Below are positions 1-64,000 of a stretch of DNA of 64,000 nucleotides, piece after piece (positions within the stretch are counted from its first letter, which is position 1; each line of letters begins with the position of its first letter). This DNA comes from Phycisphaerales bacterium (GTDB lineage Bacteria > Planctomycetota > Phycisphaerae > Phycisphaerales > SM1A02), in NCBI GenBank assembly GCA_029260575.1, contig JAJDDB010000032.1, positions 1 to 64,000 of the forward strand. The letters run 5' to 3'. The position numbers and the translations under genes are program-made. The notes under the pieces were generated by a model, which had not been told where the DNA came from, ran no database searches, and saw only the letters and a program-made list of their open reading frames with translations.

Positions 1-128
1 ATTACAACACTGTTCGTCCGCATTCATCGTTGGGATATCGCCCGCCAGCACCAGAGACGATCGTTCCTGCAGAACCATGCTCCGCGTCGCTCCACATGCC
101 TCTGCAGACACAGAAGTACGTCAATGAA
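1..128. other. Intergenic/flank, no gene recognised
   Basis: This is the left edge of the window, downstream of the truncated GACC-repeat gene that runs leftwards. I translated the minus strand past that gene's stop in search of a lost C-terminal domain and found no clear continuation in any frame. Confidence 0.4.
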
Positions 129-767
129 CTAACATAGAAACTGGTACAAGAACTGGGGTAAGGTCACCAGCGCCAACGGCGGAACGCCGATGAATGACGT
201 CGTGTAGCGTTCGAGTTGGCAGTCTCTAACAAGACAATCAGTACCATGGCCAAGGTACTGACCACCAGCTGATTCGCACCCTTCATTGGATTGAGCTTCC
301 AGACACGAACCATCTTCGAAGCAGCAGGCGCCAAAACACGGAACACATGCAGCGTCAAAACCCAGCCAGAATCCACCCATGGAAAGACACTCATCTCCAT
401 CGAGCAGTTCCTGACAGGTACCGTCATCGAAGCAGCACGCGCCCTGGAATCGCCCGCAGCGTCCGTTGTAGCAATCAATGTCACCGCCTTGATACACGCC
501 CGCTGCCTGCAGGCAGTCGAGCGAACTTCGAATTTCGCACGACCCGTTGGGAAGACAACAGGCCCCGGAACACGAGATTTCAGCACAGGCGCTCCCATCG
601 CCACCATACGCGCCACCCAGATCCAAGCACTGTGAACCAACCTGAACCTGTGTGCACGTGCCGTCGAAGAAACAACATGCACCTTGCGCCCACGCAGATG
701 ACGTGGCAGTACCCATCCCGAAAAGGATGACGACGATACGCCAGATTGCATTCCTAAGAAACCTCAC
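129..767 (-). CDS. Secreted GACC-repeat protein, C-terminally truncated paralogue
   Basis: Predicted exported protein of about 212 residues. I start it at a GTG at 767 because a GGAGGAA Shine-Dalgarno lies 9 nt upstream; a longer TTG start at 815 is possible. An N-terminal signal peptide (hydrophobic stretch ending ATSSAWAQ) is followed by four cysteine-rich repeats of about 38 residues, each opening GACC-F/L-x-DG-x-C. After the fourth repeat the sequence begins like its divergent neighbour at 1038 (a Y-T-T...L-P-x-F segment) but stops almost at once. It therefore lacks the beta-rich domain, the two extra repeats and the dockerin-like tail. Function is unknown; the repeats are typical of Phycisphaerae surface proteins. 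It may be a decayed duplicate or a short functional form. Confidence 0.75.
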   Translation of the reverse strand: MRFLRNAIWRIVVILFGMGTATSSAWAQGACCFFDGTCTQVQVGSQCLDLGGAYGGDGSACAEISCSGACCLPNGSCEIRSSLDCLQAAGVYQGGDIDCYNGRCGRFQGACCFDDGTCQELLDGDECLSMGGFWLGFDAACVPCFGACCFEDGSCLEAQSNEGCESAGGQYLGHGTDCLVRDCQLERYTTSFIGVPPLALVTLPQFLYQFLC

Positions 768-1037
768 CGGCGAGCATTCCTCCTCGACGCATGACGATCC
801 ATCACGGAATTCCAACGCCGGCTCCTCCAGCAGTGCAAATCATTAGACGAATAAGTCCAGCGCACCTTAGTGTCTGTAGTTTCGTTCTATCCTGCAAGCG
901 AAAACCGACCGAACTGAGCGGGCCCTACAAAATCCTAAAGTATTGAATAAATACGTAAGACCGGGCACAGACTAGCGGGCGAGAATCGCAATACCAGTAT
1001 GGCATTCAGTGCCCCCAGAAGTTAGGATCGAGACGTC

Positions 1038-2582
1038 GTGGGACGCATGCTGGACCGAATAATCGCAATGGCGAGTGCAACTGGACATACAAGGCGGAGA
1101 GCTGTTCTTCTACGCATTGCAGTGCTGCTCTCGATCTACGTTCAATCGCAGGCATTCGGTGCAGGCGCCTGTTGTCTGGAAGCGGGAGTCTGTGTCGAGA
1201 CGGCATCGGCCACAGCATGCATCTTCTTCGGGGGGGTGTTCATGGGAACGGGAAGCAATTGTTCAAATACAGATTGCTTCGGAGCGTGCTGTTTGGCTGA
1301 TGGCTCCTGCGTACTTCGGCCATTCCGCGACTGCCTCGAATTGGGCGGAAACTTTCAAGGCGACGGCACCGATTGCTTTCCGGGTATGTGCGGATTCACC
1401 GGAAGCTGCTGCATCCCGGATGGAACGTGCTCCGATGCGATGACGTTTGGTGACTGTGCGTTTGCAGGTGGCATGTGGCAGGGTTTCGATACGTCCTGCG
1501 AAACGGAAACGTGCCTTGGAGCATGTTGTTTTGAAAACGGCGAATGCCTGGATAATCAGTCGCGTGGTGGATGTCTTCAGAATGGTGGATCATTCTTGGG
1601 CGAACGTTCGAATTGTCCGTCTGATGCATGCCGTATTGAGTCGTATACAATCGTCCATGCGGAACCGACGCCGGTGCAAAACGTCCGACTCGAGTTGCCT
1701 CGATTTAATGAACGATGGGGCGCGCGTGTACTCCAGCAAGTCACCGTCAAAGTCAACTGCGAATTCACGGCAAGAGTTGTCGCGTGTAATCAAACCGGCA
1801 AACCCCAGTTGACGTCAACACAGTATTTTGTGATCGTAGTCGCCTTCATTGAGGGATCGAATCCTCCCGTGTTCCTCTCTTGCATCGATGTGGATTCCAG
1901 TGGCTCGGGTACAGATGAGATTTCTTGTGGCGATGATCCGGGGCATGAATTGCCTCAAGGGCAATGTTGTGACTTTGACGGACCGATTCAAATCCAAGAC
2001 TTGATCACGAGCAATTTCAGTGTTGGTGAAACTGATTTGAGTGGATTCATCGTCAATGGAGATACAACCACGAACATTCTAATAAGTGGCGCTAGCGCGT
2101 TTAGCGCGTCACCAATCTTGAATGTGAAAACCTTGGCGCGATATGCAATAACGATCGACTACCTGTATTCGCCAACAGGCGCCTGTTGCTTTACAAACGG
2201 TCTGTGTGTTGACAGTATCACCGCAGATGATTGTGCTCAGCTGAATGGGCAATATTTAGGAGACGACGCTCAGTGTCAGCCGGCTGGCGCATGCTGCCTA
2301 CCAGACGGATCCTGTGAGTTCTTTTCTCAGTCCTGCTGCTCAACCACGGAGGGTCTATTTGTTGGCGGCGATTGCGAGACAGTGGGGGATTCCTGTACCT
2401 GTTCAGCAGACATTGCCGGAGCATCTGGCGAACTAGACGGTGTCGTGAACATATTCGATCTATTCGAACTTCTCGCCAACTGGGGCACCGCCGGCAACGG
2501 CGCGAATATCGCCGTCCCGCCGAATGATCTTGTCGATGTATTCGACCTGCTCGATCTGCTTGCCGCGTGGGGGGATTGCTGA
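1038..2582 (+). CDS. Secreted GACC-repeat protein with dockerin-like C-terminus
   Basis: A 514-residue exported protein with a GTG start; an internal ATG at 1068 would also leave a good signal peptide. After the signal come four GACC/GSCC cysteine repeats (first at residue 43), then a beta-rich domain of about 170 residues (about 205-375). That domain begins with a L-P-R-F-N segment resembling the 'choice-of-anchor E' families. Two further GACC repeats follow at about 380 and 415. The tail (about 455-514) has two half-modules, V-N-I-F-D-L-F-E-L-L-A-N-W-G and V-D-V-F-D-L-L-D-L-L-A-A-W-G, the dockerin/EF-hand-like ending shared with other secreted proteins in this window. The role is probably cell-surface or matrix; no catalytic motif is seen. 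It is divergent from the truncated paralogue, with both promoters between 768 and 1037. Confidence 0.8.
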   Translation: MGRMLDRIIAMASATGHTRRRAVLLRIAVLLSIYVQSQAFGAGACCLEAGVCVETASATACIFFGGVFMGTGSNCSNTDCFGACCLADGSCVLRPFRDCLELGGNFQGDGTDCFPGMCGFTGSCCIPDGTCSDAMTFGDCAFAGGMWQGFDTSCETETCLGACCFENGECLDNQSRGGCLQNGGSFLGERSNCPSDACRIESYTIVHAEPTPVQNVRLELPRFNERWGARVLQQVTVKVNCEFTARVVACNQTGKPQLTSTQYFVIVVAFIEGSNPPVFLSCIDVDSSGSGTDEISCGDDPGHELPQGQCCDFDGPIQIQDLITSNFSVGETDLSGFIVNGDTTTNILISGASAFSASPILNVKTLARYAITIDYLYSPTGACCFTNGLCVDSITADDCAQLNGQYLGDDAQCQPAGACCLPDGSCEFFSQSCCSTTEGLFVGGDCETVGDSCTCSADIAGASGELDGVVNIFDLFELLANWGTAGNGANIAVPPNDLVDVFDLLDLLAAWGDC

Positions 2583-2600
2583 GGAGAAGCTCCAATTGAT

Positions 2601-2628
2601 GCTCAATGCACTTGAATGAGCGTTGAGC
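2601..2628 (+). terminator. Possible weak terminator hairpin
   Basis: GCTCAATGC and GCGTTGAGC can pair (one G-U) around an 10-nt loop just after the GACC-repeat gene. There is no clear U-tract, so this is only a candidate. Confidence 0.25.
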
Positions 2629-2856
2629 GCCTCTTGCACTCACGGCGTGACGGCATTGAATTGACTCGTCATCTTGCCAAGACAGTTGAATTTCGGACGT
2701 TACGGCGTGTCGCTATTTGCCGGTCGCATCGGAAACTCATGATCTGCTGTTCCTTGGCTCGACCGCGCTTGAACCTGAATGGTGTCTGCCCAATGATCAC
2801 TCGTGGAACACCTGCATGTCAGGTCTGCATGAATCCCACTACACAATGAGACAACT

Positions 2857-3333
2857 ATGCCCGCAACGCTCGCAGACGCCATCCGTATCGCAGTTCTTCA
2901 ACATGGTCAGACCATGGACAAGTCCGACTGTGAGCCCTACATCCTGCACCCGCTGCGACTGATGCTGAAGCAACAGTCTGACCATGCAAGAATGGTCGCT
3001 GTGCTGCACGACGTGGTGGAGGATACCAACATGACGCTTGAGCAAGTCGACGCCGAGGGCTTTGCTCCAGAGGTCATTGAGGCCTTGCGTTTGCTCACTC
3101 ACAATGATGGCATCCCCTATGAGGATTACATCGAGCGTATCGCGGTGCATTCGATTGCGCGCAGTGTCAAGCTGGTCGATCTTGAGGACAACATGGACGT
3201 CCGACGTCTAAAGGAACTGGCTCCTAGAGCACATGCTCGAATCGACAAGTACCTTCGGTCATGGCAACGACTCAAGGCGGCTGAGAACCAGGATGCACAA
3301 GAGATTGAATCGACGCACATTAATTGCGCCTAA
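2857..3333 (+). CDS. HD-domain phosphohydrolase, SpoT/MESH1-like
   Basis: A 158-residue cytoplasmic protein resembling the hydrolase (HD) domain of RelA/SpoT proteins and small alarmone hydrolases. H31 lies in Y-I-L-H-P-L-R, the diagnostic H-D pair is H51-D52 in V-L-H-D-V-V-E-D-T, and the downstream aspartate is D108 in S-V-K-L-V-D-L-E-D-N-M. These are the usual metal-binding positions of the family. No synthetase or TGS/ACT domain is present. The likely activity is hydrolysis of (p)ppGpp or a related nucleotide 3'-pyrophosphate, but the substrate is inferred only from the family. The gene stands alone. Confidence 0.75.
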   Translation: MPATLADAIRIAVLQHGQTMDKSDCEPYILHPLRLMLKQQSDHARMVAVLHDVVEDTNMTLEQVDAEGFAPEVIEALRLLTHNDGIPYEDYIERIAVHSIARSVKLVDLEDNMDVRRLKELAPRAHARIDKYLRSWQRLKAAENQDAQEIESTHINCA

Positions 3334-3674
3334 ACCCGATTCCTGTTCCAATCGGAGAGTGAGTGAATCGAGTGGTTGACGACGGCGAGATATTAATATT
3401 GGGGTGGCGAATTGGAATTCCGAGTGTATTTCAGATCTTAATACCGATCCAGTTGAAAAGCGCCAGTGCACCAGATCCAGCCTGCAGAGAAGTGACTCAT
3501 CACAATGGTCAACGACATGTATTCGACTACTGATGACTACTGAAGTTGGTGCGCGCTACGGTCCTTGATTGCGCAGAAACGCCGTTTATTGCTACGACTT
3601 GCAACGTGCGAGGTGAGTTGCTATCTTCCTGAAAACTAAGAGGTTCTGAGCGATTTTGACTCGTCAAAAGTCGG
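3334..3674. other. Intergenic stretch without recognised gene
   Basis: About 340 bases between the HD hydrolase and the tRNA-like fragment. It is more A/T-rich than its surroundings. A short palindrome, TTTTGACTCGTCAAAA, sits at about 3655-3670, directly before the tRNA-like part. I looked here for a tRNA 5' half complementary to the downstream acceptor strand (GGGCCAT) and found none. Confidence 0.4.
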
Positions 3675-3716
3675 ATGACACACAAGAGGTCACTGGTTCA
3701 AGTCCAGTATGGCCCA
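3675..3716 (+). pseudogene. 3' half of a tRNA (tRNA-Val(GAC)-like), 5' half absent
   Basis: Read as a tRNA, this gives an anticodon loop ATGACAC (anticodon GAC, Val), an anticodon-stem 3' strand ACAAG and a variable loop AGGTC. A perfect T-arm follows (ACTGG, TTCAAGT, CCAGT), then an acceptor 3' strand ATGGCCC with discriminator A. The upstream bases GTCGG do not pair with ACAAG, and no D-arm or GGGCCAT strand is found in the preceding 300 bases. This is therefore a fragment, of the kind left by integration into the 3' end of a tRNA gene or by gene decay. A rho-independent terminator follows immediately. Confidence 0.5.
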
Positions 3717-3727
3717 CTTCAACACAC

Positions 3728-3758
3728 AAAGCCCAGGCATTGCGGTGCCTGGGCTTTT
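3728..3758 (+). terminator. Strong rho-independent terminator
   Basis: A perfect 12-bp stem (AAAGCCCAGGCA / TGCCTGGGCTTT) with a 6-nt loop TTGCGG ends in TTTT. It lies 12 nt after the tRNA-like fragment and may also stop minus-strand transcription from uup. Confidence 0.85.
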
Positions 3759-3812
3759 CGTTGCGCGCAGGTTCGTCCGGCTCTGCTGCGCGCCGTAGGC
3801 TAAGGGAGCAAC

Positions 3813-5636
3813 TCACATGCCACTGGTCATGGCGCTGAGCTCTGCCCATCGGTCATACAGGTCAGTGACGCACTGATGTGCTGCAGCGAGCTCGCTGTAC
3901 ACCTCAGCTGCGCGCTTGTGATCTGACATCAACGCTGTATCGCTGACCATGGTTTCAAGACGTTCAACATCAGCCTCCGCGTGCAGGATCGTCTCCTCGA
4001 TGTTTTCCAACTCGCGCTGTTCTTTGTAGGTCAATCTGCGCGATGCGGGTTTGCTCGCAGCTCGACTTTCTTTCTGAGGTGCGGAAGTACGTTTCGATGT
4101 TGCTGCTGACGCTATCGCCTTAACGCGCGCCTCGTTCCACTTCTCATACGACATGTACTCTTTCGCGCCGCCACTATCATTCAGCCCGAGATATTCCGTC
4201 GCAATGCGTTCAAGCATGAAACGATCGTGCGTGATGAGGACAATCGCGCCGGGAAACTCCAACAGCGCCTGCTCCAACACCTCCAGCGATGGAATGTCCA
4301 GATCGTTGGTCGGCTCATCAAGCAGCAGCACGTCGGCCGGTTCGAGCATCAGATTTGCAATGAGCACGCGCGCCTGTTCGCCGCCGGAAAGATTCCCGAC
4401 TGTGCTGGTGAGTTGTTCTGCAGCAAAGAGAAATCGCCGCGCCCATCCAATGACATGTACCGAATCGCCGCGATATTCAACATGATCGCCAACCGGGCAC
4501 AGCGCTTCATGCAGCGTCTGCGTCGCCACGAGCGATTGGCGATGCTGACTAAATGTGACAACGCGCAGCTCCGCTGCAGGCTTGACCGTTCCCATGTCCG
4601 GCTGCAACTCTCCTGACAGAATGCGCAGCAGCGTCGTCTTGCCCGCGCCGTTCACGCCCAACAACCCGATGCGCTGGCCGGGTGTTAGTACGAGATTGAC
4701 CGATTCGAACAGGTGTTTGCCGCCCATTGACTTGGAAACGTTGTGCAGCGTGAGCAGATTCTTGGTCTTGCGTTCGGTGGCCTGAAAATCGATTTTAGTC
4801 GTACGGCTCGGCGCTTCGTTTCGTTCTCTGGTAGCTTTCAATTCCGCACGCCGAGTCGCAGCATCAACTACCTGCGTTTTGTTGCGCGTCTGTCTGCCTT
4901 GAATACCCTGCAGCAGCCACGCGGTGTCGCGACGCACTTTGCTCGCAATGGCCGACTGTGCGGTGAACTGTGCTTCCAGAAACGCTTCCTTGCGGCGCAC
5001 AAAGTCGCTGTAATTGCCGTCGACTTCAAACGTGCCGCCGGGATAGGCAGGCGAAAGTTCGATAATACGGCTGGCTGTATTTTCAAGAAACATACGATCG
5101 TGCGTGATGTAGATCATCGCCATCTGCGACTGTTTCACGAACGCTTCGAGCCACAACACACCCACCAGGTCAAGGTGATTGGTCGGTTCATCAAGCATGA
5201 GTACATTCGGCTCATGCACCAACGCACACGCCAGCGATAAGCGCTTGCGCCACCCGCCGGAAAGCGTGTGTACAGGCTGATCAAAATCTTCGAAACCGAG
5301 CTTTGACAACGTAATTGCCGCGCGCGTCTGCGCATCAAGTCGATGGTCATCATCCTGCGACAATGCCTCCATCACCGCAGACATCGGCGTTGCGCCATCG
5401 GCAAAGAAATCGTCCTGGGCAATGTACACCAGCCTGGTGCCGCGCCGACTGATGATCTCGCCGCTGTCAGGCGTTTCGATCTCTGCCAGTATCTTCAACA
5501 GTGTGGACTTGCCCGCACCGTTGGGGCCGACCAGACCAATGCGATCGCGCTCGCCCACGTGCATGCTGACGCCTTCAAAAAGCGACTTTGCGGGATACGC
5601 CTTGCTCAGATCAGTTGCGGAAAGAAGAGTGGCCAT
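3813..5636 (-). CDS. uup: ABC-F family ATPase, Uup type
   Basis: A 607-residue soluble duplicated ABC ATPase. The first cassette has Walker A GPNGAGKST (37-45), signature LSGGW at about 125 and Walker B V-L-M-L-D-E-P-T-N-H-L-D (about 145). The second has GVNGAGKTT (327-335), LSGGEQ at about 416 and L-L-L-D-E-P-T-N-D-L-D (about 437). A charged linker of about 80 residues separates them. The C-terminal region (about 535-607) is a predicted coiled coil, as in Uup proteins, which act on ribosomes or branched DNA. There are no membrane segments, so it is not a transporter. I start it at the ATG at 5636 (M-A-T-L-L-S), where similarity begins, rather than the upstream in-frame ATG at 5720. Confidence 0.93.
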   Translation of the reverse strand: MATLLSATDLSKAYPAKSLFEGVSMHVGERDRIGLVGPNGAGKSTLLKILAEIETPDSGEIISRRGTRLVYIAQDDFFADGATPMSAVMEALSQDDDHRLDAQTRAAITLSKLGFEDFDQPVHTLSGGWRKRLSLACALVHEPNVLMLDEPTNHLDLVGVLWLEAFVKQSQMAMIYITHDRMFLENTASRIIELSPAYPGGTFEVDGNYSDFVRRKEAFLEAQFTAQSAIASKVRRDTAWLLQGIQGRQTRNKTQVVDAATRRAELKATRERNEAPSRTTKIDFQATERKTKNLLTLHNVSKSMGGKHLFESVNLVLTPGQRIGLLGVNGAGKTTLLRILSGELQPDMGTVKPAAELRVVTFSQHRQSLVATQTLHEALCPVGDHVEYRGDSVHVIGWARRFLFAAEQLTSTVGNLSGGEQARVLIANLMLEPADVLLLDEPTNDLDIPSLEVLEQALLEFPGAIVLITHDRFMLERIATEYLGLNDSGGAKEYMSYEKWNEARVKAIASAATSKRTSAPQKESRAASKPASRRLTYKEQRELENIEETILHAEADVERLETMVSDTALMSDHKRAAEVYSELAAAHQCVTDLYDRWAELSAMTSGM

Positions 5637-5720
5637 GTGTGTATGCGGCGGAGGGTCCGTTCGAAATGAGCGTGATACTACACACCAGCGAAGGCTTTGG
5701 CGCATATCTATTTGTGACAC

Positions 5721-6971
5721 TTACTCGAGCGATGCGCCCACCCGTGTACGATTTGCTGCCCACGCCAGCAGCGCAGCGACAATTGTATATCCCGCACACA
5801 TTGCAGCAATGGCATCCATCGACACGCCTGCATCAATCAGCCAGCCCATCGTGATTGGTGAGCCGGCAGTGCCGAAGACCATAATGCTCGTCGCCATCGC
5901 GCGGATCGCGCCCAGGTGTTTGACGCCATACACCTCCGGCCACATTGAACCAACGATCGGTCCGCCGACGCCCGAGGTCATGCCCAGCAACACCATGAAC
6001 AGCGGCGCAAGCAGTGTGTGCGATCCGGACATCAGCACGATGAGTGCGCCGAGCATTGGCAGAACAAACAGCGGCAACAGGCGCCTGCCGGTAAATCGAT
6101 CAACCAGCGGCCCTGCGATGATGCCCGCAGGAAGTTGCGCACCGGCGAAGGCAATGAAACACAGCGCGAACCACTGTTTGTCCCATCCCTTGAATTCAAT
6201 CAGGTGTAGTTGATGAAAGAACAGCCCGGTGACAATGAATCCAGGCGCCATGATTGCCGGGAGCATCATGTAGAAGCGAACATCGCGCAGAACGTCGGCA
6301 CGTGACCATTGCCTGCGGCGTGACTCTGCCCGCTGTCCATGAGTTGCAGACGATTCCATCGACAGCCGTTGGACGTGTTGCTGATGTCGTGCCCCATGTC
6401 CGCGCAGCAGCCACAATGCTGCAGGCAGCACCAGCACCAGCACAATCCCCGCAATCAACATCCACGACTGTCGCCATGTCAACGTGGCCAGAACCCAGAC
6501 CGTGAGCACGGGCAGCACTGCTTCACCAGCAGGAAACCCGAGGCCTGCGAGGCTCATCGCTTTGCCGCGTGTCTCATCGAAATACCGGGCCATGCTCGTG
6601 AGCGCTGTATGGCTCAGCAGCCCCTGGCCGAACAAACGCAGCATGTAGATTGCAACAACTAGCACGATCACGATCAGCGCCAGCGCCATCGCCAGCGCTG
6701 CTGTCGCCAGTCCAAGACAGAGTACAGCCGTGAAAATTCGCAGGTCGACGGTGTCGAGCTTCTGTCCCAGCCAAATGATGGTGAACCCACTGGCGAGCGT
6801 TGCGCCGGAATAGCACGCGCCGTACTCACCATGCGACAGGTCGAAGGCGCTGCGTACGTCATCGCTGAAAAGTGCGATGAAAAACGTCTGCCCGAACGAG
6901 CTGACAAACGTCAGCGCGAACCCGAACGCCAAGAATCGCCAGTGTTGTCCAATCAGTGTGAAATACGACAC
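5721..6971 (-). CDS. MFS transporter
   Basis: A 416-residue integral membrane protein with about 12 hydrophobic segments and a central cytoplasmic loop (about residues 195-220, rich in H, Q, R and S), the 6+6 layout of the major facilitator superfamily. It most resembles monocarboxylate/oxalate-formate-type MFS permeases, but the substrate cannot be read from the sequence. The start is a GTG. It lies 84 nt upstream of uup on the same strand and may be cotranscribed with it, without obvious functional linkage. Confidence 0.85.
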   Translation of the reverse strand: MSYFTLIGQHWRFLAFGFALTFVSSFGQTFFIALFSDDVRSAFDLSHGEYGACYSGATLASGFTIIWLGQKLDTVDLRIFTAVLCLGLATAALAMALALIVIVLVVAIYMLRLFGQGLLSHTALTSMARYFDETRGKAMSLAGLGFPAGEAVLPVLTVWVLATLTWRQSWMLIAGIVLVLVLPAALWLLRGHGARHQQHVQRLSMESSATHGQRAESRRRQWSRADVLRDVRFYMMLPAIMAPGFIVTGLFFHQLHLIEFKGWDKQWFALCFIAFAGAQLPAGIIAGPLVDRFTGRRLLPLFVLPMLGALIVLMSGSHTLLAPLFMVLLGMTSGVGGPIVGSMWPEVYGVKHLGAIRAMATSIMVFGTAGSPITMGWLIDAGVSMDAIAAMCAGYTIVAALLAWAANRTRVGASLE

Positions 6972-7125
6972 CGAAAGGGTGTACCGGGACCAGGCATGGC
7001 GGTCAAACTCCGAAATGCCATGAAAACCGATCCTGAAGCTGCCGGCCGCGCAATGCCGACATCAGTCGTGATGATCAGCGACGGCGTCGCCGGTCGAAGG
7101 TTGAATTCTCTGGAGTCACCTGTTC

Positions 7126-7401
7126 ATGAACGACCGGGCCACTCGCCAAGCCTACTGGCGAACCAATCTCTGTTATCTCGCGGTGCTGCTGGCCGTCTGG
7201 TTTGCGGTGAGCTTCGGCTGCGGCATCCTGTTCGTCGATCAACTTGATCGCGCGCAGATATTCGGCTTCCCGCTCGGCTTCTGGTTTGCCCAGCAGGGCT
7301 CGATCTACGTCTTCGTGATTCTGATTTTCGTGTACGTGTTTCTGATGAACCGCCTCGACCGAAAGTATCGCGCTGTCGATGACGGGCGCACGTCGCAATA
7401 A
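7126..7401 (+). CDS. DUF4212 small subunit of a sodium:solute symporter
   Basis: A 91-residue protein with two transmembrane helices. It begins with the R-x-A-Y-W-R-x-N-L segment and has the G-F-P-L-G-F-W-F-A-Q-Q-G-S loop typical of DUF4212 (putative solute/sodium symporter small subunit). It sits 24 nt ahead of the large symporter gene, the standard arrangement of this two-component carrier. It probably stabilises or regulates the large subunit. It is divergent from the MFS gene. Confidence 0.92.
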   Translation: MNDRATRQAYWRTNLCYLAVLLAVWFAVSFGCGILFVDQLDRAQIFGFPLGFWFAQQGSIYVFVILIFVYVFLMNRLDRKYRAVDDGRTSQ

Positions 7402-7425
7402 CCCGCAAACAGGAAGACGCACCTC

Positions 7426-9219
7426 GTGGACGTAGCCGCCTGGACATTCGTGATGATCGGCCTCTCGTTCGCGCTGTATATCAGCGTGGCGATGTGGTCG
7501 CGTGCGCGATCGACACGTGATTTCTATGTTGCAGGCGCATCCGTTCCGCCATTGATGAACGGCATGGCGACCGCTGCCGACTGGATGAGCGCTGCATCGT
7601 TCATCTCTATGGCAGGGATCATTTCATTCAGCGGCCGAGATGGCTCGCGGTATCTCATGGGATGGACCGGCGGGTATGTGCTGCTCGCGCTTGTGCTCGC
7701 GCCGTATCTTCGCAAGTTCGGCAAATACACCGTGCCTGACTTCGTCGGCGATCGATACAGCTCGCAGGTGGCGAGAGTTGTTGCTGTGGTGTGCGCCATA
7801 TTTGTTTCATTCACATACGTGGCGGGGCAGATGCGCGGCGTCGGCATCGTTTTCAGCCAATTCCTCGGCGTCGAAATAACCTACGGCGTGCTTATCGGGA
7901 TGGGCATTGTCTTTGTCTATGCGGTGCTCGGCGGAATGCGCGGAATCACCTACACGCAAGTCGCACAGTATTGTGTACTCATCTTTGCATATATGGTCCC
8001 CGCGTTCTTCATTGCGTTTGAAGTCACGGGCAATCCGATTCCGCAGTTGGGTCTTGGCGCACACGTCGCTGACACAAATATGACTGTGCTTGAGCAACTG
8101 AACAAGCTTTCGACCGATCTCGGGTTCACCAGGTACACCGATGGTTCGCTCGGCCGGCTCGATTTGTTCTGCATTACGGCGGCGCTGATGGTCGGCACAG
8201 CCGGGCTGCCGCATGTCATTGTCCGGTTCTACACCGTCAAGAAAGTTTCCGCTGCCCGCATTAGTGCCGGCTGGGCGCTGGTATTCATAGCGGTGCTGTA
8301 CACAACAGCGCCGGCAATCGCGGTCTTTGCACGCACAAATCTGCTGCAGACGGTCGCCAACCAGTCGTATGTGTCCATCCCGGATTGGTTCAAGGACTGG
8401 GAAGACACCGACCTGATTGCGTGGCAAGACAAAGATGATGATGGCGTGGTGGATTACACCGCCGGCGCAGCATTTGACAAAAAACCGGTGTTTGCAGGCG
8501 GCCCGGAAGATGACACCGCACGCGGCGCGCACGGCCAGCGGCTTATCACAAACAAACCGACCGACAATGCAAACGAGTTATACATCGATCGCGATATCAT
8601 GGTGCTTGCGAATCCGCAGATTGCGAAGCTGCCGGATTGGGTGGCGGGCCTTGTGGCGGCAGGGGCGCTGGCTGCGGCGTTGTCGACTGCTGCGGGTCTG
8701 CTGCTTGTGATTTCATCTTCAGTCGCGCACGATCTGTGCAAGAAGACGTTGCTGCCGCACATCACAGAACGTGGCGAGTTGATTACAGCCCGCGTTGCTG
8801 CGGGTGTTGCAGTCTGCGTTGCGGGATACTTCGGAATCAACCCGCCGGGCTTCGTCGCGCAGGTTGTCGCGTTTGCGTTCGGCCTCGCTGCCAGTTCATT
8901 TTTTCCTGCAATTCTGATGGGCATCTTCTGGACGCGCATGAATGTTTTCGGCGCGGTTGCCGGCATGATCGCCGGCATCACGTTCACCGCCGGATACATC
9001 ATCTACTTCAAGTTCATCTCGCCGGATCTGAACAATGCGGCCCACTGGTGGCTCGGCATTTCACCCGAAGGCATCGGCACGCTCGGCATGCTGCTCAATT
9101 TTGCCATCGCCATTCCAGTGGCGCTGCTGACCAAGCCGCCATCGCAGGAAATCGCGCATTTGGTCGAAGACATCCGCATGCCCGACCACGCACCACCCGC
9201 ACATGAAATAGACGTATGA
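7426..9219 (+). CDS. Sodium:solute symporter large subunit (VC_2705-like)
   Basis: A 597-residue polytopic membrane protein of the SSF family. It opens with a helix and then the D-F-Y-V-A-G-A-S-V-P-P-x-x-N-G-M-A-T-A-A-D-W-M-S-A-A-S-F segment that marks the acetate/short-chain-acid-type carriers paired with DUF4212. A hydrophilic insertion of about 75 residues (about 325-400, Asp/Asn-rich) interrupts the helices, as is known for this subfamily. The start is a GTG preceded by AGGAAG. It probably imports a small organic acid with Na+; the substrate is inferred from the family. Confidence 0.92.
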   Translation: MDVAAWTFVMIGLSFALYISVAMWSRARSTRDFYVAGASVPPLMNGMATAADWMSAASFISMAGIISFSGRDGSRYLMGWTGGYVLLALVLAPYLRKFGKYTVPDFVGDRYSSQVARVVAVVCAIFVSFTYVAGQMRGVGIVFSQFLGVEITYGVLIGMGIVFVYAVLGGMRGITYTQVAQYCVLIFAYMVPAFFIAFEVTGNPIPQLGLGAHVADTNMTVLEQLNKLSTDLGFTRYTDGSLGRLDLFCITAALMVGTAGLPHVIVRFYTVKKVSAARISAGWALVFIAVLYTTAPAIAVFARTNLLQTVANQSYVSIPDWFKDWEDTDLIAWQDKDDDGVVDYTAGAAFDKKPVFAGGPEDDTARGAHGQRLITNKPTDNANELYIDRDIMVLANPQIAKLPDWVAGLVAAGALAAALSTAAGLLLVISSSVAHDLCKKTLLPHITERGELITARVAAGVAVCVAGYFGINPPGFVAQVVAFAFGLAASSFFPAILMGIFWTRMNVFGAVAGMIAGITFTAGYIIYFKFISPDLNNAAHWWLGISPEGIGTLGMLLNFAIAIPVALLTKPPSQEIAHLVEDIRMPDHAPPAHEIDV

Positions 9220-9393
9220 CAAACCCTTCGACGTTGGCGCACGACTGCTGCTGTCCGCAAATCGATCTGTAGCAATCAGGCAAATGCGTGAAGGGGGATT
9301 CTGCCGGTGATTGCGCCTGCGAGAGCGAATTCTCCCAATCCCACGGATCAGCAATCGCGTTCTCGTCGATGCAGGTTCCAGAGGATTCTCACC

Positions 9394-9618
9394 ATGGACA
9401 TGAACTTGTTGCTGTCGGCGCTGTTCATCGGAACATTCGGCTTTGGATTCTTCATCTATGGAAAGAAGATGCAGGATCTGCGAATGCTTGCGCTGGGTCT
9501 GGCGCTGATGATCTATCCGTATTTCGTACATTCGATGCTCGCGCTGTGGCTCATTGCGGCGGTGTGCATCGGCGGTACGTACCTGCTATCACGATTCGGA
9601 ATATTGGACGCGTCCTAG
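9394..9618 (+). CDS. Small inner-membrane protein
   Basis: A 74-residue protein starting at the ATG at 9394, with AGAGGA about 9 nt upstream; the upstream in-frame ATG at 9307 has no support. It contains three short hydrophobic segments and the motif G-F-G-F-F-I-Y-G-K-K, which recurs in a widespread family of tiny membrane proteins sometimes labelled 'amino acid transport protein'. The actual function is unknown. It follows the symporter on the same strand after a 174-nt gap. Confidence 0.75.
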   Translation: MDMNLLLSALFIGTFGFGFFIYGKKMQDLRMLALGLALMIYPYFVHSMLALWLIAAVCIGGTYLLSRFGILDAS

Positions 9619-9657
9619 CAAACACTTTGTGTGCAGGTTCTGTGCAGCGCAACGGAA

Positions 9658-9705
9658 AGCCCGTCAAGGCGAGGAGGGGGATCCCACTCACTGCCTCAAC
9701 GGGCT
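9658..9705. terminator. Possible bidirectional stem-loop between convergent genes
   Basis: AGCCCGT-CA-AGGC pairs with GCCT-CA-ACGGGCT around a 22-nt loop, in the gap between the convergent small membrane protein gene and the subtilase gene. There is no U-run, so termination is only suggested by position. Confidence 0.35.
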
Positions 9706-9745
9706 GTTCCTTGCTCCAGTGATGAGTGCCGTCAAGCGGCTGACA

Positions 9746-12700
9746 TCACTTTCGGACTTCCTCCTCCAAGGCGCTGTGACGCGGTCCGAGCGGAGCCCGC
9801 AACAGGATCGCTAAATCCTGAGCATCTACAACATCATCGCCGTTGAGGTCGGCGTGCGATCCACTGTTGTCGCCCCAGGCATCGATGAGCGCAAGCACAT
9901 CGTTGACATCAAGGCGACCGTTGCGATCGACATCACCGCGCTCACGCAGCGATTTTGCATCGTTCACAACTACAGCTGCCGGATCACCGCCAGGCACACG
10001 AAGCGAAACTGTGCTGCGGTCATATACCAATTCAAACTTCGCATCTACACCGAGCAGTTCGGTGAGATCAGGCAGCAACACTTCATTGAATTCACCTTCG
10101 ATCGCGCCTGCTACGAGAACCTTGAACGTGTCGCCCGGCGTGGGAACAAAGCCCTGCGCCAGCCATACGGTCAGTGTGCCATCGAGTTGTGCTCGATCGG
10201 GAACAACCAGGATGTCCGCCAGTTCGACGGGGATGCGGCCGGCAAGCTCAATACCGAGCTCACCCACAGCAGTCTGTCGGTAGTGCCGATCAACTTCGAA
10301 GTAGCCGCCGTGGTCTGCCGGGACGAGAAGGCCGTTGTTGACGAAGATTTCGCCGATGAGTTGCTTTTCAACCTCGAGCGCATCGTTTTCATCACCGACA
10401 TCAAGATTCGTGATGTCGCCGGCCATCTGCGGAGCTGACAACGGGGCGGGAATGGTCCAGTTGTCAAGCAGGATCAAGAGGTCAAAGACATTGACCTGAT
10501 TGTCATTATTCAGGTCAGTCGAGCAACCCGGACACGGACCCCAATCATTCAGAAGATTGAGAAGGTCAAAGACATTGACGAGGCCGTCACCGTTGGTGTC
10601 GCCGAGCACACCCTTCGATGGGGTTTGGCCCCAGATTTCGATGTCATCAAGATTCCAGCCCTGGAATTGCACTGACCCATCGGTCGTTCCCATACCCCAG
10701 CGAATGAAGACGGCGGCCTGATTGTCCGCAACAGATGAAATGTCGATTTGCTGCGCGCTCCATGCCGTTTCATTCAATGTTCCGCCGGTGTGATCATAGA
10801 CGGTCGTCCAGATTGCACCGTCGTTGGAGACCTGAATACTTGCGTGGTCGAATGTCGCTGATTCGACACCAAGCCATCGCCGGAATCGAAGGCTCACATC
10901 TGTAACACTCGTCAGATCCAGCGATGCTGTTGTGAGATACAGCGTCGCCGCCATGCTGCTGGGGTATGCACCGTTGAGGTTGTATCCAAGGACATTGGCG
11001 CCTGTGAAGCCGGAATTTGGATCTCCTGCGAGGCCGGCCGGGACGCCGAACGCCCAGTCGCCCTCCGTTGTCCAACCCGGATCAGTATCCAGCGGGAAGC
11101 TGAGCACAGGTTGCGGGCCGCCGACATCAATACCGACAGTGGCAATGTTTGACCCATTGACACCGTCGCTCGCAGAATAGTCAAATGAATCCAGACTGTT
11201 GAATGCAGCTGATGGCAAGTAGACAACCGTGTCGCCGTTGTTCAACAACGTGTACGGCACGGAGTTAATGAGCGAATTGTCATCGGCATCACGCAGGGTT
11301 CCGTTGGCCGGTAGCGTCTCGACGATGTATTCGAGCGTGTCGCCGTTGGGATCACTCGCGTCCAGTGCGATATTGACGGGAATGCCGACTGGTGTGAACG
11401 TATTCACATTGTTTGCAGAAGGCGAATCCGCAGGGGTGATTGCCACATCATCAACGAACCAGTCGTCGAATAATCCGCTTGTTGCTGTATTGCGAATACG
11501 CAGTCGGAACGCAGCGTGTAGTGCATCTACAGGCAGGAGATGTTCAACAAACTGGAAGACAGTCATATCCGGGTCAGCGCCGGGATACATCGCCAGTTCG
11601 ATCCACTGCGCCGAATCGTTGAGGTATTCGATGAACAGGTCATCGCCGCTGTCCGGTGACTCGCCGCCACCTGTCTGCTGGAAGTAATAGCTGACTCGAA
11701 CAGCACTTTCAGAGGACATATTGATAAGTTGCGTGGTGATCGAATCGGCACCACTCGGATCGCCGTTGAAACGCGCTGCCATCGTCGGGCTTGGCGGACT
11801 CAGGCTCTGACCACTGATTTCAGCTCCGACAACGGTCTGCCACTTGTTCGGATCGAACCCTGTTCCTGCTGACACAGTTGTTTCAAAGTTGTCGTTGAAC
11901 GGCAACTCGAGTATTGGCAGAACATCAATACTGACTGTTGCAATACCTGACAAACCGCCATTGGGTGGCGTTCCACCATCATCGGCCTGGAATTGGAAGC
12001 TGTCGGGACCGTTAAAGCCGGGATCGGCCGTATAGGTCACCTGATTTCCGCCGCCAGTCAATACGTGCGGGACTGTTGTAATGATGGAACTATCACCGGC
12101 ATCGCGCAACTCATACGTCGGCAACGACGTAACGATGTACGAAAGGGGACCGGGAGTTCCGTCGTCACTGGCAATGAGATCAATCGCAATCGGAGTTGGA
12201 CCAGGCGCCTGTACGGACAGGTTGGAAGCAGTAGGAGCACGAGGCCCGCAGCTGCCGGAGCCGGCAAGATCCGACTCAAAGTAGTCCGGCGAGAGGCCGA
12301 CACCTTCGGACAACCCGACAATGCAGTCAATTCCTGGATTCATACCGAGCCACGAAATCTCAATGTCTCCATTGAAGAACATTGAAATCTGGAACGTATT
12401 TGAATCTCCGGCATTGAATTGTGAAATATTCTCCCAGGTGACAGTCAGGCGATCGCCTAACTGCTGTGAGGAAACCGTACCGCCATCAGTCGGATTCAAG
12501 TCATCATACGCACCGGCAATACGGGGGAATTGGAAGTGCTCGCCAAGTGTCTCGTCGTAATCAGTATCAGCAGTCCCAAGGGTGACGTACCCGTTACTCC
12601 CGACGAAGACGCTGCTGTAGGCCACCCCGTAAAGCAGTACCTGTTGGCCGCCAGTGAGTGCGACCGTTTCGGAGTCATCATCTGTCAGGACGATTGGCGT

Positions 12701-15676
12701 GCCGCCAGCCGGATCGACCGGAAGCGTCGCGATCGGCGTTGCACACGCGACATATTGATCGACTCCGGCGTCTGGCGATAGAAGCACAGTCACACCGTCA
12801 AGATCAAATGAGCCTGCAAATGACTCTGTGAAGAAATCAGGGACTTCGGGTGTCGTGAATGTATAACACGCGCCACCGTTGTCATCACTGGACATATTGC
12901 CAGCCTGATCTGTCATGTCGATTGCGAAGAAGTACGTTACATCATCCTGGAGATCGCTCAATAGGATGTCATGGTCGTCAAGGAACGCGGAACTCGTCTT
13001 TGAGTCATTCAGAGAAAGGCAATCCGTACCGTATCGAATCGTGACTTGCGTCAGTTCATCAGTTACGACATTCACCAGCGCATCACGCGGGTTGACTTCC
13101 AGCACAGCCGTTGACACAAGCGACGGGCCGGTGCAATCCACCGTTGCGACCTCCTGTACGTTGACGTTGTTGCCGCCTTGTCCGTCATCCGCGTCGACAT
13201 ATGTCATCGTCACTGTGTCGCCGGGGCTGATATGCAGGACGCCGACCGAATCGGTCTGACTCAGCGTGATAGTCGCTGCAAATGTCGCAGCTGCCGGATC
13301 GATTTCAGTGAGCGTTACGACTTCGCCGCCGGGCTCGGTGTCTGATGCGATTGTCACATCGACGGTATCCACAATGAGATCATCCGTGTTGATATCACAA
13401 TCGATGACCTGCAGATTCGCGGTTGATTCACACGCAAACTTCACGCCGCCGATCGACGCAAAGCCTTGTGATGAACACGTCAGCAGCGACGGTGTCGCAG
13501 CCAGTGAGAATGTCTGCGGGCCGGTGGAAACGTTGAAACCAGTCACTTCGACGCGGTACGCACCGGGCGTCGGATTCGGAATCACGATCTGCTCGATGTT
13601 GTCAAGTCGGTTTTCGGTCGTGTTCGTCGCGTTACTCGTCGGGTTTGCTGGATCGAGGATGAACGGATAGTGACGTGTGCCGCCGCCATCAATAATTGCA
13701 AGATCAAGATCGTTCACAAGGCTGGGAATGACCAGCGGAGCCGCCGGAACATCGTCCCATGCCAGTGTGATGCGCAGTTCGGTATCGCCCGGACCGACAA
13801 TCACAACTGCGCTATAGGTTTCGCCCTGACTGATCGAATCTTCGCGGAAATGTCCGCCGTCAATCAAATCAACTGCAGCAATTCCGCGCACCGAGCCGTG
13901 ACCGTATTCATAGTCCGGACCGGGTCGACCCATGTCTTCAGCCGTGTTCGCAAGAATCGCTTTGAGCGTGGAAGGAAGCATGTCAGCACTGCCGCGTGCA
14001 GATTGACGATGTGCCTGTATGCACAATGCACCAATACCGCAGACGGTCGGCGACGCCATCGAAGTGCCGCACTTGCCGGTGTAGCCGCCGCTGGATGATG
14101 CGGAAGTCACAGTGTTGTCGTCATCGCTCTGGCAACCCGGACCAGAAACGTCCGGCTTAATGCGGCCGTCATCTGTTGGGCCGAAGCTTGTAAACGATGT
14201 CACCGAATCATCATTGGAATTCAACGCGCCAACGGTGATGTGGTTCTTTGCACACGCTGGGGGAGCTGTGGAGTGGTACGGCGACTGGAACCCTTCGACG
14301 CCGAGGCAGCGAGTTGTTTGACGTTCGTTGCCGTTGGCCCAAACGATGCGCATCGGCGAACCCAGGCTGCCACGCACGATTGCGTCAATCAACGCAGATG
14401 TATTGCCGTAGTTCCCTTCCCAGTCGCACGGATACCCGTTGGGGGCAGTGTTCGTGCCGATGGAATTGTTTGCAATGACAGCGCCGTGCGTTTGAATCGC
14501 GGTTGTGTAATCAGCTTCGAGATCGCCGGGATCGGTATAGAGGAAGCCCTGCTGTAAGCCGCCGGGTTGTTCAAAGCCCGCAGAGATCAGCGTCACCGCA
14601 GGCGCCATACCGCGGTACAGGCCGCCGCTTGCTGCGCCGTCGCCACCAATCGTGCCAGCCACGTGCGTCGAGTGATCGCTCACGCCGGCTGTATCGATGA
14701 CAGTGATGCGACCCGCAAAATCCTGATGCGAACTCAGCACTTCGCCGCCGTCGTACACAAACACAGTGACGCCCGCGCCATCAAGGTCGTACGGCGTGAC
14801 CTGCAGTGTGTCCGCACCCACCGCAGTGCGGTTGCTGTTATTCAGTTCAGAAAAATGCGGAAGCGCAGGTTCGATGTACATCACCGAATCCTCTGCAGCC
14901 AGATTCTTGATCTGGTTGAACGGCAGTTCAACAACCATCGAGTTGATTGATTTCAGGAAACTCTTGGCGACGCCGCCATACTCCATGACCGTCAGCCACG
15001 CATCCGGCATCATGACAACGTCTGGATGGAACGAAACGTACAAGCCGACACGTGGATTCTTCGGCAGCGGAATGTCTTCCGCCGCACCCGGAAGATTCTT
15101 TGTTGCAAGCTCCGCCTGCTCGACGCGGGCGTCCAGGTAATCTTCGTTGACAATTGCCCACGTCGGCATCTGCTCAGCAGCAAGGAAATCATGCAGCTTC
15201 CATGAATCCTGAATGCTTGCCACATTCTGCACGCTTGCAATTGTTGCTACACGAGCTGCATCAACAGCCGCTGCATCATTCGTGTTCGCAAAGAAGGCGT
15301 TGGAGCTGAGATACGTTTGCAGATTGATGCCTGCATCAGCAAGATCGCGACGATCACGATCGCTTACCGGTCCGTCGAATTGAATCAGGAAATGTGATTT
15401 GCTATCACGAGCTGAAAGTGCATCGAGCGTTTGTTCCAACTGCTCCGCATCAGACTGGCCGATCGAGACTGTGCCCGATCGGAACTGAATCCAGGACGGA
15501 TCAGCAGCGGGTTGCCCAATGTCAACTGGTTGGGGGTTCTGCTGCGCCATCGGGCCATCAGCCTGGGCTCGCGCGCTCACCGGATACAGTGCCAACGTTG
15601 TAAGGGCTGCGCTAAGCGCCACTGCGGCGAAGCCGCGGCGCCACATCGGCGCAAAATCATGCTCGAATACCTTCAT
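9746..15676 (-). CDS. Giant secreted subtilase (S8) with two dockerin-like modules
   Basis: A 1976-residue exported serine protease. The signal peptide ends near A-R-A-Q-A and is followed by a propeptide-like region to about 290. The S8 catalytic domain has D309 (V-F-V-Y-D-G), H338 (H-S-T-H-V-A-G-T), N404 (A-N-N-S) and S539 (G-T-S-M-A-S-P). A P-domain-like segment follows, then several Ig/cadherin-like beta domains (about 740-1600). These include two copies of an I-D-V...D-x-F-x-Y/F-x-A-x-D-G-type repeat and MAM-like segments. A dockerin-like module (about 1690-1740; G-D-T-N-G-D-G, two D-L-L-x-L-L) is separated by about 170 residues from a second (about 1910-1960; G-D-V-D-R-N-G and D-L-N-G-D-D). 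GGAAGGA lies upstream of the ATG. The likely role is extracellular protein degradation with surface retention. Confidence 0.92.
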   Translation of the reverse strand: MKVFEHDFAPMWRRGFAAVALSAALTTLALYPVSARAQADGPMAQQNPQPVDIGQPAADPSWIQFRSGTVSIGQSDAEQLEQTLDALSARDSKSHFLIQFDGPVSDRDRRDLADAGINLQTYLSSNAFFANTNDAAAVDAARVATIASVQNVASIQDSWKLHDFLAAEQMPTWAIVNEDYLDARVEQAELATKNLPGAAEDIPLPKNPRVGLYVSFHPDVVMMPDAWLTVMEYGGVAKSFLKSINSMVVELPFNQIKNLAAEDSVMYIEPALPHFSELNNSNRTAVGADTLQVTPYDLDGAGVTVFVYDGGEVLSSHQDFAGRITVIDTAGVSDHSTHVAGTIGGDGAASGGLYRGMAPAVTLISAGFEQPGGLQQGFLYTDPGDLEADYTTAIQTHGAVIANNSIGTNTAPNGYPCDWEGNYGNTSALIDAIVRGSLGSPMRIVWANGNERQTTRCLGVEGFQSPYHSTAPPACAKNHITVGALNSNDDSVTSFTSFGPTDDGRIKPDVSGPGCQSDDDNTVTSASSSGGYTGKCGTSMASPTVCGIGALCIQAHRQSARGSADMLPSTLKAILANTAEDMGRPGPDYEYGHGSVRGIAAVDLIDGGHFREDSISQGETYSAVVIVGPGDTELRITLAWDDVPAAPLVIPSLVNDLDLAIIDGGGTRHYPFILDPANPTSNATNTTENRLDNIEQIVIPNPTPGAYRVEVTGFNVSTGPQTFSLAATPSLLTCSSQGFASIGGVKFACESTANLQVIDCDINTDDLIVDTVDVTIASDTEPGGEVVTLTEIDPAAATFAATITLSQTDSVGVLHISPGDTVTMTYVDADDGQGGNNVNVQEVATVDCTGPSLVSTAVLEVNPRDALVNVVTDELTQVTIRYGTDCLSLNDSKTSSAFLDDHDILLSDLQDDVTYFFAIDMTDQAGNMSSDDNGGACYTFTTPEVPDFFTESFAGSFDLDGVTVLLSPDAGVDQYVACATPIATLPVDPAGGTPIVLTDDDSETVALTGGQQVLLYGVAYSSVFVGSNGYVTLGTADTDYDETLGEHFQFPRIAGAYDDLNPTDGGTVSSQQLGDRLTVTWENISQFNAGDSNTFQISMFFNGDIEISWLGMNPGIDCIVGLSEGVGLSPDYFESDLAGSGSCGPRAPTASNLSVQAPGPTPIAIDLIASDDGTPGPLSYIVTSLPTYELRDAGDSSIITTVPHVLTGGGNQVTYTADPGFNGPDSFQFQADDGGTPPNGGLSGIATVSIDVLPILELPFNDNFETTVSAGTGFDPNKWQTVVGAEISGQSLSPPSPTMAARFNGDPSGADSITTQLINMSSESAVRVSYYFQQTGGGESPDSGDDLFIEYLNDSAQWIELAMYPGADPDMTVFQFVEHLLPVDALHAAFRLRIRNTATSGLFDDWFVDDVAITPADSPSANNVNTFTPVGIPVNIALDASDPNGDTLEYIVETLPANGTLRDADDNSLINSVPYTLLNNGDTVVYLPSAAFNSLDSFDYSASDGVNGSNIATVGIDVGGPQPVLSFPLDTDPGWTTEGDWAFGVPAGLAGDPNSGFTGANVLGYNLNGAYPSSMAATLYLTTASLDLTSVTDVSLRFRRWLGVESATFDHASIQVSNDGAIWTTVYDHTGGTLNETAWSAQQIDISSVADNQAAVFIRWGMGTTDGSVQFQGWNLDDIEIWGQTPSKGVLGDTNGDGLVNVFDLLNLLNDWGPCPGCSTDLNNDNQVNVFDLLILLDNWTIPAPLSAPQMAGDITNLDVGDENDALEVEKQLIGEIFVNNGLLVPADHGGYFEVDRHYRQTAVGELGIELAGRIPVELADILVVPDRAQLDGTLTVWLAQGFVPTPGDTFKVLVAGAIEGEFNEVLLPDLTELLGVDAKFELVYDRSTVSLRVPGGDPAAVVVNDAKSLRERGDVDRNGRLDVNDVLALIDAWGDNSGSHADLNGDDVVDAQDLAILLRAPLGPRHSALEEEVRK

Positions 15677-16086
15677 CTCGTTCCTTCCTGGCGTTCAATT
15701 CAAACAAGCCGCCAACCCGATCAGCGGATGCTGATCGCGGGGCGGAAGTCACATCTTGAAAACTGAGTAGAGACCGATCAATACTGCGCCACTGTTTGGC
15801 TGCAGATAGGGAGAACGCGCGGCCGGGTGTATAACGGCCAAGACCCGGATGACAGCTTCAGCCGGGTCGGAACTCTTAAATGGGTCGGGCAACTACATCC
15901 TCCCCTTCGAAACCCCACGCGCTCACATAACGTGGTGCCATTATGGCAGAATCCACCAGCCTGCGGAAGCGTCGAAATCCGAAAAGGGCGCTAGTAGATG
16001 TCTACAGTCCAGGTTCGCTACTCTTGAAGGTAGCGCAACGCCCAGCCACAGCCGGCTGAAGCTCTCACACTGGAGGCAGTACACAA
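15677..16086. other. Divergent intergenic region, 410 bases
   Basis: Lies between the subtilase gene (left) and a lipoprotein gene (right) and must hold both promoters. A stem-loop, GACCCGG ... CCGGGTC at 15842-15868, has no U-tract on either side. I see no supported gene. Confidence 0.45.
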
Positions 16087-17067
16087 ATGGCCATTCTGAA
16101 CTCTTTTTGCCCCCCGCGCTGTCGTTCGAGCCGATTCGGTTCGCTCATTTTGCTTGTGTTTGTGCTCGCAGGCTGCGATTCAGTGCCTGAACGAGACGGC
16201 GACATCACCAAATCCAACGGCAGAATCATCTCCCTACTCGGCGAGCCGCTGCCGCCGTTGTCCTTCAACGATGAACAGGCCGCAACGTTGGAGGACAACC
16301 TGGCGCAAGCCCGAAGCAAGTTCGATGCAGACCCGACGAGCGAGACGAACATCATCTGGCTGGGCCGCAGGCTTGCATACCTCGGCCGGTATCACGATGC
16401 CATCGAAGTCTTTACCGACGGCATCACCAAACACCCGGCAAGCTATCGCCTGCTGCGCCATCGTGGTCATCGCTACATCACGACACGTCAATTCGACAAA
16501 GCTGTTGCAGATCTGTCGCGCGCTGCAGAATTTGCACGTAGTCAACCCGATGCAGTCGAGCCCGACGGAGCGCCCAACTCATTCGGCATCCCCACCAGCA
16601 CAACACACAGCAACATCTATTACCATCTCGGCCTTGCGCACTATCTGCAGGGTGATTTTGATGCCGCACTTGATGCGTATGTGAGCTGTCTGGAATTCTG
16701 TCACAACAATGACATGTCCGTGGCGACGATGTACTGGTTGTACCTCACTGCGCAGCGCGGCGGCCAACACGAGATTGCTACCGATGTCTTGCAGCGCATC
16801 ACGCCCGAAATGGAATTGTTCGAGAATCACGATTACCACAGGCTGCTGCTGCTGTTCAAGGGCGAGTTGTCTGCCGGCGAATTGCTCGGCAAGGTCGAGT
16901 CCGGCGCCCTCAGCGGTTCAACCATCACTTATGGCGTGGCAATGCACCGCATTATCACAGGCCAGCAGGAACGGGGGCGCGCAATGTTGCAAAGCACAAT
17001 CGACAACGGCTTCTGGCCGGCCTTCGGCCACATCGCCGCCGAAGCAGAACTCGCGCGCACCAATTGA
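16087..17067 (+). CDS. TPR-type lipoprotein of unknown function
   Basis: A 326-residue predicted lipoprotein: a hydrophobic N-terminus ends in lipobox L-A-G-C (C at about 27-29), then D-S. From about 90 on the sequence is helical and TPR-like, for example L-G-R-x-L-A-Y-L-G-R-Y-x-D-A-I-E-V-F-x-D and Y-Y-H-L-G-L-A-H-Y-L-Q-G-D-F-D-A-A-L-D-A-Y. This suggests protein-protein contacts in the periplasm. GGAGG precedes the ATG at a longish spacing of 12 nt. It is not part of an evident operon. Confidence 0.75.
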   Translation: MAILNSFCPPRCRSSRFGSLILLVFVLAGCDSVPERDGDITKSNGRIISLLGEPLPPLSFNDEQAATLEDNLAQARSKFDADPTSETNIIWLGRRLAYLGRYHDAIEVFTDGITKHPASYRLLRHRGHRYITTRQFDKAVADLSRAAEFARSQPDAVEPDGAPNSFGIPTSTTHSNIYYHLGLAHYLQGDFDAALDAYVSCLEFCHNNDMSVATMYWLYLTAQRGGQHEIATDVLQRITPEMELFENHDYHRLLLLFKGELSAGELLGKVESGALSGSTITYGVAMHRIITGQQERGRAMLQSTIDNGFWPAFGHIAAEAELARTN

Positions 17068-17095
17068 CTCCAGATACAACACTGCCAATCGTTCA

Positions 17096-18253
17096 TCACT
17101 GCGGGTCTGATTTTTCTTCAATGTTGTCTTGTACGGACTGTTCGCTGGCAAGTTCAGCAGCCAGCTTGTCGCGCGTTCGCTGGAGATGCCGCCAACCGCT
17201 GTACGCGTTGTTGCGATGCTGGATTGCTCGCAACTGCAGATTGAGACCGTTCAGCTCTTGCATTGCGGATTCCGCCGACTTGCCTTTGCGTTGACGCTGA
17301 CTGATTTCACGCTTAAGACGCCGCACTGCATCATCCAATTCACGTTTCAGGGCAGGCAGTGATTTGTTCACCCACGGTGCCAACCCTTGCGCAGGCATGT
17401 TGATGTGACGCTCCCAATGCAGTATTTCGTTGAGTGCGTCAAGAGCCTCAGGCGTGCCTATTTCTTGCAGAAGAACAACGGCCGGTAGATATGACCAGTA
17501 TCCCATCGAACCGGTATACGAGTCGATGTGCTGTCGACGACTTTTGTACCACGCAACAACAGGTTCAATGATTCTGTTCGCGTCAGGAATGTCAACATCG
17601 ATGCCGGTATGTGCTTCTATCAATGGGTCTGTTCGACGCAGCATCGCAAGGACTGCACGAATGGCTTCGAAACTAATGTCAACAGGCATGACTTCCGGGA
17701 CGTCCGCTTGGAGAATTGCCAGATAAGAATCGAGACTCTCACTTTCTCTGCTTGGATAAGCCGTTAACGATCCCCGAGCGAGATTCGGCATCTCGTTTCG
17801 CAAGACCGCTTCGAAAGCAAGTGGATAATGCGATTCCTGAAGTTCTGTGACACCGCTGCGGAGGAGAAAATAGTGTGGACGTCCACTGCGTGATGATCGG
17901 TCGGGGTTTTCCAAGGCATGCTTCAGCCACGCATCGAATCGCTGCGCCTCGGCAGGCTCCTTCCTGCGCAGACGAATGGCACGAGCCAGAATCTGCTCAA
18001 TCGAGTCGGGAACCATAGACTCCCACGGCTCCAGCAATGCCTCGAATTCTACATCGGTCAGCGCCACCGTTTGAGTGCGCGCCTGCGCATACGCATCGCC
18101 AATGTGCTGCCGAAGATCGGCCCGCAGCATCTCAAGATCGTTCGCCCACGCCGTGTTGGTCAGGAATGACTGCACAACGACGAAGCAGAGGCTGATCATC
18201 AATCGTGGCTTCTTACAATTCAGATTCAATCGGAGAGGATGATTTACCTTCAT
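17096..18253 (-). CDS. Secreted helical protein of unknown function
   Basis: Start taken at the ATG at 18253 (M-K-V-N-H-P-L), giving 385 residues with a signal peptide ending near T-A-W-A; an in-frame upstream ATG at 18298 adds 15 residues with no signal character. The body is alpha-helical with one HEAT-like stretch (V-V-L-L-Q-E-I-G-T-P-E-A-L-D-A-L). A strongly charged coiled-coil-like C-terminus (about 300-385) is rich in K, R, E and Q. I recognise no catalytic motif. It is convergent with the preceding TPR lipoprotein, with a 28-nt gap. Confidence 0.65.
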   Translation of the reverse strand: MKVNHPLRLNLNCKKPRLMISLCFVVVQSFLTNTAWANDLEMLRADLRQHIGDAYAQARTQTVALTDVEFEALLEPWESMVPDSIEQILARAIRLRRKEPAEAQRFDAWLKHALENPDRSSRSGRPHYFLLRSGVTELQESHYPLAFEAVLRNEMPNLARGSLTAYPSRESESLDSYLAILQADVPEVMPVDISFEAIRAVLAMLRRTDPLIEAHTGIDVDIPDANRIIEPVVAWYKSRRQHIDSYTGSMGYWSYLPAVVLLQEIGTPEALDALNEILHWERHINMPAQGLAPWVNKSLPALKRELDDAVRRLKREISQRQRKGKSAESAMQELNGLNLQLRAIQHRNNAYSGWRHLQRTRDKLAAELASEQSVQDNIEEKSDPQ

Positions 18254-18755
18254 TCCACAATCCCGCGTTGAAGGTCGCGCAATGCAACTGTATCGCATCT
18301 AAGTTGGCCAATGCACTTGATCCTATGCCGCGAATCTGATCCTGTGCGACAAGTGATTGCACCAATTTTCGAACGCGTTCGGAATCGACGAAGTTCGATT
18401 TTAATCCATGAAGTCGGCTTTCGCCTTTGGGAAGAGGTGCGCGGTTATTGCCAATTGATCGAATCTCCCGGTCAAGGCAGACATTCGTCTCAGTAGGACA
18501 TCGCGAGACTTCGTCAAGAGATGCTTGCATACCACGAAATGACATGTTTCCTTCATGAAGGGAAAGGCCTGCTTTGTCAGCTCACGGTGTCGATTCGTGA
18601 AGGTAACAAGAAAGAGGTAACTTGCGATTGCATGTGTAAGCATTTGCTTCCGGCAGACTTACGGCTCAAGACACGGGTCGCTGATTCTAGGTGCAAATTT
18701 AAACTTGATCTGGCCTGAATTGCGCTGGCGGATGGGTCGATAATCTTGGCGACCA
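18254..18755. other. Intergenic stretch, no recognised gene
   Basis: About 500 bases between an unknown secreted protein and the ABC exporter. Short open frames occur on both strands (for example 18213-18545 minus). None has a ribosome-binding site, recognisable motif or signal peptide, and they overlap one another, so I call none of them. Confidence 0.45.
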
Positions 18756-20723
18756 TCACACATCCGCTGCGGTGATTCGCAGGCGATTCGTGCGCTCCTC
18801 GTTGCCTTCATCCGTCTGCAACTGCGCGAAGACCAGCCGTTCATACCGACCGCTGGCTGCCATCAACTCATCGTGCGTGCCTTGTTCCACGACTTCGCCG
18901 TGGTCGAGAACGACAATCCGATCCGCATGGCGGATCGTGCTCAGCCGATGGGCGATGACAAAGCTCGTCCGTCCCGTCATGAGCAGTTCCAGGCTCTGCT
19001 GAATCAGCGCTTCACTTTCTGAATCCAGGTTGCTCGTCGCTTCATCGAGAATAAGGATGCGCGGGTCAGCGAGTATCGCCCGCGCGATTGCCAGCCGTTG
19101 ACGCTGCCCACCTGACAACCGCACACCGCGTTCGCCCACGATCGTGTCATACCCGTCCCGAAACCGCGAAATGAACTCATGCGCGTTCGCCAGATGCGCT
19201 GCATCCTGGATTTCATCAATGGATGCGTGACGTTTGCCGTATCCGATATTCGCTGCGATTGTGCCGTCGAACATGAAAATGTCCTGCTCGACAATGCCCA
19301 GCAGTCTGCGGTAACTCTCCACTTCAATTTCCATGAGATCACGGCCGTCCAGCTCCACGCGCCCCGATGTCGGGTCATAAAACCGTGCAATGAGGTTGCA
19401 CAGCGTTGTCTTGCCGGAACCGCTCGGCCCCACGAACGCAATCAACTCGCCCGGGCTGACATCCAGGTCGACATCGCGCAAGACCAGTTCGTCCGTACCG
19501 GGATAGGCAAAGCTCACCCCGTTGAGCGTGATGCGCCCGGCAACAGCGCCGGCGTTGACCGTGATCGCATTGCCGGTGGGCTGCATCTCCAGCGGTTCGT
19601 TGAGCAGATCGAGTACACGATCCAGCGCTGCAAGGCTGTTTTGAAACGCTGTTGCACTTGCTGCAAGCGTGGCCAGCGGCTCCAGCAGCATTGCCAGATA
19701 TAAGAGAAACGCAAGCAGTTCGCCGATGCTCAGTGTGCCATCGAGCACGCGCATCCCGCCGTACCACAGCAGCGCTGCTGATGCTGCCGGAATCAGAATC
19801 GACCACGCAATATCCACACCGCGCGACCACCACCACGCAAGCAACTCCTGGCGAATCATAAGGTGATTGTTGCGAATGAATCGCAAAGCTTCACTGCGCT
19901 GCCTGCCGAAGCTGCGCACGACGCGCATCCCGCCGAACGCTTCGGTGGCATGCCCGTCCATATGCGTACGGGTGTGGCGAATATCCCGAAACAACGGTCG
20001 AATGCGGGCAATCCACGTGCGGTGTGTAATGAACACAATCGGAATCAGCAGCAGCGACCCAAGCAGCAACCGCCAGTCAATCACAGTGAGCACAATCATC
20101 GTGCCGACCAACGTGACGATTGCACGCCAAGGGTTGTACAGCATCGAGAAGATCAACTCAGCCACGCCGCCGGCATCTTCACGGAGGATGGACGCAATCC
20201 CACCGGACTTGACGGTTTGAATCCGATACAGCGGCAGACGAACTGCGTGATCAAAGACTTGTCTGCGCACCGACGCCTGCACCCGCTTTGTGGTGCGCGT
20301 CATCTGCCACCGGCCCCACATGCCCACCGAGAGCGCGACAACTGCAAGCCCCACCAGTCCCAGCGCGACTGCTATAAGGATTGTCTGTTTGTTTTCCGGC
20401 AGGTCAATGACATCCGCTATCGCAGGCGTGGCCTTGTCAGACAGGACATGATCAACCACAAACCCCACCGCAGCGGGGGGGACCAGTTTCAGAATTGTCG
20501 CAATGGAGACCGTTCCGAGCGATGCGGTGATAACAGTTCGATGACCGCGCAGCAGACCAAGAAACTGTTTGAAAAGCATAAAGAATGATCTGCGCCGCGT
20601 AACTTTGCCATCACCGAGTCGATCGGTCTGCTCCGGCGGCAGCGAGCCTTCTGTTTTCTTGTCGCGAAGGTCACGTCGGTACTGTTCGTACCGGGCTCGA
20701 CTGGATTTGGGCGGAGCGGTCAT
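18756..20723 (-). CDS. ABC exporter (fused membrane and ATPase domains, MsbA-like)
   Basis: A 655-residue half-transporter. The N-terminal membrane domain has about six helices (about residues 60-370) after a basic cytoplasmic leader; the C-terminal ATPase has Walker A GPSGSGKTT, signature LSGGQRQRL and Walker B I-L-I-L-D-E-A-T-S-N-L-D, then the H-loop I-A-H-R-L-S-T. It would work as a homodimer exporting lipids, peptides or drugs; the substrate is not deducible. The start is set at the ATG at 20723 (M-T-A-P-P-K); an upstream in-frame ATG at 20888 would run into the preceding gene. The sequence is that of a normal intact family member. Confidence 0.93.
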   Translation of the reverse strand: MTAPPKSSRARYEQYRRDLRDKKTEGSLPPEQTDRLGDGKVTRRRSFFMLFKQFLGLLRGHRTVITASLGTVSIATILKLVPPAAVGFVVDHVLSDKATPAIADVIDLPENKQTILIAVALGLVGLAVVALSVGMWGRWQMTRTTKRVQASVRRQVFDHAVRLPLYRIQTVKSGGIASILREDAGGVAELIFSMLYNPWRAIVTLVGTMIVLTVIDWRLLLGSLLLIPIVFITHRTWIARIRPLFRDIRHTRTHMDGHATEAFGGMRVVRSFGRQRSEALRFIRNNHLMIRQELLAWWWSRGVDIAWSILIPAASAALLWYGGMRVLDGTLSIGELLAFLLYLAMLLEPLATLAASATAFQNSLAALDRVLDLLNEPLEMQPTGNAITVNAGAVAGRITLNGVSFAYPGTDELVLRDVDLDVSPGELIAFVGPSGSGKTTLCNLIARFYDPTSGRVELDGRDLMEIEVESYRRLLGIVEQDIFMFDGTIAANIGYGKRHASIDEIQDAAHLANAHEFISRFRDGYDTIVGERGVRLSGGQRQRLAIARAILADPRILILDEATSNLDSESEALIQQSLELLMTGRTSFVIAHRLSTIRHADRIVVLDHGEVVEQGTHDELMAASGRYERLVFAQLQTDEGNEERTNRLRITAADV

Positions 20724-20814
20724 AGAGCAGATAGTAGGACAGGCGGCGGACCAACGGCGACAGCGCACATCGAATACGCATTCGCATCCATTTCTGAGCA
20801 AACGAATTGTCGGA

Positions 20815-21663
20815 TTACGATTCCAGACGGCTTCGCTTTGGACCTTCTGTCGAAGCGTCTCGCTTCGGTTCGGTCCCGTCAGCACCACGCCAATAGTCGC
20901 GCTGCCTGCGGAACGGCAGGGTGATCAGGTGCCAGATTCGGTTGTCCTCCGGCCGTGCGTATCCCGCTATGCCCACATTCACCTGCGACTGCGGAATGTT
21001 CAGCCGCACCGTCCGATGCAGCCAGTCCCACCACGGCAGAACGACCGAATAGTTCGAGTTTGTCTCGTTGCGAACCTGCGAGTGATGAATGCCGTGCATC
21101 CGCGGCGTCACCAGCAGTCGGTTCAGCACCCGCTCGAATCCGATCGGCAGGCGCATATTGCTGTGATGAAAGAGCGTGTTCGCCTGAAACACGATTTCAT
21201 AGATCGCGAACGTCCAGATCGACATGCCAATCACCACGACCTGCACGACCCGAAAGACGGCAGACAACGCCACCTCGCCGAAATGGAAACGGAACCCCGT
21301 CGAAACGTCGAGATCGGGATCGGTGTGATGGACGTTGTGGAACCGCCACAGCAGTGGAACTTTGTGATTCAGCAGGTGCCAGTAGTAAAACGCCAGGTCC
21401 ATCAATAGAAAGGCGATGATCGCCTTCAACCATGCCGGCATGTCGAAGATGTGGATCAGGCCGAACGGTTGTTCAGCATTCCGAGCCAGAAATGTATCAA
21501 CGGCCGGGCGCACCAGCAGCGCAGCGGTAGCAAAGGCGAGGGCGGTGACGACGCCGTTGACGATGAGCCGGGCGATCGTCACCCGCGTGGAATGGCGCAA
21601 AGGGAATATCCGCTCAAGCACGAACATCGCGACGAAGATTGCAACAATGACGGCCGCCGTCAT
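20815..21663 (-). CDS. Fatty acid hydroxylase / sterol desaturase family membrane protein
   Basis: About 282 residues from the ATG at 21663; a TTG at 21711 is an alternative start. It is a polytopic membrane protein with the di-iron histidine boxes of the FA_hydroxylase superfamily: H-L-L-N-H, F-H-N-V-H-H-T-D, and later M-H-G-I-H-H-S-Q followed by N-S-N-Y-S. The family hydroxylates or desaturates lipids and sterol-like substrates. It lies 92 nt upstream of the ABC exporter on the same strand, and coexpression with a lipid exporter is plausible but not shown. The C-terminus (R-D-A-S-T-E-G-P-K-R-S) is charged. Confidence 0.88.
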   Translation of the reverse strand: MTAAVIVAIFVAMFVLERIFPLRHSTRVTIARLIVNGVVTALAFATAALLVRPAVDTFLARNAEQPFGLIHIFDMPAWLKAIIAFLLMDLAFYYWHLLNHKVPLLWRFHNVHHTDPDLDVSTGFRFHFGEVALSAVFRVVQVVVIGMSIWTFAIYEIVFQANTLFHHSNMRLPIGFERVLNRLLVTPRMHGIHHSQVRNETNSNYSVVLPWWDWLHRTVRLNIPQSQVNVGIAGYARPEDNRIWHLITLPFRRQRDYWRGADGTEPKRDASTEGPKRSRLES

Positions 21664-21763
21664 CGGCAGAGGTCGTGCGAATATTCCATCGTCTATAGCA
21701 GCGGTCGCCAATTGATGTGCAGTCAGTTTCAGATTCCTTCCGTACTTCCCATGCGTTCGTTGA

Positions 21764-23176
21764 TCACGGCGTTGGTTGTGCTATCAACTCCTTCAGCCGC
21801 TTGAAGCCGAATCGGGGTTTTACGGGGACGGGTTCGCCGGCAACTTCGAGCACGGGATAGGCAAGGAAGTTGATCGGGCCGGAAACCGGACCGGGCTCGA
21901 CGACCAAGTCGCGGCCGCGGCTCAATTCCACACGGTTTGCGGGGTTATGCCCGAAGTAATATGTGGCCAGCGCCGTGTACTTGTCAGCTTCGCTGATGTC
22001 GATCGGCCACCACTTGCCCTCGGCGTAGAACTCGGCCCAGCAGTGATAGCCGCTCATCCCGCCGTCATCGCGGTTGGAGGGAACCGCAGCGCCGATCGCG
22101 AACCGCGCCGGAATGCCCGATGCGCGGGCCAGCGCAATGAAGTACGAGTGATAGTCGGTGCAGTTGCCCGTGGCTGAATCGCAGGCGTACACTGCGTCAC
22201 CCTTGCCGTATTGATTCCCGACCTTGATGTAGCGCATCCTGTCGATCGTGTGGTCGTACAAAGCGCGGGCGCGTACGAGGTCATTCTGCTGCTTGTCCTT
22301 CAGAACCTCAGCTGCAATCGCGCGGAATTCATCGTTGATCGGAACGTACTGCTCAGATCCGAGATATGCACCCGGCGAATCGTTGGCATCTTCGTACACC
22401 GCCTTCTCACGGCGCTCAACCTGAAAGCGAAGTTCGATCGGCTTACCGCTGTCCTGCGGCGTCAATTCCACGAACAGCACCTTGTTCCCGTAGCGCTTGT
22501 CGGTGAGGATGCGCTGCGCGCCCGGCGTGTTGATCGCATTGATTTCAATCGACTGAAACGTATCGGTGCCCGGCAGTGGAATCCACATGCGCGCATCGTC
22601 GTCCAACTCGGGCACTGTTGCCAGATAGATGAATTCGAAGCGATCACTGCCTTCAATGACACCGAGCAGAGCCGGTTCGGCATCGTCAACTTCGGCGCGG
22701 ACCCACGTGCCGTTGCGCTGCTGTTTCCAGAGGTAAAACGGCTGGCCGTTGATCTTGTGCACTGTGGTTTCGGTGACGGTCATATTGCCGGGATCACCAG
22801 CAAGGAAGAAATCTACGTCGTAGACGTTGCCATCGGTGCTGGCCAGGTCCACGCACGCAAAATGACGGCGCGGTCCGAGGTTGGCTAAGTATTCGGTATG
22901 CACGCGCACGAGCTTGAGCCGAAGCGTTTCATCTTCATACGGCAGTGAGAAGTAGCCGCCGCCAAGTCGCGTCTGCTCTTCAATGTAATGCTCGATGCCG
23001 GCCTGAATGTCTGCCGTGACTACGTGCGGGATCGGTTCAATCGCTGCGTGTTGTGACTCCTGCGCTGTCGGCGTTGATTGACACCCGCCGATGATCGCAA
23101 CCGGAATCATAAGAGACGCAAACACGAATGAGATCGTTCTGGTATGGGACATCATCGACCGTTGAGTCGTAGCCAT
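21764..23176 (-). CDS. Transglutaminase-like lipoprotein
   Basis: A 470-residue exported protein with lipobox I-G-G-C near residue 32. The N-terminal half (about 60-290) is beta-rich with no recognised motif. The C-terminal half is a transglutaminase-like/cysteine-protease core with an apparently complete triad: C339 (G-N-C-T-D-Y-H-S), H378 (S-G-Y-H-C-W-A-E-F) and D393 (W-W-P-I-D-I-S-E-A-D). Bacterial members are usually proteases or peptide-modifying enzymes of the periplasm. AGAGGA precedes the ATG. It lies upstream of the hydroxylase gene on the same strand with a gap of about 100 nt. Confidence 0.88.
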   Translation of the reverse strand: MATTQRSMMSHTRTISFVFASLMIPVAIIGGCQSTPTAQESQHAAIEPIPHVVTADIQAGIEHYIEEQTRLGGGYFSLPYEDETLRLKLVRVHTEYLANLGPRRHFACVDLASTDGNVYDVDFFLAGDPGNMTVTETTVHKINGQPFYLWKQQRNGTWVRAEVDDAEPALLGVIEGSDRFEFIYLATVPELDDDARMWIPLPGTDTFQSIEINAINTPGAQRILTDKRYGNKVLFVELTPQDSGKPIELRFQVERREKAVYEDANDSPGAYLGSEQYVPINDEFRAIAAEVLKDKQQNDLVRARALYDHTIDRMRYIKVGNQYGKGDAVYACDSATGNCTDYHSYFIALARASGIPARFAIGAAVPSNRDDGGMSGYHCWAEFYAEGKWWPIDISEADKYTALATYYFGHNPANRVELSRGRDLVVEPGPVSGPINFLAYPVLEVAGEPVPVKPRFGFKRLKELIAQPTP

Positions 23177-23259
23177 AGAGACATTCCTCTTCGCCGGCTT
23201 TGGGCGATTGTCCGATCAGCGCTGCGGCCAGCCGCATGATTCGTCACATTGAAATTCGA

Positions 23260-23487
23260 TCAACCAGGATGGTCGCCCTTCGGGTGATCAGCTTTGGGGT
23301 GTTCACCTTGGGTGGTGGGATGTTCACCATTTGGATGGTCGGCATGCGGATGATCGCCATCAGGATGTTCGGAGTGTGGATGGTCACTGTCGGCCTTTTG
23401 ACCGTTCTCGCAGCCGATGCTGAAGATGCAGAGGCCGCCTGCCGCCATCACGATCGCCAGAGTGTTTCGTAGTTTGCGCATTTTCAT
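23260..23487 (-). CDS. Tiny His/Asp/Pro-repeat lipoprotein
   Basis: A 75-residue predicted lipoprotein with an excellent AAGGAG site just before the ATG. The signal ends in S-I-G-C (Cys at about 26). The mature part is almost entirely a (D/E)-H-P-x repeat: at least ten DHP or EHP tripeptides, with K/A/N/G/D in the variable positions, ending in D-H-P-G. Such composition suggests divalent-metal (Zn/Ni/Cu) binding at the outer surface of a membrane, but this is inferred only from composition. It lies 83 nt upstream of the transglutaminase-like gene on the same strand. Confidence 0.75.
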   Translation of the reverse strand: MKMRKLRNTLAIVMAAGGLCIFSIGCENGQKADSDHPHSEHPDGDHPHADHPNGEHPTTQGEHPKADHPKGDHPG

Positions 23488-23779
23488 TGACTCCTTGGAG
23501 TTTCACTGGGAGTTTTCGCGAGGTCGCAATTGTAGTTTCATGCACGACTTTTTCGCCCACTATAGAGAGATCGCAGTACTCTGTGTTATTGAGGCAACTC
23601 GAAGGCTTCATGGCCACTTTCTGCTGGTGCGCATCGTCATTGCCTGCAGGGAAATGTCAAGCAACGGGCATCGAATGTGGCAGACGTAGCGCAGATCGAA
23701 CACTTGTGGGTAATGTTCGGTATTCGAATTTGTTATTGTTGTCCTCGAATTTCACCGGTTCTGATCTGCGAGCCTCTTC

Positions 23780-25120
23780 ATGATGATGCGACGATTCACA
23801 ATATTCCTCCTACTGGAGTTGTTTATTCAGAGCACCGCCGGCGCGCAGGATCAGCACGCCACACAACCAACACTCGGCAACGTGATTTTTATTCACCCTG
23901 ATGGCGCATCTTCTTGTACGTGGGCAGCAGGGCGGGCGCTGCTCGTCGGGCCGGATGGCGATCTGCACTGGGATCTGCTTCCGGCGATTGCTGTATACCG
24001 CGGGCACATGGCTGACAGCCTCACAGCAACGAGTAACGGCGGCGCAACCACACATGCGTATGGTGTCAAGGTCGCATCGGACGCATTCGGTCGTACAGCA
24101 GGCGGCCCGCGCGGTGCACAGATCGTTGATGACAACGGTGCATCGCGCAGCGTCGCTGCTCAGGCTCTTGCTTCGGGTCTGTCCGTCGGGCTTGTGCAGT
24201 CGGGCACGATCACCGAACCGGGAACCGCTTGCTTTCTTGCAAACTCTGATGATCGCCACAACCACACAGACATCGCTGCTCAGCTCATTGAAAGCGGTGC
24301 AGCCGTCATTCTCGGCGGCGGCGAGCGGTACTGCCTGCCGGCAGGGCGTCGCGGCGTGTATGGAGTCGGCGTTCGTGACGACGGCCGAAACCTTGTTGAT
24401 GAAGCGAAACAGCTTGGTTATACGGTTGTGCATTCACGACAGCAACTCCTGGCGCTTTCAGATGACACCTCGAAGGTGCTTGGGCTGTTTGCTGACAAAC
24501 ACACGTTTCACGCCGCCACCGAAGAACGTCTCGCAGCTTCGAAACTGCCGCATTACCAGCCGGAGGCACCGACAATTGCGGAAATGACTGACGTTGCGCT
24601 GCGCATACTCAACGCAAAGAATACGCGTTTTCTCCTGGTTATTGAAGAAGAGGGAACGGACAATTTCGGCAATCACAACAACGCAGCCGGCGTGTTTGAA
24701 GCGCTGCACCGGGCGGACGAGGCTATCGGCGTCAGTCGTGCGTTCGTCGAGGCGCATCCGAACACGTTGGTGCTGACGGCAGCCGACAGTGATGCCGGGG
24801 GTATGCGAATGTATGGGCTCGTGTTGCATCCGGACAAACCGAAGCCGGACGTACTGCCTGAATATGATCGCAACGGCGCGCCGATAGATGGTGTCGGCGG
24901 CACAGGAACGCAGCCGTTCTGGTCGAAACCCGATCGAAACGGACAACGCCTGCCGTTCGGTATTGTCTGGGCCGCCAACGATGACATCTCCGGCGGCGTC
25001 GTTGTCCGCGCTGCAGGAATCAACAGCAAACTTGTGTACGGTTCGATGGACAACACCGATATTGCCAGGGTGATTCGAGCGACTTTATTCGGCGACGAAT
25101 ACGTATCCAAAAATAAGTAA
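23780..25120 (+). CDS. Alkaline phosphatase (PhoA family) homologue with altered Zn ligands
   Basis: A 446-residue exported protein (signal ending near S-T-A-G-A-Q). By-eye alignment to PhoA keeps the first metal Asp (V-I-F-I-H-P-D-G-A) and a serine at the nucleophile position (A-T-S-N-G-G-A-T, usually D-S-A). It also keeps V-I-L-G-G-G and the E-x-x-x-D-x-x-x-x-H block (E-E-G-T-D-N-F-G-N-H). The usual T-A-D-H-E-T-G-G is A-A-D-S-D-A-G-G, and the usual D-H-T-G is D-I-S-G, so two conserved zinc-binding histidines are replaced by Ser and Ile. It may be a phosphatase with a different metal site or a different activity. The gene is monocistronic. Confidence 0.82.
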   Translation: MMMRRFTIFLLLELFIQSTAGAQDQHATQPTLGNVIFIHPDGASSCTWAAGRALLVGPDGDLHWDLLPAIAVYRGHMADSLTATSNGGATTHAYGVKVASDAFGRTAGGPRGAQIVDDNGASRSVAAQALASGLSVGLVQSGTITEPGTACFLANSDDRHNHTDIAAQLIESGAAVILGGGERYCLPAGRRGVYGVGVRDDGRNLVDEAKQLGYTVVHSRQQLLALSDDTSKVLGLFADKHTFHAATEERLAASKLPHYQPEAPTIAEMTDVALRILNAKNTRFLLVIEEEGTDNFGNHNNAAGVFEALHRADEAIGVSRAFVEAHPNTLVLTAADSDAGGMRMYGLVLHPDKPKPDVLPEYDRNGAPIDGVGGTGTQPFWSKPDRNGQRLPFGIVWAANDDISGGVVVRAAGINSKLVYGSMDNTDIARVIRATLFGDEYVSKNK

Positions 25121-25129
25121 GATGCTTCG

Positions 25130-26956
25130 CTACTCGCAATCACCCCATTGACGAAGCAGTTCGAGCAGATCGAAAACATCAACTACGTCCGGTGGCGCAG
25201 CCAGACTTGCGCCGCGGCCATCGGTTGTCCAGTTGTCGAGCAATTCATTCAGATCGGCAATGTCCACACTACCATCGGGAAGATCAGGCCCACCAGCATC
25301 GGTGAGATCAGCTGGACACATATCCGTTACGAGCAGTTGTACATCATCGATGAAGAAGTCATCTTCAGCGCCGACAGTATCGACCCGTCTGCGAAAGCGG
25401 AATCGTGTAGCTTCAAAGACACCGTCGACGGGCAGTACATCGGCGTACGGCGTGAATGTGGTTTCATCAAATCCTTCTCCGAGAATGCGCCGTAACCGAA
25501 TCCACTCACCAGCCGTAGAGAAATATTCGATCAGGAGATTGTCACCTGGTTCTGGTGAATCGCCCGAACCTGTGCGCTGCGCCGCATAGCGCAGAATAAT
25601 CTGTGAAGTGCTGCGCGATGCAAGATCAATCGGCATCGATCGTACCTCGTCACCACCACCCCAGTTTCCATCCATGTGCAGCGCCCGTGTGCCGCTTGGC
25701 GTATTCAACGCCATTTCGTCGATCGTCGCGCCCTGGATCCACTCGTAGCGTTGTGCGTCAAAGACACCCGATTCAAAATCGTCAGCCGATGCGAAGACTG
25801 ACGGGGCAACCGATGGTGGAAGACCGAGCGTCGTATCCATCACGCCCAGGCTGTTTGTCGCAACATCGAAATATGCTTCCCACGCATGTCGAAATGCATC
25901 TAGCTTTTCGATATCAGCATCCACAATGGGTACGCCCGGCCCGTTGACAAGGATGAATGCGACCTTGAAGCGCTTCGGTGAGGTTGTTGTCGATGGACCG
26001 CGCGGTCCATGATTGTCGATTATGTCCTGCACCGTCAGGTTGATAGGAAACGTACTGACCATCACATCAAGCGCAGGAAACCGAGAATCCGGAAACGGAT
26101 CGTTCTCGAAATCCAGGACGAAGAACGGCGTAACGGTCTCCGGCGTTCGCAGACCCATGAGGTACTCGTCCAGTTCACAATACCCTGTGAACGCTTCGAT
26201 TGTCTGAAAGCCGCCGAGCACCGGCCCCCAGCGATTCCCCTCCATCGGCGAGGCGTTACCGACGCCGGGATGATGCAGGAAAAAACTCCAGTGTGCGTTG
26301 CTTCGACCAAGAATGTCTGCGCCGGTCGCAGCGGGTGGTTGCACAAACGACAGAAACTGGTGTCCGAACTCCTGACCGAGAATCTCGACGTAGGACGCAA
26401 CGCCGTTGCCAAAGAAATTTGCTGTCGGATCATCGGGATATTCCGGAAGGTCGTTCATGTTGCAGATGCCGCCGAGGCGCGTGCGCCCGATGCCGGCGTT
26501 GGGATTGCCCTGTGTCCGGTTTATCCCGCCGACAAATCCTGCTGAAATCTGAAAGAACGCAAAGCCTGCTTCCGGATCGACATCAAAGAAGTACGTACTT
26601 GCAACGTGAATAATGAGTTGGTCGTATTCATCGTTGTGCGTTTGAAAGAACGCGTTGACGATGTTTGTTGTATTGGTGGTCAATCCGCCTGCCGGTCCGG
26701 TCACGAGTGTCCCGTCATCGTGAAGAACCGCAATATCGCCGACGTCTGTTGAGGCAATACCCCGGCGCGCCTGATCGGCAGCTGTGTGCAACAGCTCCGC
26801 AAACTGCCTGGGCGTACCAAACGGATCGACTTCCGTCTGCCGTTCGTCCGGTTCATACTGGCCATTCACATACGGCGACGCGAAACCCATCGCCAGGCTA
26901 ATACACACACAGACAACTGCGTGGTGGTTTCTGATGCTCTGTACGTGTTGGTTCAC
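25130..26956 (-). CDS. Secreted metalloprotease-like protein with dockerin-like C-terminus
   Basis: About 608 residues from a GTG at 26956 (AAGGA 7 nt upstream); an ATG at 27034 would overlap the upstream gene. A signal peptide is followed by a large domain. It contains E-I-L-G-Q-E-F-G-H-Q-F, which aligns with zinc-peptidase H-E-x-x-H but with Gln for the first His, then an A-H-W-S-F-F segment and D-E-Y-L-M-G-L as in related secreted gluzincin-like proteins. A MAM/jellyroll-like domain (about 430-560) has an F-I-D-D-V-Q-L signature. The C-terminus is the dockerin-like pair (V-D-I-A-D-L-N-E-L-L-D-N-W and V-D-V-F-D-L-L-E-L-L-R-Q-W-G). It is probably cotranscribed with the BNR protein upstream (52-nt gap). 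Confidence 0.78.
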   Translation of the reverse strand: MNQHVQSIRNHHAVVCVCISLAMGFASPYVNGQYEPDERQTEVDPFGTPRQFAELLHTAADQARRGIASTDVGDIAVLHDDGTLVTGPAGGLTTNTTNIVNAFFQTHNDEYDQLIIHVASTYFFDVDPEAGFAFFQISAGFVGGINRTQGNPNAGIGRTRLGGICNMNDLPEYPDDPTANFFGNGVASYVEILGQEFGHQFLSFVQPPAATGADILGRSNAHWSFFLHHPGVGNASPMEGNRWGPVLGGFQTIEAFTGYCELDEYLMGLRTPETVTPFFVLDFENDPFPDSRFPALDVMVSTFPINLTVQDIIDNHGPRGPSTTTSPKRFKVAFILVNGPGVPIVDADIEKLDAFRHAWEAYFDVATNSLGVMDTTLGLPPSVAPSVFASADDFESGVFDAQRYEWIQGATIDEMALNTPSGTRALHMDGNWGGGDEVRSMPIDLASRSTSQIILRYAAQRTGSGDSPEPGDNLLIEYFSTAGEWIRLRRILGEGFDETTFTPYADVLPVDGVFEATRFRFRRRVDTVGAEDDFFIDDVQLLVTDMCPADLTDAGGPDLPDGSVDIADLNELLDNWTTDGRGASLAAPPDVVDVFDLLELLRQWGDCE

Positions 26957-27008
26957 CACAAATTCCTTATCCTGGTGCGCCGCGCGCTCGCACCAATCAC
27001 GCCTGAAA

Positions 27009-28778
27009 CTACGGACACGCGCCCCAGGCTTCAAGCAATTCTACGAGATCTGTTTCATCGACGTCATCGAACGGTTCCGCGATGATCGCAGGCAGTGCGT
27101 CAGTGCCCCATGCCGCAAGCAGCGCGAGCAGATCGAAAACGTCAACGACGTTGTTTGCGCCTTCGACATCTTCAAGACAGTCGCAGATGTCGGGAATGCC
27201 GTTGTCATTCAGGTCGTTGGCTGCCAATGCTGCGAGTTCACACTCATCGGGAATGCCGTTTTCGTTGCAATCGTTGCTTCCGCGATCAACGATGTCATCG
27301 CTGTCGCCGATGCCGTTGCCGTTGCAGTCGTAATCGCCGATGCGCAGGTAGTACAGATCCTGTTCGTTATTGAATGTGGCAGCGTAAATGAGGTGCGCGC
27401 CAGTCGCATCGGAGATCATGTCGTAGTAGTCGCCGAGCTTGGCTTGCTGGGGCCAGCCGAGATGGCTGTTGAACAGCGGGCTGATCGGTTCGTTTACGGA
27501 CCAGCTCTCGCCGCCATCCAGTGAGAAGCTGTAATACAACTGCGAGATGTTTGTCTGGTTGCTGTTTCGCGTGTCATTCCACACGACGTCAATACGTCCC
27601 GTCGGCGCCACATCCATTGTGCCGAACCATTGCCATGCGCCGTTGTCGATCGCATCGTCATTGACTCGCACCGGCGCGTCCCACGACTGCCCGCCATCCG
27701 TACTGCGAATCAGGTGAATATCCATAGGGTCGGAACCCGGCGGTTCAATCGACCCCAGCACATATGCGTAGCCGCGCGTCGGGCCGTCAGAGTGATCGAC
27801 ACTGACATTGAGTTGACCAAGCAGTCCTGCCGGGTTTGGGCCGACCGCCAGCCGAAGTGCGCCGCCCATGTCTACATTGCGGATGATTGCAAACGATGGA
27901 ATTATCTTGGGCGCAAACGGGTTGTTGGCCCGCACGACCCAGAACGTATTGCTCGGCGACGCGTTGCGAGCACCAGCGACATAGAGCTCTCCGTTCGGCC
28001 CGCTGTCGAGAATGCCGAAGGAGGGAAGCGCCGGATCAATCAGATTGAAATGGTCATAGAAGATCGGCTGCATCCATGTCGCGCCGCCGTCCAGTGATCG
28101 GCTGAATTGCGCCGGCGCAAACGGATTGCCCGCAATATTCCAAGCCTGGTACAGCACGCCTGTGTTCGGATCAACTTCCAGCCAGGCTTTGTCGCCTCCG
28201 ACCGCGAAGTGTTGGATCGGCCACGTTGCGCCACCATCGTCCGAGAGAAATATGTCATTGGAAAACTGGTTGCCTGCGGTGACTTTCAGGCTCAGGTAAT
28301 ACAGCGTGCCATCGGGCGCTTCAGCAAGTACCGGATCAGATCGGAACTGTCCCGAATCTAACTCAGCCTTGCGCGCCCAGGTGCGTCCGCCATCGACGCT
28401 GTATGAATACCCAGCTTCGCGGAAACTCGAAATGATCGAATCGAATTGACGCCAGCCGATGGCGATGCGATTGGGCGCGGTGGGGTCAACCGCAAGTGAG
28501 GGTTCGTTTGCGGCATCGCCAAGAATGTTTGCACCTGCAGTGTTAATGTTTGCTTGAATGCTTACAAAATCACCAAAGACAATAATCGTCCGCGGACTGG
28601 TTGATTGAGCAGGCCTGTCAGTTGGTTGGGCGTCTTCGGGCCCACGCTTCTCCAGTTGAATGTTCAGTTGTTCTGCTGCGGGGTCTGCGTCCTGAGCGAA
28701 CGCGCGATTGCAGTTGGACAGGCACGCCAGAATCGAAAACACGCCGGCGGATATCGCCGTGGAAAAATGCGTCAGCAT
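27009..28778 (-). CDS. Secreted BNR/sialidase-type beta-propeller protein with dockerin-like C-terminus
   Basis: A 589-residue exported protein. At least five Asp-box (BNR) motifs S-x-D-G-G-x-T/S-W occur (S-V-D-G-G-R-T-W, S-D-D-G-G-A-T-W, S-L-D-G-G-A-T-W, S-T-D-G-G-Q-S-W, S-L-D-G-G-E-S-W), predicting a six-bladed sialidase-like propeller (about 85-465). The sialidase arginine triad was not located, so enzymatic activity is uncertain. Calcium-binding-type repeats follow (D-C-N-G-N-G-I-G-D, D-C-N-E-N-G-I-P-D, D-L-N-D-N-G-I-P-D), then the D-L-L-A-L-L-A-A-W-G dockerin-like end. It starts a two-gene unit with the protein at 25130. Confidence 0.85.
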   Translation of the reverse strand: MLTHFSTAISAGVFSILACLSNCNRAFAQDADPAAEQLNIQLEKRGPEDAQPTDRPAQSTSPRTIIVFGDFVSIQANINTAGANILGDAANEPSLAVDPTAPNRIAIGWRQFDSIISSFREAGYSYSVDGGRTWARKAELDSGQFRSDPVLAEAPDGTLYYLSLKVTAGNQFSNDIFLSDDGGATWPIQHFAVGGDKAWLEVDPNTGVLYQAWNIAGNPFAPAQFSRSLDGGATWMQPIFYDHFNLIDPALPSFGILDSGPNGELYVAGARNASPSNTFWVVRANNPFAPKIIPSFAIIRNVDMGGALRLAVGPNPAGLLGQLNVSVDHSDGPTRGYAYVLGSIEPPGSDPMDIHLIRSTDGGQSWDAPVRVNDDAIDNGAWQWFGTMDVAPTGRIDVVWNDTRNSNQTNISQLYYSFSLDGGESWSVNEPISPLFNSHLGWPQQAKLGDYYDMISDATGAHLIYAATFNNEQDLYYLRIGDYDCNGNGIGDSDDIVDRGSNDCNENGIPDECELAALAANDLNDNGIPDICDCLEDVEGANNVVDVFDLLALLAAWGTDALPAIIAEPFDDVDETDLVELLEAWGACP

Positions 28779-29023
28779 GGGTTTACCCCTACATGCTCTG
28801 CGTGGATGTGAACACTCAGCTGGAACAGTGGTGCTGCGAAGAGATGACAGGCCGAGCAGAAGTGATTCTACGCCAAGCCTGCAGCAAACAGGAAGTGTTT
28901 GCTGCCCAACTGGATGCCATCGGCCTGGAATATCGGTCAGAATTCGGGAAAGTCCGGGCGAAGCACTGGCAGCGTGTTTGGGATGCCGAGATGCAGGTGG
29001 ACGTGCTACACTGGAGCTCAGAT

Positions 29024-29096
29024 GCGGGTGTAGCTCAATTGGTAGAGCGTCAGCCTTCCAAGCTGAATGTCGCCGGTTCGAACCCGGTCACCCGCT
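29024..29096 (+). tRNA. tRNA-Gly (anticodon TCC)
   Basis: A complete cloverleaf of 73 nt: acceptor GCGGGTG/CACCCGC with discriminator T, D-arm GCTC-AATTGGTA-GAGC, anticodon stem TCAGC/GCTGA with loop CTTCCAA (anticodon TCC, reading GGA/GGG), and T-arm GCCGG-TTCGAAC-CCGGT. CCA is not encoded. A TACACT box 12 nt upstream (29007-29012) could be the -10 element. Confidence 0.97.
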
Positions 29097-29596
29097 TTGC
29101 ACCATCAACCGGCATGGCGTCGGTTGCGTCGGCACATCGACAACCAGCACTCCGTTGAAGAGAGATTGCCTTGAACGCTTGTACGCAAAGGTGTTTCTTT
29201 TCTTGATGGAGAGTGATTCGCGACAGATCATCGCAAGCAGGTGTTCGAGGGCACGCTGTTCGCATCCGGTCTCATGGCGGTCGTGGCCACACAATCGGCG
29301 CACGCCTACTGGATGATTCCGGAAGGCTTTGGCAATGTCGCAAGCATCAGCGTACATAATGACGAAGGCGGCGAGTTCATTCGCAATAGTTTCGGGCCTT
29401 AGAATCGTTCATGCCTGATCGTGCCGGTGATTCTCGGACGTTGGGCGGCGTATTACATCCATAAATAGTTCGTCAAGAAGTATTTCTGTGCTCATACTGG
29501 GAATGAAAGTGTTCTGCGCTGTGTCCTCACGGCACAGTGCATTCGTTTTCTGCGCGGACGTACCATCTCGCGGGAATGATGGATTGGGAGATTGAC
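29097..29596. other. Intergenic stretch after tRNA-Gly
   Basis: About 500 bases with no well-supported gene. The one notable open frame is a possible 53-residue secreted peptide at 29241-29402, listed separately. No terminator-like hairpin was seen directly after the tRNA. Confidence 0.4.
29241..29402 (+). CDS. Possible small secreted peptide (or gene remnant)
   Basis: An open frame of 53 codons from a GTG. It encodes a hydrophobic signal-like N-terminus (L-F-A-S-G-L-M-A-V-V-A-T-Q-S-A-H-A) followed by Y-W-M-I-P-E-G-F-G-N and a short acidic tail. There is a plausible signal-peptidase site at A-H-A. The ribosome-binding site is poor and no family is recognised; it could equally be the end of a decayed gene. 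Confidence 0.25.
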   Translation: MFEGTLFASGLMAVVATQSAHAYWMIPEGFGNVASISVHNDEGGEFIRNSFGP

Positions 29597-30592
29597 ATGC
29601 GAAGAACTGCATCACGAACTGCTGCGCTGATTATGCTCGCTACAGCCATGCTCCTTCCGAGCAGAGTTGTGAACGCCCAGAGTGTCGTCCTGAACGAACC
29701 GGTGGTGCGCGGCGAAGTCGCGCGGCTGCTTCGGCAGGCGTACGACTACGAACATCGAAATTCCAATCGCAACGTCTTTCGCAAGAGCAGGCACTTTCAT
29801 CCGACGCAGAACGTCTTCCGCTCGTCGCGCCACTATCAGCAGCGCCTGGCATCTTCCAGCGATGGGTATCCGCGGCGCACATTCGTGCGCTTCGACCGGT
29901 CCGTTGATGGCGGACCGCGCGAGCAGATCGAATATTCATTCGCACATCACCGCAGGTCACCCTTCGGATTGCCTTCGATTGAAGAGCCGGGACTGGAAGC
30001 TCTTGTCTTGAGTGATGTCGGGCGCTCGACGAATCGGCCCTACCGGCGCTACGAATGCGCAACGCCGAACCATTCTCGGTATGACCAGCTACCCGCTGCG
30101 CCGCAACAGATCGAATACAGGTTGATTACACCGGAATCTGCCGCTGCTGCATTGGACGCGGACAACACCCAGACATCTGCTGATGGTGCTCGCACCGACA
30201 TTGTGATTCGCCACATCAAGCAACCGGATGGCGCGACACGCACGGTCATTTCCAACGCAGCAGTAGCAGTACTTGATGGCGACAGCATTGACGATGCGTG
30301 GCGCATGCTTGCAGGGGCTGATGATGAATCCGCTGCGAAGCTCTTCAAGCGACATGTCATGCACGAGCAGCGCGGGGCGGAAGCGATGGTCGGCTACGGC
30401 TTGGCGAAACTGCTGGCCGGCGATGTCGAAGCAGCTGAGTCTGCCTTGCGCCGGGCACAGATTCTTGATGAACAGGTTCTGGTGCGCACGTTGATTGAAA
30501 ATGATCTTCGAATCCGTCTTCAGGACAGGCTCGATGAAGAAACTCCGTTGACCGGCGACGTTGATGATGCGCTCAAACAGCTGCTTGACTAG
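29597..30592 (+). CDS. Secreted protein of unknown function with TPR-like C-terminus
   Basis: A 331-residue exported protein starting at the ATG at 29597, which GGGAG precedes by 6 nt; upstream in-frame ATGs at 29537, 29576 and 29579 lack support. The signal peptide ends near V-V-N-A-Q. The mid region (about 30-110) is Arg/His/Ser/Tyr-rich with a duplicated N-V-F-R-K/S-S-R-H segment. The C-terminal third (about 240-331) is helical and TPR-like (Y-G-L-A-K-L-L-A-G-D-V-E-A-A-E-S-A-L-R-R-A). No enzymatic motif. Function unknown. Confidence 0.7.
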   Translation: MRRTASRTAALIMLATAMLLPSRVVNAQSVVLNEPVVRGEVARLLRQAYDYEHRNSNRNVFRKSRHFHPTQNVFRSSRHYQQRLASSSDGYPRRTFVRFDRSVDGGPREQIEYSFAHHRRSPFGLPSIEEPGLEALVLSDVGRSTNRPYRRYECATPNHSRYDQLPAAPQQIEYRLITPESAAAALDADNTQTSADGARTDIVIRHIKQPDGATRTVISNAAVAVLDGDSIDDAWRMLAGADDESAAKLFKRHVMHEQRGAEAMVGYGLAKLLAGDVEAAESALRRAQILDEQVLVRTLIENDLRIRLQDRLDEETPLTGDVDDALKQLLD

Positions 30593-31006
30593 TCAGCGAT
30601 TCCAGACGGCCAGCCAGGTCGTCAGGTCGGCAATTGCATCGAGATCTGTGAACGTCAAGCCGAGTTCGTAGGCGCGGAAACCGAGCTTGCGCGACCACAT
30701 CACGGTGGCCTTGACGGTTATGTCGATCCCCGATGCGCTAATGCGGACCGGCACTTCACCACACCACGGCTTTTTGGCAATAACTCGCATGCCCGATGTG
30801 GACAAGTCGAGCACCGGGCCGATCGAGCTGCTCAGCGATCCCTGCGCGAATCGTCGGTAGTCTCGACGATCGTCTGGTGATTTTGTTGAGGGAGATTTGC
30901 CATTCATAGTCGTAGTTGTGCCCGCGCATTGGCGCACCTGTAGCGCTGTGTATTCATCGACAGTAATGCATCGGCTGCCAAGCGCAAGCTGCTCGTGTTG
31001 TGACAC
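30593..31006 (-). CDS. PilZ-domain protein
   Basis: A 137-residue cytoplasmic protein from a GTG; an ATG at 30907 giving 104 residues is an equally likely start because the extra N-terminus is unremarkable. It carries the c-di-GMP-binding signature of PilZ domains: R-R-D-Y-R-R (R-x-x-x-R, residues 47-52) and D67-L-S69-T-S-G72 (D-x-S-x-x-G), ending in G-L-T-F. It probably binds cyclic di-GMP and affects motility, attachment or exopolysaccharide. It is convergent with the secreted protein before it, whose stop codon directly abuts this gene's end. Confidence 0.85.
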   Translation of the reverse strand: MSQHEQLALGSRCITVDEYTALQVRQCAGTTTTMNGKSPSTKSPDDRRDYRRFAQGSLSSSIGPVLDLSTSGMRVIAKKPWCGEVPVRISASGIDITVKATVMWSRKLGFRAYELGLTFTDLDAIADLTTWLAVWNR

Positions 31007-31228
31007 GCTGCAACAAAGACATCATCCAGTCCGGCACTGCGAGTTACCGGAACATAATTGAGCAGAATCCAGAGCCGACGCAGTCAAGAAAGTTTGCGCC
31101 ATTTACCGGATTGAATCAATCATCGCGATCATCTTCGAAACCCGTGAGAACCCGGTTGGCGCGGCGCAATGGCGCTGCATGATCCATTCGGCTCCTTGTG
31201 GGAAATACAAAAGAAGAGAGGACTGGCG

Positions 31229-32158
31229 ATGGCGACAGGCGCAACACGTAACGGACATTCACGAAGCATCTGGTTGTGCAGCGGGGCAGCGGTGCTGCTT
31301 GCTGCGGTCAGCGGTTCGCTGGTTACCGCAGGAACAACCGGTGTCGAGGAAGAAGAAGCACCGGCTTACCTGCAACTCACCGGCGTTGTTCGCGACTTCA
31401 ACGAACTGTCGCACACCAACGGCCATCCTGATTTCGAGCGCAAACCCGATCTCGGCTTCGGGCATTATGTAGGCAACATCGCAGACCGGCTCGGCGACGA
31501 TGGCAAACCGCAATTCAAAGGCGGCGGCTTCAAAGTCGGCTCGCAGTGGACCGATACCAACGGCCAGCCAATTCTTCACACACTGCATGACAGCAGCCGC
31601 GGCGATGTCGCAGGAAGTTCTGCCGGCGCATCATCAGGCGGTATCCGAGACGCAGCATCATTCAGCCAGTGGTTTCGCGATGTGCCAGGCGTGAACCTGT
31701 CGCGGGCATTGACGCTGACATTGGTTCGCGATTCCGATGGCAAGTACGTATTCGATGATAAGCAGGACCCGCTGTTTCGCGGTCGTGATGGATTCTTTCC
31801 GATTGATGATGAACTGCTGGGGAACCCCGGCGGCAGACCTGATCACAACTTCCACTTCACGTATGAACTGCACACAGAATTCACATACGACGGCTCGCGC
31901 GAGAACATATTCCGATTTGTCGGCGATGATGATGTGTGGGTGTTCATCAATGACCAGCTCGTGATCGACATCGGCGGTGTACACGCTGCGGTCGATCAGT
32001 ATGTCGATCTCAATCGCCTCGGTTTGAAGGACGGCGGGACGTATACGCTTGATTTCTTTTTCGCTGAGCGTCATCGAACGCAATCCAACTTCCGGATCGA
32101 AACGAACCTCAAGCTCGAAAATCTCGGTTTACCAAATATCACCGGCGGATACGATTGA
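31229..32158 (+). CDS. Secreted fibro-slime domain protein
   Basis: A 309-residue exported protein from the ATG at 31229, preceded by AGAAGAGAGG; an upstream ATG at 31169 is unlikely. The signal peptide ends near L-V-T-A-G. The mature protein has the fibro-slime domain: the N-terminal L-T-G-V-V-R-D-F...H-P-D-F-E block and the C-terminal block F-R-F-V-G-D-D-D-V-W-V-F-I-N, I-D-I-G-G-V-H and F-F-F-A-E-R-H. This is a PA14-like carbohydrate/matrix fold known from slime-mould and bacterial matrix proteins. It is probably a surface or extracellular-matrix component. Confidence 0.92.
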   Translation: MATGATRNGHSRSIWLCSGAAVLLAAVSGSLVTAGTTGVEEEEAPAYLQLTGVVRDFNELSHTNGHPDFERKPDLGFGHYVGNIADRLGDDGKPQFKGGGFKVGSQWTDTNGQPILHTLHDSSRGDVAGSSAGASSGGIRDAASFSQWFRDVPGVNLSRALTLTLVRDSDGKYVFDDKQDPLFRGRDGFFPIDDELLGNPGGRPDHNFHFTYELHTEFTYDGSRENIFRFVGDDDVWVFINDQLVIDIGGVHAAVDQYVDLNRLGLKDGGTYTLDFFFAERHRTQSNFRIETNLKLENLGLPNITGGYD

Positions 32159-32208
32159 ATGACGACGTAGCGTTTGAAGCGATGCCCAATGACCACTAAG
32201 AAATGCAA

Positions 32209-32238
32209 CGCCCCGGTCGCTTAGAGCGAGCCGGGGCG
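32209..32238. terminator. Bidirectional terminator hairpin
   Basis: CGCCCCGG-TCGCT pairs with AGCGA-G-CCGGGGCG around a 3-nt loop (one bulged G). The structure sits between the convergent fibro-slime and Tricorn-like genes. Confidence 0.65.
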
Positions 32239-32293
32239 CTGTCGTGTGGGGCAATACTGAATATTGAGTCAGCTCATCGAGCTGATTGGTTCA

Positions 32294-35200
32294 CTATTTG
32301 TCGTCATCCGTAATGCCCATGCCGGAGCGATCCGGCGACTTCGGAGCCTTTGGCGGGCTGTACGGATTGTTGCGAATGGAATCAAGCATGACTTCGATAG
32401 CCTTTTCGAGTTGCGGGTCGCCGCCATCAACCATGAGGGCCGGATCGTCGACAACGCGAATGTCCGGATCAACGCCGTGGCCTTCGATGCCCCATGTGCC
32501 ATCGGTTTCATAGAAGCCAAACGTCGGCACGGATGTGTAACCGCCGTCAATCAGCGCGGGATTGCCCGAGATGCCGACAAGCCCGCCCCAGGTACGCGTA
32601 CCGATCAGTGGGCCGAGGTCTGCGCGCTTAAACAGCCACGGGAACATATCGCCGCCGGAACCGGCAAGGCCGTTGATAAGCATGCACTTTGCGCCTTGAT
32701 GTGAATCCGGCGGCCAGCGCCAATCCTTGGAATCGCGCGTCGCCCAGTAATTCGTCACCGGCCGATTGAGCATTTCGATGAAGCGCGTCGGAATCTGCCC
32801 GCCGCCGTTCCATCGTTCGTCAACGATCAGCGCATCTTTATCAATCTGGCCGACGAACTGGCGAACGAGATCGCTTTGGCCGTCGACGCCGGTGTTGGGG
32901 ACATAGATATATCCAACCCTGCCATCGGTTTCGGCTGCAACCAGGCTGCGATTGTGCTCAATCCACGATCGATACCGCAGGTTGTATTCGCTGCCGATTG
33001 GGACGACGACAATTTCGCGTTGTCCGGCCGGGCGCTCTTCATCGTCACCGTTTTCATCGCTTTCGTCTTCATCAGTCTCTTCAACTATGTTTTCGTCGTC
33101 GAGTTCGGGTTTGTCGCTGACGGTGATGGTGATGGTCCTGCCCGCCATTGCTATGAACGGCGCCCACGGGTCCTCATCTATATTGACCGGAATGCCGTTG
33201 ACCGCAAGCAGATAGTCACCTTCAGTGACATTGACGCCCGGCTGGCTGAGCGGGCCGCGCGCATCCGTATCCCAGGGGCCGCCCTGATGGATTTTCTTGA
33301 TGCGATATGCGCCGTCGTGCAGTTCCCAATCCACGCCGAGTAAGCCGACATTCTGACTGGGCTGACCTTCGGTGTCGCCGCCGAAGTAGTACGCGTGGCC
33401 GATGTTCAGTTCGCTGATCATCTCGCGAATGATGTAGCTGAGGTCTTCGCGTGTTACCGCATCAACAAGCATCGCAGCATATTGCTCGCGCACTGCGTCC
33501 CAATCCACACCGTGCAGATTGCTGACGTAGAAGTAATCGCGCTGCAGCCGCCACGCATCATGGAATATCTGCTCCCATTCCTCGCGGGGGTTGATATGCG
33601 CGATCATCGGCGATGTGACAATGTTCTTGGCAGATCCACCCGCCGCTGCGTTCTGAATGCCGACACCGCCCGGCTTGATAACCAGTAGTTTCTTGCCGTC
33701 AGCAGAAGGCTCAAAGCTGCCGGCGCCGCCGGCGACGGTCTTCTCAGCTTTGCTGTCGTCTGTCACATCAAACAGCATGAGCTGCGCGCCGCTTTGTGAA
33801 AAGCGGGCATAGATCAACTGGTTCTTGTCGTTGACTGTCATGTCGCCGAAGTTACCGTTGGAGACGGGTAATTGAATAGCCCGGCTTTCGAAACCATCGA
33901 GATCAATCTCAACAATCTCGGCTGCCTCTTCGGCTTCTTCTGGTTCTTTGTCGGTTTTCGTTACCGACCACTCGCCGGAGCCGTTCATTGCGCCGGTGAC
34001 TTGCCAGGTGCCGGAAATCGTGTCGCCTTCCAGTGTGCCTTTCATAACGGACTTCACGCCGTCCTGATCATCGGTTTCCATGTATGTGCCGGTCGCTTCG
34101 TCGAACGTGACGTCGCCAAGCGGTTCGCTTTGCGTCTGGCCCATGATTTCCATCGTGCTCGTGCCGGAGATGTTGCCGTCTTCATCAACGACAATGTCGA
34201 GCGTCAATGGTGCGGAATCGGAAATAGCAATTCCCGCATCGGGCGGAATCAACTCTTCGAGCAACGGTCGAAGCCCGCTGACCGAACCTTCCCATACGCC
34301 GTGCAGTGGATGACGATCCGAATCGGCATCGTCATCTGCGCCGTTGTCTTCGTCAGCCGCAGCATCATCATCGTCGCTGTCATCACTTTCGGCATCAGAA
34401 TCGTCAGCGTTTTCATCTTCGCTTTCTTCGTCATCGTCCGCTTCCCAGGTTTCTTCATCGCTTTGGGGCGCCCACAACTGATCCAAGTCATCTCGCAGCG
34501 GAACCGCAAGCAGAACCTGGCTCTGGTTGTACACCCACGTTGTATCCAGATCAGAATACGTCGGCTGGAAGGTGCGACTGCTCTGGTAGTACAGGTAGTC
34601 ACCCTTGCGATCGAACGTCGGCCGGGCATCGGGGAACATGCCGCTGGTCACCTGATTCATTTCACCGGTTTCGACGTTGTACAGGAACACAACGGATATC
34701 GGTGAATCCTCGGTGCCGTGCGCGAATGTGATCCACTGACTGTCGTGCGACCAACTCGGCCGGGCGGGAACACCCCACGGGTCATCGGTGATCTCGACTG
34801 TCACTTCGGATTCGAGCGTGTGCAGATACAGCTTGCCTGCCTTATCCGAAAACAGAATGTATTCTGAATCTGGAGACCAGACCGGGTCGGAGTAGAACGT
34901 TTCACTGCCGTCGGTGAGTTGTTTGGTTTCGCCCTTGCCGTCAGATTGCGTGATGTAGAGTTCGTACTCGCCGGATGCATCGCCGAAATACGCAATCCAT
35001 CGACCATCAGGACTCCACGAACAATCTCGTTCCGCTACACCGCTGGTGCGCGTGAGGTTTCGCGGCGTGCCGTGTTCGGCGGGCGCGGTCCAGATGTCGC
35101 CACGGGCTGAGATAAGCGCGCGCTTTCCCGTCGGCGAAATGTTGTACCACGACATGAAATTTGAGACGTCTTCCTGCTGCGTGCGGATTGTCGGCCGAGC

Positions 35201-36121
35201 GCCGGGGATTGTGATCTTTACCGTACGGGATTGACGGTTGCGCAGGTTCAGCAGATATAGTTCTGGGCCGTTCTGGAAAACGATCTCGCCCTGATTGTTG
35301 TCGCCGGGTCCCATCGACGGCCAGCGGACATCGTTTTCGCTGAACCGCGTGATCTGTTCGCGTTTATCGTTGGTCGTGTCGTACACCCAGATGTTCAGCC
35401 GATGGTTTTCACCAGCATCGGAGAGGTAATACACCTTGTTTCGATGCCACATCGGCTGTGTGTCAGTGCCTTCCCAATCGGTGATTTGTTTGGATTCGTG
35501 CGTTCGGAGGTTGAACAGCCAGATGTCACTGGCCATTCCGCCGCGATAGCGCTTCCAAGTGCGTGTGTCACGATTCCAGGGCGTGTACGCAAGCCACTGT
35601 CCATCTGCGCTGATTGCGCCGGCGCCGCCATAGGGAACGGGCAGTTTCGTGGGCAGACCGCCCTCGGCATCGACTGTAAACAGTTGCAAGGTGCGAGGAA
35701 TGCCTTCGATGCCTCCCGCCCGGAAGATTAACCTGCCATCCGGCGCCCAATCACTGAGCGTTTCCGCTCCGGGGTGATGGGTCACGCGATGCGGCACGCC
35801 GCCGTTGATGCTGATCGTGTAGAGATCGCGGTTGCCATCGTAGTTGCCCATGAAGGCGATCGTCTGGCCGTCATCACTGAAGCGGGGGAAGGCTTCCTGA
35901 CCCGGTGGGCTGGCAAGCGGTCTGGCCATCCCGCCATCGCGCGGCGCAAGCCAGAGATCATTGGCGTAGACGAACACTATATCGTCGCTGCCGACATCCG
36001 GGAATTGCAGCATGCCGGGATGCGGCTGAACCTGCGCGGCCGCAGTGGCTGCGAATGCGCATGACAAAATAGCTGCTGGCACGATCGCCGCAACCCCACA
36101 CTTAAATCGACGTTGTCTCAT
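32294..36121 (-). CDS. Tricorn-like protease (beta-propellers, PDZ, S41 peptidase), exported
   Basis: A 1275-residue exported protein from the ATG at 36121, which AAGGAAG precedes by about 10 nt. A signal peptide is followed by two TolB/WD40-like propeller regions (about 30-550 and again 700-820). A C1-type segment contains H909 in N-I-G-H-A-Y-Y-F-G-G-D, then a PDZ domain and an S41 peptidase domain with probable nucleophile S1155 (A-G-S-G-G-D) and a G-T-R-T-W-G-G block. Unusual features are a 50-residue, almost purely Asp/Glu/Ser/Ala stretch (about 553-605), then an inserted beta domain (about 610-710) and a second acidic stretch within or after the PDZ domain. It degrades peptides, probably outside the cytoplasm. 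Confidence 0.92.
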   Translation of the reverse strand: MRQRRFKCGVAAIVPAAILSCAFAATAAAQVQPHPGMLQFPDVGSDDIVFVYANDLWLAPRDGGMARPLASPPGQEAFPRFSDDGQTIAFMGNYDGNRDLYTISINGGVPHRVTHHPGAETLSDWAPDGRLIFRAGGIEGIPRTLQLFTVDAEGGLPTKLPVPYGGAGAISADGQWLAYTPWNRDTRTWKRYRGGMASDIWLFNLRTHESKQITDWEGTDTQPMWHRNKVYYLSDAGENHRLNIWVYDTTNDKREQITRFSENDVRWPSMGPGDNNQGEIVFQNGPELYLLNLRNRQSRTVKITIPGARPTIRTQQEDVSNFMSWYNISPTGKRALISARGDIWTAPAEHGTPRNLTRTSGVAERDCSWSPDGRWIAYFGDASGEYELYITQSDGKGETKQLTDGSETFYSDPVWSPDSEYILFSDKAGKLYLHTLESEVTVEITDDPWGVPARPSWSHDSQWITFAHGTEDSPISVVFLYNVETGEMNQVTSGMFPDARPTFDRKGDYLYYQSSRTFQPTYSDLDTTWVYNQSQVLLAVPLRDDLDQLWAPQSDEETWEADDDEESEDENADDSDAESDDSDDDDAAADEDNGADDDADSDRHPLHGVWEGSVSGLRPLLEELIPPDAGIAISDSAPLTLDIVVDEDGNISGTSTMEIMGQTQSEPLGDVTFDEATGTYMETDDQDGVKSVMKGTLEGDTISGTWQVTGAMNGSGEWSVTKTDKEPEEAEEAAEIVEIDLDGFESRAIQLPVSNGNFGDMTVNDKNQLIYARFSQSGAQLMLFDVTDDSKAEKTVAGGAGSFEPSADGKKLLVIKPGGVGIQNAAAGGSAKNIVTSPMIAHINPREEWEQIFHDAWRLQRDYFYVSNLHGVDWDAVREQYAAMLVDAVTREDLSYIIREMISELNIGHAYYFGGDTEGQPSQNVGLLGVDWELHDGAYRIKKIHQGGPWDTDARGPLSQPGVNVTEGDYLLAVNGIPVNIDEDPWAPFIAMAGRTITITVSDKPELDDENIVEETDEDESDENGDDEERPAGQREIVVVPIGSEYNLRYRSWIEHNRSLVAAETDGRVGYIYVPNTGVDGQSDLVRQFVGQIDKDALIVDERWNGGGQIPTRFIEMLNRPVTNYWATRDSKDWRWPPDSHQGAKCMLINGLAGSGGDMFPWLFKRADLGPLIGTRTWGGLVGISGNPALIDGGYTSVPTFGFYETDGTWGIEGHGVDPDIRVVDDPALMVDGGDPQLEKAIEVMLDSIRNNPYSPPKAPKSPDRSGMGITDDDK

Positions 36122-36270
36122 GTTTCGGATCTTCCTTCTATACCCAGAGGCGTGTAGCACCGGAGATACCTGCTCTTTGTTACCGATCACCGGCTCGAAG
36201 TTTCACGTTGTTGATGCGTTTCCACCGTTTTCAACGCAGGTTGACGCAAGAATATAGGATATCTCCCGGC

Positions 36271-37452
36271 ATGGATGATTCCTCTATACAGACGACGCAC
36301 AGCCGCATCGCTACGAGATTTGCATCGTTCGGCGAGACAATTTTTGCGGAAATCAGCCGGCTGGCGCTGCAACATGACGCTATTAATCTCGGGCAGGGGT
36401 TTCCGAACTTTGACGGCCCGGCTTTTGTCAAGCATGCAACCGTTGATGCTGTGCTATCCGGGCACAATCAATACGCGCGCATGTTCGGAATGCCAGTGCT
36501 GACAGAGCGCATCGCAGCGCAATTCTCGCGCCGCAGCGGCCTGAACATCGAGCCCGATCAACATGTCACCGTTACAAGCGGGTGTACCGAAGCGCTGGCT
36601 GCGACATTCCTCGGTCTGGTCAACCCCGGCGATGAAGTGATTCTGTTCGAACCGTACTACGACTCGTACCGCGCGTGCGTGGCCATGGCAGGGGCAACGC
36701 CGAAGTTCATCACGCTGCGCCCTCCGAAGTTTGCCGTTTCAGAAGCACAACTGCGAACTGCATTCACCGATCGCACACGCGCGATTCTTATCAACACACC
36801 GCATAATCCCACAGGCAAAGTCTTCAGCCGTGCTGAACTTGAATTGATTGCATCGCTGTGCAAGCAGCACAATGTCCTGGCCGTTACTGACGAGGTGTAC
36901 GAACATCTGGTCTTTGAGGGCGAACACGTTTTCCTTGCATCTCTGGACGGTATGGCCGAGCGCACGGTGACGCTGTCGAGCCTCGGCAAGACGTTTTCCC
37001 TGACCGGGTGGAAGATCGGTTGGGCGGTCGCGCAGCCGGAGTTGACCCGCGCGGTGCGCATGGCGCATCAGTACCTGACATTTGCCACCGCAACACCGTT
37101 GCAGTTCGGTGCTGCTGCTGCCCTTGATGCGCCGCAGAGTTACTTCGAGACGTTCCGCAGGCAGTACACCGAACGCAGGGATGTTTTGATCGAGGGTTTG
37201 TCAGCAGTTGGGTTTACGGTGTATCCGCCGATGGGGACATATTTCGTACTCGCTGATCACAGCACATTCGGCTTTTCAGATGATGTGGCATTCTGCAAAC
37301 ACCTGATCGAAAAGGTCGGTGTCGCTGCGATCCCGCCGAGCGCGTTTTATGAACACCGCGCTGAAGGCGCGAAGCTTGTGCGTTTTGCATTCTGCAAGGA
37401 TGTTGACATGTTGCGCGCGGCCGTCGATCGCTTGCAATCTCTTAAGCCGTGA
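36271..37452 (+). CDS. PLP-dependent aminotransferase, class I/II (kynurenine/methionine aminotransferase-like)
   Basis: A 393-residue cytoplasmic enzyme from the ATG at 36271. Fold-type I residues are visible: N-T-P-H-N-P-T-G (175-182), D207 and Y210 in T-D-E-V-Y-E-H, the Schiff-base lysine K240 in S-S-L-G-K-T-F-S-L-T-G-W-K, and a C-terminal substrate-carboxylate Arg in L-V-R-F-A-F-C-K. The N-terminal I-N-L-G-Q-G-F-P-N-F-D-G block marks the kynurenine-oxoglutarate / glutamine-transaminase-K / YbdL branch. Substrate specificity is not decidable by eye. Its stop overlaps the stop of the convergent symporter by 11 bp. Confidence 0.92.
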   Translation: MDDSSIQTTHSRIATRFASFGETIFAEISRLALQHDAINLGQGFPNFDGPAFVKHATVDAVLSGHNQYARMFGMPVLTERIAAQFSRRSGLNIEPDQHVTVTSGCTEALAATFLGLVNPGDEVILFEPYYDSYRACVAMAGATPKFITLRPPKFAVSEAQLRTAFTDRTRAILINTPHNPTGKVFSRAELELIASLCKQHNVLAVTDEVYEHLVFEGEHVFLASLDGMAERTVTLSSLGKTFSLTGWKIGWAVAQPELTRAVRMAHQYLTFATATPLQFGAAAALDAPQSYFETFRRQYTERRDVLIEGLSAVGFTVYPPMGTYFVLADHSTFGFSDDVAFCKHLIEKVGVAAIPPSAFYEHRAEGAKLVRFAFCKDVDMLRAAVDRLQSLKP

Positions 37453-39031
37453 CGACCTGACGCCGACCCATGCAGCAGACCGCCATCGCCAGAGCTGTTG
37501 CAACAACCATCTGCCAGCCGAACGAGAAACTCAATCCCTGCCAGGCCTGGGGCATCCACGCGCTGCGCACATTCGGCTGCAGTAGGAGAACCACTGCAAA
37601 TCCAACAAAAAGTGCCGCAGCAACGGAATCACTGTTGCCGCGTCTGGTCAGAATCGTCGTCAGGAACACAGCCAGCAACCCGCTGTACGCAAACACCATC
37701 ACGTTCAGCGCAAAATCCACCAACGGCGTGCCGCTGGAGTCGTGCCAGTACACGCACAACAGAGCAAAGGACGCAAGCATCACCGCCCAGCCGGCAACAG
37801 CAATACGCGACCAGCGGGTTTCAACATCAACAGACGGCGCAGCTCCGGTCAATTTCGTCCGCATCGGCCGGATGAAGTCCGCAATCGTCGTTGATGCCAT
37901 TGCGTTAAGTGCCGAATCCATACTGCTCATCGCTGCGGCGAACAGGCCTGCCATTGTCAATCCGCGCAGTCCCGTCGGCATCTCGTGCAAAATAAAAGCC
38001 ACGAACACCTCACCTGGCTTGTCGATGGTGTACGCCGGCGCCGCATCACCGAGCAGTTCGGCGCGCTGGTAATATACGAACAGCAGCAAGCCCATCACCA
38101 GGAACAGCCCAACGATCGGCCAGCCGATGATCTGCGACAGGATTACCGACCATGCGCCGCTGCGAGCATTGCGGCACGTCAACATGCGTTGGGCAAGATC
38201 CTGATCAGTGCCATAGGCAGCAACATTGAACAGCACAAACCCAGTGAGAATCGTCCAGATGGTGTACGTCTTTGCGGGTTGATCTGCATCAAGCGCGATG
38301 CCGGAGGTTGTGTCAAGCACGCGCAGCTTGGTTCCGCCATCCGCATCGCGCAGTGTGGCGACGATTTCACCAATTGGAAGATCAAGCTTGTGCAGCAGCA
38401 CGAACAGTGCAGCGATAATGGTGATTGTGTACACGAACGCCTGCATGACATCTGTCCAGATGACCGCGCGAATGCCGCCGGTGATCGTGTACAGCGTCGC
38501 GCCGCTTGCGATCAGCACAATTGAAACGAGCATTGACTCAGCTGCTGTGTCGCCGAAGGCAATAAGCGAGAACGGTATGGCCACGATGAAGAGCCGCGCG
38601 CCGCTGGCAAAGACTCTGCCGATCATGAACATGCCGCTGGCCATGCGCTGGCTGAATGAACCATGTACCTGGCCGAGCATTTCGTAGATGCTTGTTACAC
38701 CGCGCGCATAGAAGCGGGGGATGAACAGCCAAGCGACGATCAGTACTGCGATCAGACCAGCAGCATTTGACGCGAGATACGTCAGGTCGGTGCGGTATGC
38801 AAGGGCCGGTCCGCCGACGAACGTCGCTGCGGATTGACTTGTCGCAAGGACGGAAATCGCCACCGCCCACATCGGCATGGATCGACCACCCAGAAAGAAG
38901 TCATCCGCTCCGCGCCGCGTGCGACCAGCCCACAAACCGATCGCAACCACAGCCACGAGATATCCTGCCAGAACGAGCCAGTCGAACACAGCAAACGTGG
39001 GTTCAGGTTGTACGGTTGTCGCGGCCACCAT
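37442..39031 (-). CDS. Sodium:solute symporter (SSF)
   Basis: A 529-residue membrane protein with about 13 helices. It contains the SSF landmarks F-F-L-G-G-R-S-M-P-x-W-A-V-A-I-S-V-L-A-T near the N-terminus and T-I-T-G-G-I-R-A-V-I-W-T-D-V-M-Q in the middle. It is like eukaryotic-style SLC5 carriers rather than the DUF4212-linked type at 7426, and has no small subunit beside it. A sugar, vitamin or organic-acid substrate driven by Na+ is likely. The 3' end overlaps the convergent aminotransferase gene. Confidence 0.92.
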   Translation of the reverse strand: MVAATTVQPEPTFAVFDWLVLAGYLVAVVAIGLWAGRTRRGADDFFLGGRSMPMWAVAISVLATSQSAATFVGGPALAYRTDLTYLASNAAGLIAVLIVAWLFIPRFYARGVTSIYEMLGQVHGSFSQRMASGMFMIGRVFASGARLFIVAIPFSLIAFGDTAAESMLVSIVLIASGATLYTITGGIRAVIWTDVMQAFVYTITIIAALFVLLHKLDLPIGEIVATLRDADGGTKLRVLDTTSGIALDADQPAKTYTIWTILTGFVLFNVAAYGTDQDLAQRMLTCRNARSGAWSVILSQIIGWPIVGLFLVMGLLLFVYYQRAELLGDAAPAYTIDKPGEVFVAFILHEMPTGLRGLTMAGLFAAAMSSMDSALNAMASTTIADFIRPMRTKLTGAAPSVDVETRWSRIAVAGWAVMLASFALLCVYWHDSSGTPLVDFALNVMVFAYSGLLAVFLTTILTRRGNSDSVAAALFVGFAVVLLLQPNVRSAWMPQAWQGLSFSFGWQMVVATALAMAVCCMGRRQVVTA

Positions 39032-39121
39032 TTATGTGCATCGTGCAGATTCGTAGCGGGGCTGCCCGCAGGTGCGGTTCACTTGTACGGCTGATCCACA
39101 CGAATCGCCGAAGAATCTACG

Positions 39122-39736
39122 GTGACAGCAGCCACAACCACATTGATCATCGACACTGCAGACCTGGCATCGCTGGTTGCTGTGGCAATGCAGCGCGATG
39201 CCGAGCAGTTCGTGCTCTGGCATCCCAAATTCAATCATGTTGATGCCGAAATTCGCCATGATCTGGCCCGGCGGCACAGTTCGATCTTCGGAGCAGAGCG
39301 GTTTGTTGTCACGCAGCTCAACGCTTCGCCGCTGCCGAGTACACCGGCTGACACGTGGTGGACGCAGTCCGAACTGCTCGTGCATGGGCTTGGTATTGCC
39401 AGCCGGCTCGGCTGCTCGCGGGTGATCTGGCCGCATCAGGTCGGCAGCGATTTCGCAGATGTCAGTCCAGTTGTCGATCGGGCAACCCTGATCAGCGGGT
39501 TATGCCCCAGCCCCGACGGCATGGAAACCGTCATCATCGATCTGCCGTTGCTGGACCTGACAGATGATCAGATCATCGACCTTGCAGACGACAGCGGTGC
39601 GGATCTGAGCCTGCACTGGCCGTGTGAACACGCAGGCGAAACGCCCTGCGGGAGCTGCCAAAGATGCCGACGGTGGGTGGATGCCTTCGAGCGGGTCGGC
39701 CCGACTTGGCCGTGGGCAGCCATGACAGCAGTCTGA
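39122..39736 (+). CDS. QueC-like protein lacking the PP-loop motif
   Basis: A 204-residue protein from a GTG. The C-terminal half matches 7-cyano-7-deazaguanine synthase (QueC): a P-L-L-D-L-T-D-D-Q-I block, then four cysteines, C168, C176, C179 and C182, with QueC's zinc spacing (C-x7-C-x2-C-x2-C). The N-terminus has the right beta-strand-loop layout (T-L-I-I-D-T-A-D-L-A-S-L-V-A), but the ATP-binding S-G-G-x-D-S is replaced by D-T-A-D-L-A, so the normal ATP-dependent reaction is unlikely. It may be a diverged deazaguanine-pathway or regulatory protein. It is divergent from the symporter and upstream of rplU. Confidence 0.7.
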   Translation: MTAATTTLIIDTADLASLVAVAMQRDAEQFVLWHPKFNHVDAEIRHDLARRHSSIFGAERFVVTQLNASPLPSTPADTWWTQSELLVHGLGIASRLGCSRVIWPHQVGSDFADVSPVVDRATLISGLCPSPDGMETVIIDLPLLDLTDDQIIDLADDSGADLSLHWPCEHAGETPCGSCQRCRRWVDAFERVGPTWPWAAMTAV

Positions 39737-39764
39737 AACGGATCGAATTCATTGCATCTGCAGG

Positions 39765-39793
39765 TTTTCACCTCAGCGGTGTCTCGCTATACT
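39765..39793 (+). promoter_or_regulatory. Probable promoter of rplU
   Basis: -35 TTTTCA (39765-39770), 17-bp spacer, -10 TATACT (39788-39793). This would give a leader of about 25 nt before the GTG of rplU. Confidence 0.45.
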
Positions 39794-39823
39794 GCCCGGC
39801 TCGACTCATTCAGGAGAAGCCTC

Positions 39824-40144
39824 GTGTACGCCATCATTGAAGACAGTGGAACGCAGATCAAAGTCGCTTCAGGCGACATTCTCGACATCGACCTGCGCGA
39901 CAAGCCCGACAACGACACGCTGACCTTTGACAAGGTTCTTGCGGTGGGTGACGCGGATTCCGATTCCGCTGCGACGATCGGCACGCCGTACATTAGTGGC
40001 GCATCCGTCACCGCGACAGTTCTCGATGAAGTGCAGGGCGAGAAGATCGATGTAATCAAGTACAAGCGCCGCAAGGGCTATCGCCGCAAGGCAGGCCACC
40101 GCCAGAAATTCCTGCGCGTGAAGATTACTGATATCAAGAGCTGA
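39824..40144 (+). CDS. rplU: 50S ribosomal protein L21
   Basis: A 106-residue ribosomal protein from a GTG with AGGAGA 6 nt upstream; the longer frame from 39752 has no support. It begins M-Y-A-I-I-E-D-S-G-T-Q-I-K-V, and the C-terminus carries the L21 signature K-Y-K-R-R-K-G-Y-R-R-K-A-G-H-R-Q. It is followed directly by a terminator. The usual partner rpmA (L27) is not downstream. Confidence 0.97.
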   Translation: MYAIIEDSGTQIKVASGDILDIDLRDKPDNDTLTFDKVLAVGDADSDSAATIGTPYISGASVTATVLDEVQGEKIDVIKYKRRKGYRRKAGHRQKFLRVKITDIKS

Positions 40145-40177
40145 TCACGCCTGCGAAGTTGCCAAGCGACAAACACC

Positions 40178-40208
40178 AAAGCCCACGGAATGCTTTCCGT
40201 GGGCTTTT
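40178..40208 (+). terminator. Rho-independent terminator after rplU
   Basis: A perfect 13-bp stem (AAAGCCCACGGAA / TTCCGTGGGCTTT) with loop TGCT and a short T-run. It also faces the convergent lipoprotein gene. Confidence 0.88.
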
Positions 40209-40230
40209 CTCGTGTATTGAGAAATCAGGA

Positions 40231-40935
40231 TCAATAGTTGTGCAGCACAAGATGCGTCATCGCATCGCAATCGGTCAGCACATCGTTTCGCACCAGCGTA
40301 CTCGTGCCAAGTTCATCCGTAACGCGCTGGCTGAGTAGTACGTGCAGACGATGTGTTGTCTGCGGATCGCGATCGGCTGTAAACGTGCCTGTGATGCGCG
40401 TCGGCCCGAGCAGATCGTTGAAGCCCGGCGTCGCAGGACCAAGTCGCAGTGATGCATCCAGAATTGATACAGTCACGCGATCCGTCAGTGCGATTGTGTT
40501 GACGAGTGCAAACCCGCCGCCTTCATACACGCCGATTTCGCCATCTGCGAAAATCACATAGCGCAGGCTGACATTCGTTGCTGATTTGTCCAGCGGGGTC
40601 TTGCCCGGCTTTGGCTCCCACAGCAATTCGATGCGCAGCACCTGCCCGGTATCAAACGACTGTTCGTAGATCACATCAACAGACAGATCCGTCACGTAGA
40701 ATGATGTTTCGTTGGTGAGCTGATCGGAGTACACCGCAGTGGTGAAATCGCCGCGAACCGTCACCGGGTCATCGCCGAGTGACACTGCACGCAGCGCGCC
40801 GACCGAAGTGCCGTACGGATTGGACCAGTCGCATCCGGTCAACGCCGCGCACCACACCAACGCAGTCAATGTCAGAGCAGACGGGTTCAGAGCATTCAGA
40901 ACCTTCGTGATGTTGTTCGTGCGAAAACGTGTCAT
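40231..40935 (-). CDS. Lipoprotein of unknown function
   Basis: A 234-residue predicted lipoprotein; the signal ends in lipobox L-T-G-C (about residue 35), followed by D-W. The mature part is beta-rich without recognisable motifs, with a late T-G-T-F-T-A-D-R-D segment suggesting an autonomous sandwich domain. It starts 3 nt after the stop of the amidohydrolase gene on the same strand, so the two are probably cotranscribed. Confidence 0.75.
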   Translation of the reverse strand: MTRFRTNNITKVLNALNPSALTLTALVWCAALTGCDWSNPYGTSVGALRAVSLGDDPVTVRGDFTTAVYSDQLTNETSFYVTDLSVDVIYEQSFDTGQVLRIELLWEPKPGKTPLDKSATNVSLRYVIFADGEIGVYEGGGFALVNTIALTDRVTVSILDASLRLGPATPGFNDLLGPTRITGTFTADRDPQTTHRLHVLLSQRVTDELGTSTLVRNDVLTDCDAMTHLVLHNY

Positions 40936-40938
40936 TGT

Positions 40939-41886
40939 TCAGGTTTGCGGGTCGCTCGGATGATCGATCATTCGATCGCCGCGTCCGACGCCCAGCGCGC
41001 TGGCATCATTCTCATCGTCGCTGCGGAACCTCGGTGTCACGACCGCGTCAATCCCGAGACATTCCAGACTGTCGCGTTCGACAATGCCGCGAATCTGATT
41101 GCGCGGGATCGATGGCATTTGTGTGCCGTGACTGTACGTGTTGATCGAATACATCGACTCGATGATCTTCGCCGGACTCTGGTAGGGGAATCCCGAACCG
41201 AACAGCAGTTTGTCCATCACGCCGAAGCTGACTGCATTGAGCAGCGCGTTGTATAGCTGCCACGGCCGACTCGCCACGCCGGCCGTATCTGCATACACAT
41301 TGGCGTGCTTGGCCAGCAGCATCAACGTTTCGTCAATCCAAGGATGACCGAGCTGTCCGAACACCAGCGTCAAGCCAGGCACAGAACGTGCGACTTCATC
41401 CCACAGCACCGGCCGGGCAAACTCGAGCAGCGCGCCGGCCGTGATCGGCAGATCCATCGTGACAAAGACCGGCAGGTTGGCTTCGACACAGCGCTCATAT
41501 AATCGCATGGCTTCGGAGTGCTGCGGGTGGAATCCCTGATATGCTGGCGAAACTACTACGCCGCTGAGCCCCAGCGAAATCGCCGCGTCAAGTTGCCGGT
41601 CCAAGTCGCCTGCAAGCGGGTCGATCCCCGCCACACCGACGCGGCGCTGCTGGTCACGGGCGACGAACTCGGCGATGAACTCGTTGGGGATTCTTGCCCC
41701 CATGCGCGCACTTTGAAAGCCGAGTACGACAGCACCGTCAACGCACCGCATCGATTCTTCGTGTGCAGCGGTAGACGCGTCAAACTGGCCCCAGTGCTGG
41801 ACCTGTTGCCGTCGAAGAGCATCAGCGCGTTCCCGGCCGAGTTGTTCGGGGTTCGACCAGACCTGCGTGTGAATATCAATGATCAT
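40939..41886 (-). CDS. Amidohydrolase-2 family TIM-barrel hydrolase
   Basis: A 315-residue cytoplasmic protein beginning M-I-I-D-I-H-T, the D-x-H metal motif of the amidohydrolase superfamily placed at strand 1. Downstream are G-V-V-V-S-P-A-Y-Q-G-F-H-P (barrel strand with His), L-V-F-G-Q-L-G-H-P-W and L-L-F-G-S-G-F-P-Y, each resembling the family's A-H-x-G / G-x-D-x-P positions. In the last of these the usual metal Asp (G-S-D-x-P) appears as Gly. Hydrolase or decarboxylase activity is likely but the substrate is unknown. It is the first gene of a likely pair with the lipoprotein. Confidence 0.8.
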   Translation of the reverse strand: MIIDIHTQVWSNPEQLGRERADALRRQQVQHWGQFDASTAAHEESMRCVDGAVVLGFQSARMGARIPNEFIAEFVARDQQRRVGVAGIDPLAGDLDRQLDAAISLGLSGVVVSPAYQGFHPQHSEAMRLYERCVEANLPVFVTMDLPITAGALLEFARPVLWDEVARSVPGLTLVFGQLGHPWIDETLMLLAKHANVYADTAGVASRPWQLYNALLNAVSFGVMDKLLFGSGFPYQSPAKIIESMYSINTYSHGTQMPSIPRNQIRGIVERDSLECLGIDAVVTPRFRSDDENDASALGVGRGDRMIDHPSDPQT

Positions 41887-42045
41887 GAAGAGTGGGTCCT
41901 GTGCCAGCCGGCTGGCGCCTGGAAGATCGCTGCGTATTCTAGTGGCCGCCGGACACAGCGTACAATTCCCGTTGGCTGCAGGGCTTGGCTTGCGTCAGTT
42001 TGTGCAGGCAGACGGTGTCTGGAAGCAGATAGCCGAGGTTTGCCT

Positions 42046-42888
42046 CTATGGCGAGGGCGAGGTGAGATACGGCAGCGCTTCGCGCTCGAAGCGGCTGGTG
42101 TATTTGCGAAAGTCATCGTTGTTCTGCGTGTAGACGTACTCGCCGTTCAGCAGCTCGGTAATTGTCTCGATCCGAGTCTCGGGATATGGGTGCGTGGAAA
42201 GGAACTCCGGCGAGCTATTGCCCTGGCTTGCCTCAGCGAGTACCTGCATCACCTCAAGCATGCCACGTGGGTCGTACCCCGCCTCCACCATATACCGCAT
42301 GCCGAGGATATCCGACTCGCTTTCCTGGTCGCGGCCAAACTTCAGCAGGTATCCCTGGCCGCCGGCCCCGACGACGACCGGAATTGCCTGGGCCCACGCG
42401 CTCTCGTTGCCCGCCGCTGCCGTTGCGATCTGGGCCAGAATTTCAATACCCATTGCGCGGCTGATGCGCTCATCAATATGCTCTGCAGTGACGTGGCCGA
42501 CTTCGTGGCCGAGCACGCCGGCGAGCTGCGCCTCGTTGGTGAATCGTGAAAGCAATCCCCGGCTGATAAAGACCTTGCCACCCGGCAGCGCGAATGCGTT
42601 GATCACTTCCGAATCAAGCACCGTAAATTGCCACGGCAAGTTCGGCAGGTCCTCTTCGGTCTGTTTGGCAAGCCGCATACCGACTTCGGTGACATACGCG
42701 CGCAGCGGTTGTGACTGCACTTCGCCGCCGTATTCCTTAACGAGTTCCGGCATGGCCTGCTCGCCCATTGCGACTTCTTCATCAGCCGAGAGCAGGTTCA
42801 GTTGTTTGCGACCCGTCGCAGGGTTGGTGCTGCAGCCGGCAGCAAGAAATGCGACGAGCACGGAAAGTGTGATCAGGAAATGACGCAT
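42046..42888 (-). CDS. M48-family metalloprotease lipoprotein (BepA/LoiP-like)
   Basis: A 280-residue exported protein: lipobox A-A-G-C (Cys19), then the typical N-P-A-T-G-R-K-Q-L-N-L-L-S segment. Zinc motif H128-E-V-G-H132 lies in V-L-G-H-E-V-G-H-V-T-A-E-H. A later E-S-E-S-D-I-L-G-M supplies the third ligand (Glu) and the E-x-E-A-D-like box. Members act in envelope protein quality control. It is divergent from ubiE/menG with a 62-nt intergenic region. The length is normal. Confidence 0.93.
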   Translation of the reverse strand: MRHFLITLSVLVAFLAAGCSTNPATGRKQLNLLSADEEVAMGEQAMPELVKEYGGEVQSQPLRAYVTEVGMRLAKQTEEDLPNLPWQFTVLDSEVINAFALPGGKVFISRGLLSRFTNEAQLAGVLGHEVGHVTAEHIDERISRAMGIEILAQIATAAAGNESAWAQAIPVVVGAGGQGYLLKFGRDQESESDILGMRYMVEAGYDPRGMLEVMQVLAEASQGNSSPEFLSTHPYPETRIETITELLNGEYVYTQNNDDFRKYTSRFEREALPYLTSPSP

Positions 42889-42950
42889 GGTGTAGAACTC
42901 CGGGATTACTCAAGCCAAGGATAGCGCAGCAGCGTACCATCGTCACTGGT

Positions 42951-43736
42951 ATGACACATGAAGCAACATCTTCTTCCCCAGTCATCTGGACTGCAAACGA
43001 CCTGGCGGAGAATCCGCACGAGGCTGCGGATAAAGCTGATCGCGTGCAGCGTATGTTTGCTGCCATTGCCCGTAATTATGACCTGAATAATCGCCTGCAT
43101 TCGCTGGGCCGCGATCAGGCGTGGCGCCGCAAGGCTGTGCGGCTCAGCGTTGTTCAATCAACCGATGCTGTGCTTGACGTTGCCTGCGGCACGGGTGATC
43201 TGACGTTGGCCTATGCCGCAGCGGGGCCGCAGCGCGTCGTCGGCGTCGACTTTACCGAGCAGATGCTCGATATCGCCCGGCACAAGATGCAGCAGCGCGC
43301 CGCCGGTTCTGTGCCTGTTGATTTCCAATGGGCAGATGCAATGGACCTGCCGTTTGCTGATGCGAGTTTTGATGTTGTGTCCATTGCGTTTGGTTTGCGC
43401 AATGTTGCAGAGCCGATGCGGGCGCTGCGCGAATTCCGTCGAGTCCTGCGCCCCGGCGGGCGGGTGCTGATTCTGGAATTCAGCGAACCGCGCAATCCGA
43501 TTGTGCGCTGGGGCAATGCGCTGTATTGCCGGCACATCATGCCGATGACAGCGACGCTGATCGCTCGTGACAGAAGCGGGGCGTATCGCTACCTGCCAAA
43601 GTCAGTACAGACTTTTTCGACAACGGCGCAACTTGCAGACGACATGCGCGATGCAGGATTTGCATCGATCGAACAGTTTCCTATGACAATGGGCGTGTGT
43701 ACAGCGACGCGCGCCGTTGTCGCTGATAGTCGCTGA
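42951..43736 (+). CDS. ubiE: Menaquinone/ubiquinone biosynthesis C-methyltransferase UbiE/MenG
   Basis: A 261-residue class I SAM methyltransferase. Motif I is L-D-V-A-C-G-T-G-D-L-T (about 75-85). It has the UbiE-specific F-A-x-I-A-R-N-Y-D-L-N-N-R-L-H block, then F-D-V-V-S-I-A-F-G-L-R-N-V, a R-V-L-R-P-G-G-R motif and L-E-F-S-E-P. It methylates 2-demethylmenaquinone (and/or the ubiquinone precursor); planctomycetes generally use menaquinone, so MenG is the likelier role. No SD is evident; a TACCAT box lies 10 nt before the ATG. Confidence 0.95.
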   Translation: MTHEATSSSPVIWTANDLAENPHEAADKADRVQRMFAAIARNYDLNNRLHSLGRDQAWRRKAVRLSVVQSTDAVLDVACGTGDLTLAYAAAGPQRVVGVDFTEQMLDIARHKMQQRAAGSVPVDFQWADAMDLPFADASFDVVSIAFGLRNVAEPMRALREFRRVLRPGGRVLILEFSEPRNPIVRWGNALYCRHIMPMTATLIARDRSGAYRYLPKSVQTFSTTAQLADDMRDAGFASIEQFPMTMGVCTATRAVVADSR

Positions 43737-43756
43737 TACTTGAACGAGCGTAAAGA

Positions 43757-43790
43757 AAAAACGCGGTCCGGGTGGATTCCCGAACCGCGT
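43757..43790 (-). terminator. Terminator of the BlaI/BlaR-type operon
   Basis: On the minus strand the hairpin ACGCGGT...ACCGCGT, with an inner CGGG/CCCG pairing, is followed by six T residues (aaaaaa at 43755-43760 on the plus strand). It lies 35 nt after the stop of the BlaR-like gene. Confidence 0.8.
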
Positions 43791-43824
43791 GTAGCGTCGA
43801 TTCTTGTTGCGTCATCGCAGATGC

Positions 43825-46194
43825 TCAGCGCTCGCCTCGCTCGCCAAGTTTCTTGCGGATTTCAACATACCTTGCATCCGCTTCTTCGCGTGTCAATGTG
43901 CCAGCTTCGACTGCAGCCTCGATTTTTTCTTTGCTGGATTCCCAGTTGAAACGCATCGCCTCGCGGTGGCGCAGTTCAACGTGTTCACGCCGAGCTTCGC
44001 CGTCGTGATGTGCGAGGCGCCGGGCAATTCCTACGACAAGTTCGATTTGCTCTGCGGTGAGATTCTGAGCCTGAAGGTATTCGACGATGGCGGCATCGAC
44101 TTCGAAGGCGTCGCCTTCAGCTTTGATTTCACCTGCGATGCGCTTAATCGCGCCGAAGACCGGACGAATATTCTCGCGAGGAATTCCGGCCTCTGCCAGC
44201 GCGCCGGCAAAGCGTTTCGTCATGCCGTCTTCGTGGTCGTTGCGTTCGCGAGCCATAGCTTCGCGAACATTCATGAGACGTTCCGTCGCTTCCTCTTTGC
44301 TGATCTTGCCGGCTTCGACCATTTTCGTCAGTTCGGCTTTGATTTTTGCGTAATGCTCGCGGGTGATGCCATGTGAATCTCGCTCGCGCGACAATTCACG
44401 TCGGATCGCTTCGAGCTTTTCTTTACCCTGCGCTTCGGTGATGATGCCGGAGGCTATTGCTTCGTGAATCTCAGCAGCAAGCAGTTCAATCTCCTGCTGG
44501 CGTTTCTTGCGTTCAACGTTTGCATTCTGGACAGTCATCGCTTCACGCAGTTCTACGAGTTTGCGTTCGGCTTCAGCTTCGGTCAGTTCGCCCGCTTCGA
44601 CGGACCGTTTAATTTTCGCTGCCGCACTTTCAATCCTTGCGTAAAGGGGGTCGGGCGCCGGTTTGGGGATTTCAATTCCTGCTTTCCTATGCAGTTCCAT
44701 CAGCCGATCGTGCAACTCGATTTCGGAGATTTTGCCGGCCTTGTACGCTTCGTAGTTTGCCCGCTTCTTCACGCCGAAATCAGATTTGCTGTGAACGTAA
44801 ACTTCGATATCCTTTTCCATTGTCAGGAATCCACGCTCTGCTTGAGCTTCCGTCATTTCACCGCTGGCAACAGCAGTCTTGATGCGCTTCGAGGTGATTG
44901 TCGTCAGCAGCTTCATCGCAAGGACATCGTTGAAGTTCTCTGCGGTGAACCTCCCCGAGGCAACAGCATCGGAGCGTGACTGTTCTTCGGTCGCAACAAA
45001 GATCTCGATTGCGGTTCGTTCGTCCAACGTGCTGTTCAGAACCAACTCAGCGAGCGTGTCGAGAAACGCACTGCGTTCGGTCTCATTGTTCTTCTGTGTC
45101 TCAAGAATCGTTTCAGCATCATGTTTCACCGTCTGAGCGATGGACATTCCAACAGGCAGAAGCGCCGCAGCACATGCCAGCACAATTGCGCGAGTCCATT
45201 TCTGCGAACGGTTGATTGTCGTGTGGGACACAATCATGTTGAACCTCTTTTCCAGGATTCCGCCGCTATTGATCGCACTTGCCACAGCCGGCGGGCGGAG
45301 TGCCGGGGAGGCCAGGAATTCGACAACAGTCATGAGGGCATTGGCGTAGGTGCGTGGTTCGGGGCGCAATGCTGAAAGCACCAGCGCATCGCAACAGATT
45401 TCTTCATTGATGCGCAGATTGCGCCGCGCCCACCACGCAACCGGATTCCACCAGAAACTGACACACGCCAACCATTCGATCCAGCGAACCAGATAATCAC
45501 GCCTACGAACATGCGCAAGCTCGTGGCCGAGTATCCAGCGCAGTTGTTCGGTGCCCGCAGTGCCAGCAAATGCATCGGGAATGATGATGCGAACACGGCT
45601 GCCGATCCACCAGACCATCGGCGACAGGCGCGCTGTCGTGGTGTACACCATCGGCGTTGATCGAAGCGAAAGTTTCTGCGCAACAGAATGTGCGATGTCC
45701 TGCACATGATGCGGCGCTGCTGCAGAAGCCTTGTCAAGCAGGCGCTGGAATCGATACACACGAATCAGTGTCCAGAACAGGACAATGCTGCTGCCCGTGA
45801 GCCAGATGCCAAGCACGATCGATTTCCAATGGGTCTTGAACCAGGCCGGCAGCGAGAACGCCGCAGTTGTGGCCGCAGTTGTCGGCGATTTAGAAAGACT
45901 GTTCCAGTGGTCGTTGTGGCCTGCGCCGACCAATGCGGATTGCAGCGCAGCAGTCTGAGCTGCAGTGAGCGCAGTCGGAAGCTCAACTGTTGTTGCGGCG
46001 TCGGTGGCGGTCGGAAGAGTTACGACAGGTATCGACACGATCGGTGGCGTCAGAAGTTTGACAAGCACCACCAGCCACAACACATGTGCAACCATCGGCC
46101 ACTTGCCCGAACGATGAACGACCCAGGCAATCAGCGCAAGACCAAACGCAAGAAGTAGGTTGCTTGCTCCGAACGTAAGAAGCAGTTCAGTCAT
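43825..46194 (-). CDS. BlaR1/M56-type membrane protease sensor with long helical repeat tail
   Basis: A 789-residue membrane protein. The N-terminal part has about four hydrophobic segments and the cytosol-facing M56 zinc protease site H224-E-L-A-H228, followed by the R-R-x-D-Y-L, W-W-N-P-V-A-W-W and E-x-x-C-C-D-A blocks typical of BlaR1/MecR1. After a last membrane segment (about 320) there is no penicillin-binding domain. Instead a 430-residue charged helical region holds at least five copies of a unit like (A/S)-G-x-(L/I)-T/S-x-E-(E/A)-A-x-x-(R/K)-x-x-x-(I/L)-R. It overlaps blaI by 4 nt (ATGA), so the two are translationally coupled. It presumably cleaves or inactivates BlaI on an unknown envelope signal. 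Confidence 0.9.
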   Translation of the reverse strand: MTELLLTFGASNLLLAFGLALIAWVVHRSGKWPMVAHVLWLVVLVKLLTPPIVSIPVVTLPTATDAATTVELPTALTAAQTAALQSALVGAGHNDHWNSLSKSPTTAATTAAFSLPAWFKTHWKSIVLGIWLTGSSIVLFWTLIRVYRFQRLLDKASAAAPHHVQDIAHSVAQKLSLRSTPMVYTTTARLSPMVWWIGSRVRIIIPDAFAGTAGTEQLRWILGHELAHVRRRDYLVRWIEWLACVSFWWNPVAWWARRNLRINEEICCDALVLSALRPEPRTYANALMTVVEFLASPALRPPAVASAINSGGILEKRFNMIVSHTTINRSQKWTRAIVLACAAALLPVGMSIAQTVKHDAETILETQKNNETERSAFLDTLAELVLNSTLDERTAIEIFVATEEQSRSDAVASGRFTAENFNDVLAMKLLTTITSKRIKTAVASGEMTEAQAERGFLTMEKDIEVYVHSKSDFGVKKRANYEAYKAGKISEIELHDRLMELHRKAGIEIPKPAPDPLYARIESAAAKIKRSVEAGELTEAEAERKLVELREAMTVQNANVERKKRQQEIELLAAEIHEAIASGIITEAQGKEKLEAIRRELSRERDSHGITREHYAKIKAELTKMVEAGKISKEEATERLMNVREAMARERNDHEDGMTKRFAGALAEAGIPRENIRPVFGAIKRIAGEIKAEGDAFEVDAAIVEYLQAQNLTAEQIELVVGIARRLAHHDGEARREHVELRHREAMRFNWESSKEKIEAAVEAGTLTREEADARYVEIRKKLGERGER

Positions 46195-46580
46195 GATTGA
46201 TCTCCCCGCTCTGGAGTGTCGCTGAGAATTGTGCGCAGCCGGTCGACCTCGGCCTGCGAGATTTTCTTGTGTTCCATAAGGTGCGTGAGCAGTGGCGCAA
46301 GCGACCCGCCGGTGAGTTTGTCCGCAAGTGATTCAAGCTGATTGCCTGCGTACGTTCTTCGCGTGATGACCGCAGAGAACAGATGCACCGGCAGATCACG
46401 ATCGCGATCGACGAAACCCTTGTCTTCCAGTCGTTGCAGCAGTCGCTGCACCGTTCCGTGCTGGGCTCTGGATGCGGCTGGATAAAGCTGTTCGCGAAGC
46501 TGCCGGGCAGTCAACCTGTCCGCATCCCACAGCAATTCCATGACCGCCAGTTCAGCGTTGGCAAGCGGGGGGTGTTTCAT
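46191..46580 (-). CDS. BlaI/MecI/CopY-family transcriptional repressor
   Basis: A 129-residue winged-helix repressor from the ATG at 46580, with GGAG upstream. The sequence opens L-A-N-A-E-L-A-V-M-E-L-L-W and has the W-D-A-D-R-L-T-A-R-Q-L wing-helix, the T-V-Q-R-L-L-Q-R-L-E-D-K-G-F-V recognition helix and a C-terminal dimerisation helix, as in BlaI. Two inverted repeats with the core CGACA-N3-TGTCG lie just upstream, one inside the promoter spacer, which predicts autorepression. It is the first gene of the operon with the M56 protease. Confidence 0.93.
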   Translation of the reverse strand: MKHPPLANAELAVMELLWDADRLTARQLREQLYPAASRAQHGTVQRLLQRLEDKGFVDRDRDLPVHLFSAVITRRTYAGNQLESLADKLTGGSLAPLLTHLMEHKKISQAEVDRLRTILSDTPERGDQS

Positions 46581-46607
46581 TGGAGAGGCTCCGGCGTGAT
46601 GTACAAA

Positions 46608-46620
46608 CGACAAGTTGTCG
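46608..46620. promoter_or_regulatory. Operator 1 for the BlaI-type repressor
   Basis: A perfect dyad, CGACAAGTTGTCG, just downstream of the predicted -10 box, covering the probable transcription start. It shares the CGACA-N3-TGTCG core with operator 2; their centres are 21 bp (two helical turns) apart. Confidence 0.65.
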
Positions 46621-46622
46621 GC

Positions 46623-46651
46623 ACTGTACGACAATCTGTCGTACATGTCAA
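46623..46651 (-). promoter_or_regulatory. Predicted sigma70-type promoter of the blaI operon
   Basis: On the minus strand: -35 TTGACA (46651-46646), 17-bp spacer, -10 TACAGT (46628-46623). Operator 2 lies within the spacer. The ATG of blaI is about 43 nt downstream. Confidence 0.6.
46626..46644. promoter_or_regulatory. Operator 2 for the BlaI-type repressor
   Basis: A perfect 8+3+8 inverted repeat, GTACGACA-ATC-TGTCGTAC, occupying the promoter spacer. Its position between blaI and the divergent DUF899 gene means it could control both. Confidence 0.7.
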
Positions 46652-46810
46652 CCTGCTTCTTCAGCGAATTCCATCGAAAACGGGCAATTTCGGGTCGGCG
46701 CTCGGTCGCCGAAGCTGGGCTCTACCATTTGATGAGCCCGGCTGCGGGCTCGGCGGACAACAGGTCGCTGCCCGTCTTTGAAAACCACACTCTCAGTAAG
46801 GAGGGATGCC

Positions 46811-47539
46811 ATGCCCGCGCACACTGTTGTATCACACGAGCAGTGGGTCCAAGCCCGAAAGGATCATCTCCGCAAGGAAAAGGAATTCACGCGCCTGCGC
46901 GATGAACTTTCAGCCCAGCGCCGCGGCCTGCCCTGGGAAAAAGTCGAGAAGCAGTACACGTTTCATTCAACGGATGGCGACGTCACCCTTGCTGATCTGT
47001 TTGACAATCGCGGCCAGTTGATCATCTATCACTTTATGTACGGACCGGACTGGGATGCTGGCTGCAAGAGTTGTTCATTCTGGATCGACAACTTCAACGG
47101 CATCATCGTACACCTGCGTCATCGCGACACTAATCTCGCGATTGTCTCGCGCGCACCGATCGAAACACTTGAAGCGTATCGCAAGCGTATGGGTTGGAAT
47201 GTCAATTGGGTGTCAGCGCTGGATTCGGATTTCAATTATGACTTCCATGTCACCATGACGCCTTCGGAAGTGGCAGGCGGCGGCGGCTACTACAACTACC
47301 GCGAACACGGTTTCTCGATGGAAGAAGCGCCGGGCATCAGCGTCTTCCGCAATACCGATGACGGCATCTTCCATACGTATTCCACTTATGAACGCGGCTT
47401 GGACATGCTCAACGGTGCGTATCACCTACTGGATATCACACCCAAAGGCCGCGATGAACAGGAGACCGGCTCGATGGGTTGGTTGCGTCGCCATGATGAA
47501 TACGAAGATGCCGCGACTCCCTCATGCGAGTGTTGCTGA
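46811..47539 (+). CDS. DUF899 thioredoxin-fold protein
   Basis: A 242-residue cytoplasmic protein from the ATG at 46811, with a strong AAGGAGGG 6-7 nt upstream; an earlier ATG at 46778 is less likely. It has the DUF899 hallmarks W-x-x-A-R-x-x-x-L-x-x-E-K-E-x-T-R-x-x-D-x-L, Y-H-F-M-Y-G-P-D-W-D-x-G-C-x-x-C-S-F-W and G-x-S-x-F. The cysteine pair G-C-K-S-C lies in a thioredoxin-like fold, but no redox role is established for the family. It ends in C-E-C-C, giving a Cys-rich tail. It is divergent from blaI and may share its operators. Confidence 0.9.
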   Translation: MPAHTVVSHEQWVQARKDHLRKEKEFTRLRDELSAQRRGLPWEKVEKQYTFHSTDGDVTLADLFDNRGQLIIYHFMYGPDWDAGCKSCSFWIDNFNGIIVHLRHRDTNLAIVSRAPIETLEAYRKRMGWNVNWVSALDSDFNYDFHVTMTPSEVAGGGGYYNYREHGFSMEEAPGISVFRNTDDGIFHTYSTYERGLDMLNGAYHLLDITPKGRDEQETGSMGWLRRHDEYEDAATPSCECC

Positions 47540-47677
47540 GAGTCGTCAAAGCACTTTTTTTCCTCAGTCAGGAATGTGGTTCGATCGGAGCTCACAGCGG
47601 AACTGTCTGTTCAGAAAAGGTCAGATGAGTGGACGTGGTACACTGTCCGGCACTACACAGTTGTACTCCAGAATTGA

Positions 47678-50407
47678 ATGTATCTGCGGGGATACGCATT
47701 GGCCGATTCACCATCCAGTACTCCCGCCGGTCCACCGGAAGATCCGGATGAAGCAACGACGCGCTCTGTTGGCGCGCAGCGGCAAACCCGAGCAGACTCC
47801 AACCCATCTGACTTTCAACACGGCAGGTTCGAACCCGGTCATCGACTGGGATCGCGGTATCGCATTGTCGGCCTGCTCGGCTCGGGCGGTATGGGTGAGG
47901 TCTACCGGGCTGACGATCTGGAACTGGGTCAATCCGTCGCGTTGAAGTTTCTGCCGCAGCGCGTTGTTGCGGACGAATTGTGGTTGACGCGCTTCCGCAA
48001 TGAAGTGCGCACCGCACGTGAAATCGCGCATCCCAATGTCTGCAGAATGTATGACATTGCGGAAACGGATGGTCACGTTTTTCTGTCAATGGAATACATC
48101 GACGGCGAAGATCTTTCCGGCGTATTGCGCAGGCTCGGCAGGCCAAGTCGCGAAAAGGCTATTGAGATTGCCAGACAGATATGCCTTGGACTTGCGGCAG
48201 CGCATGAAAACGGTGTGCTGCATCGTGATCTGAAGCCGGCCAACATCATGATCGATGGACGCGGGCGGGTGCGCATCACCGACTTCGGATTGGCGGGTTT
48301 TCTTGACGAGTTGCAGGGCACTGTGGCTCGGGCCGGTACGCCTGCATATATGGCGCCGGAGCAACTCGCAGCCGGCACCGTCTCCGTGCGCAGTGATGTG
48401 TATTCACTGGGCTTGATTCTGTATGAGCTGTTTACCGGTTCTCGTGTTCATGATTCAAACAACATTGAAGAACTAAAGCGCTCACACAGCAGCGGTTCGT
48501 TGTCCACGCCGTCGTCGATTACCGAAGAAATTGACCCGGCAGTGGAGCGGGTGATCATGCGCTGCTTCGAAAATGAACCCGAGCAGCGCCCGCAGTCGGT
48601 GTATCAGGTTCTGGCAGCGCTGCCGGGTGGCGATCCGTTAGCAGCTGCGCTGGCCGCGGGGGAATTGCCATCACCGGAACTCGTTGCCAATGCCGGTGCG
48701 CGGGGTGGACTGTCAACCCGGGTTGCTGTTTTTCTGGCGGCATGGATTGCTGTCGTCACTGCGGCAAGTGTAATTCTGACCTCGACGCGAAAGGCTCCGG
48801 AACAGTCAGGCGTCGTCTTAATGACGCGGGCCGTCGAGATCCTGCGTGAACTTGGCTACGGCGAACTGCCAGCAAACACAGCATGGGGATTTACCGAGAA
48901 CACAGAGTATCTGACGCACCTGCGCCAGAGCGGTGATACATCGTGGTCCGGAGTTGACGACAAACTTCCTGCAACACTGCTGTTTTGGTGCAGATGGAGT
49001 CCATCAACGTTCTACGGCAAGACACAACTCCATGATCCATTTCCGAGCATTGAGGACCCTCCGCAATCAGAACCCGGCAGCATCACCATGATCCTCAACG
49101 ATGTTGGTCGGCTGGTGTGGTTGGACGTAGAAGCTGACCCCGATGTATTGCCAGCGACTGATCCTGCTGCTCATTGGGACGCATTGATGGCACGCGCGGG
49201 GTTGACGGACGAGGCAGTCACGGTGACCGAAGCGGAAGATGCACAAGTACTGCCCACGCACAGTGATGAAATCAGAGTGTGGGATGTCAATGCGCCGGAG
49301 GAATTGGGAGGGGAATTTGTTGCAGAGGCGGGCGCATTTCGTGGCCGACCTGTCCACTTTGCACTGCGCTGGAACTGGCAGCGCGTCGATGCTGCGTCCA
49401 TGGGCAGCGGTGATTCGTTACTCACGCGCGCATTCGTGTTCTTCGGCGCGCTCTTCGATCTGCTTGGTGCGCTCCTCTGGCCGGTCGTCATCATTGTCTC
49501 AGCAGTGCTTGCAGCACGAAACGTCCGGGCCGGACGCGGCGATCGAAGCGGGTCTATGCGAACTGGGCTGCTTATGGCTGGTCTGTACCTTGTCGCAGAA
49601 GTTGTGAACGTTCGATTCGGTGAGCAGGGGCTTGCATTGTCATTGAACGAGTTTGCGACCGGTCGTGCCCTCGGCCACACGCTGCTTCACGGATTTCAGA
49701 TATGGCTTGGGTATCTCGCGCTGGAACCGTATGTTCGTCAAATCTGGCCGCGGCTGCTCGTTGCCTGGGTGCGCTTGATGTCCGGTCGCTGGGACGATCC
49801 GTTAGTTGGTCGCGAGGTGCTTGTGGGAATGGCGCTCGGAACCGTGATCTGGATCGGCGCAACACTTACTGATGAAATTGCTGAATTGCTCGGACTTGCG
49901 AACTTTGCACCAGTTCCAAATCTGATGGCGCTCGAAGCAATTTCCCCGCCGATACTTCGCGTTTGGATGTTATGCTTGGTCATGACAGGCGGACTCCTGC
50001 ATGTCATGTATGTGTTGATTGTGTTGCTTGTAGCGCGGGTCCTGACACGACGTACATGGGCTGCAGCTTTGGTTGCAATTGTGCTCTTTGCAGCTGGCTC
50101 GCCGGGGTGGTATTTCGGCGTCGAATACGCGGGTTCAATTCCTATCCTCACGACATTCGTATGGGCACTTATCTATGCAGCCGTGATGGTGTTTGCATTG
50201 CTTCGATTCGGCATGGTGTGTGCTGTGAGCGCGCATGCTGGCTCGAACCTTCTCGGGTTAATGATTGGCACGCTGGATCTACGCGACTGGTATGCGGGGT
50301 CGATGGTCATCGTGCTATTCGCAGTCGCTGCTTTGGTCATCTATGGAGTATGGGTGTCCCTTGAAGGCCGGCCGATCTTCAGGGATGTGCTCGGACAATC
50401 CAAATGA
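47678..50407 (+). CDS. Membrane Ser/Thr protein kinase with sensor and multi-helix C-terminus
   Basis: A 909-residue protein. Residues about 60-325 form a PknB-type kinase domain with all key residues: glycine loop G-S-G-G-M-G (68-73), K90, E109, H182-R-D184-L-K-P-A-N189 and D202-F-G, then A-Y-M-A-P-E-Q. A membrane helix (about 350) leads to an extracytoplasmic domain of about 230 residues (ends near G-R-P-V-H-F-A-L-R-W) with no catalytic motif. About eight more helices follow to the C-terminus. This layout is known among acidobacterial and planctomycete kinases, where ligand and target are unknown. A TACACT box lies 34 nt before the ATG. The protein appears complete. Confidence 0.9.
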   Translation: MYLRGYALADSPSSTPAGPPEDPDEATTRSVGAQRQTRADSNPSDFQHGRFEPGHRLGSRYRIVGLLGSGGMGEVYRADDLELGQSVALKFLPQRVVADELWLTRFRNEVRTAREIAHPNVCRMYDIAETDGHVFLSMEYIDGEDLSGVLRRLGRPSREKAIEIARQICLGLAAAHENGVLHRDLKPANIMIDGRGRVRITDFGLAGFLDELQGTVARAGTPAYMAPEQLAAGTVSVRSDVYSLGLILYELFTGSRVHDSNNIEELKRSHSSGSLSTPSSITEEIDPAVERVIMRCFENEPEQRPQSVYQVLAALPGGDPLAAALAAGELPSPELVANAGARGGLSTRVAVFLAAWIAVVTAASVILTSTRKAPEQSGVVLMTRAVEILRELGYGELPANTAWGFTENTEYLTHLRQSGDTSWSGVDDKLPATLLFWCRWSPSTFYGKTQLHDPFPSIEDPPQSEPGSITMILNDVGRLVWLDVEADPDVLPATDPAAHWDALMARAGLTDEAVTVTEAEDAQVLPTHSDEIRVWDVNAPEELGGEFVAEAGAFRGRPVHFALRWNWQRVDAASMGSGDSLLTRAFVFFGALFDLLGALLWPVVIIVSAVLAARNVRAGRGDRSGSMRTGLLMAGLYLVAEVVNVRFGEQGLALSLNEFATGRALGHTLLHGFQIWLGYLALEPYVRQIWPRLLVAWVRLMSGRWDDPLVGREVLVGMALGTVIWIGATLTDEIAELLGLANFAPVPNLMALEAISPPILRVWMLCLVMTGGLLHVMYVLIVLLVARVLTRRTWAAALVAIVLFAAGSPGWYFGVEYAGSIPILTTFVWALIYAAVMVFALLRFGMVCAVSAHAGSNLLGLMIGTLDLRDWYAGSMVIVLFAVAALVIYGVWVSLEGRPIFRDVLGQSK

Positions 50408-50689
50408 ACCAGCGGCAAGACTGGTTGCAGCCCAAAACATTCTCGGACCATGTTGAATTCTCCCCGTGCCGATCATGCTGGGTTTGCGCCTTTGGCGGTC
50501 CGATATTGCGACTTCCGCAGAACAATGCCCCGAACCGGGCATTTGTCCAGTGGGGTACTAGCTGCGTTCGATAGGGCGTAACCCGAAAGTGCCACATCGT
50601 TGTGGTGGGGGCCGGCGGAGTCGGCCAGCAACTCGGTGCATTGCGGCTGGAGCCTGCTGATGCATCTACACGCGTGATTGGAGTGCCAG

Positions 50690-51403
50690 GTGAACCTCGA
50701 GATACTCACCGAGCAACTGTTCCAGGCTCTTATCAGTGGCGACCGCCAGACTGCACGGCAGATCGCTGATGAATCGCTGGACCAGGGAATGTCTGCAGAA
50801 CAATTGTCCCATGAAGTCTACTGGCCGGTGATGGAACTGATCAGCACGTTGTATCGGCAGGATCAGCTTTCCACGCTGGCCCACCACTATGCAACGCGAC
50901 TGCTGCGCAGCCTTGCTGATCAGGCACAGTCGCAGTACGCGCAGAAGCCGCGCCGCAACAAGAAGATTCTGATGTTCAGCGGCGAAGCAGAAGCCGATGA
51001 ACTGGCCGGTCTGCTTGTCGCGGATATCGCTGAAGCTGACGGCTACGACGTGTTCTTCGGCGGCGGCGGTGTCGCCAACGATGAAATCCTTGCTGAGATC
51101 GGCGAGCACCGGCCGGACATCCTCTTGATGTTCGCCTCGGGCGCACCTGATGCTCCGAATATTCGCACACTCATCGACACGATTCGCGGTGTGGGCGCGT
51201 GCCCGGATCTGCAGGTTGTCGTTGGTGGCGGGCTGTTCAATCGGGCTGAAGGCCTCGCAGAGGAAATCGGTGCCGATGTCTGGGCCAAGAGCCCGAGTGA
51301 ATTGCTCGAAAAGCTGATCAGCCAGGAAGGTCGCCGGGCCACCGAAGCCCAGCGAACCGTCGGCCGGACCCGCCGACCCACCAGCAAGACCGCAGCAGCC
51401 TGA
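50690..51403 (+). CDS. Cobalamin-binding-domain protein with altered B12 ligands
   Basis: About 237 residues from a GTG at 50690, with GGAG 6 nt upstream; a TTG at 50678 is an alternative. The N-terminal half is the helical B12-binding cap (as in MetH/LitR/CarH) and the C-terminal half a Rossmann-like B12-binding fold (G-Y-D-V-F-F-G-G-G-G-V, D-I-L-L-M-F-A-S, V-V-V-G-G-G-L-F-N). In the cap, the CarH pattern W-x9-E-H reads Y55-x9-H65-H66. The lower-ligand motif D-x-H-x-x-G reads A-D-E104-L-A-G, so the axial His is Glu. No DNA-binding MerR domain is present. It may be a diverged cobalamin or tetrapyrrole sensor. A terminator separates it from the sigma-factor gene. Confidence 0.78.
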   Translation: MNLEILTEQLFQALISGDRQTARQIADESLDQGMSAEQLSHEVYWPVMELISTLYRQDQLSTLAHHYATRLLRSLADQAQSQYAQKPRRNKKILMFSGEAEADELAGLLVADIAEADGYDVFFGGGGVANDEILAEIGEHRPDILLMFASGAPDAPNIRTLIDTIRGVGACPDLQVVVGGGLFNRAEGLAEEIGADVWAKSPSELLEKLISQEGRRATEAQRTVGRTRRPTSKTAAA

Positions 51404-51434
51404 ATCCGCTTCTGCGTGGCTTGAATCGAACAGG

Positions 51435-51459
51435 AGCCCGGACCCGGCCGGGCTTTTTT
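51435..51459 (+). terminator. Rho-independent terminator
   Basis: AGCCCGG and CCGGGCT pair (7 bp) around loop ACCCGG, followed by TTTTT. It ends the B12-domain gene. Confidence 0.85.
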
Positions 51460-51538
51460 CTTGCCCAGATTGACCGTGAGCCGACTTTTTGCGTTCGCAA
51501 CCACCGTTGGTACCAGCCATACCTATGATGGAATCCGC

Positions 51539-52129
51539 ATGATTATTGAGAAACGACTCGAAACGCAGTTGATTCGAAAGGCCAAGCGCGGCGATGGCGC
51601 TGCAATTGAAGCGCTGATCCGCGCGCATCAGGAAGCGCTCTATGCGTTCATGTTGCGCATGTCGGGCCGGCCTGAAGTGGCCGAGGACATCACCCAGGAA
51701 GCATTCGTACGCGTATTGAAGAATCTCGATCGCTTTGATCCGCGGTTCCGATTCAGCACGTGGGTCTTCACGATCGCCAAGCGGCTGTATGTGAATTCGA
51801 TCCAGAAACTCTCGCCGCGGTTTGATTCCGAAATGATCACCGGCCAGGACGGACACGGCGAAACTCCCGGCTACCAATCGGCCCAGCAGGAATCTGCGGA
51901 TAACTTGCGCGATGCGCTCGATGAGGCACTGGATAGTTTGAACACGCAGCAGCGGGAGATCGTCCTGCTGTTTCATCAGCAGAACTGGTCGATCACCGCA
52001 ATCTCCGAACATCTGGATATGCCCGAAGGCACGATCAAGAGTCATCTGCATCGGGCGCGAAAGCGCATGCGCGCGTTCATCGTTGCGGATGTTCGACGAC
52101 ACGAACAGGTCGCGGAGGTGCTGCTATGA
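51539..52129 (+). CDS. ECF-type RNA polymerase sigma factor
   Basis: A 196-residue sigma70-family protein from the ATG at 51539. Region 2 (about 20-90) includes M-S-G-R-P-E-V-A-E-D-I-T-Q-E-A-F-V-R-V-L and F-S-T-W-V-F-T-I-A-K-R; region 4 (about 130-185) includes L-N-T-Q-Q-R-E-I-V-L-L and M-P-E-G-T-I-K-S-H-L-H-R-A-R. Its stop overlaps the next start (ATGA), so it is coupled to a small membrane protein that is probably its anti-sigma factor. A TATGAT hexamer lies 10 nt upstream of the ATG without a clear SD, compatible with a leaderless transcript. Confidence 0.93.
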   Translation: MIIEKRLETQLIRKAKRGDGAAIEALIRAHQEALYAFMLRMSGRPEVAEDITQEAFVRVLKNLDRFDPRFRFSTWVFTIAKRLYVNSIQKLSPRFDSEMITGQDGHGETPGYQSAQQESADNLRDALDEALDSLNTQQREIVLLFHQQNWSITAISEHLDMPEGTIKSHLHRARKRMRAFIVADVRRHEQVAEVLL

Positions 52130-52590
52130 CAGCCTCATTCGGCCAACGGGACCCCAGCCCGCACGATCGCGAGATGTTCGATGCGCTGCGCACACAATCA
52201 GCTGCGCCGGATGTGACCCGAAGGGTCATGGGGCGGCTGGGCTACATGCGCGTGGCTGATTCGGTCGCGCGCCGCCGACGCCGGAATCTCTGGCTGCAGC
52301 GGGGGGCTTGTATCCTGATGATGGCCGCCGTCACAGTCACAGCGTGGCGTATTTACGATTCGAGCGCTGCAGTTCGTGGTCCGGCGGAGGTGACTGTCCC
52401 CGGCGCGATCATGCACGATGCCCACCAGCGGCAGTCGCAGTTTCAGACGTTAATCCAGAGCATTCGCCAACAGGCGCAGCCGGTGCAGCCCGACGGGCAG
52501 TTGCCGGTTGAATCGGTGCAAGAGGAATCAGAGTTCCAGCCGACCGATGATGTCAATCGCTCTGCAGGGGCTCCCGGTCAATGGGTCTGA
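52126..52590 (+). CDS. Probable membrane anti-sigma factor
   Basis: A 154-residue protein with a soluble N-terminus (about 1-65, P-H-D-R-E-M-F-D-A-L-R-T...D-V-T-R-R-V-M-G-R-L), one transmembrane helix at about 65-80 and a Gln/Pro-rich outer tail. It overlaps the sigma gene by 4 nt. I see no zinc-anti-sigma H-x3-C-x2-C motif, so assignment rests on position and topology. The stop is 3 nt before the start of the next gene, making a three-gene operon. Confidence 0.65.
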   Translation: MTASFGQRDPSPHDREMFDALRTQSAAPDVTRRVMGRLGYMRVADSVARRRRRNLWLQRGACILMMAAVTVTAWRIYDSSAAVRGPAEVTVPGAIMHDAHQRQSQFQTLIQSIRQQAQPVQPDGQLPVESVQEESEFQPTDDVNRSAGAPGQWV

Positions 52591-52593
52591 GAC

Positions 52594-54180
52594 GTGCAGC
52601 TTTTTATACGAATCGCCATGGCATGGATGTTGATGGCTGCGGCCTGGATTGCTCCGGTTGGCGCGATACAGCCGTCCGAGCCGTTTGCCGATGCGCAGTC
52701 CGTTCCCGCTGACGTCTCGCTGTATCTGCACATCGAAGATGGCGCTTCTATGCGTCGCACTCTGGCGCAGCGGCCGATAGGCACTTGGATTCAGCAGCTT
52801 GTTGATGACAGCGCGCTGGGCGCTGCGTGGACAGCTCTTGCGAAGTCATCTGCCCTTGAACCCGATGTTCTGTTTGATGCTGTGCTGGGTAAGCAGTTCA
52901 CGCTGGTCACCCGTGCCGAAGCCGGCAGCGCGCAATGGGCCGTCATCACAACCGTTCCGCGCAGCACAATGAAGAATCTGCGCAGCAACTGGCGGCTGGC
53001 GAGTCAATTGCCGCGCCACGGCTTGGCGCTTTCCGCAATGCCGGAACAGGCACTGCTCGTCGCTGAGGATGGAAACACGGTCGTCTTCGGTTCGCGCGAT
53101 CACCCTGCGCTGTTCAATGAAATCATCGCATCGCTCGGCAAACCTCTTGCAGATTCGCTGGCTGACACAGACGCGTTTGCTGAACGAACCCAGCGCCTCA
53201 ATGATCAGTCCGGCGGCTTGTTTCTTCGACACAACTCATTTACTGGTGGATCGTCGCTGATCGGATTGAATGTCAGCGGCAACGTACTCCGCTTGCGTCA
53301 TGTGGCCACGTTCGATCATCCGCCCTTCGAACGGCCGGTGTCAACGACACAATGCAATTACACAACTGTCCGGAACTTCGAGCGCGAACAACTGCTCACG
53401 ATCATGGAGCCGACAGACATCGGCATCAGTCGATTCGAAACCTTTGCAATGCAGTACCTCGGCGAAGCGCTCGGTGGTGCAGACCTGCAACAAGCAACCG
53501 GCGATTGCAGAATCATTGCCATCGGTGAAGAAGACGGCTTGTTGCGCGATGTACCCGAGGATATTCTCACGCCCGTACCCGCAATCTGCGTGAAAGTTGA
53601 CGCTGAACAGTATTCGGTTGAACAGCTGGATCAGCAAATGTCACGGTTTGCTGCTCGTCTTAACGATGCCAGCGAAGGCGCGATGTTGATCGAGGTTCCG
53701 CCGCTGCACGTCTATCGAACAGGCAACCATGCCCGGGCGATTGATATCTCAGAAGCGGTCAGCACATTCACCGGCGGGTTTCCCATCATGAAAACGCTGA
53801 CACTGAATTGGGATGTGGCCGACGGTGCCGATGGCACGTGGTGCGTCGTCGCAGGCAGCCCGGAACAGCTTGAAACCGTCTGCCGATCGCTCAAGGCGAA
53901 GGCGCATTCCGGGCCGGAACTGATCGGAACATTTGACAGCGTTGGAACGGTCAACGGCTTGCGGATGGGCAGGCAACTCGCAACGTGGGCCCGGCAGGCT
54001 CATTCGTTCGTTGCACCAGATCAACAGGAGCAGTTTCGCCAGGCGGTCGGTCTTGCGGCCGGCCTGTTTGAAAGCGCCGATCGCATTCGCTGGCAGATGT
54101 CGCGGCCCGATGCCAAACAGATGCTGCTGGATGTTGACGTGATGCTTCGTGAATCACCGAGTGCAGCCGGGGGCGAGTAA
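52594..54180 (+). CDS. Secreted protein of unknown function, last gene of the sigma operon
   Basis: A 528-residue exported protein from a GTG 3 nt after the preceding stop. The signal peptide ends near V-G-A-I-Q. The body alternates beta strands and helices, with segments such as V-S-L-Y-L-H-I-E-D and L-L-V-A-E-D-G-N-T-V-V-F-G-S-R-D that recall DUF3352-like large secreted proteins of planctomycetes. I am not confident of the family. It is probably the envelope target or co-regulated product of the ECF system. Confidence 0.7.
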   Translation: MQLFIRIAMAWMLMAAAWIAPVGAIQPSEPFADAQSVPADVSLYLHIEDGASMRRTLAQRPIGTWIQQLVDDSALGAAWTALAKSSALEPDVLFDAVLGKQFTLVTRAEAGSAQWAVITTVPRSTMKNLRSNWRLASQLPRHGLALSAMPEQALLVAEDGNTVVFGSRDHPALFNEIIASLGKPLADSLADTDAFAERTQRLNDQSGGLFLRHNSFTGGSSLIGLNVSGNVLRLRHVATFDHPPFERPVSTTQCNYTTVRNFEREQLLTIMEPTDIGISRFETFAMQYLGEALGGADLQQATGDCRIIAIGEEDGLLRDVPEDILTPVPAICVKVDAEQYSVEQLDQQMSRFAARLNDASEGAMLIEVPPLHVYRTGNHARAIDISEAVSTFTGGFPIMKTLTLNWDVADGADGTWCVVAGSPEQLETVCRSLKAKAHSGPELIGTFDSVGTVNGLRMGRQLATWARQAHSFVAPDQQEQFRQAVGLAAGLFESADRIRWQMSRPDAKQMLLDVDVMLRESPSAAGGE

Positions 54181-54226
54181 ACCCGACACAATTGACGGGT
54201 ACGCAAGAACGCTACACTTGTGCGTT

Positions 54227-55018
54227 ATGAGCGATCCGAAGACTGCGTCTGCGCCCTGGACTACGGGCATTACCAGAATCGAGCCGAACTGTGTCGCTGT
54301 GCGCGGCCACGACATTGCTGCGCTGATGGGCAATGTCAGTTTCGGCGCTGCGGTGTATCTGCTGCTGCGCGGTGAATTACCTGATGACAAGGTCGGCAGG
54401 CTGATGGATGCGATTCTTGTCTCGAGCATCGATCACGGCGCGACGCCGCCTTCTGCTTTGGCGGCGCGTTCTGCTGCATCAACCGGCGCATCACTTGGCA
54501 GTTGTGTGGCTGCGGGGATCCTGATGATCAACGACTTCCACGGCGGCGCGATTCAGAAATGCGCGATGCAACTCGGTTATATCGTCAAACGCTGCGATGA
54601 GCACGGCGGCGATTTGACTTGTGTGGCTTCTGCAATGCTGGATGAAATGAAATCCAGCGGGCAGCGCATGAGTGGGTTCGGCCATCGTGTACATACCAGC
54701 GATCCACGTACGGACCGTTTGTTTGAGCTTGCAGAAGAGGCAGGTGTCGCAGGTGCGCACGTTGCTGCATCCCGGGCGGTTGAAGATGTCTTCAAGTCTG
54801 CGGGAAAGAATTTGCCGATCAACGTCGATGGCGCGATCGGCGCGATCCTTGCTGATCTTGGTTTTGAACCTGCGGTGATGAACGGCCTGTTCATGATCGC
54901 CCGTGTGCCGGGGCTGATTGCTCACGCAACCGAAGAACGACAGCGACAGCGGCCGATGCGCCGCATTGATCCCGTGAATCACACGTATGATGGGCCCGGC
55001 ACAGGCAGTTCGGCATGA
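54227..55018 (+). CDS. Citryl-CoA lyase (short citrate-synthase-fold enzyme)
   Basis: A 263-residue enzyme from the ATG at 54227, far shorter than citrate synthase (about 430) and matching the citryl-CoA lyase / C-terminal ATP-citrate-lyase fold. Conserved segments include G-N-V-S-F-G-A-A-V-Y-L-L-L-R-G-E-L, S-S-I-D-H70-G-A-T-P-P-S, D-F-H105-G-G-A and the catalytic-site G-F-G-H153-R-V-H; N-V-D-G-A-I lies near 199-204. It would cleave citryl-CoA to acetyl-CoA and oxaloacetate, or work in reverse. TACACT lies 9 nt before the ATG and there is no SD. It overlaps the GNAT gene by 4 nt (ATGA). Confidence 0.85.
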   Translation: MSDPKTASAPWTTGITRIEPNCVAVRGHDIAALMGNVSFGAAVYLLLRGELPDDKVGRLMDAILVSSIDHGATPPSALAARSAASTGASLGSCVAAGILMINDFHGGAIQKCAMQLGYIVKRCDEHGGDLTCVASAMLDEMKSSGQRMSGFGHRVHTSDPRTDRLFELAEEAGVAGAHVAASRAVEDVFKSAGKNLPINVDGAIGAILADLGFEPAVMNGLFMIARVPGLIAHATEERQRQRPMRRIDPVNHTYDGPGTGSSA

Positions 55019-55620
55019 CCGATCGGCACGAGCCAACGCCGCAATCCTGGACGATTGAACTTCCAAATGTCCAGCCGGAGCTTTCGACCAGCCGGCTTGT
55101 GCTGCGCGCCTATGAGCAGTCCGATGCGCCGCGCATCACCGAATTGGTGTCGCAACCCGATGTTGCTGCGACGACAATCAACATTCCGCATCCGTATCCT
55201 GATGGCGCAGCGAGCGCGTTCATCATACGGGTGCAGGAGCACTACGCAGGCTGCGAAGGTATTGACTGGGCTGTGTGTTTGCGTGGCGAGGGCCAGCTAG
55301 TCGGCGGGATGAGCCTGGGTTTCACTGTTGCCCATCGAAGAGCTGAACTCGGCTACTGGATTGATCCCGCGCGGTGGGGCAGCGGGCTTGCAACAGAAGC
55401 CGCACGGGCAGTCGTTCGCTTTGGCTTTGAAACCCTGGCGCTGCACAAGATTGATGCGCATTTCATGGCTCACAATCCCGCATCCGGGCGTGTGATCGAA
55501 AACGTCGGTATGCAGCGCGAGGGTATTCTGCGACAGCATGTCTTCAAGTGGGGCAAGCCGGCGGACATCATCTTCTGCGGAATCCTGCGCAGTGATTATC
55601 ATCCGCAGTCATCGACCTGA
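55015..55620 (+). CDS. GNAT N-acetyltransferase, RimJ/RimL-like
   Basis: A 201-residue acetyltransferase. It has the L-x-T-S-R-L-V-L-R-x-Y/W N-terminal motif, G-Y-W-I-D-P-x-x-W-G-x-G-L-A-T-E-A-A-R-A (acetyl-CoA loop) and H-N-P-A-S-G-R-V-I-E-N-V-G-M-x-x-E-G, all standard for the RimJ/RimL branch. The substrate is an amino group on a protein or small molecule, not specified by the sequence. It is translationally coupled to the citryl-CoA lyase gene, possibly for operon reasons only. Confidence 0.93.
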   Translation: MTDRHEPTPQSWTIELPNVQPELSTSRLVLRAYEQSDAPRITELVSQPDVAATTINIPHPYPDGAASAFIIRVQEHYAGCEGIDWAVCLRGEGQLVGGMSLGFTVAHRRAELGYWIDPARWGSGLATEAARAVVRFGFETLALHKIDAHFMAHNPASGRVIENVGMQREGILRQHVFKWGKPADIIFCGILRSDYHPQSST

Positions 55621-55650
55621 ACAGCTTTACAAAACTCTTTGCGACGCAAC

Positions 55651-56226
55651 ATGACATACACCACCAATGACATCATCGCCATCTTTCCCGACCTCTCGAA
55701 AATCACCGATGCGCAGTTGCGCGATAATGTCGCAGCTGTCTGGAACGAAGCTCTGTCCACCGGCTGCGGCGGCAAGGGGTGGTCGGTTGAGGAACTGCGC
55801 GCAGTCAAATTCACACTGCTGGCAGGTGACATCGACATGACCTTCATCGCGCATCTCAATTCCTGTGTGAAACAGTGCATCGCCATTGCGGATGTACTGG
55901 AGCAGGTCTTCGGCGATATCGTGCCGATCAACCGCAATTACCTCATTGCCGGTTCCCTGCTGGCGGATGTCGGCAAGCCGCTGGAGTTTGACAAGGACGC
56001 AGATGGAAATGTCATCAAGGGCAGCTACGGCGAGGCGCTGCGGCATCCGTTTTCCGGCGTGGCGATGTGTTACAAACACAACATTCCGCCTGAAGTGATG
56101 CATATTGTTGCGACGCACAGCCACGAAGGCGACAAGGTGGAGCGTTCGATCGAATCAATTATTTTTCACCACGCGGACTTCGTTGATTTTGATATCGCCA
56201 AGTTTCTTGGTCGGCGGAATTCATGA
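55651..56226 (+). CDS. HD-superfamily-like protein with lost HD histidine
   Basis: A 191-residue cytoplasmic protein from the ATG at 55651. The order of conserved positions fits an HD phosphohydrolase: H68 (F-I-A-H-L-N-S), the H-D position reading A105-D106 in G-S-L-L-A-D-V-G-K, H132 (R-H-P-F-S-G) and H156/H158 (T-H-S-H-E-G-D). The metal-binding His of the H-D doublet is Ala, so catalysis is doubtful or uses altered metal binding. Its end overlaps the convergent LuxR-type gene by 6 bp. Start assigned by proximity to similarity; function unknown. Confidence 0.75.
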   Translation: MTYTTNDIIAIFPDLSKITDAQLRDNVAAVWNEALSTGCGGKGWSVEELRAVKFTLLAGDIDMTFIAHLNSCVKQCIAIADVLEQVFGDIVPINRNYLIAGSLLADVGKPLEFDKDADGNVIKGSYGEALRHPFSGVAMCYKHNIPPEVMHIVATHSHEGDKVERSIESIIFHHADFVDFDIAKFLGRRNS

Positions 56227-57000
56227 GTGTATTGAGGCCCCTCGCCGGGATGAACCCAGCAGTGCGACGCCGCTTCTCTTCAACTCGATAAGTGATGCCA
56301 ACAATGGTCGGTAGATTCGAAGGAATTCGCCGCGAGCAGTGTCGACTGCCCCTGAATGCTGGATGATGCCGCAGTGCAGAGCCACGGCGGTCAACTCGGC
56401 GAGCCCTGACACGTTGAGTTTCTGACTCACAGCCGAACGGTGACAATCTATCGTGCGCCGACTGCGCACAAGCATGTCTGCAATTTCGATTGTTGAACGT
56501 CCTTGTGCGATAAATGCCAGTATCTGCGTCTCGCGTGCTGTCAATGGCCTGAGTACTCCCAGATCATGATATTTTGCAATGACCGTGGGATTGGCAGCAG
56601 CGCTTGGCATCCAGCTTATGTTTCGAAGTGGACAAATAGTAAGCAGCACAACCTCGTATTGGCTGGGTTTGAGTTTCTTGCGCATCATCGAGAAGCGAAG
56701 CCCTTCGCCATGCACTACACCGTCAATTGAAATGCACGCCCCTGTCTGAAAAACATCACGGGCCACTTGCTCGCGCTCTTTCGTCACTTGTTCTGGATAC
56801 ACATCACGCAGATGGCACTCGGTAGTGCAATTTGGTTTACGCAGAAACCGGCGCATGCCCGCTGTATTGAGATACTCAATCGCAAGTTCGTGATTCAACA
56901 CAACCACAATTGACGATGTATCGGCATGAAGTGCTGTTGCGAGAAGCGGGAACAGTTGTGGCGAGAGCTCGGCATCAAAGTGATCGAAAGACAGCGTCAT
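56221..57000 (-). CDS. PAS-like / LuxR-type HTH regulator
   Basis: A 259-residue protein from the ATG at 57000, with AGGAAGGA 6 nt upstream; a longer frame from 57135 is unlikely. The N-terminal part (about 20-110) looks like a PAS sensor (I-V-V-V-L-N-H-E-L-A-I-E-Y-L-N-T-A). The C-terminal part (about 155-215) is a LuxR-type HTH with L-T-A-R-E-T-Q-I-L, G-R-S-T-I-E-I-A and S-R-R-T-I-D-x-H-R motifs. A DNA-binding regulator with an internal, ligand-sensing domain is likely. There is no receiver domain, so it is not a classical response regulator. Confidence 0.88.
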   Translation of the reverse strand: MTLSFDHFDAELSPQLFPLLATALHADTSSIVVVLNHELAIEYLNTAGMRRFLRKPNCTTECHLRDVYPEQVTKEREQVARDVFQTGACISIDGVVHGEGLRFSMMRKKLKPSQYEVVLLTICPLRNISWMPSAAANPTVIAKYHDLGVLRPLTARETQILAFIAQGRSTIEIADMLVRSRRTIDCHRSAVSQKLNVSGLAELTAVALHCGIIQHSGAVDTARGEFLRIYRPLLASLIELKRSGVALLGSSRRGASIHS

Positions 57001-57161
57001 GGCGATCCTTCCTGAGATTACTATTCTCGTGCCAATCGACAGGCCGAGTGCATCATGACAGAATTGTCGGCTTGATTTATGCAGTTTCTCGGCGAGGCGT
57101 GACAGGCTGTTGTCACCATCGGCGGAAAATTGCACGGTATGCGTGGCTGCGATTCAGGATG

Positions 57162-58025
57162 TCATTCAAAGACGACGGTCTTATTGGCACTCGTGAGGAG
57201 TTTATCCTCGACATGCCGGCGAACCGCGCGTGACAGCACCATGCGCTCCAGATCGCGTCCCTTGCGGCGAAGGTCCGCAACAGAGTGCCGATGGCTGACA
57301 TCGATCACCGCCTGGACAATGATTGGTCCGGCATCCAGTTCCTCGGTCACATAGTGACTCGTCGCGCCGATGATCTTCACGCCACGGTCATACGCCTGGC
57401 GGTACGGATCGCCCCCGGCAAACGCGGGCAGAAAGCTGTGGTGAATGTTGATGATCGGAATGTCGATGCTGCGCAGAAACTCGCCACTGAGAATCTGCAT
57501 GTAGCGAGCCAGTATCACCGTATCCGCATTGACTGATTTGAGCGTGTCAGCAATTCGTTTTTCCTGCGCGGGTTTGTCGCCATCAATCGGCAGGTGTTGA
57601 AATGAAATCCCGGCCTGTCGCGCGAGTGGTTCGAGAGTTGTGTGATTACTGATGATGATTGGAATGTCAATGCGCAAATCGCCCGCTTGCCATCTCCAGA
57701 TCAGATCCTGCAGACAGTGTGGTTGTGTGCCGACGCAGATTGCTATGCGCTTGATCTGATCGCCCCATTGCGCCCGCCACTGCATGCCATATCGCGCTGC
57801 AACCGGACCCCATGTGTCGGCAAAGTTGCTTTGGTTCAGATCGCAACCTGCAAGATCAAATTCCACGCGCATGAAGAACTCGCCGTGTTCAACATCGGTG
57901 TGCTGTTCGGAGTGCAGCAGATTGCCGCCATGTTCTGCGATGAATCCAGCGACGACGGCGACAATTCCCCGGGCGTCGGGACAGGCGATGAGTAATCGGC
58001 CGGTGGTCGGGGCGTGGGGCGACAT
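57162..58025 (-). CDS. purU: Formyltetrahydrofolate deformylase
   Basis: A 287-residue cytoplasmic enzyme. An N-terminal ACT domain (about 8-85; L-L-I-A-C-P-D-A-R-G-I-V-A) is followed by a formyltransferase-fold domain with catalytic N193, H195 and D231 (I-N-I-H-H-S-F-L-P-A-F and T-E-E-L-D-A-G-P-I-I). It hydrolyses 10-formyl-THF to THF and formate, feeding purine synthesis and one-carbon balance. The length and domain order are standard for PurU. It is divergent from the homoaconitase-like gene. Confidence 0.96.
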   Translation of the reverse strand: MSPHAPTTGRLLIACPDARGIVAVVAGFIAEHGGNLLHSEQHTDVEHGEFFMRVEFDLAGCDLNQSNFADTWGPVAARYGMQWRAQWGDQIKRIAICVGTQPHCLQDLIWRWQAGDLRIDIPIIISNHTTLEPLARQAGISFQHLPIDGDKPAQEKRIADTLKSVNADTVILARYMQILSGEFLRSIDIPIINIHHSFLPAFAGGDPYRQAYDRGVKIIGATSHYVTEELDAGPIIVQAVIDVSHRHSVADLRRKGRDLERMVLSRAVRRHVEDKLLTSANKTVVFE

Positions 58026-58162
58026 GCATCGGATATCGGCCGTACAGAGCTCAGGCTTACATCAGACCCGGAACTGCGCTGCGGTTCATTTCGGCGAGTG
58101 GCCCACAAGCCGTGGCGTCGCGAAGCGAAGCCGCAGACCCGCTGCACTACAATGCACACACT

Positions 58163-60151
58163 ATGTCCGGACAAACCTTGATCGAGAAAATCGCCACTGC
58201 CCACGCCGCCCCCGGTTCGCTCAAGCCCGGCCAGTGCGCCTATGGGGGCGACTTCATCAACATCCGCCCCAGGCACATCATGACCCACGACAACACGTCC
58301 GCGGTCATGGGCAAGTTCCACAGCATTTTCGAAGACGGCGCCGAGCCGCGCATCTTCAACCCCCGCCAGCCGGTCTACGCAATTGACCACGACATTCAGA
58401 ATACCACCCCTGAAAACCTCGGCAAATATGCCAAGATTGAGCAGTTCGCCAACCGCCACAGCATTGATTTCTATCCGGCAGGCACCGGCATCAGCCACCA
58501 GGTCATGGTGGAGTACGGCTACGCTGTACCCGGCGCGATGGTCGTCGGTAGCGATTCGCATTCCAATCTGTATGGCGCTGTCAGCGCGCTCGGCACGCCG
58601 GTCGTGCGCACCGATGCTGCGTGTATCTGGGCGACCGGTCAGACGTGGTGGCAGGTTCCGCAGATCGCCCGCGTCACACTCAACGACAGGCTCAAACCCG
58701 GCGTCGTCGGCAAGGATGTCATCATCGCGCTGTGCGGCGCATTCAACAACGATGAAGTACTCAACATGGCGGTCGAATTCGTCGGCGACGGCATCGACCA
58801 ACTCTCCATGGACCAGCGCATGAGCATTGCCAACATGACGACGGAGTGGGGGGCGCTCGCTGGCGTGTTCCCGTTTGATGAAGTGCTTCGCGACTATCTG
58901 TACGGCCGTGCGGACTATCTCAAACGGCGCAGCGAAGCAGGCGCTGTTGACAACGCCAGTGGCGGCGCCCCGCGCTATACCCGCGCAGATGTTGATGCGT
59001 GGTTTGCGAACAACCTGGCCCCGGATTCGGATGCGCATTACGCTGTTGATTTGTCGCTTGACTTGTCGACGGTCATTCCGCATGTTTCAGGGCCGGATCA
59101 TGTCAAGGTCATGCGCGCACTACCCGAAATCGAGCGCGAGAAAAAGCAGATTCACAAGGCATATCTGCTCAGTTGCGTCAACGCCCGGCTGGAAGATCTG
59201 CGCGAAGCAGCGAGTATTGTCGATGGCAAGTCTGTTGCGGACGGCGTGGAGTTTTATGTCGCAGCGGCATCAGCAAACGTACAGCAGCAGGCTGAAGAAG
59301 AGGGGACGTGGCAGACGCTGCTCGGTGCCGGCGCGCGTGCGCTGCCCAGCGGCTGCGGGCCGTGCATCGGCCTCGGCACGGGCACGCTCGAACCGGGCGA
59401 AGTTGCTATCAGCGCAACCAACCGTAACTTCAAGGGGCGTATGGGCAGCCGCGATGCAGAGGCGTATCTCGCCAGCCCCGCTGTTGTCGCTGCGTCTGCT
59501 CTGGCTGGGTACATCTGTTCACCCACGCCGTTCGAAGACATCGAGCCTGTGCATACATTCAAGCGCAACGAACGTGTCAAACGAGCCAAGTCCGCCAGCG
59601 AGATCATCGACGGATTCCCCGCAACGCTCACCGGCAGAGCGCTGTGGCTGCCTATCGACAACCTCAACACCGATGGTATCTACTCCGGCAAACTCACCTA
59701 TCGCGATGATATCACAGAAGACGAAATGAAAGCCGCTTCGATGGCGAATTACGATCCGCGTTTCGACAGTATCGCGCTGGACGGCGATATCATTGTTTCC
59801 GGTCGAAACTTCGGCACCGGATCATCGCGCGAGCAGGCAGCGACCTGCCTGAAACTTCGCGGCATTCCGTGCGTTATTGCCGCATCGTTCAGCGAAACCT
59901 ACAAGCGCAATGCGTTCAACAACGCGTTTCTTGTTTTCGAATGCCCGGAACTGGTCCAGCATTTCGAGAATGCATTTGCAGGCCGGGACGAAGCCACGAT
60001 CGAAGGACCGCAACTCACCATCGATTTCGAAAACTCCGTGGTTCAATGCGCCGATCAGACATTTGAATTCTCGCCGCTCAGCGCGGTTGCCCAGGAATTG
60101 CTCGTGGCCGGCGGGGCTGAACGTCTCGTACAGCAGCGACTCGCACATTGA
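58163..60151 (+). CDS. Homoaconitase / aconitase family, fungal Lys4-type
   Basis: A 662-residue [4Fe-4S] hydro-lyase from the ATG at 58163 (a TACAAT box 9-10 nt upstream, no SD). Cluster ligands are C338 (L-L-S-C-V-N), C398 and C401 (S-G-C-G-P-C-I-G). The swivel domain ends with G-R-N-F-G-T-G-S-S-R-E-Q-A, where Gln replaces the His of most aconitases, as I recall in yeast Lys4. From recalled comparison, residues about 130-255 (for example G-T-P-V-V-R-T-D-A-A and C-G-A-F-N-N-D-E-V-L-N) closely match fungal Lys4 homoaconitase. Reaction: hydration/dehydration of cis-(homo)aconitate. Whether it serves lysine or TCA metabolism is not settled. Confidence 0.9.
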   Translation: MSGQTLIEKIATAHAAPGSLKPGQCAYGGDFINIRPRHIMTHDNTSAVMGKFHSIFEDGAEPRIFNPRQPVYAIDHDIQNTTPENLGKYAKIEQFANRHSIDFYPAGTGISHQVMVEYGYAVPGAMVVGSDSHSNLYGAVSALGTPVVRTDAACIWATGQTWWQVPQIARVTLNDRLKPGVVGKDVIIALCGAFNNDEVLNMAVEFVGDGIDQLSMDQRMSIANMTTEWGALAGVFPFDEVLRDYLYGRADYLKRRSEAGAVDNASGGAPRYTRADVDAWFANNLAPDSDAHYAVDLSLDLSTVIPHVSGPDHVKVMRALPEIEREKKQIHKAYLLSCVNARLEDLREAASIVDGKSVADGVEFYVAAASANVQQQAEEEGTWQTLLGAGARALPSGCGPCIGLGTGTLEPGEVAISATNRNFKGRMGSRDAEAYLASPAVVAASALAGYICSPTPFEDIEPVHTFKRNERVKRAKSASEIIDGFPATLTGRALWLPIDNLNTDGIYSGKLTYRDDITEDEMKAASMANYDPRFDSIALDGDIIVSGRNFGTGSSREQAATCLKLRGIPCVIAASFSETYKRNAFNNAFLVFECPELVQHFENAFAGRDEATIEGPQLTIDFENSVVQCADQTFEFSPLSAVAQELLVAGGAERLVQQRLAH

Positions 60152-60167
60152 GATCACACATCAGAAG

Positions 60168-61139
60168 CTACTTCGCATCCGCGCGACCTAGGGCGCACAA
60201 CCGATTGATGCGCTGCGGCTCGGCTTCAACCAGCCATGTATCCTGCGACAGCAGATCACACGCCCGTTTGAAATACGGCTTTGCTTCATTGTTGCGGCCG
60301 AGGGCGTGCAGGCACTCGGCCAGCTCCTCACACACGAATCCATCTGGTGTACCGCCGGGAGCGCTGTGTTCAAGTTCACGTTGGATTGCAACTGCATCGT
60401 CAAGCCGGCCAAGTGATCGGTAGCACCTGCCGATGCACCATTGTGCAACCCGCACCAATTCTGCATCGCCCTTTTCCTGCTGGCCAATTAGCGCCTGCTC
60501 AAAGTGCGCAAGCGCGTCCTCGTATTGCATTCGTTCGTGATACGTCCACCCGAGATTGTTGTGCAGCGATGCCCGCCACCGCTGGGCATCGGGATCATCT
60601 GATGACTCCGCCAGTTCCAATGCAGTGCGATTCCACCGCAGCGCTGCATCACCGCTCTCGATGATTGCACTCATGTGCGCTGCATCAACAGCAAGCCCGT
60701 CGAAACTGTGGGCTCGTGCGACGTCCCACGCTTCGGCAAACAGCGGCCCGGCCCTGTTCGCCACGCCGTTGGAGTTATACGTCCTGCCGAGTTCGAGCAA
60801 GTAGCGCACGCGCGCTGTCGGCGTCCGCTCTGTCAGTTGCGCATCAACTTCATCAAGAATCGTATGTGCGGCGTAAAACTCCCGGCGCAGCGAATGCGTT
60901 CGCGCGATCTGCGTCAGAAGCTGCAATCGATAATCCAATTCCTCTTCGGCATCTGCTTCTGCCAGAGCTGTGCGGAAGCGGGCTTCACTCTCCGCCGGGG
61001 CGCTGTACTCCCACAGCGCTTGAATTGTCGCAGTCTGTTCTGTTGGGTCGGGCATCGAATGGTGTCCGGATGTACTGCAGCCGACAGGACTTATCAATCC
61101 GCAGGCAATCAACATCGCAAGAAAGGGACGAAGAGGCAT
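60168..61139 (-). CDS. TPR-repeat lipoprotein
   Basis: A 323-residue predicted lipoprotein from the ATG at 61139; an ATG at 61163 adds 8 residues. The hydrophobic N-terminus ends in lipobox P-V-G-C-S. From about 55 onward TPR-like helical repeats dominate (for example N-N-L-G-W-T-Y-H-E-R-M-Q-Y-E-D-A-L-A-H-F-E-Q-A and G-R-C-Y-R-S-L-G-R-L-D-D-A). It should be a periplasmic scaffold or assembly protein of unspecified partner. It is convergent with the homoaconitase-like gene (16-nt gap). Confidence 0.82.
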   Translation of the reverse strand: MPLRPFLAMLIACGLISPVGCSTSGHHSMPDPTEQTATIQALWEYSAPAESEARFRTALAEADAEEELDYRLQLLTQIARTHSLRREFYAAHTILDEVDAQLTERTPTARVRYLLELGRTYNSNGVANRAGPLFAEAWDVARAHSFDGLAVDAAHMSAIIESGDAALRWNRTALELAESSDDPDAQRWRASLHNNLGWTYHERMQYEDALAHFEQALIGQQEKGDAELVRVAQWCIGRCYRSLGRLDDAVAIQRELEHSAPGGTPDGFVCEELAECLHALGRNNEAKPYFKRACDLLSQDTWLVEAEPQRINRLCALGRADAK

Positions 61140-61271
61140 CAGCACAATGGTATCAGAGAACAATGCACTCTCAGTGCATTCGTTGCCGACACCGCATTAA
61201 CAGTTTCACAACAACGACCGATAGGTATCCAGGCCGGCGCAACCGCAGCTCGGTTTATCGGTCCTCTGCAG

Positions 61272-62441
61272 ATGTCATCACCGCACGTACAAATCGACAC
61301 GGCGCGATCCGCATCATTGCTGCGTCATCAGCATTATTGCAGCACGCGCTACTTCCCCGCGCTCGACGGCCTGCGCGGGCTCGCTGTGCTGATGGTTGTG
61401 CTGTATCACTGTCCACGCCTTGGTCTGCCCGGCGCTAAACACCTGCAACTGGCGGGTGATGCCGGCGTGGATATTTTCTTTGCTCTTAGCGGCTTTCTCA
61501 TCACCATGCTCCTGCTGCGCGATCGCGACAATCGCAGCGCATCGACCACTCAACTGCTCGGCACGTTCTTCACCAAACGCGTCCTGCGCATCTTTCCGCT
61601 GTATTACCTGGCGATTGCGCTGTACTGGTTGAAGGTGCAGATCGGCGGCGATGGCGCAGCCATTGCGGCGTTTGATCAATCAATTCCGTATCTGCTCACG
61701 TACACCATAGATGGGGCCCTCGGCTGGGGCGATCTGGATTTTCCCGCATTCGGCATTGCCTGGTCGCTCGGCGTCGAAGAGAAGTTCTATCTCTTCTGGC
61801 CGTTCATCGTTCTGCTGTGCAAACCGCGGCATGTTCTCGCAGCAGGCATTGCTGTCATCGCAGCAACACTGCTGTGGCGCGGCTACACCATGCAGGTTTA
61901 CTCGGGCGACCTCACCGCGCGCATGTATTACGCTTTTGATCTGCGCATGGATGGCATCATGTGGGGCGCTGTCATTGCCTGCCTGTTGCACGATCGCAGA
62001 CTCTACATGCGCATTGCGCCGGTGCTGCGTCGCACGTCGATCCTGCTGCTCGGCGGCGTGCTGTTCATTGCCGCCGCTGTGCTGCTGGAAAATAGCGAAT
62101 TCCTGCGCTACCTCGCATTGCCACTCGGTGCTTCGTGCATCATTGGCAGTGCCGTCGTGCAGTTGGACCAACCGCTTCTGCGGCCGTTGTGTGCTATGCC
62201 CATGCGATACCTCGGCCGCATCTCCTACGGCATGTATGTCTTGCACCCGCTGGCTATCAGTGCGGTTACGCTTGCCATCGACGGGCAGTCTCTACTCCGG
62301 AGCCTGCTGATCATTGGTACTGCAATCGGCCTCACCATTACGCTGTCCGCAGCGTCCTATCGCTGGTTCGAATCGCCGATCATGCGTCTGCGCACTCGGC
62401 TGCCGATCCGCACCCCGCCGACGCCCGTACCCACAGCCTGA
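61272..62441 (+). CDS. Membrane acyltransferase (acyltransferase-3 family)
   Basis: A 389-residue protein from the ATG at 61272; the open frame extends upstream but into the promoter region of the divergent TPR gene. About ten hydrophobic helices are present. Family landmarks are F-P-A-L-D-G-L-R-G-L-A-V-L-M-V-V-L-Y-H, D-I-F-F-A-L-S-G-F-L-I-T, R-V-L-R-I-F-P-L-Y-Y and W-S-L-G-V-E-E-K-F-Y. It transfers acyl groups onto surface sugars or other exported molecules; the substrate is unknown. Confidence 0.93.
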   Translation: MSSPHVQIDTARSASLLRHQHYCSTRYFPALDGLRGLAVLMVVLYHCPRLGLPGAKHLQLAGDAGVDIFFALSGFLITMLLLRDRDNRSASTTQLLGTFFTKRVLRIFPLYYLAIALYWLKVQIGGDGAAIAAFDQSIPYLLTYTIDGALGWGDLDFPAFGIAWSLGVEEKFYLFWPFIVLLCKPRHVLAAGIAVIAATLLWRGYTMQVYSGDLTARMYYAFDLRMDGIMWGAVIACLLHDRRLYMRIAPVLRRTSILLLGGVLFIAAAVLLENSEFLRYLALPLGASCIIGSAVVQLDQPLLRPLCAMPMRYLGRISYGMYVLHPLAISAVTLAIDGQSLLRSLLIIGTAIGLTITLSAASYRWFESPIMRLRTRLPIRTPPTPVPTA

Positions 62442-62546
62442 ACCAGTCAAAGATCAGTTTCGCCCGCTCCGGTTGATCCGCTACTATGCCCGCATCGATC
62501 AGCCCCCAAACCCCGGAACCCCCTTATTTGGAGCGGATTTTCAGTT

Positions 62547-63713
62547 ATGGCAAAGTACAAGATCGCGTGGATGCCCGGTGACGGTGTCGGCAACGATGTC
62601 ATGAACGCAACTCGAATCGTCCTGGATGCGCTCCAGTTCGATGCTGAGTACATTCCTGCGGACATCGGCTGGGAGTTCTGGTGCACCGAAGGCAACCCGC
62701 TGCCCGACCGCACCATCGAAATTCTCAAGCAAACCGATTGCGCGCTCTTCGGCGCGATTACGAGTAAGCCGCGCGATGAAGCCAACGAAGAACTCGATCC
62801 GTCGCTACGGGACAAGGGCCTGTCGTACTTCAGCCCGATCGTGAAGCTGCGCCAACTCTTCAATTTGCATACGAACCTCCGGCCGTGCAAGGCATATCCG
62901 GGTAATCCGCTCAACAAGCTTGGCGATGACATCGATCTGGTCGTCTTCCGTGAAAACACCGAGGGCATGTACGGCGGCGTCGAGTGGTTCCCGCTCCCGG
63001 AGGAGATCTACACAGCAATGTGCGCCCCCGGATATGGCAACCCCAAGATGGTCAAGTGGAAAGACAAGGGGCTGGAGAATGTTGCGCTTTCCACGCGCAT
63101 CATGAGCAAGCAGGGCTGCGAATCGATCTGCAGGCAGGCGTTTGACTACGCCAAGAAATTCAACCGCAAGTCGGTCACGCTGGTGGAGAAGCCGAACGTG
63201 CTTCGCGAAACCGGCGGGCTGATGACGCGCGTGTTCCGTGATGTGGCTAAGGACTACACCGGGGGCGGGATCGAAGCGTGGGAAGCGAACATCGATGCCA
63301 TCTGCATGTGGATGATCAAGAACCCGCAGGATTACGATGTGCTCGTCGCAGAGAACATGTTCGGCGACATTGTCAGCGATCTGTGTGCCGGCCTCGTCGG
63401 CGGGCTCGGCTTTGCCTGTGCTGCGAACATCGGCGATGAATATGCAGTCTTCGAACCGACGCACGGCTCCGCGCCGAAATACGATGGCAAGAACTGCGTC
63501 AACCCTATAGCGATGATCCTGACTGCCAAGATGATGCTCGACTGGCTCGGCGAAGACGAACTCGCTCATCGTCTCGAAGCAGCCGTCGCAGAGGTCATCA
63601 AGGAAAACAAGATTGCCACGTACGATGTCAAGGGCCGGGACAACAACCCGAACTCGACAACGGAGGTGGCAGAGGAAGTCGCGCGGAAGGTGGCGCAACC
63701 GGTGGGGGCGTGA
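62547..63713 (+). CDS. Isocitrate/homoisocitrate/isopropylmalate dehydrogenase family enzyme
   Basis: A 388-residue beta-decarboxylating dehydrogenase. Clear landmarks are W-M-P-G-D-G-V-G near the start, L-R-Q-L-F-N-L-H-T-N-L-R-P-C-K (substrate Arg residues), F-R-E-N-T-E-G-M-Y, K182-K region V-T-L-V-E-K-P-N, D-x-x-C-M-W and N-M-F-G-D-I-V-S-D-L (metal Asp), E-P-T-H-G-S-A-P (nucleotide loop), D-V-K-G-R-D-N-N-P-N-S-T-T near the end. Substrate class (isocitrate, homoisocitrate or isopropylmalate) cannot be told safely by eye. It lies near the Lys4-type hydratase and citryl-CoA lyase, which fits consecutive tricarboxylic-acid steps. Confidence 0.88.
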   Translation: MAKYKIAWMPGDGVGNDVMNATRIVLDALQFDAEYIPADIGWEFWCTEGNPLPDRTIEILKQTDCALFGAITSKPRDEANEELDPSLRDKGLSYFSPIVKLRQLFNLHTNLRPCKAYPGNPLNKLGDDIDLVVFRENTEGMYGGVEWFPLPEEIYTAMCAPGYGNPKMVKWKDKGLENVALSTRIMSKQGCESICRQAFDYAKKFNRKSVTLVEKPNVLRETGGLMTRVFRDVAKDYTGGGIEAWEANIDAICMWMIKNPQDYDVLVAENMFGDIVSDLCAGLVGGLGFACAANIGDEYAVFEPTHGSAPKYDGKNCVNPIAMILTAKMMLDWLGEDELAHRLEAAVAEVIKENKIATYDVKGRDNNPNSTTEVAEEVARKVAQPVGA

Positions 63714-63724
63714 CCGCATTCATT

Positions 63725-64000
63725 ATGGATCAGAAACTTTCGCCTCAGGACAAGGAACTCTGGCGTCGATGCGATGAGGTCTTGCATTACATCTGGGATC
63801 CAATCGGAGTTGCCGGCGCGCCGGGCGCACGGGATGAGTACGAGTCCTATCTGCTGGAGGTCTTTCATCTCGTTATGAAAGCAGCGTCGATTGATGAGAT
63901 TGCGGCTCACCTCAACGCGATTGTTGCGGAACAAATGGGAATAACATCGGACTTCGGACGCTGTCGTCAAACTGCGAAAGTAATGTTGGACTGGCGAAAC
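63725..64000 (+). CDS. Small hypothetical protein, truncated by window end
   Basis: An open frame of 92 codons from the ATG at 63725 runs off the window, so the protein is partial at its C-terminus. The start M-D-Q-K-L-S-P is followed by the segment D-E-V-L-H-Y-I-W-D-P-I-G-V-A-G-A-P-x-A-R-D-E-Y, which I recognise from short uncharacterised bacterial proteins. No catalytic motif or signal peptide is present. It follows the dehydrogenase gene by 11 nt on the same strand and may be cotranscribed. Confidence 0.65.
   Translation, partial: MDQKLSPQDKELWRRCDEVLHYIWDPIGVAGAPGARDEYESYLLEVFHLVMKAASIDEIAAHLNAIVAEQMGITSDFGRCRQTAKVMLDWRN

Follow-up and report, generated by a model that had tools for sequence, protein, structure and literature searches.

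Introduction

Can a member of the classic alkaline phosphatase family lose every histidine that holds zinc in E. coli PhoA, the textbook two-zinc enzyme, and remain a phosphatase? The question is raised by one gene in a 64,000-nucleotide stretch of Phycisphaerales DNA, which we refer to in full as the window. A sequence-only reading of this DNA had described a PhoA-family protein at 23780-25120 with two zinc ligands replaced, H370 by Ser and H412 by Ile, and with the H331 equivalent, the nucleophilic Ser and several Asp and Glu ligands retained. It left two explanations standing: the protein is an active phosphatase whose metals are held in another geometry, or a family member that is not a phosphatase.

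Results

The window encodes a PhoA-fold protein

The open reading frame is intact, and its product belongs to the PhoA family, as proposed. It matches PF00245 over residues 34-434 (profile positions 3-419 of 423) with 144.8 bits (cut-off 24.4, E 4.8e-42), and PF00245 is the sole Pfam family found at E 0.001. The NCBIfam alkaline phosphatase equivalog PRK10518 scores 54.8 bits, under its curated cut-off of 540 bits. An AF2 model built from 71 rows (pLDDT 94.7, pTM 0.91) is predicted to adopt the PhoA fold, matching the Vibrio alkaline phosphatase 7qp8 with Z 47.3 and an rmsd of 2.1 Å over 344 aligned residues (VIA-align, a structural aligner that yields ranges rather than single-residue pairs). 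The 50 PDB matches listed by Foldseek are alkaline phosphatases, one of them titled just 'human phosphatase'. The probable signal peptide (Table 1) is a helix at residues 4-22 of the model, where pLDDT is low at residues 1-30; by a simple count, the N-terminus is hydrophobic in 76 of 80 relatives.

The gene stands alone, since its neighbours on both sides lie on the opposite strand. On one side is a transglutaminase-like gene (21764-23176); on the other, the 634-residue product of 25130-27034 has no Pfam match at E 0.01. The C-terminal motif of that product, VDVFDLLELLRQWG, resembles a motif near the end of the BNR-repeat protein encoded at 27009-28778, also on the reverse strand. Around the PhoA-fold gene, no promoter or terminator signals exceeded those of shuffled sequences. 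Elsewhere in the window, a tRNA-Gly (tcc) gene lies at 29024-29096 on the forward strand, and several of the open reading frames listed there are mechanical readings across the tRNA. The window's genome, a 41-contig assembly that is 95.3% complete, yielded no other PF00245 match.

All three zinc histidines are replaced

Active-site positions were read from a MAFFT alignment of 83 rows of what proved to be a distinct branch of the family, 14 canonical planctomycete alkaline phosphatases and E. coli PhoA. The branch rows comprise the window protein, L002, L003 and 80 loci, which together represent 82 distinct genes because L002 is L040. When the branch and canonical groups were realigned apart and compared by hhalign, they paired over 386 columns (E 2.2e-55) with the same residue pairs as in MAFFT; identity to E. 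coli PhoA is 24% over these profile-alignment columns. A profile search of PDB sequences also pairs Asn298 and Ser337 with the zinc histidines, in two alignments that end before H412.

The window protein has replaced H331, H370 and H412 (Table 1). Of the Zn1 ligands (D327, H331, H412), it keeps the first as Asp294 and substitutes Asn298 and Asp402; of the Zn2 ligands (D51, D369, H370), it keeps Asp41 and Asp336 and substitutes Ser337; of the Mg ligands (D51, T155, E322), it keeps Asp41 and Glu289 and substitutes Gly148. K328 has become Asn295 and D101 has become Thr84. The Ser nucleophile and Arg166 that mark PhoA-type alkaline phosphatases are present as Ser85 and Arg159, in this protein and throughout the 83 rows.

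The earlier reading was correct in pairing H370 with a serine, and in recognising the nucleophile and the acidic ligands (the D51, E322, D327 and D369 equivalents), on which MAFFT and hhalign agree. Its isoleucine at H412 is Ile403, which adjoins the true equivalent, Asp402 (Asp in 83 of 83 rows), and occupies a variable position with Ile in 3 of 83. The histidine that it took for H331 was probably His299, a position that is His in just 7 of 83 rows; H331 itself corresponds to Asn298 in all of them. The loss of zinc histidines is therefore real, and its extent had been understated: three zinc histidines and the third-metal site have changed, rather than two ligands. Sequence-profile alignments were also searched for other histidines at the ligand positions, which would have overturned the reading, and none was found.

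Table 1. Coordinates of the gene and of its predicted signal peptide and active-site residues in the window, and loci of the tandem relatives.
Feature	Coordinates or loci	Strand	Basis or remark
PhoA-fold (PF00245) protein, branch without zinc histidines	23780..25120	+	446 aa, stop included
Hydrophobic N-terminal stretch (about residues 1-23, end AGA-QD), probable signal peptide	23780..23848	+	by eye
His39 at PhoA I49, invariant, outside canonical ligand positions	23894..23896	+	83/83; 27/27 readable in profile-found set
Asp41 = PhoA D51, bridging metal ligand, kept	23900..23902	+	MAFFT, hhalign
Ser85 = PhoA S102, nucleophile, kept	24032..24034	+	MAFFT, hhalign
His92 at PhoA W109, invariant, outside canonical ligand positions	24053..24055	+	83/83; 28/28 in profile-found set
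Glu146 at PhoA D153, third-metal site	24215..24217	+	Glu 83/83; hhalign
Gly148 at PhoA T155, third-metal ligand lost	24221..24223	+	Gly 83/83; hhalign
Arg159 = PhoA R166, phosphate binding, kept	24254..24256	+	MAFFT, hhalign
Glu289 = PhoA E322, third-metal ligand, kept	24644..24646	+	MAFFT, hhalign
Asp294 = PhoA D327, Zn1 ligand, kept	24659..24661	+	MAFFT, PDB profile search, hhalign
Asn298 at PhoA H331, Zn1 ligand replaced	24671..24673	+	Asn 83/83; PDB profile search, hhalign
Asp336 = PhoA D369, Zn2 ligand, kept	24785..24787	+	MAFFT, PDB profile search, hhalign
Ser337 at PhoA H370, Zn2 ligand replaced	24788..24790	+	Ser 83/83; PDB profile search, hhalign
Asp402 at PhoA H412, Zn1 ligand replaced	24983..24985	+	Asp 83/83; hhalign
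Tandem two-domain proteins	L123, L138, L139, L140, L141, many of L152-L173		cyanobacteria

One set of replacements recurs across the rows examined

The 80 loci are the best of 288 relatives, ranked by likeness to the window protein, from a scan of one genome per species across 84,980 species. The same substitutions had been suggested as something to look for in homologues, and a single set is present in every row. At 12 of 13 active-site positions the MAFFT alignment holds one residue in 83 of 83 branch rows. The equivalents of D51, S102, R166, E322, D327 and D369 are kept, while D153 is always Glu, T155 Gly, K328 Asn, H331 Asn, H370 Ser and H412 Asp; the canonical planctomycete rows keep H331, H370, H412 and T155 in 14 of 14. 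The D101 position is Thr in 49 rows, Ser in 33 and Gly in 1. Two further acids follow Glu289: Glu290 in 82 of 83 rows and Glu291 in all 83.

The pattern extends to additional domains. A profile search, used in place of the scan patterns, gave 28 domains from cyanobacterial genomes, 27 of them absent from the 83 rows (L149 is L065, already included); at readable positions none departs from the replacements. Another 71 domain extractions overlap in part with these rows and with one another: at least 21 are genes that the 83 rows already contain, and certain genes were extracted twice. The signature is complete in 62 of the 71; 7 more are fragments in agreement at every readable position, and 2 are not members (L163, a canonical PhoA, and L114, discussed below).

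The residues that are kept bear on what the site could do. One possibility is an active hydrolase with a changed reaction, in which a single metal at the Zn2 site would serve the hydrolysis not of monoesters but of diesters, phosphonates or sulfates. One-metal enzymes of this kind include arylsulfatases and phosphonate monoester hydrolases, and the branch does retain two Asp and the Ser nucleophile at its Zn2 site, the second Asp being followed by a residue that is short and polar; sulfatases have Asp-Asn where the branch has Asp-Ser, and the K328 position is always Asn. We nevertheless regard a changed reaction as unlikely. The equivalents of Arg166 and Glu322, which serve monoester chemistry in PhoA, are invariant; the Zn1 residues Asp294, Asn298 and Asp402 are equally so, as would not be required of a site that had been lost; and at E 0.001 no Pfam family other than PF00245 recognises the protein.

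Two invariant histidines offer another route. His39 and His92 recur in all 83 branch rows, and their positions are His in 0 of 15 canonical rows; the scan patterns included VIFIHPD, so the conservation of residues 35-41, with His39 among them, is partly built in. Zinc (or iron) might then still be used through relocated ligands such as these. This strikes us as quite improbable, given that the canonical ligand positions carry invariant oxygen donors and that I49 and W109, the PhoA counterparts of His39 and His92, are absent from the PhoA metal ligands given in the available text of PMC3145672. The two histidines may take part in metal binding; core packing is another role that they may serve.

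The branch is widespread

Members from eleven named phyla appear in our tree, with labels that are mostly those of metagenome-assembled genomes (MAGs): Planctomycetota, Cyanobacteriota, Pseudomonadota (a label that looks doubtful), Verrucomicrobiota, Ignavibacteriota, Bacteroidota, Gemmatimonadota, Calditrichota, Fidelibacterota, Latescibacterota and Zixiibacteriota. The labels of L034 (Alphaproteobacteria) and L036 (Cyanobacteria) look doubtful; both rows sit with Planctomycetota beside the window protein.

Within the window's phylum, 3 of 392 genomes (its own included) encode members, at 567-639 bits. Another 32 have a match at E 1e-30, all of them at 107-148 bits, which leaves a clean gap below the members. 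Of 194 cyanobacterial genomes, sampled around one that encodes a member and counting 3 that were known before, 20 gave matches; 19 of these hold members or member fragments and 1 a canonical protein. Among 22 member genomes, chosen by hand out of the 80, 19 yielded no PF00245 protein without the branch signature. A phage origin was considered and set aside: 30 viral-contig stretches matched a pattern, and none encoded a relative.

No neighbouring gene family is broadly conserved, the maximum being 11 of 81 loci (the 80 loci and the window). That family, named by eye as carotenoid-oxygenase-like, lies upstream and divergently on the opposite strand in 11 loci, all cyanobacterial (e.g. L054, L072, L085 and L113). 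An ABC-transporter family occurs near branch members in 6 of 81 loci, the window among them; this family is common everywhere.

Cyanobacterial members often carry two domains

Many of the cyanobacteria examined encode tandem two-domain branch proteins (Table 1), in frames of mostly about 1,090-1,290 codons and up to 2,014. Where both domains are complete, both carry the signature. The frames in L156, L159, L160 and L166 look broken or cut. L140, the sole one scanned, has a C terminus of serralysin type (PF08548, E 1.2e-4, 22.3 bits with a cut-off of 20.7). Such termini go with calcium-binding secreted proteins.

Two member genomes, G407 and G410, also encode a canonical PhoA. Pho boxes showed no clear enrichment upstream of cyanobacterial members: with a tandem consensus and 40 random windows per locus, 5 of 26 loci reached the 10% level or lower, against an expectation of 2.6. 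A role in phosphate starvation is thus not supported.

A probable single switch rather than decay

When the 13 active-site columns were left out of tree building, the 36 members still fell together on one side of a branch (SH-aLRT 100). The tree holds 57 hand-picked rows and comes from a quick search with SH-aLRT as its sole support; long branches were flagged, one of which joins L114 to the members. No intermediate that keeps some of the histidines was seen in the rows examined. With a single branch and no intermediate, the metal-ligand switch seems, from these sequences, to have happened once, long ago, and to have been strictly conserved since; this counts against decay. Decay confined to a single gene is ruled out by the recurrence of the same residues in 83 of 83 rows.

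The branch as a whole could still consist of catalytically dead PhoA relatives with a structural or phosphate-ester-binding role, as the loss of all three zinc histidines and of T155 might suggest. We consider this very improbable. None of the 83 rows departs at the nucleophile, at Arg166 or at any of four acidic ligands, the members are spread over the eleven phyla, and the intact cyanobacterial two-domain proteins examined preserve the signature in both halves. A genuinely decayed homologue, moreover, looks quite different. L114 is a PF00245 protein with a decayed site from genome G403, which also encodes an intact member (L058/L142); its changes are S102 to Gly, R166 to Ala, E322 to Asp, D327 to Ala, D369 to Lys and H370 to Arg. 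By these substitutions, L114 is apparently a PhoA pseudoenzyme.

Discussion

As far as sequence can tell, the evidence favours the first of the two explanations with which we began, an active phosphatase with another metal geometry, although the change is larger than had been stated. Neither the nucleophile nor Arg166 nor the four carboxylate ligands vary, and the substituted residues are just as constant and nearly all oxygen-bearing (T155 to Gly is the exception). We judge it fairly probable that the window protein is a secreted PhoA-fold phosphomonoesterase that uses a phosphoserine route and metal sites built of oxygen ligands only. We also lean toward the broader proposal that it represents a true PhoA lineage, zinc-free and spread across many bacterial phyla, in which each zinc histidine has given way to a specific oxygen ligand and activity depends on Ca, Mg or Mn.

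By analogy with PhoA, the kept nucleophile and arginine suggest phosphoryl transfer through phosphoserine: Ser85 would attack, Arg159 would hold the phosphate, and the reaction would pass through a covalent phosphoserine. Three metal sites can be envisioned. M1 would consist of Asp294, Asn298 and Asp402; M2 of Asp41, Asp336, Ser337 and the nucleophile Ser85; and M3 of Asp41, Glu289 and Glu146. Because Asp, Glu, Asn and Ser oxygens suit a hard ion better than they suit Zn2+, the metal is probably Ca2+, Mg2+ or Mn2+. The side chains of Asn, Asp and Ser reach less far than that of His, so the metal positions must shift or use water. Other observations count against certainty: His39 and His92 may belong to the site, Pho boxes are not clearly enriched upstream of cyanobacterial members, and no neighbour family goes beyond 11 of 81 loci. 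What the analysis itself establishes is the identity of the residues, their invariance in the rows covered, a predicted fold, one branch and its distribution; from these we infer secretion, activity, a phosphate-ester substrate, the metal and the residues that would touch it.

Parts of this arrangement have precedents among PDB titles. The equivalent of PhoA D153 in the TAB5 alkaline phosphatase is presumably His135. An entry for the TAB5 His135Glu variant has Mg bound in M3 (2w5x), and entries for the PhoA variants H331Q, H412N and H412Q indicate that these proteins fold. A solved structure of a branch member was not seen when the branch profile was run against the PDB, which returned 55 sequences, all phosphatases, at no more than 136 bits.

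If our proposal is correct, the branch is a natural, ready-made experiment on metal switching in a binuclear zinc phosphatase. Ocean studies, in the text available from PMC5454538 and PMC12206446, contrast zinc-dependent PhoA with the calcium/iron enzymes PhoX and PhoD, and the latter source describes the metals of Trichodesmium PhoA as unconfirmed. Studies that take PF00245 or 'phoA' as a mark of zinc dependence would misassign the branch, its two-domain cyanobacterial forms included, and part of PF00245 would need relabelling in surveys of phosphorus and zinc limitation.

This branch of the classic alkaline phosphatase family is apparently undescribed so far, for all that it is widespread: no description was found in searches of open-licence PMC papers, or in the accessible portions of PMC4390845, PMC7564538 and PMC10974088. 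Its activity may nonetheless be on record. We infer from two Anabaena genomes (G399 and G404), in which all PF00245 proteins found carry the signature, that Anabaena all2843 could be a member; this is a live possibility. Luo et al. reportedly characterised all2843 in 2010 as a 'classical', monomeric, heat-labile alkaline phosphatase. If it is a member, branch activity has already been recorded.

The branch shares with canonical PhoA (the E. coli, Vibrio, TAB5 and mammalian enzymes) the fold, the profile, the Ser nucleophile, Arg166, D51, E322, D327 and D369. It differs in having Asn, Ser and Asp for H331, H370 and H412, Glu for D153, Gly for T155, Asn for K328 and, in 82 of 83 rows, Thr or Ser for D101, and it forms a separate branch in the tree. 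The window protein also differs from the SPAP class, which we take to be that named PhoK, in having Ser85 and no zinc histidine and in keeping Arg159. SPAP of Sphingomonas likewise represents a branch of the PhoA superfamily whose active site has been remodelled, with loss of the third-metal pocket; according to the available text, it keeps the zinc histidines H304, H346 and H491, uses a Thr nucleophile and is without an Arg166 equivalent (PMC3145672).

Also comparable is PhoA-aty of cyanobacteria and dinoflagellates. Excerpts of PMC4548154 and PMC6723241 report that Ca, Mg or Mn, and not Zn, activate the dinoflagellate enzyme, that PhoA-aty is rich in conserved Asp and Glu, and that the dinoflagellate form, per its authors, contains no recognisable functional domains and resembles E. 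coli PhoA too little. The present branch is recognised by PF00245, over residues 34-434 of the window protein; the two are set apart here by these partial descriptions rather than by sequence. Finally, the use of metals other than zinc by secreted phosphatases would parallel PhoX, PhoD and Psip1 (Ca/Fe), as presented in the text available from PMC11098088 and PMC4223295, the former of which describes Psip1 as convergent with PhoX. Those enzymes belong to different families with different sites, whereas the fold of the branch is that of PhoA.
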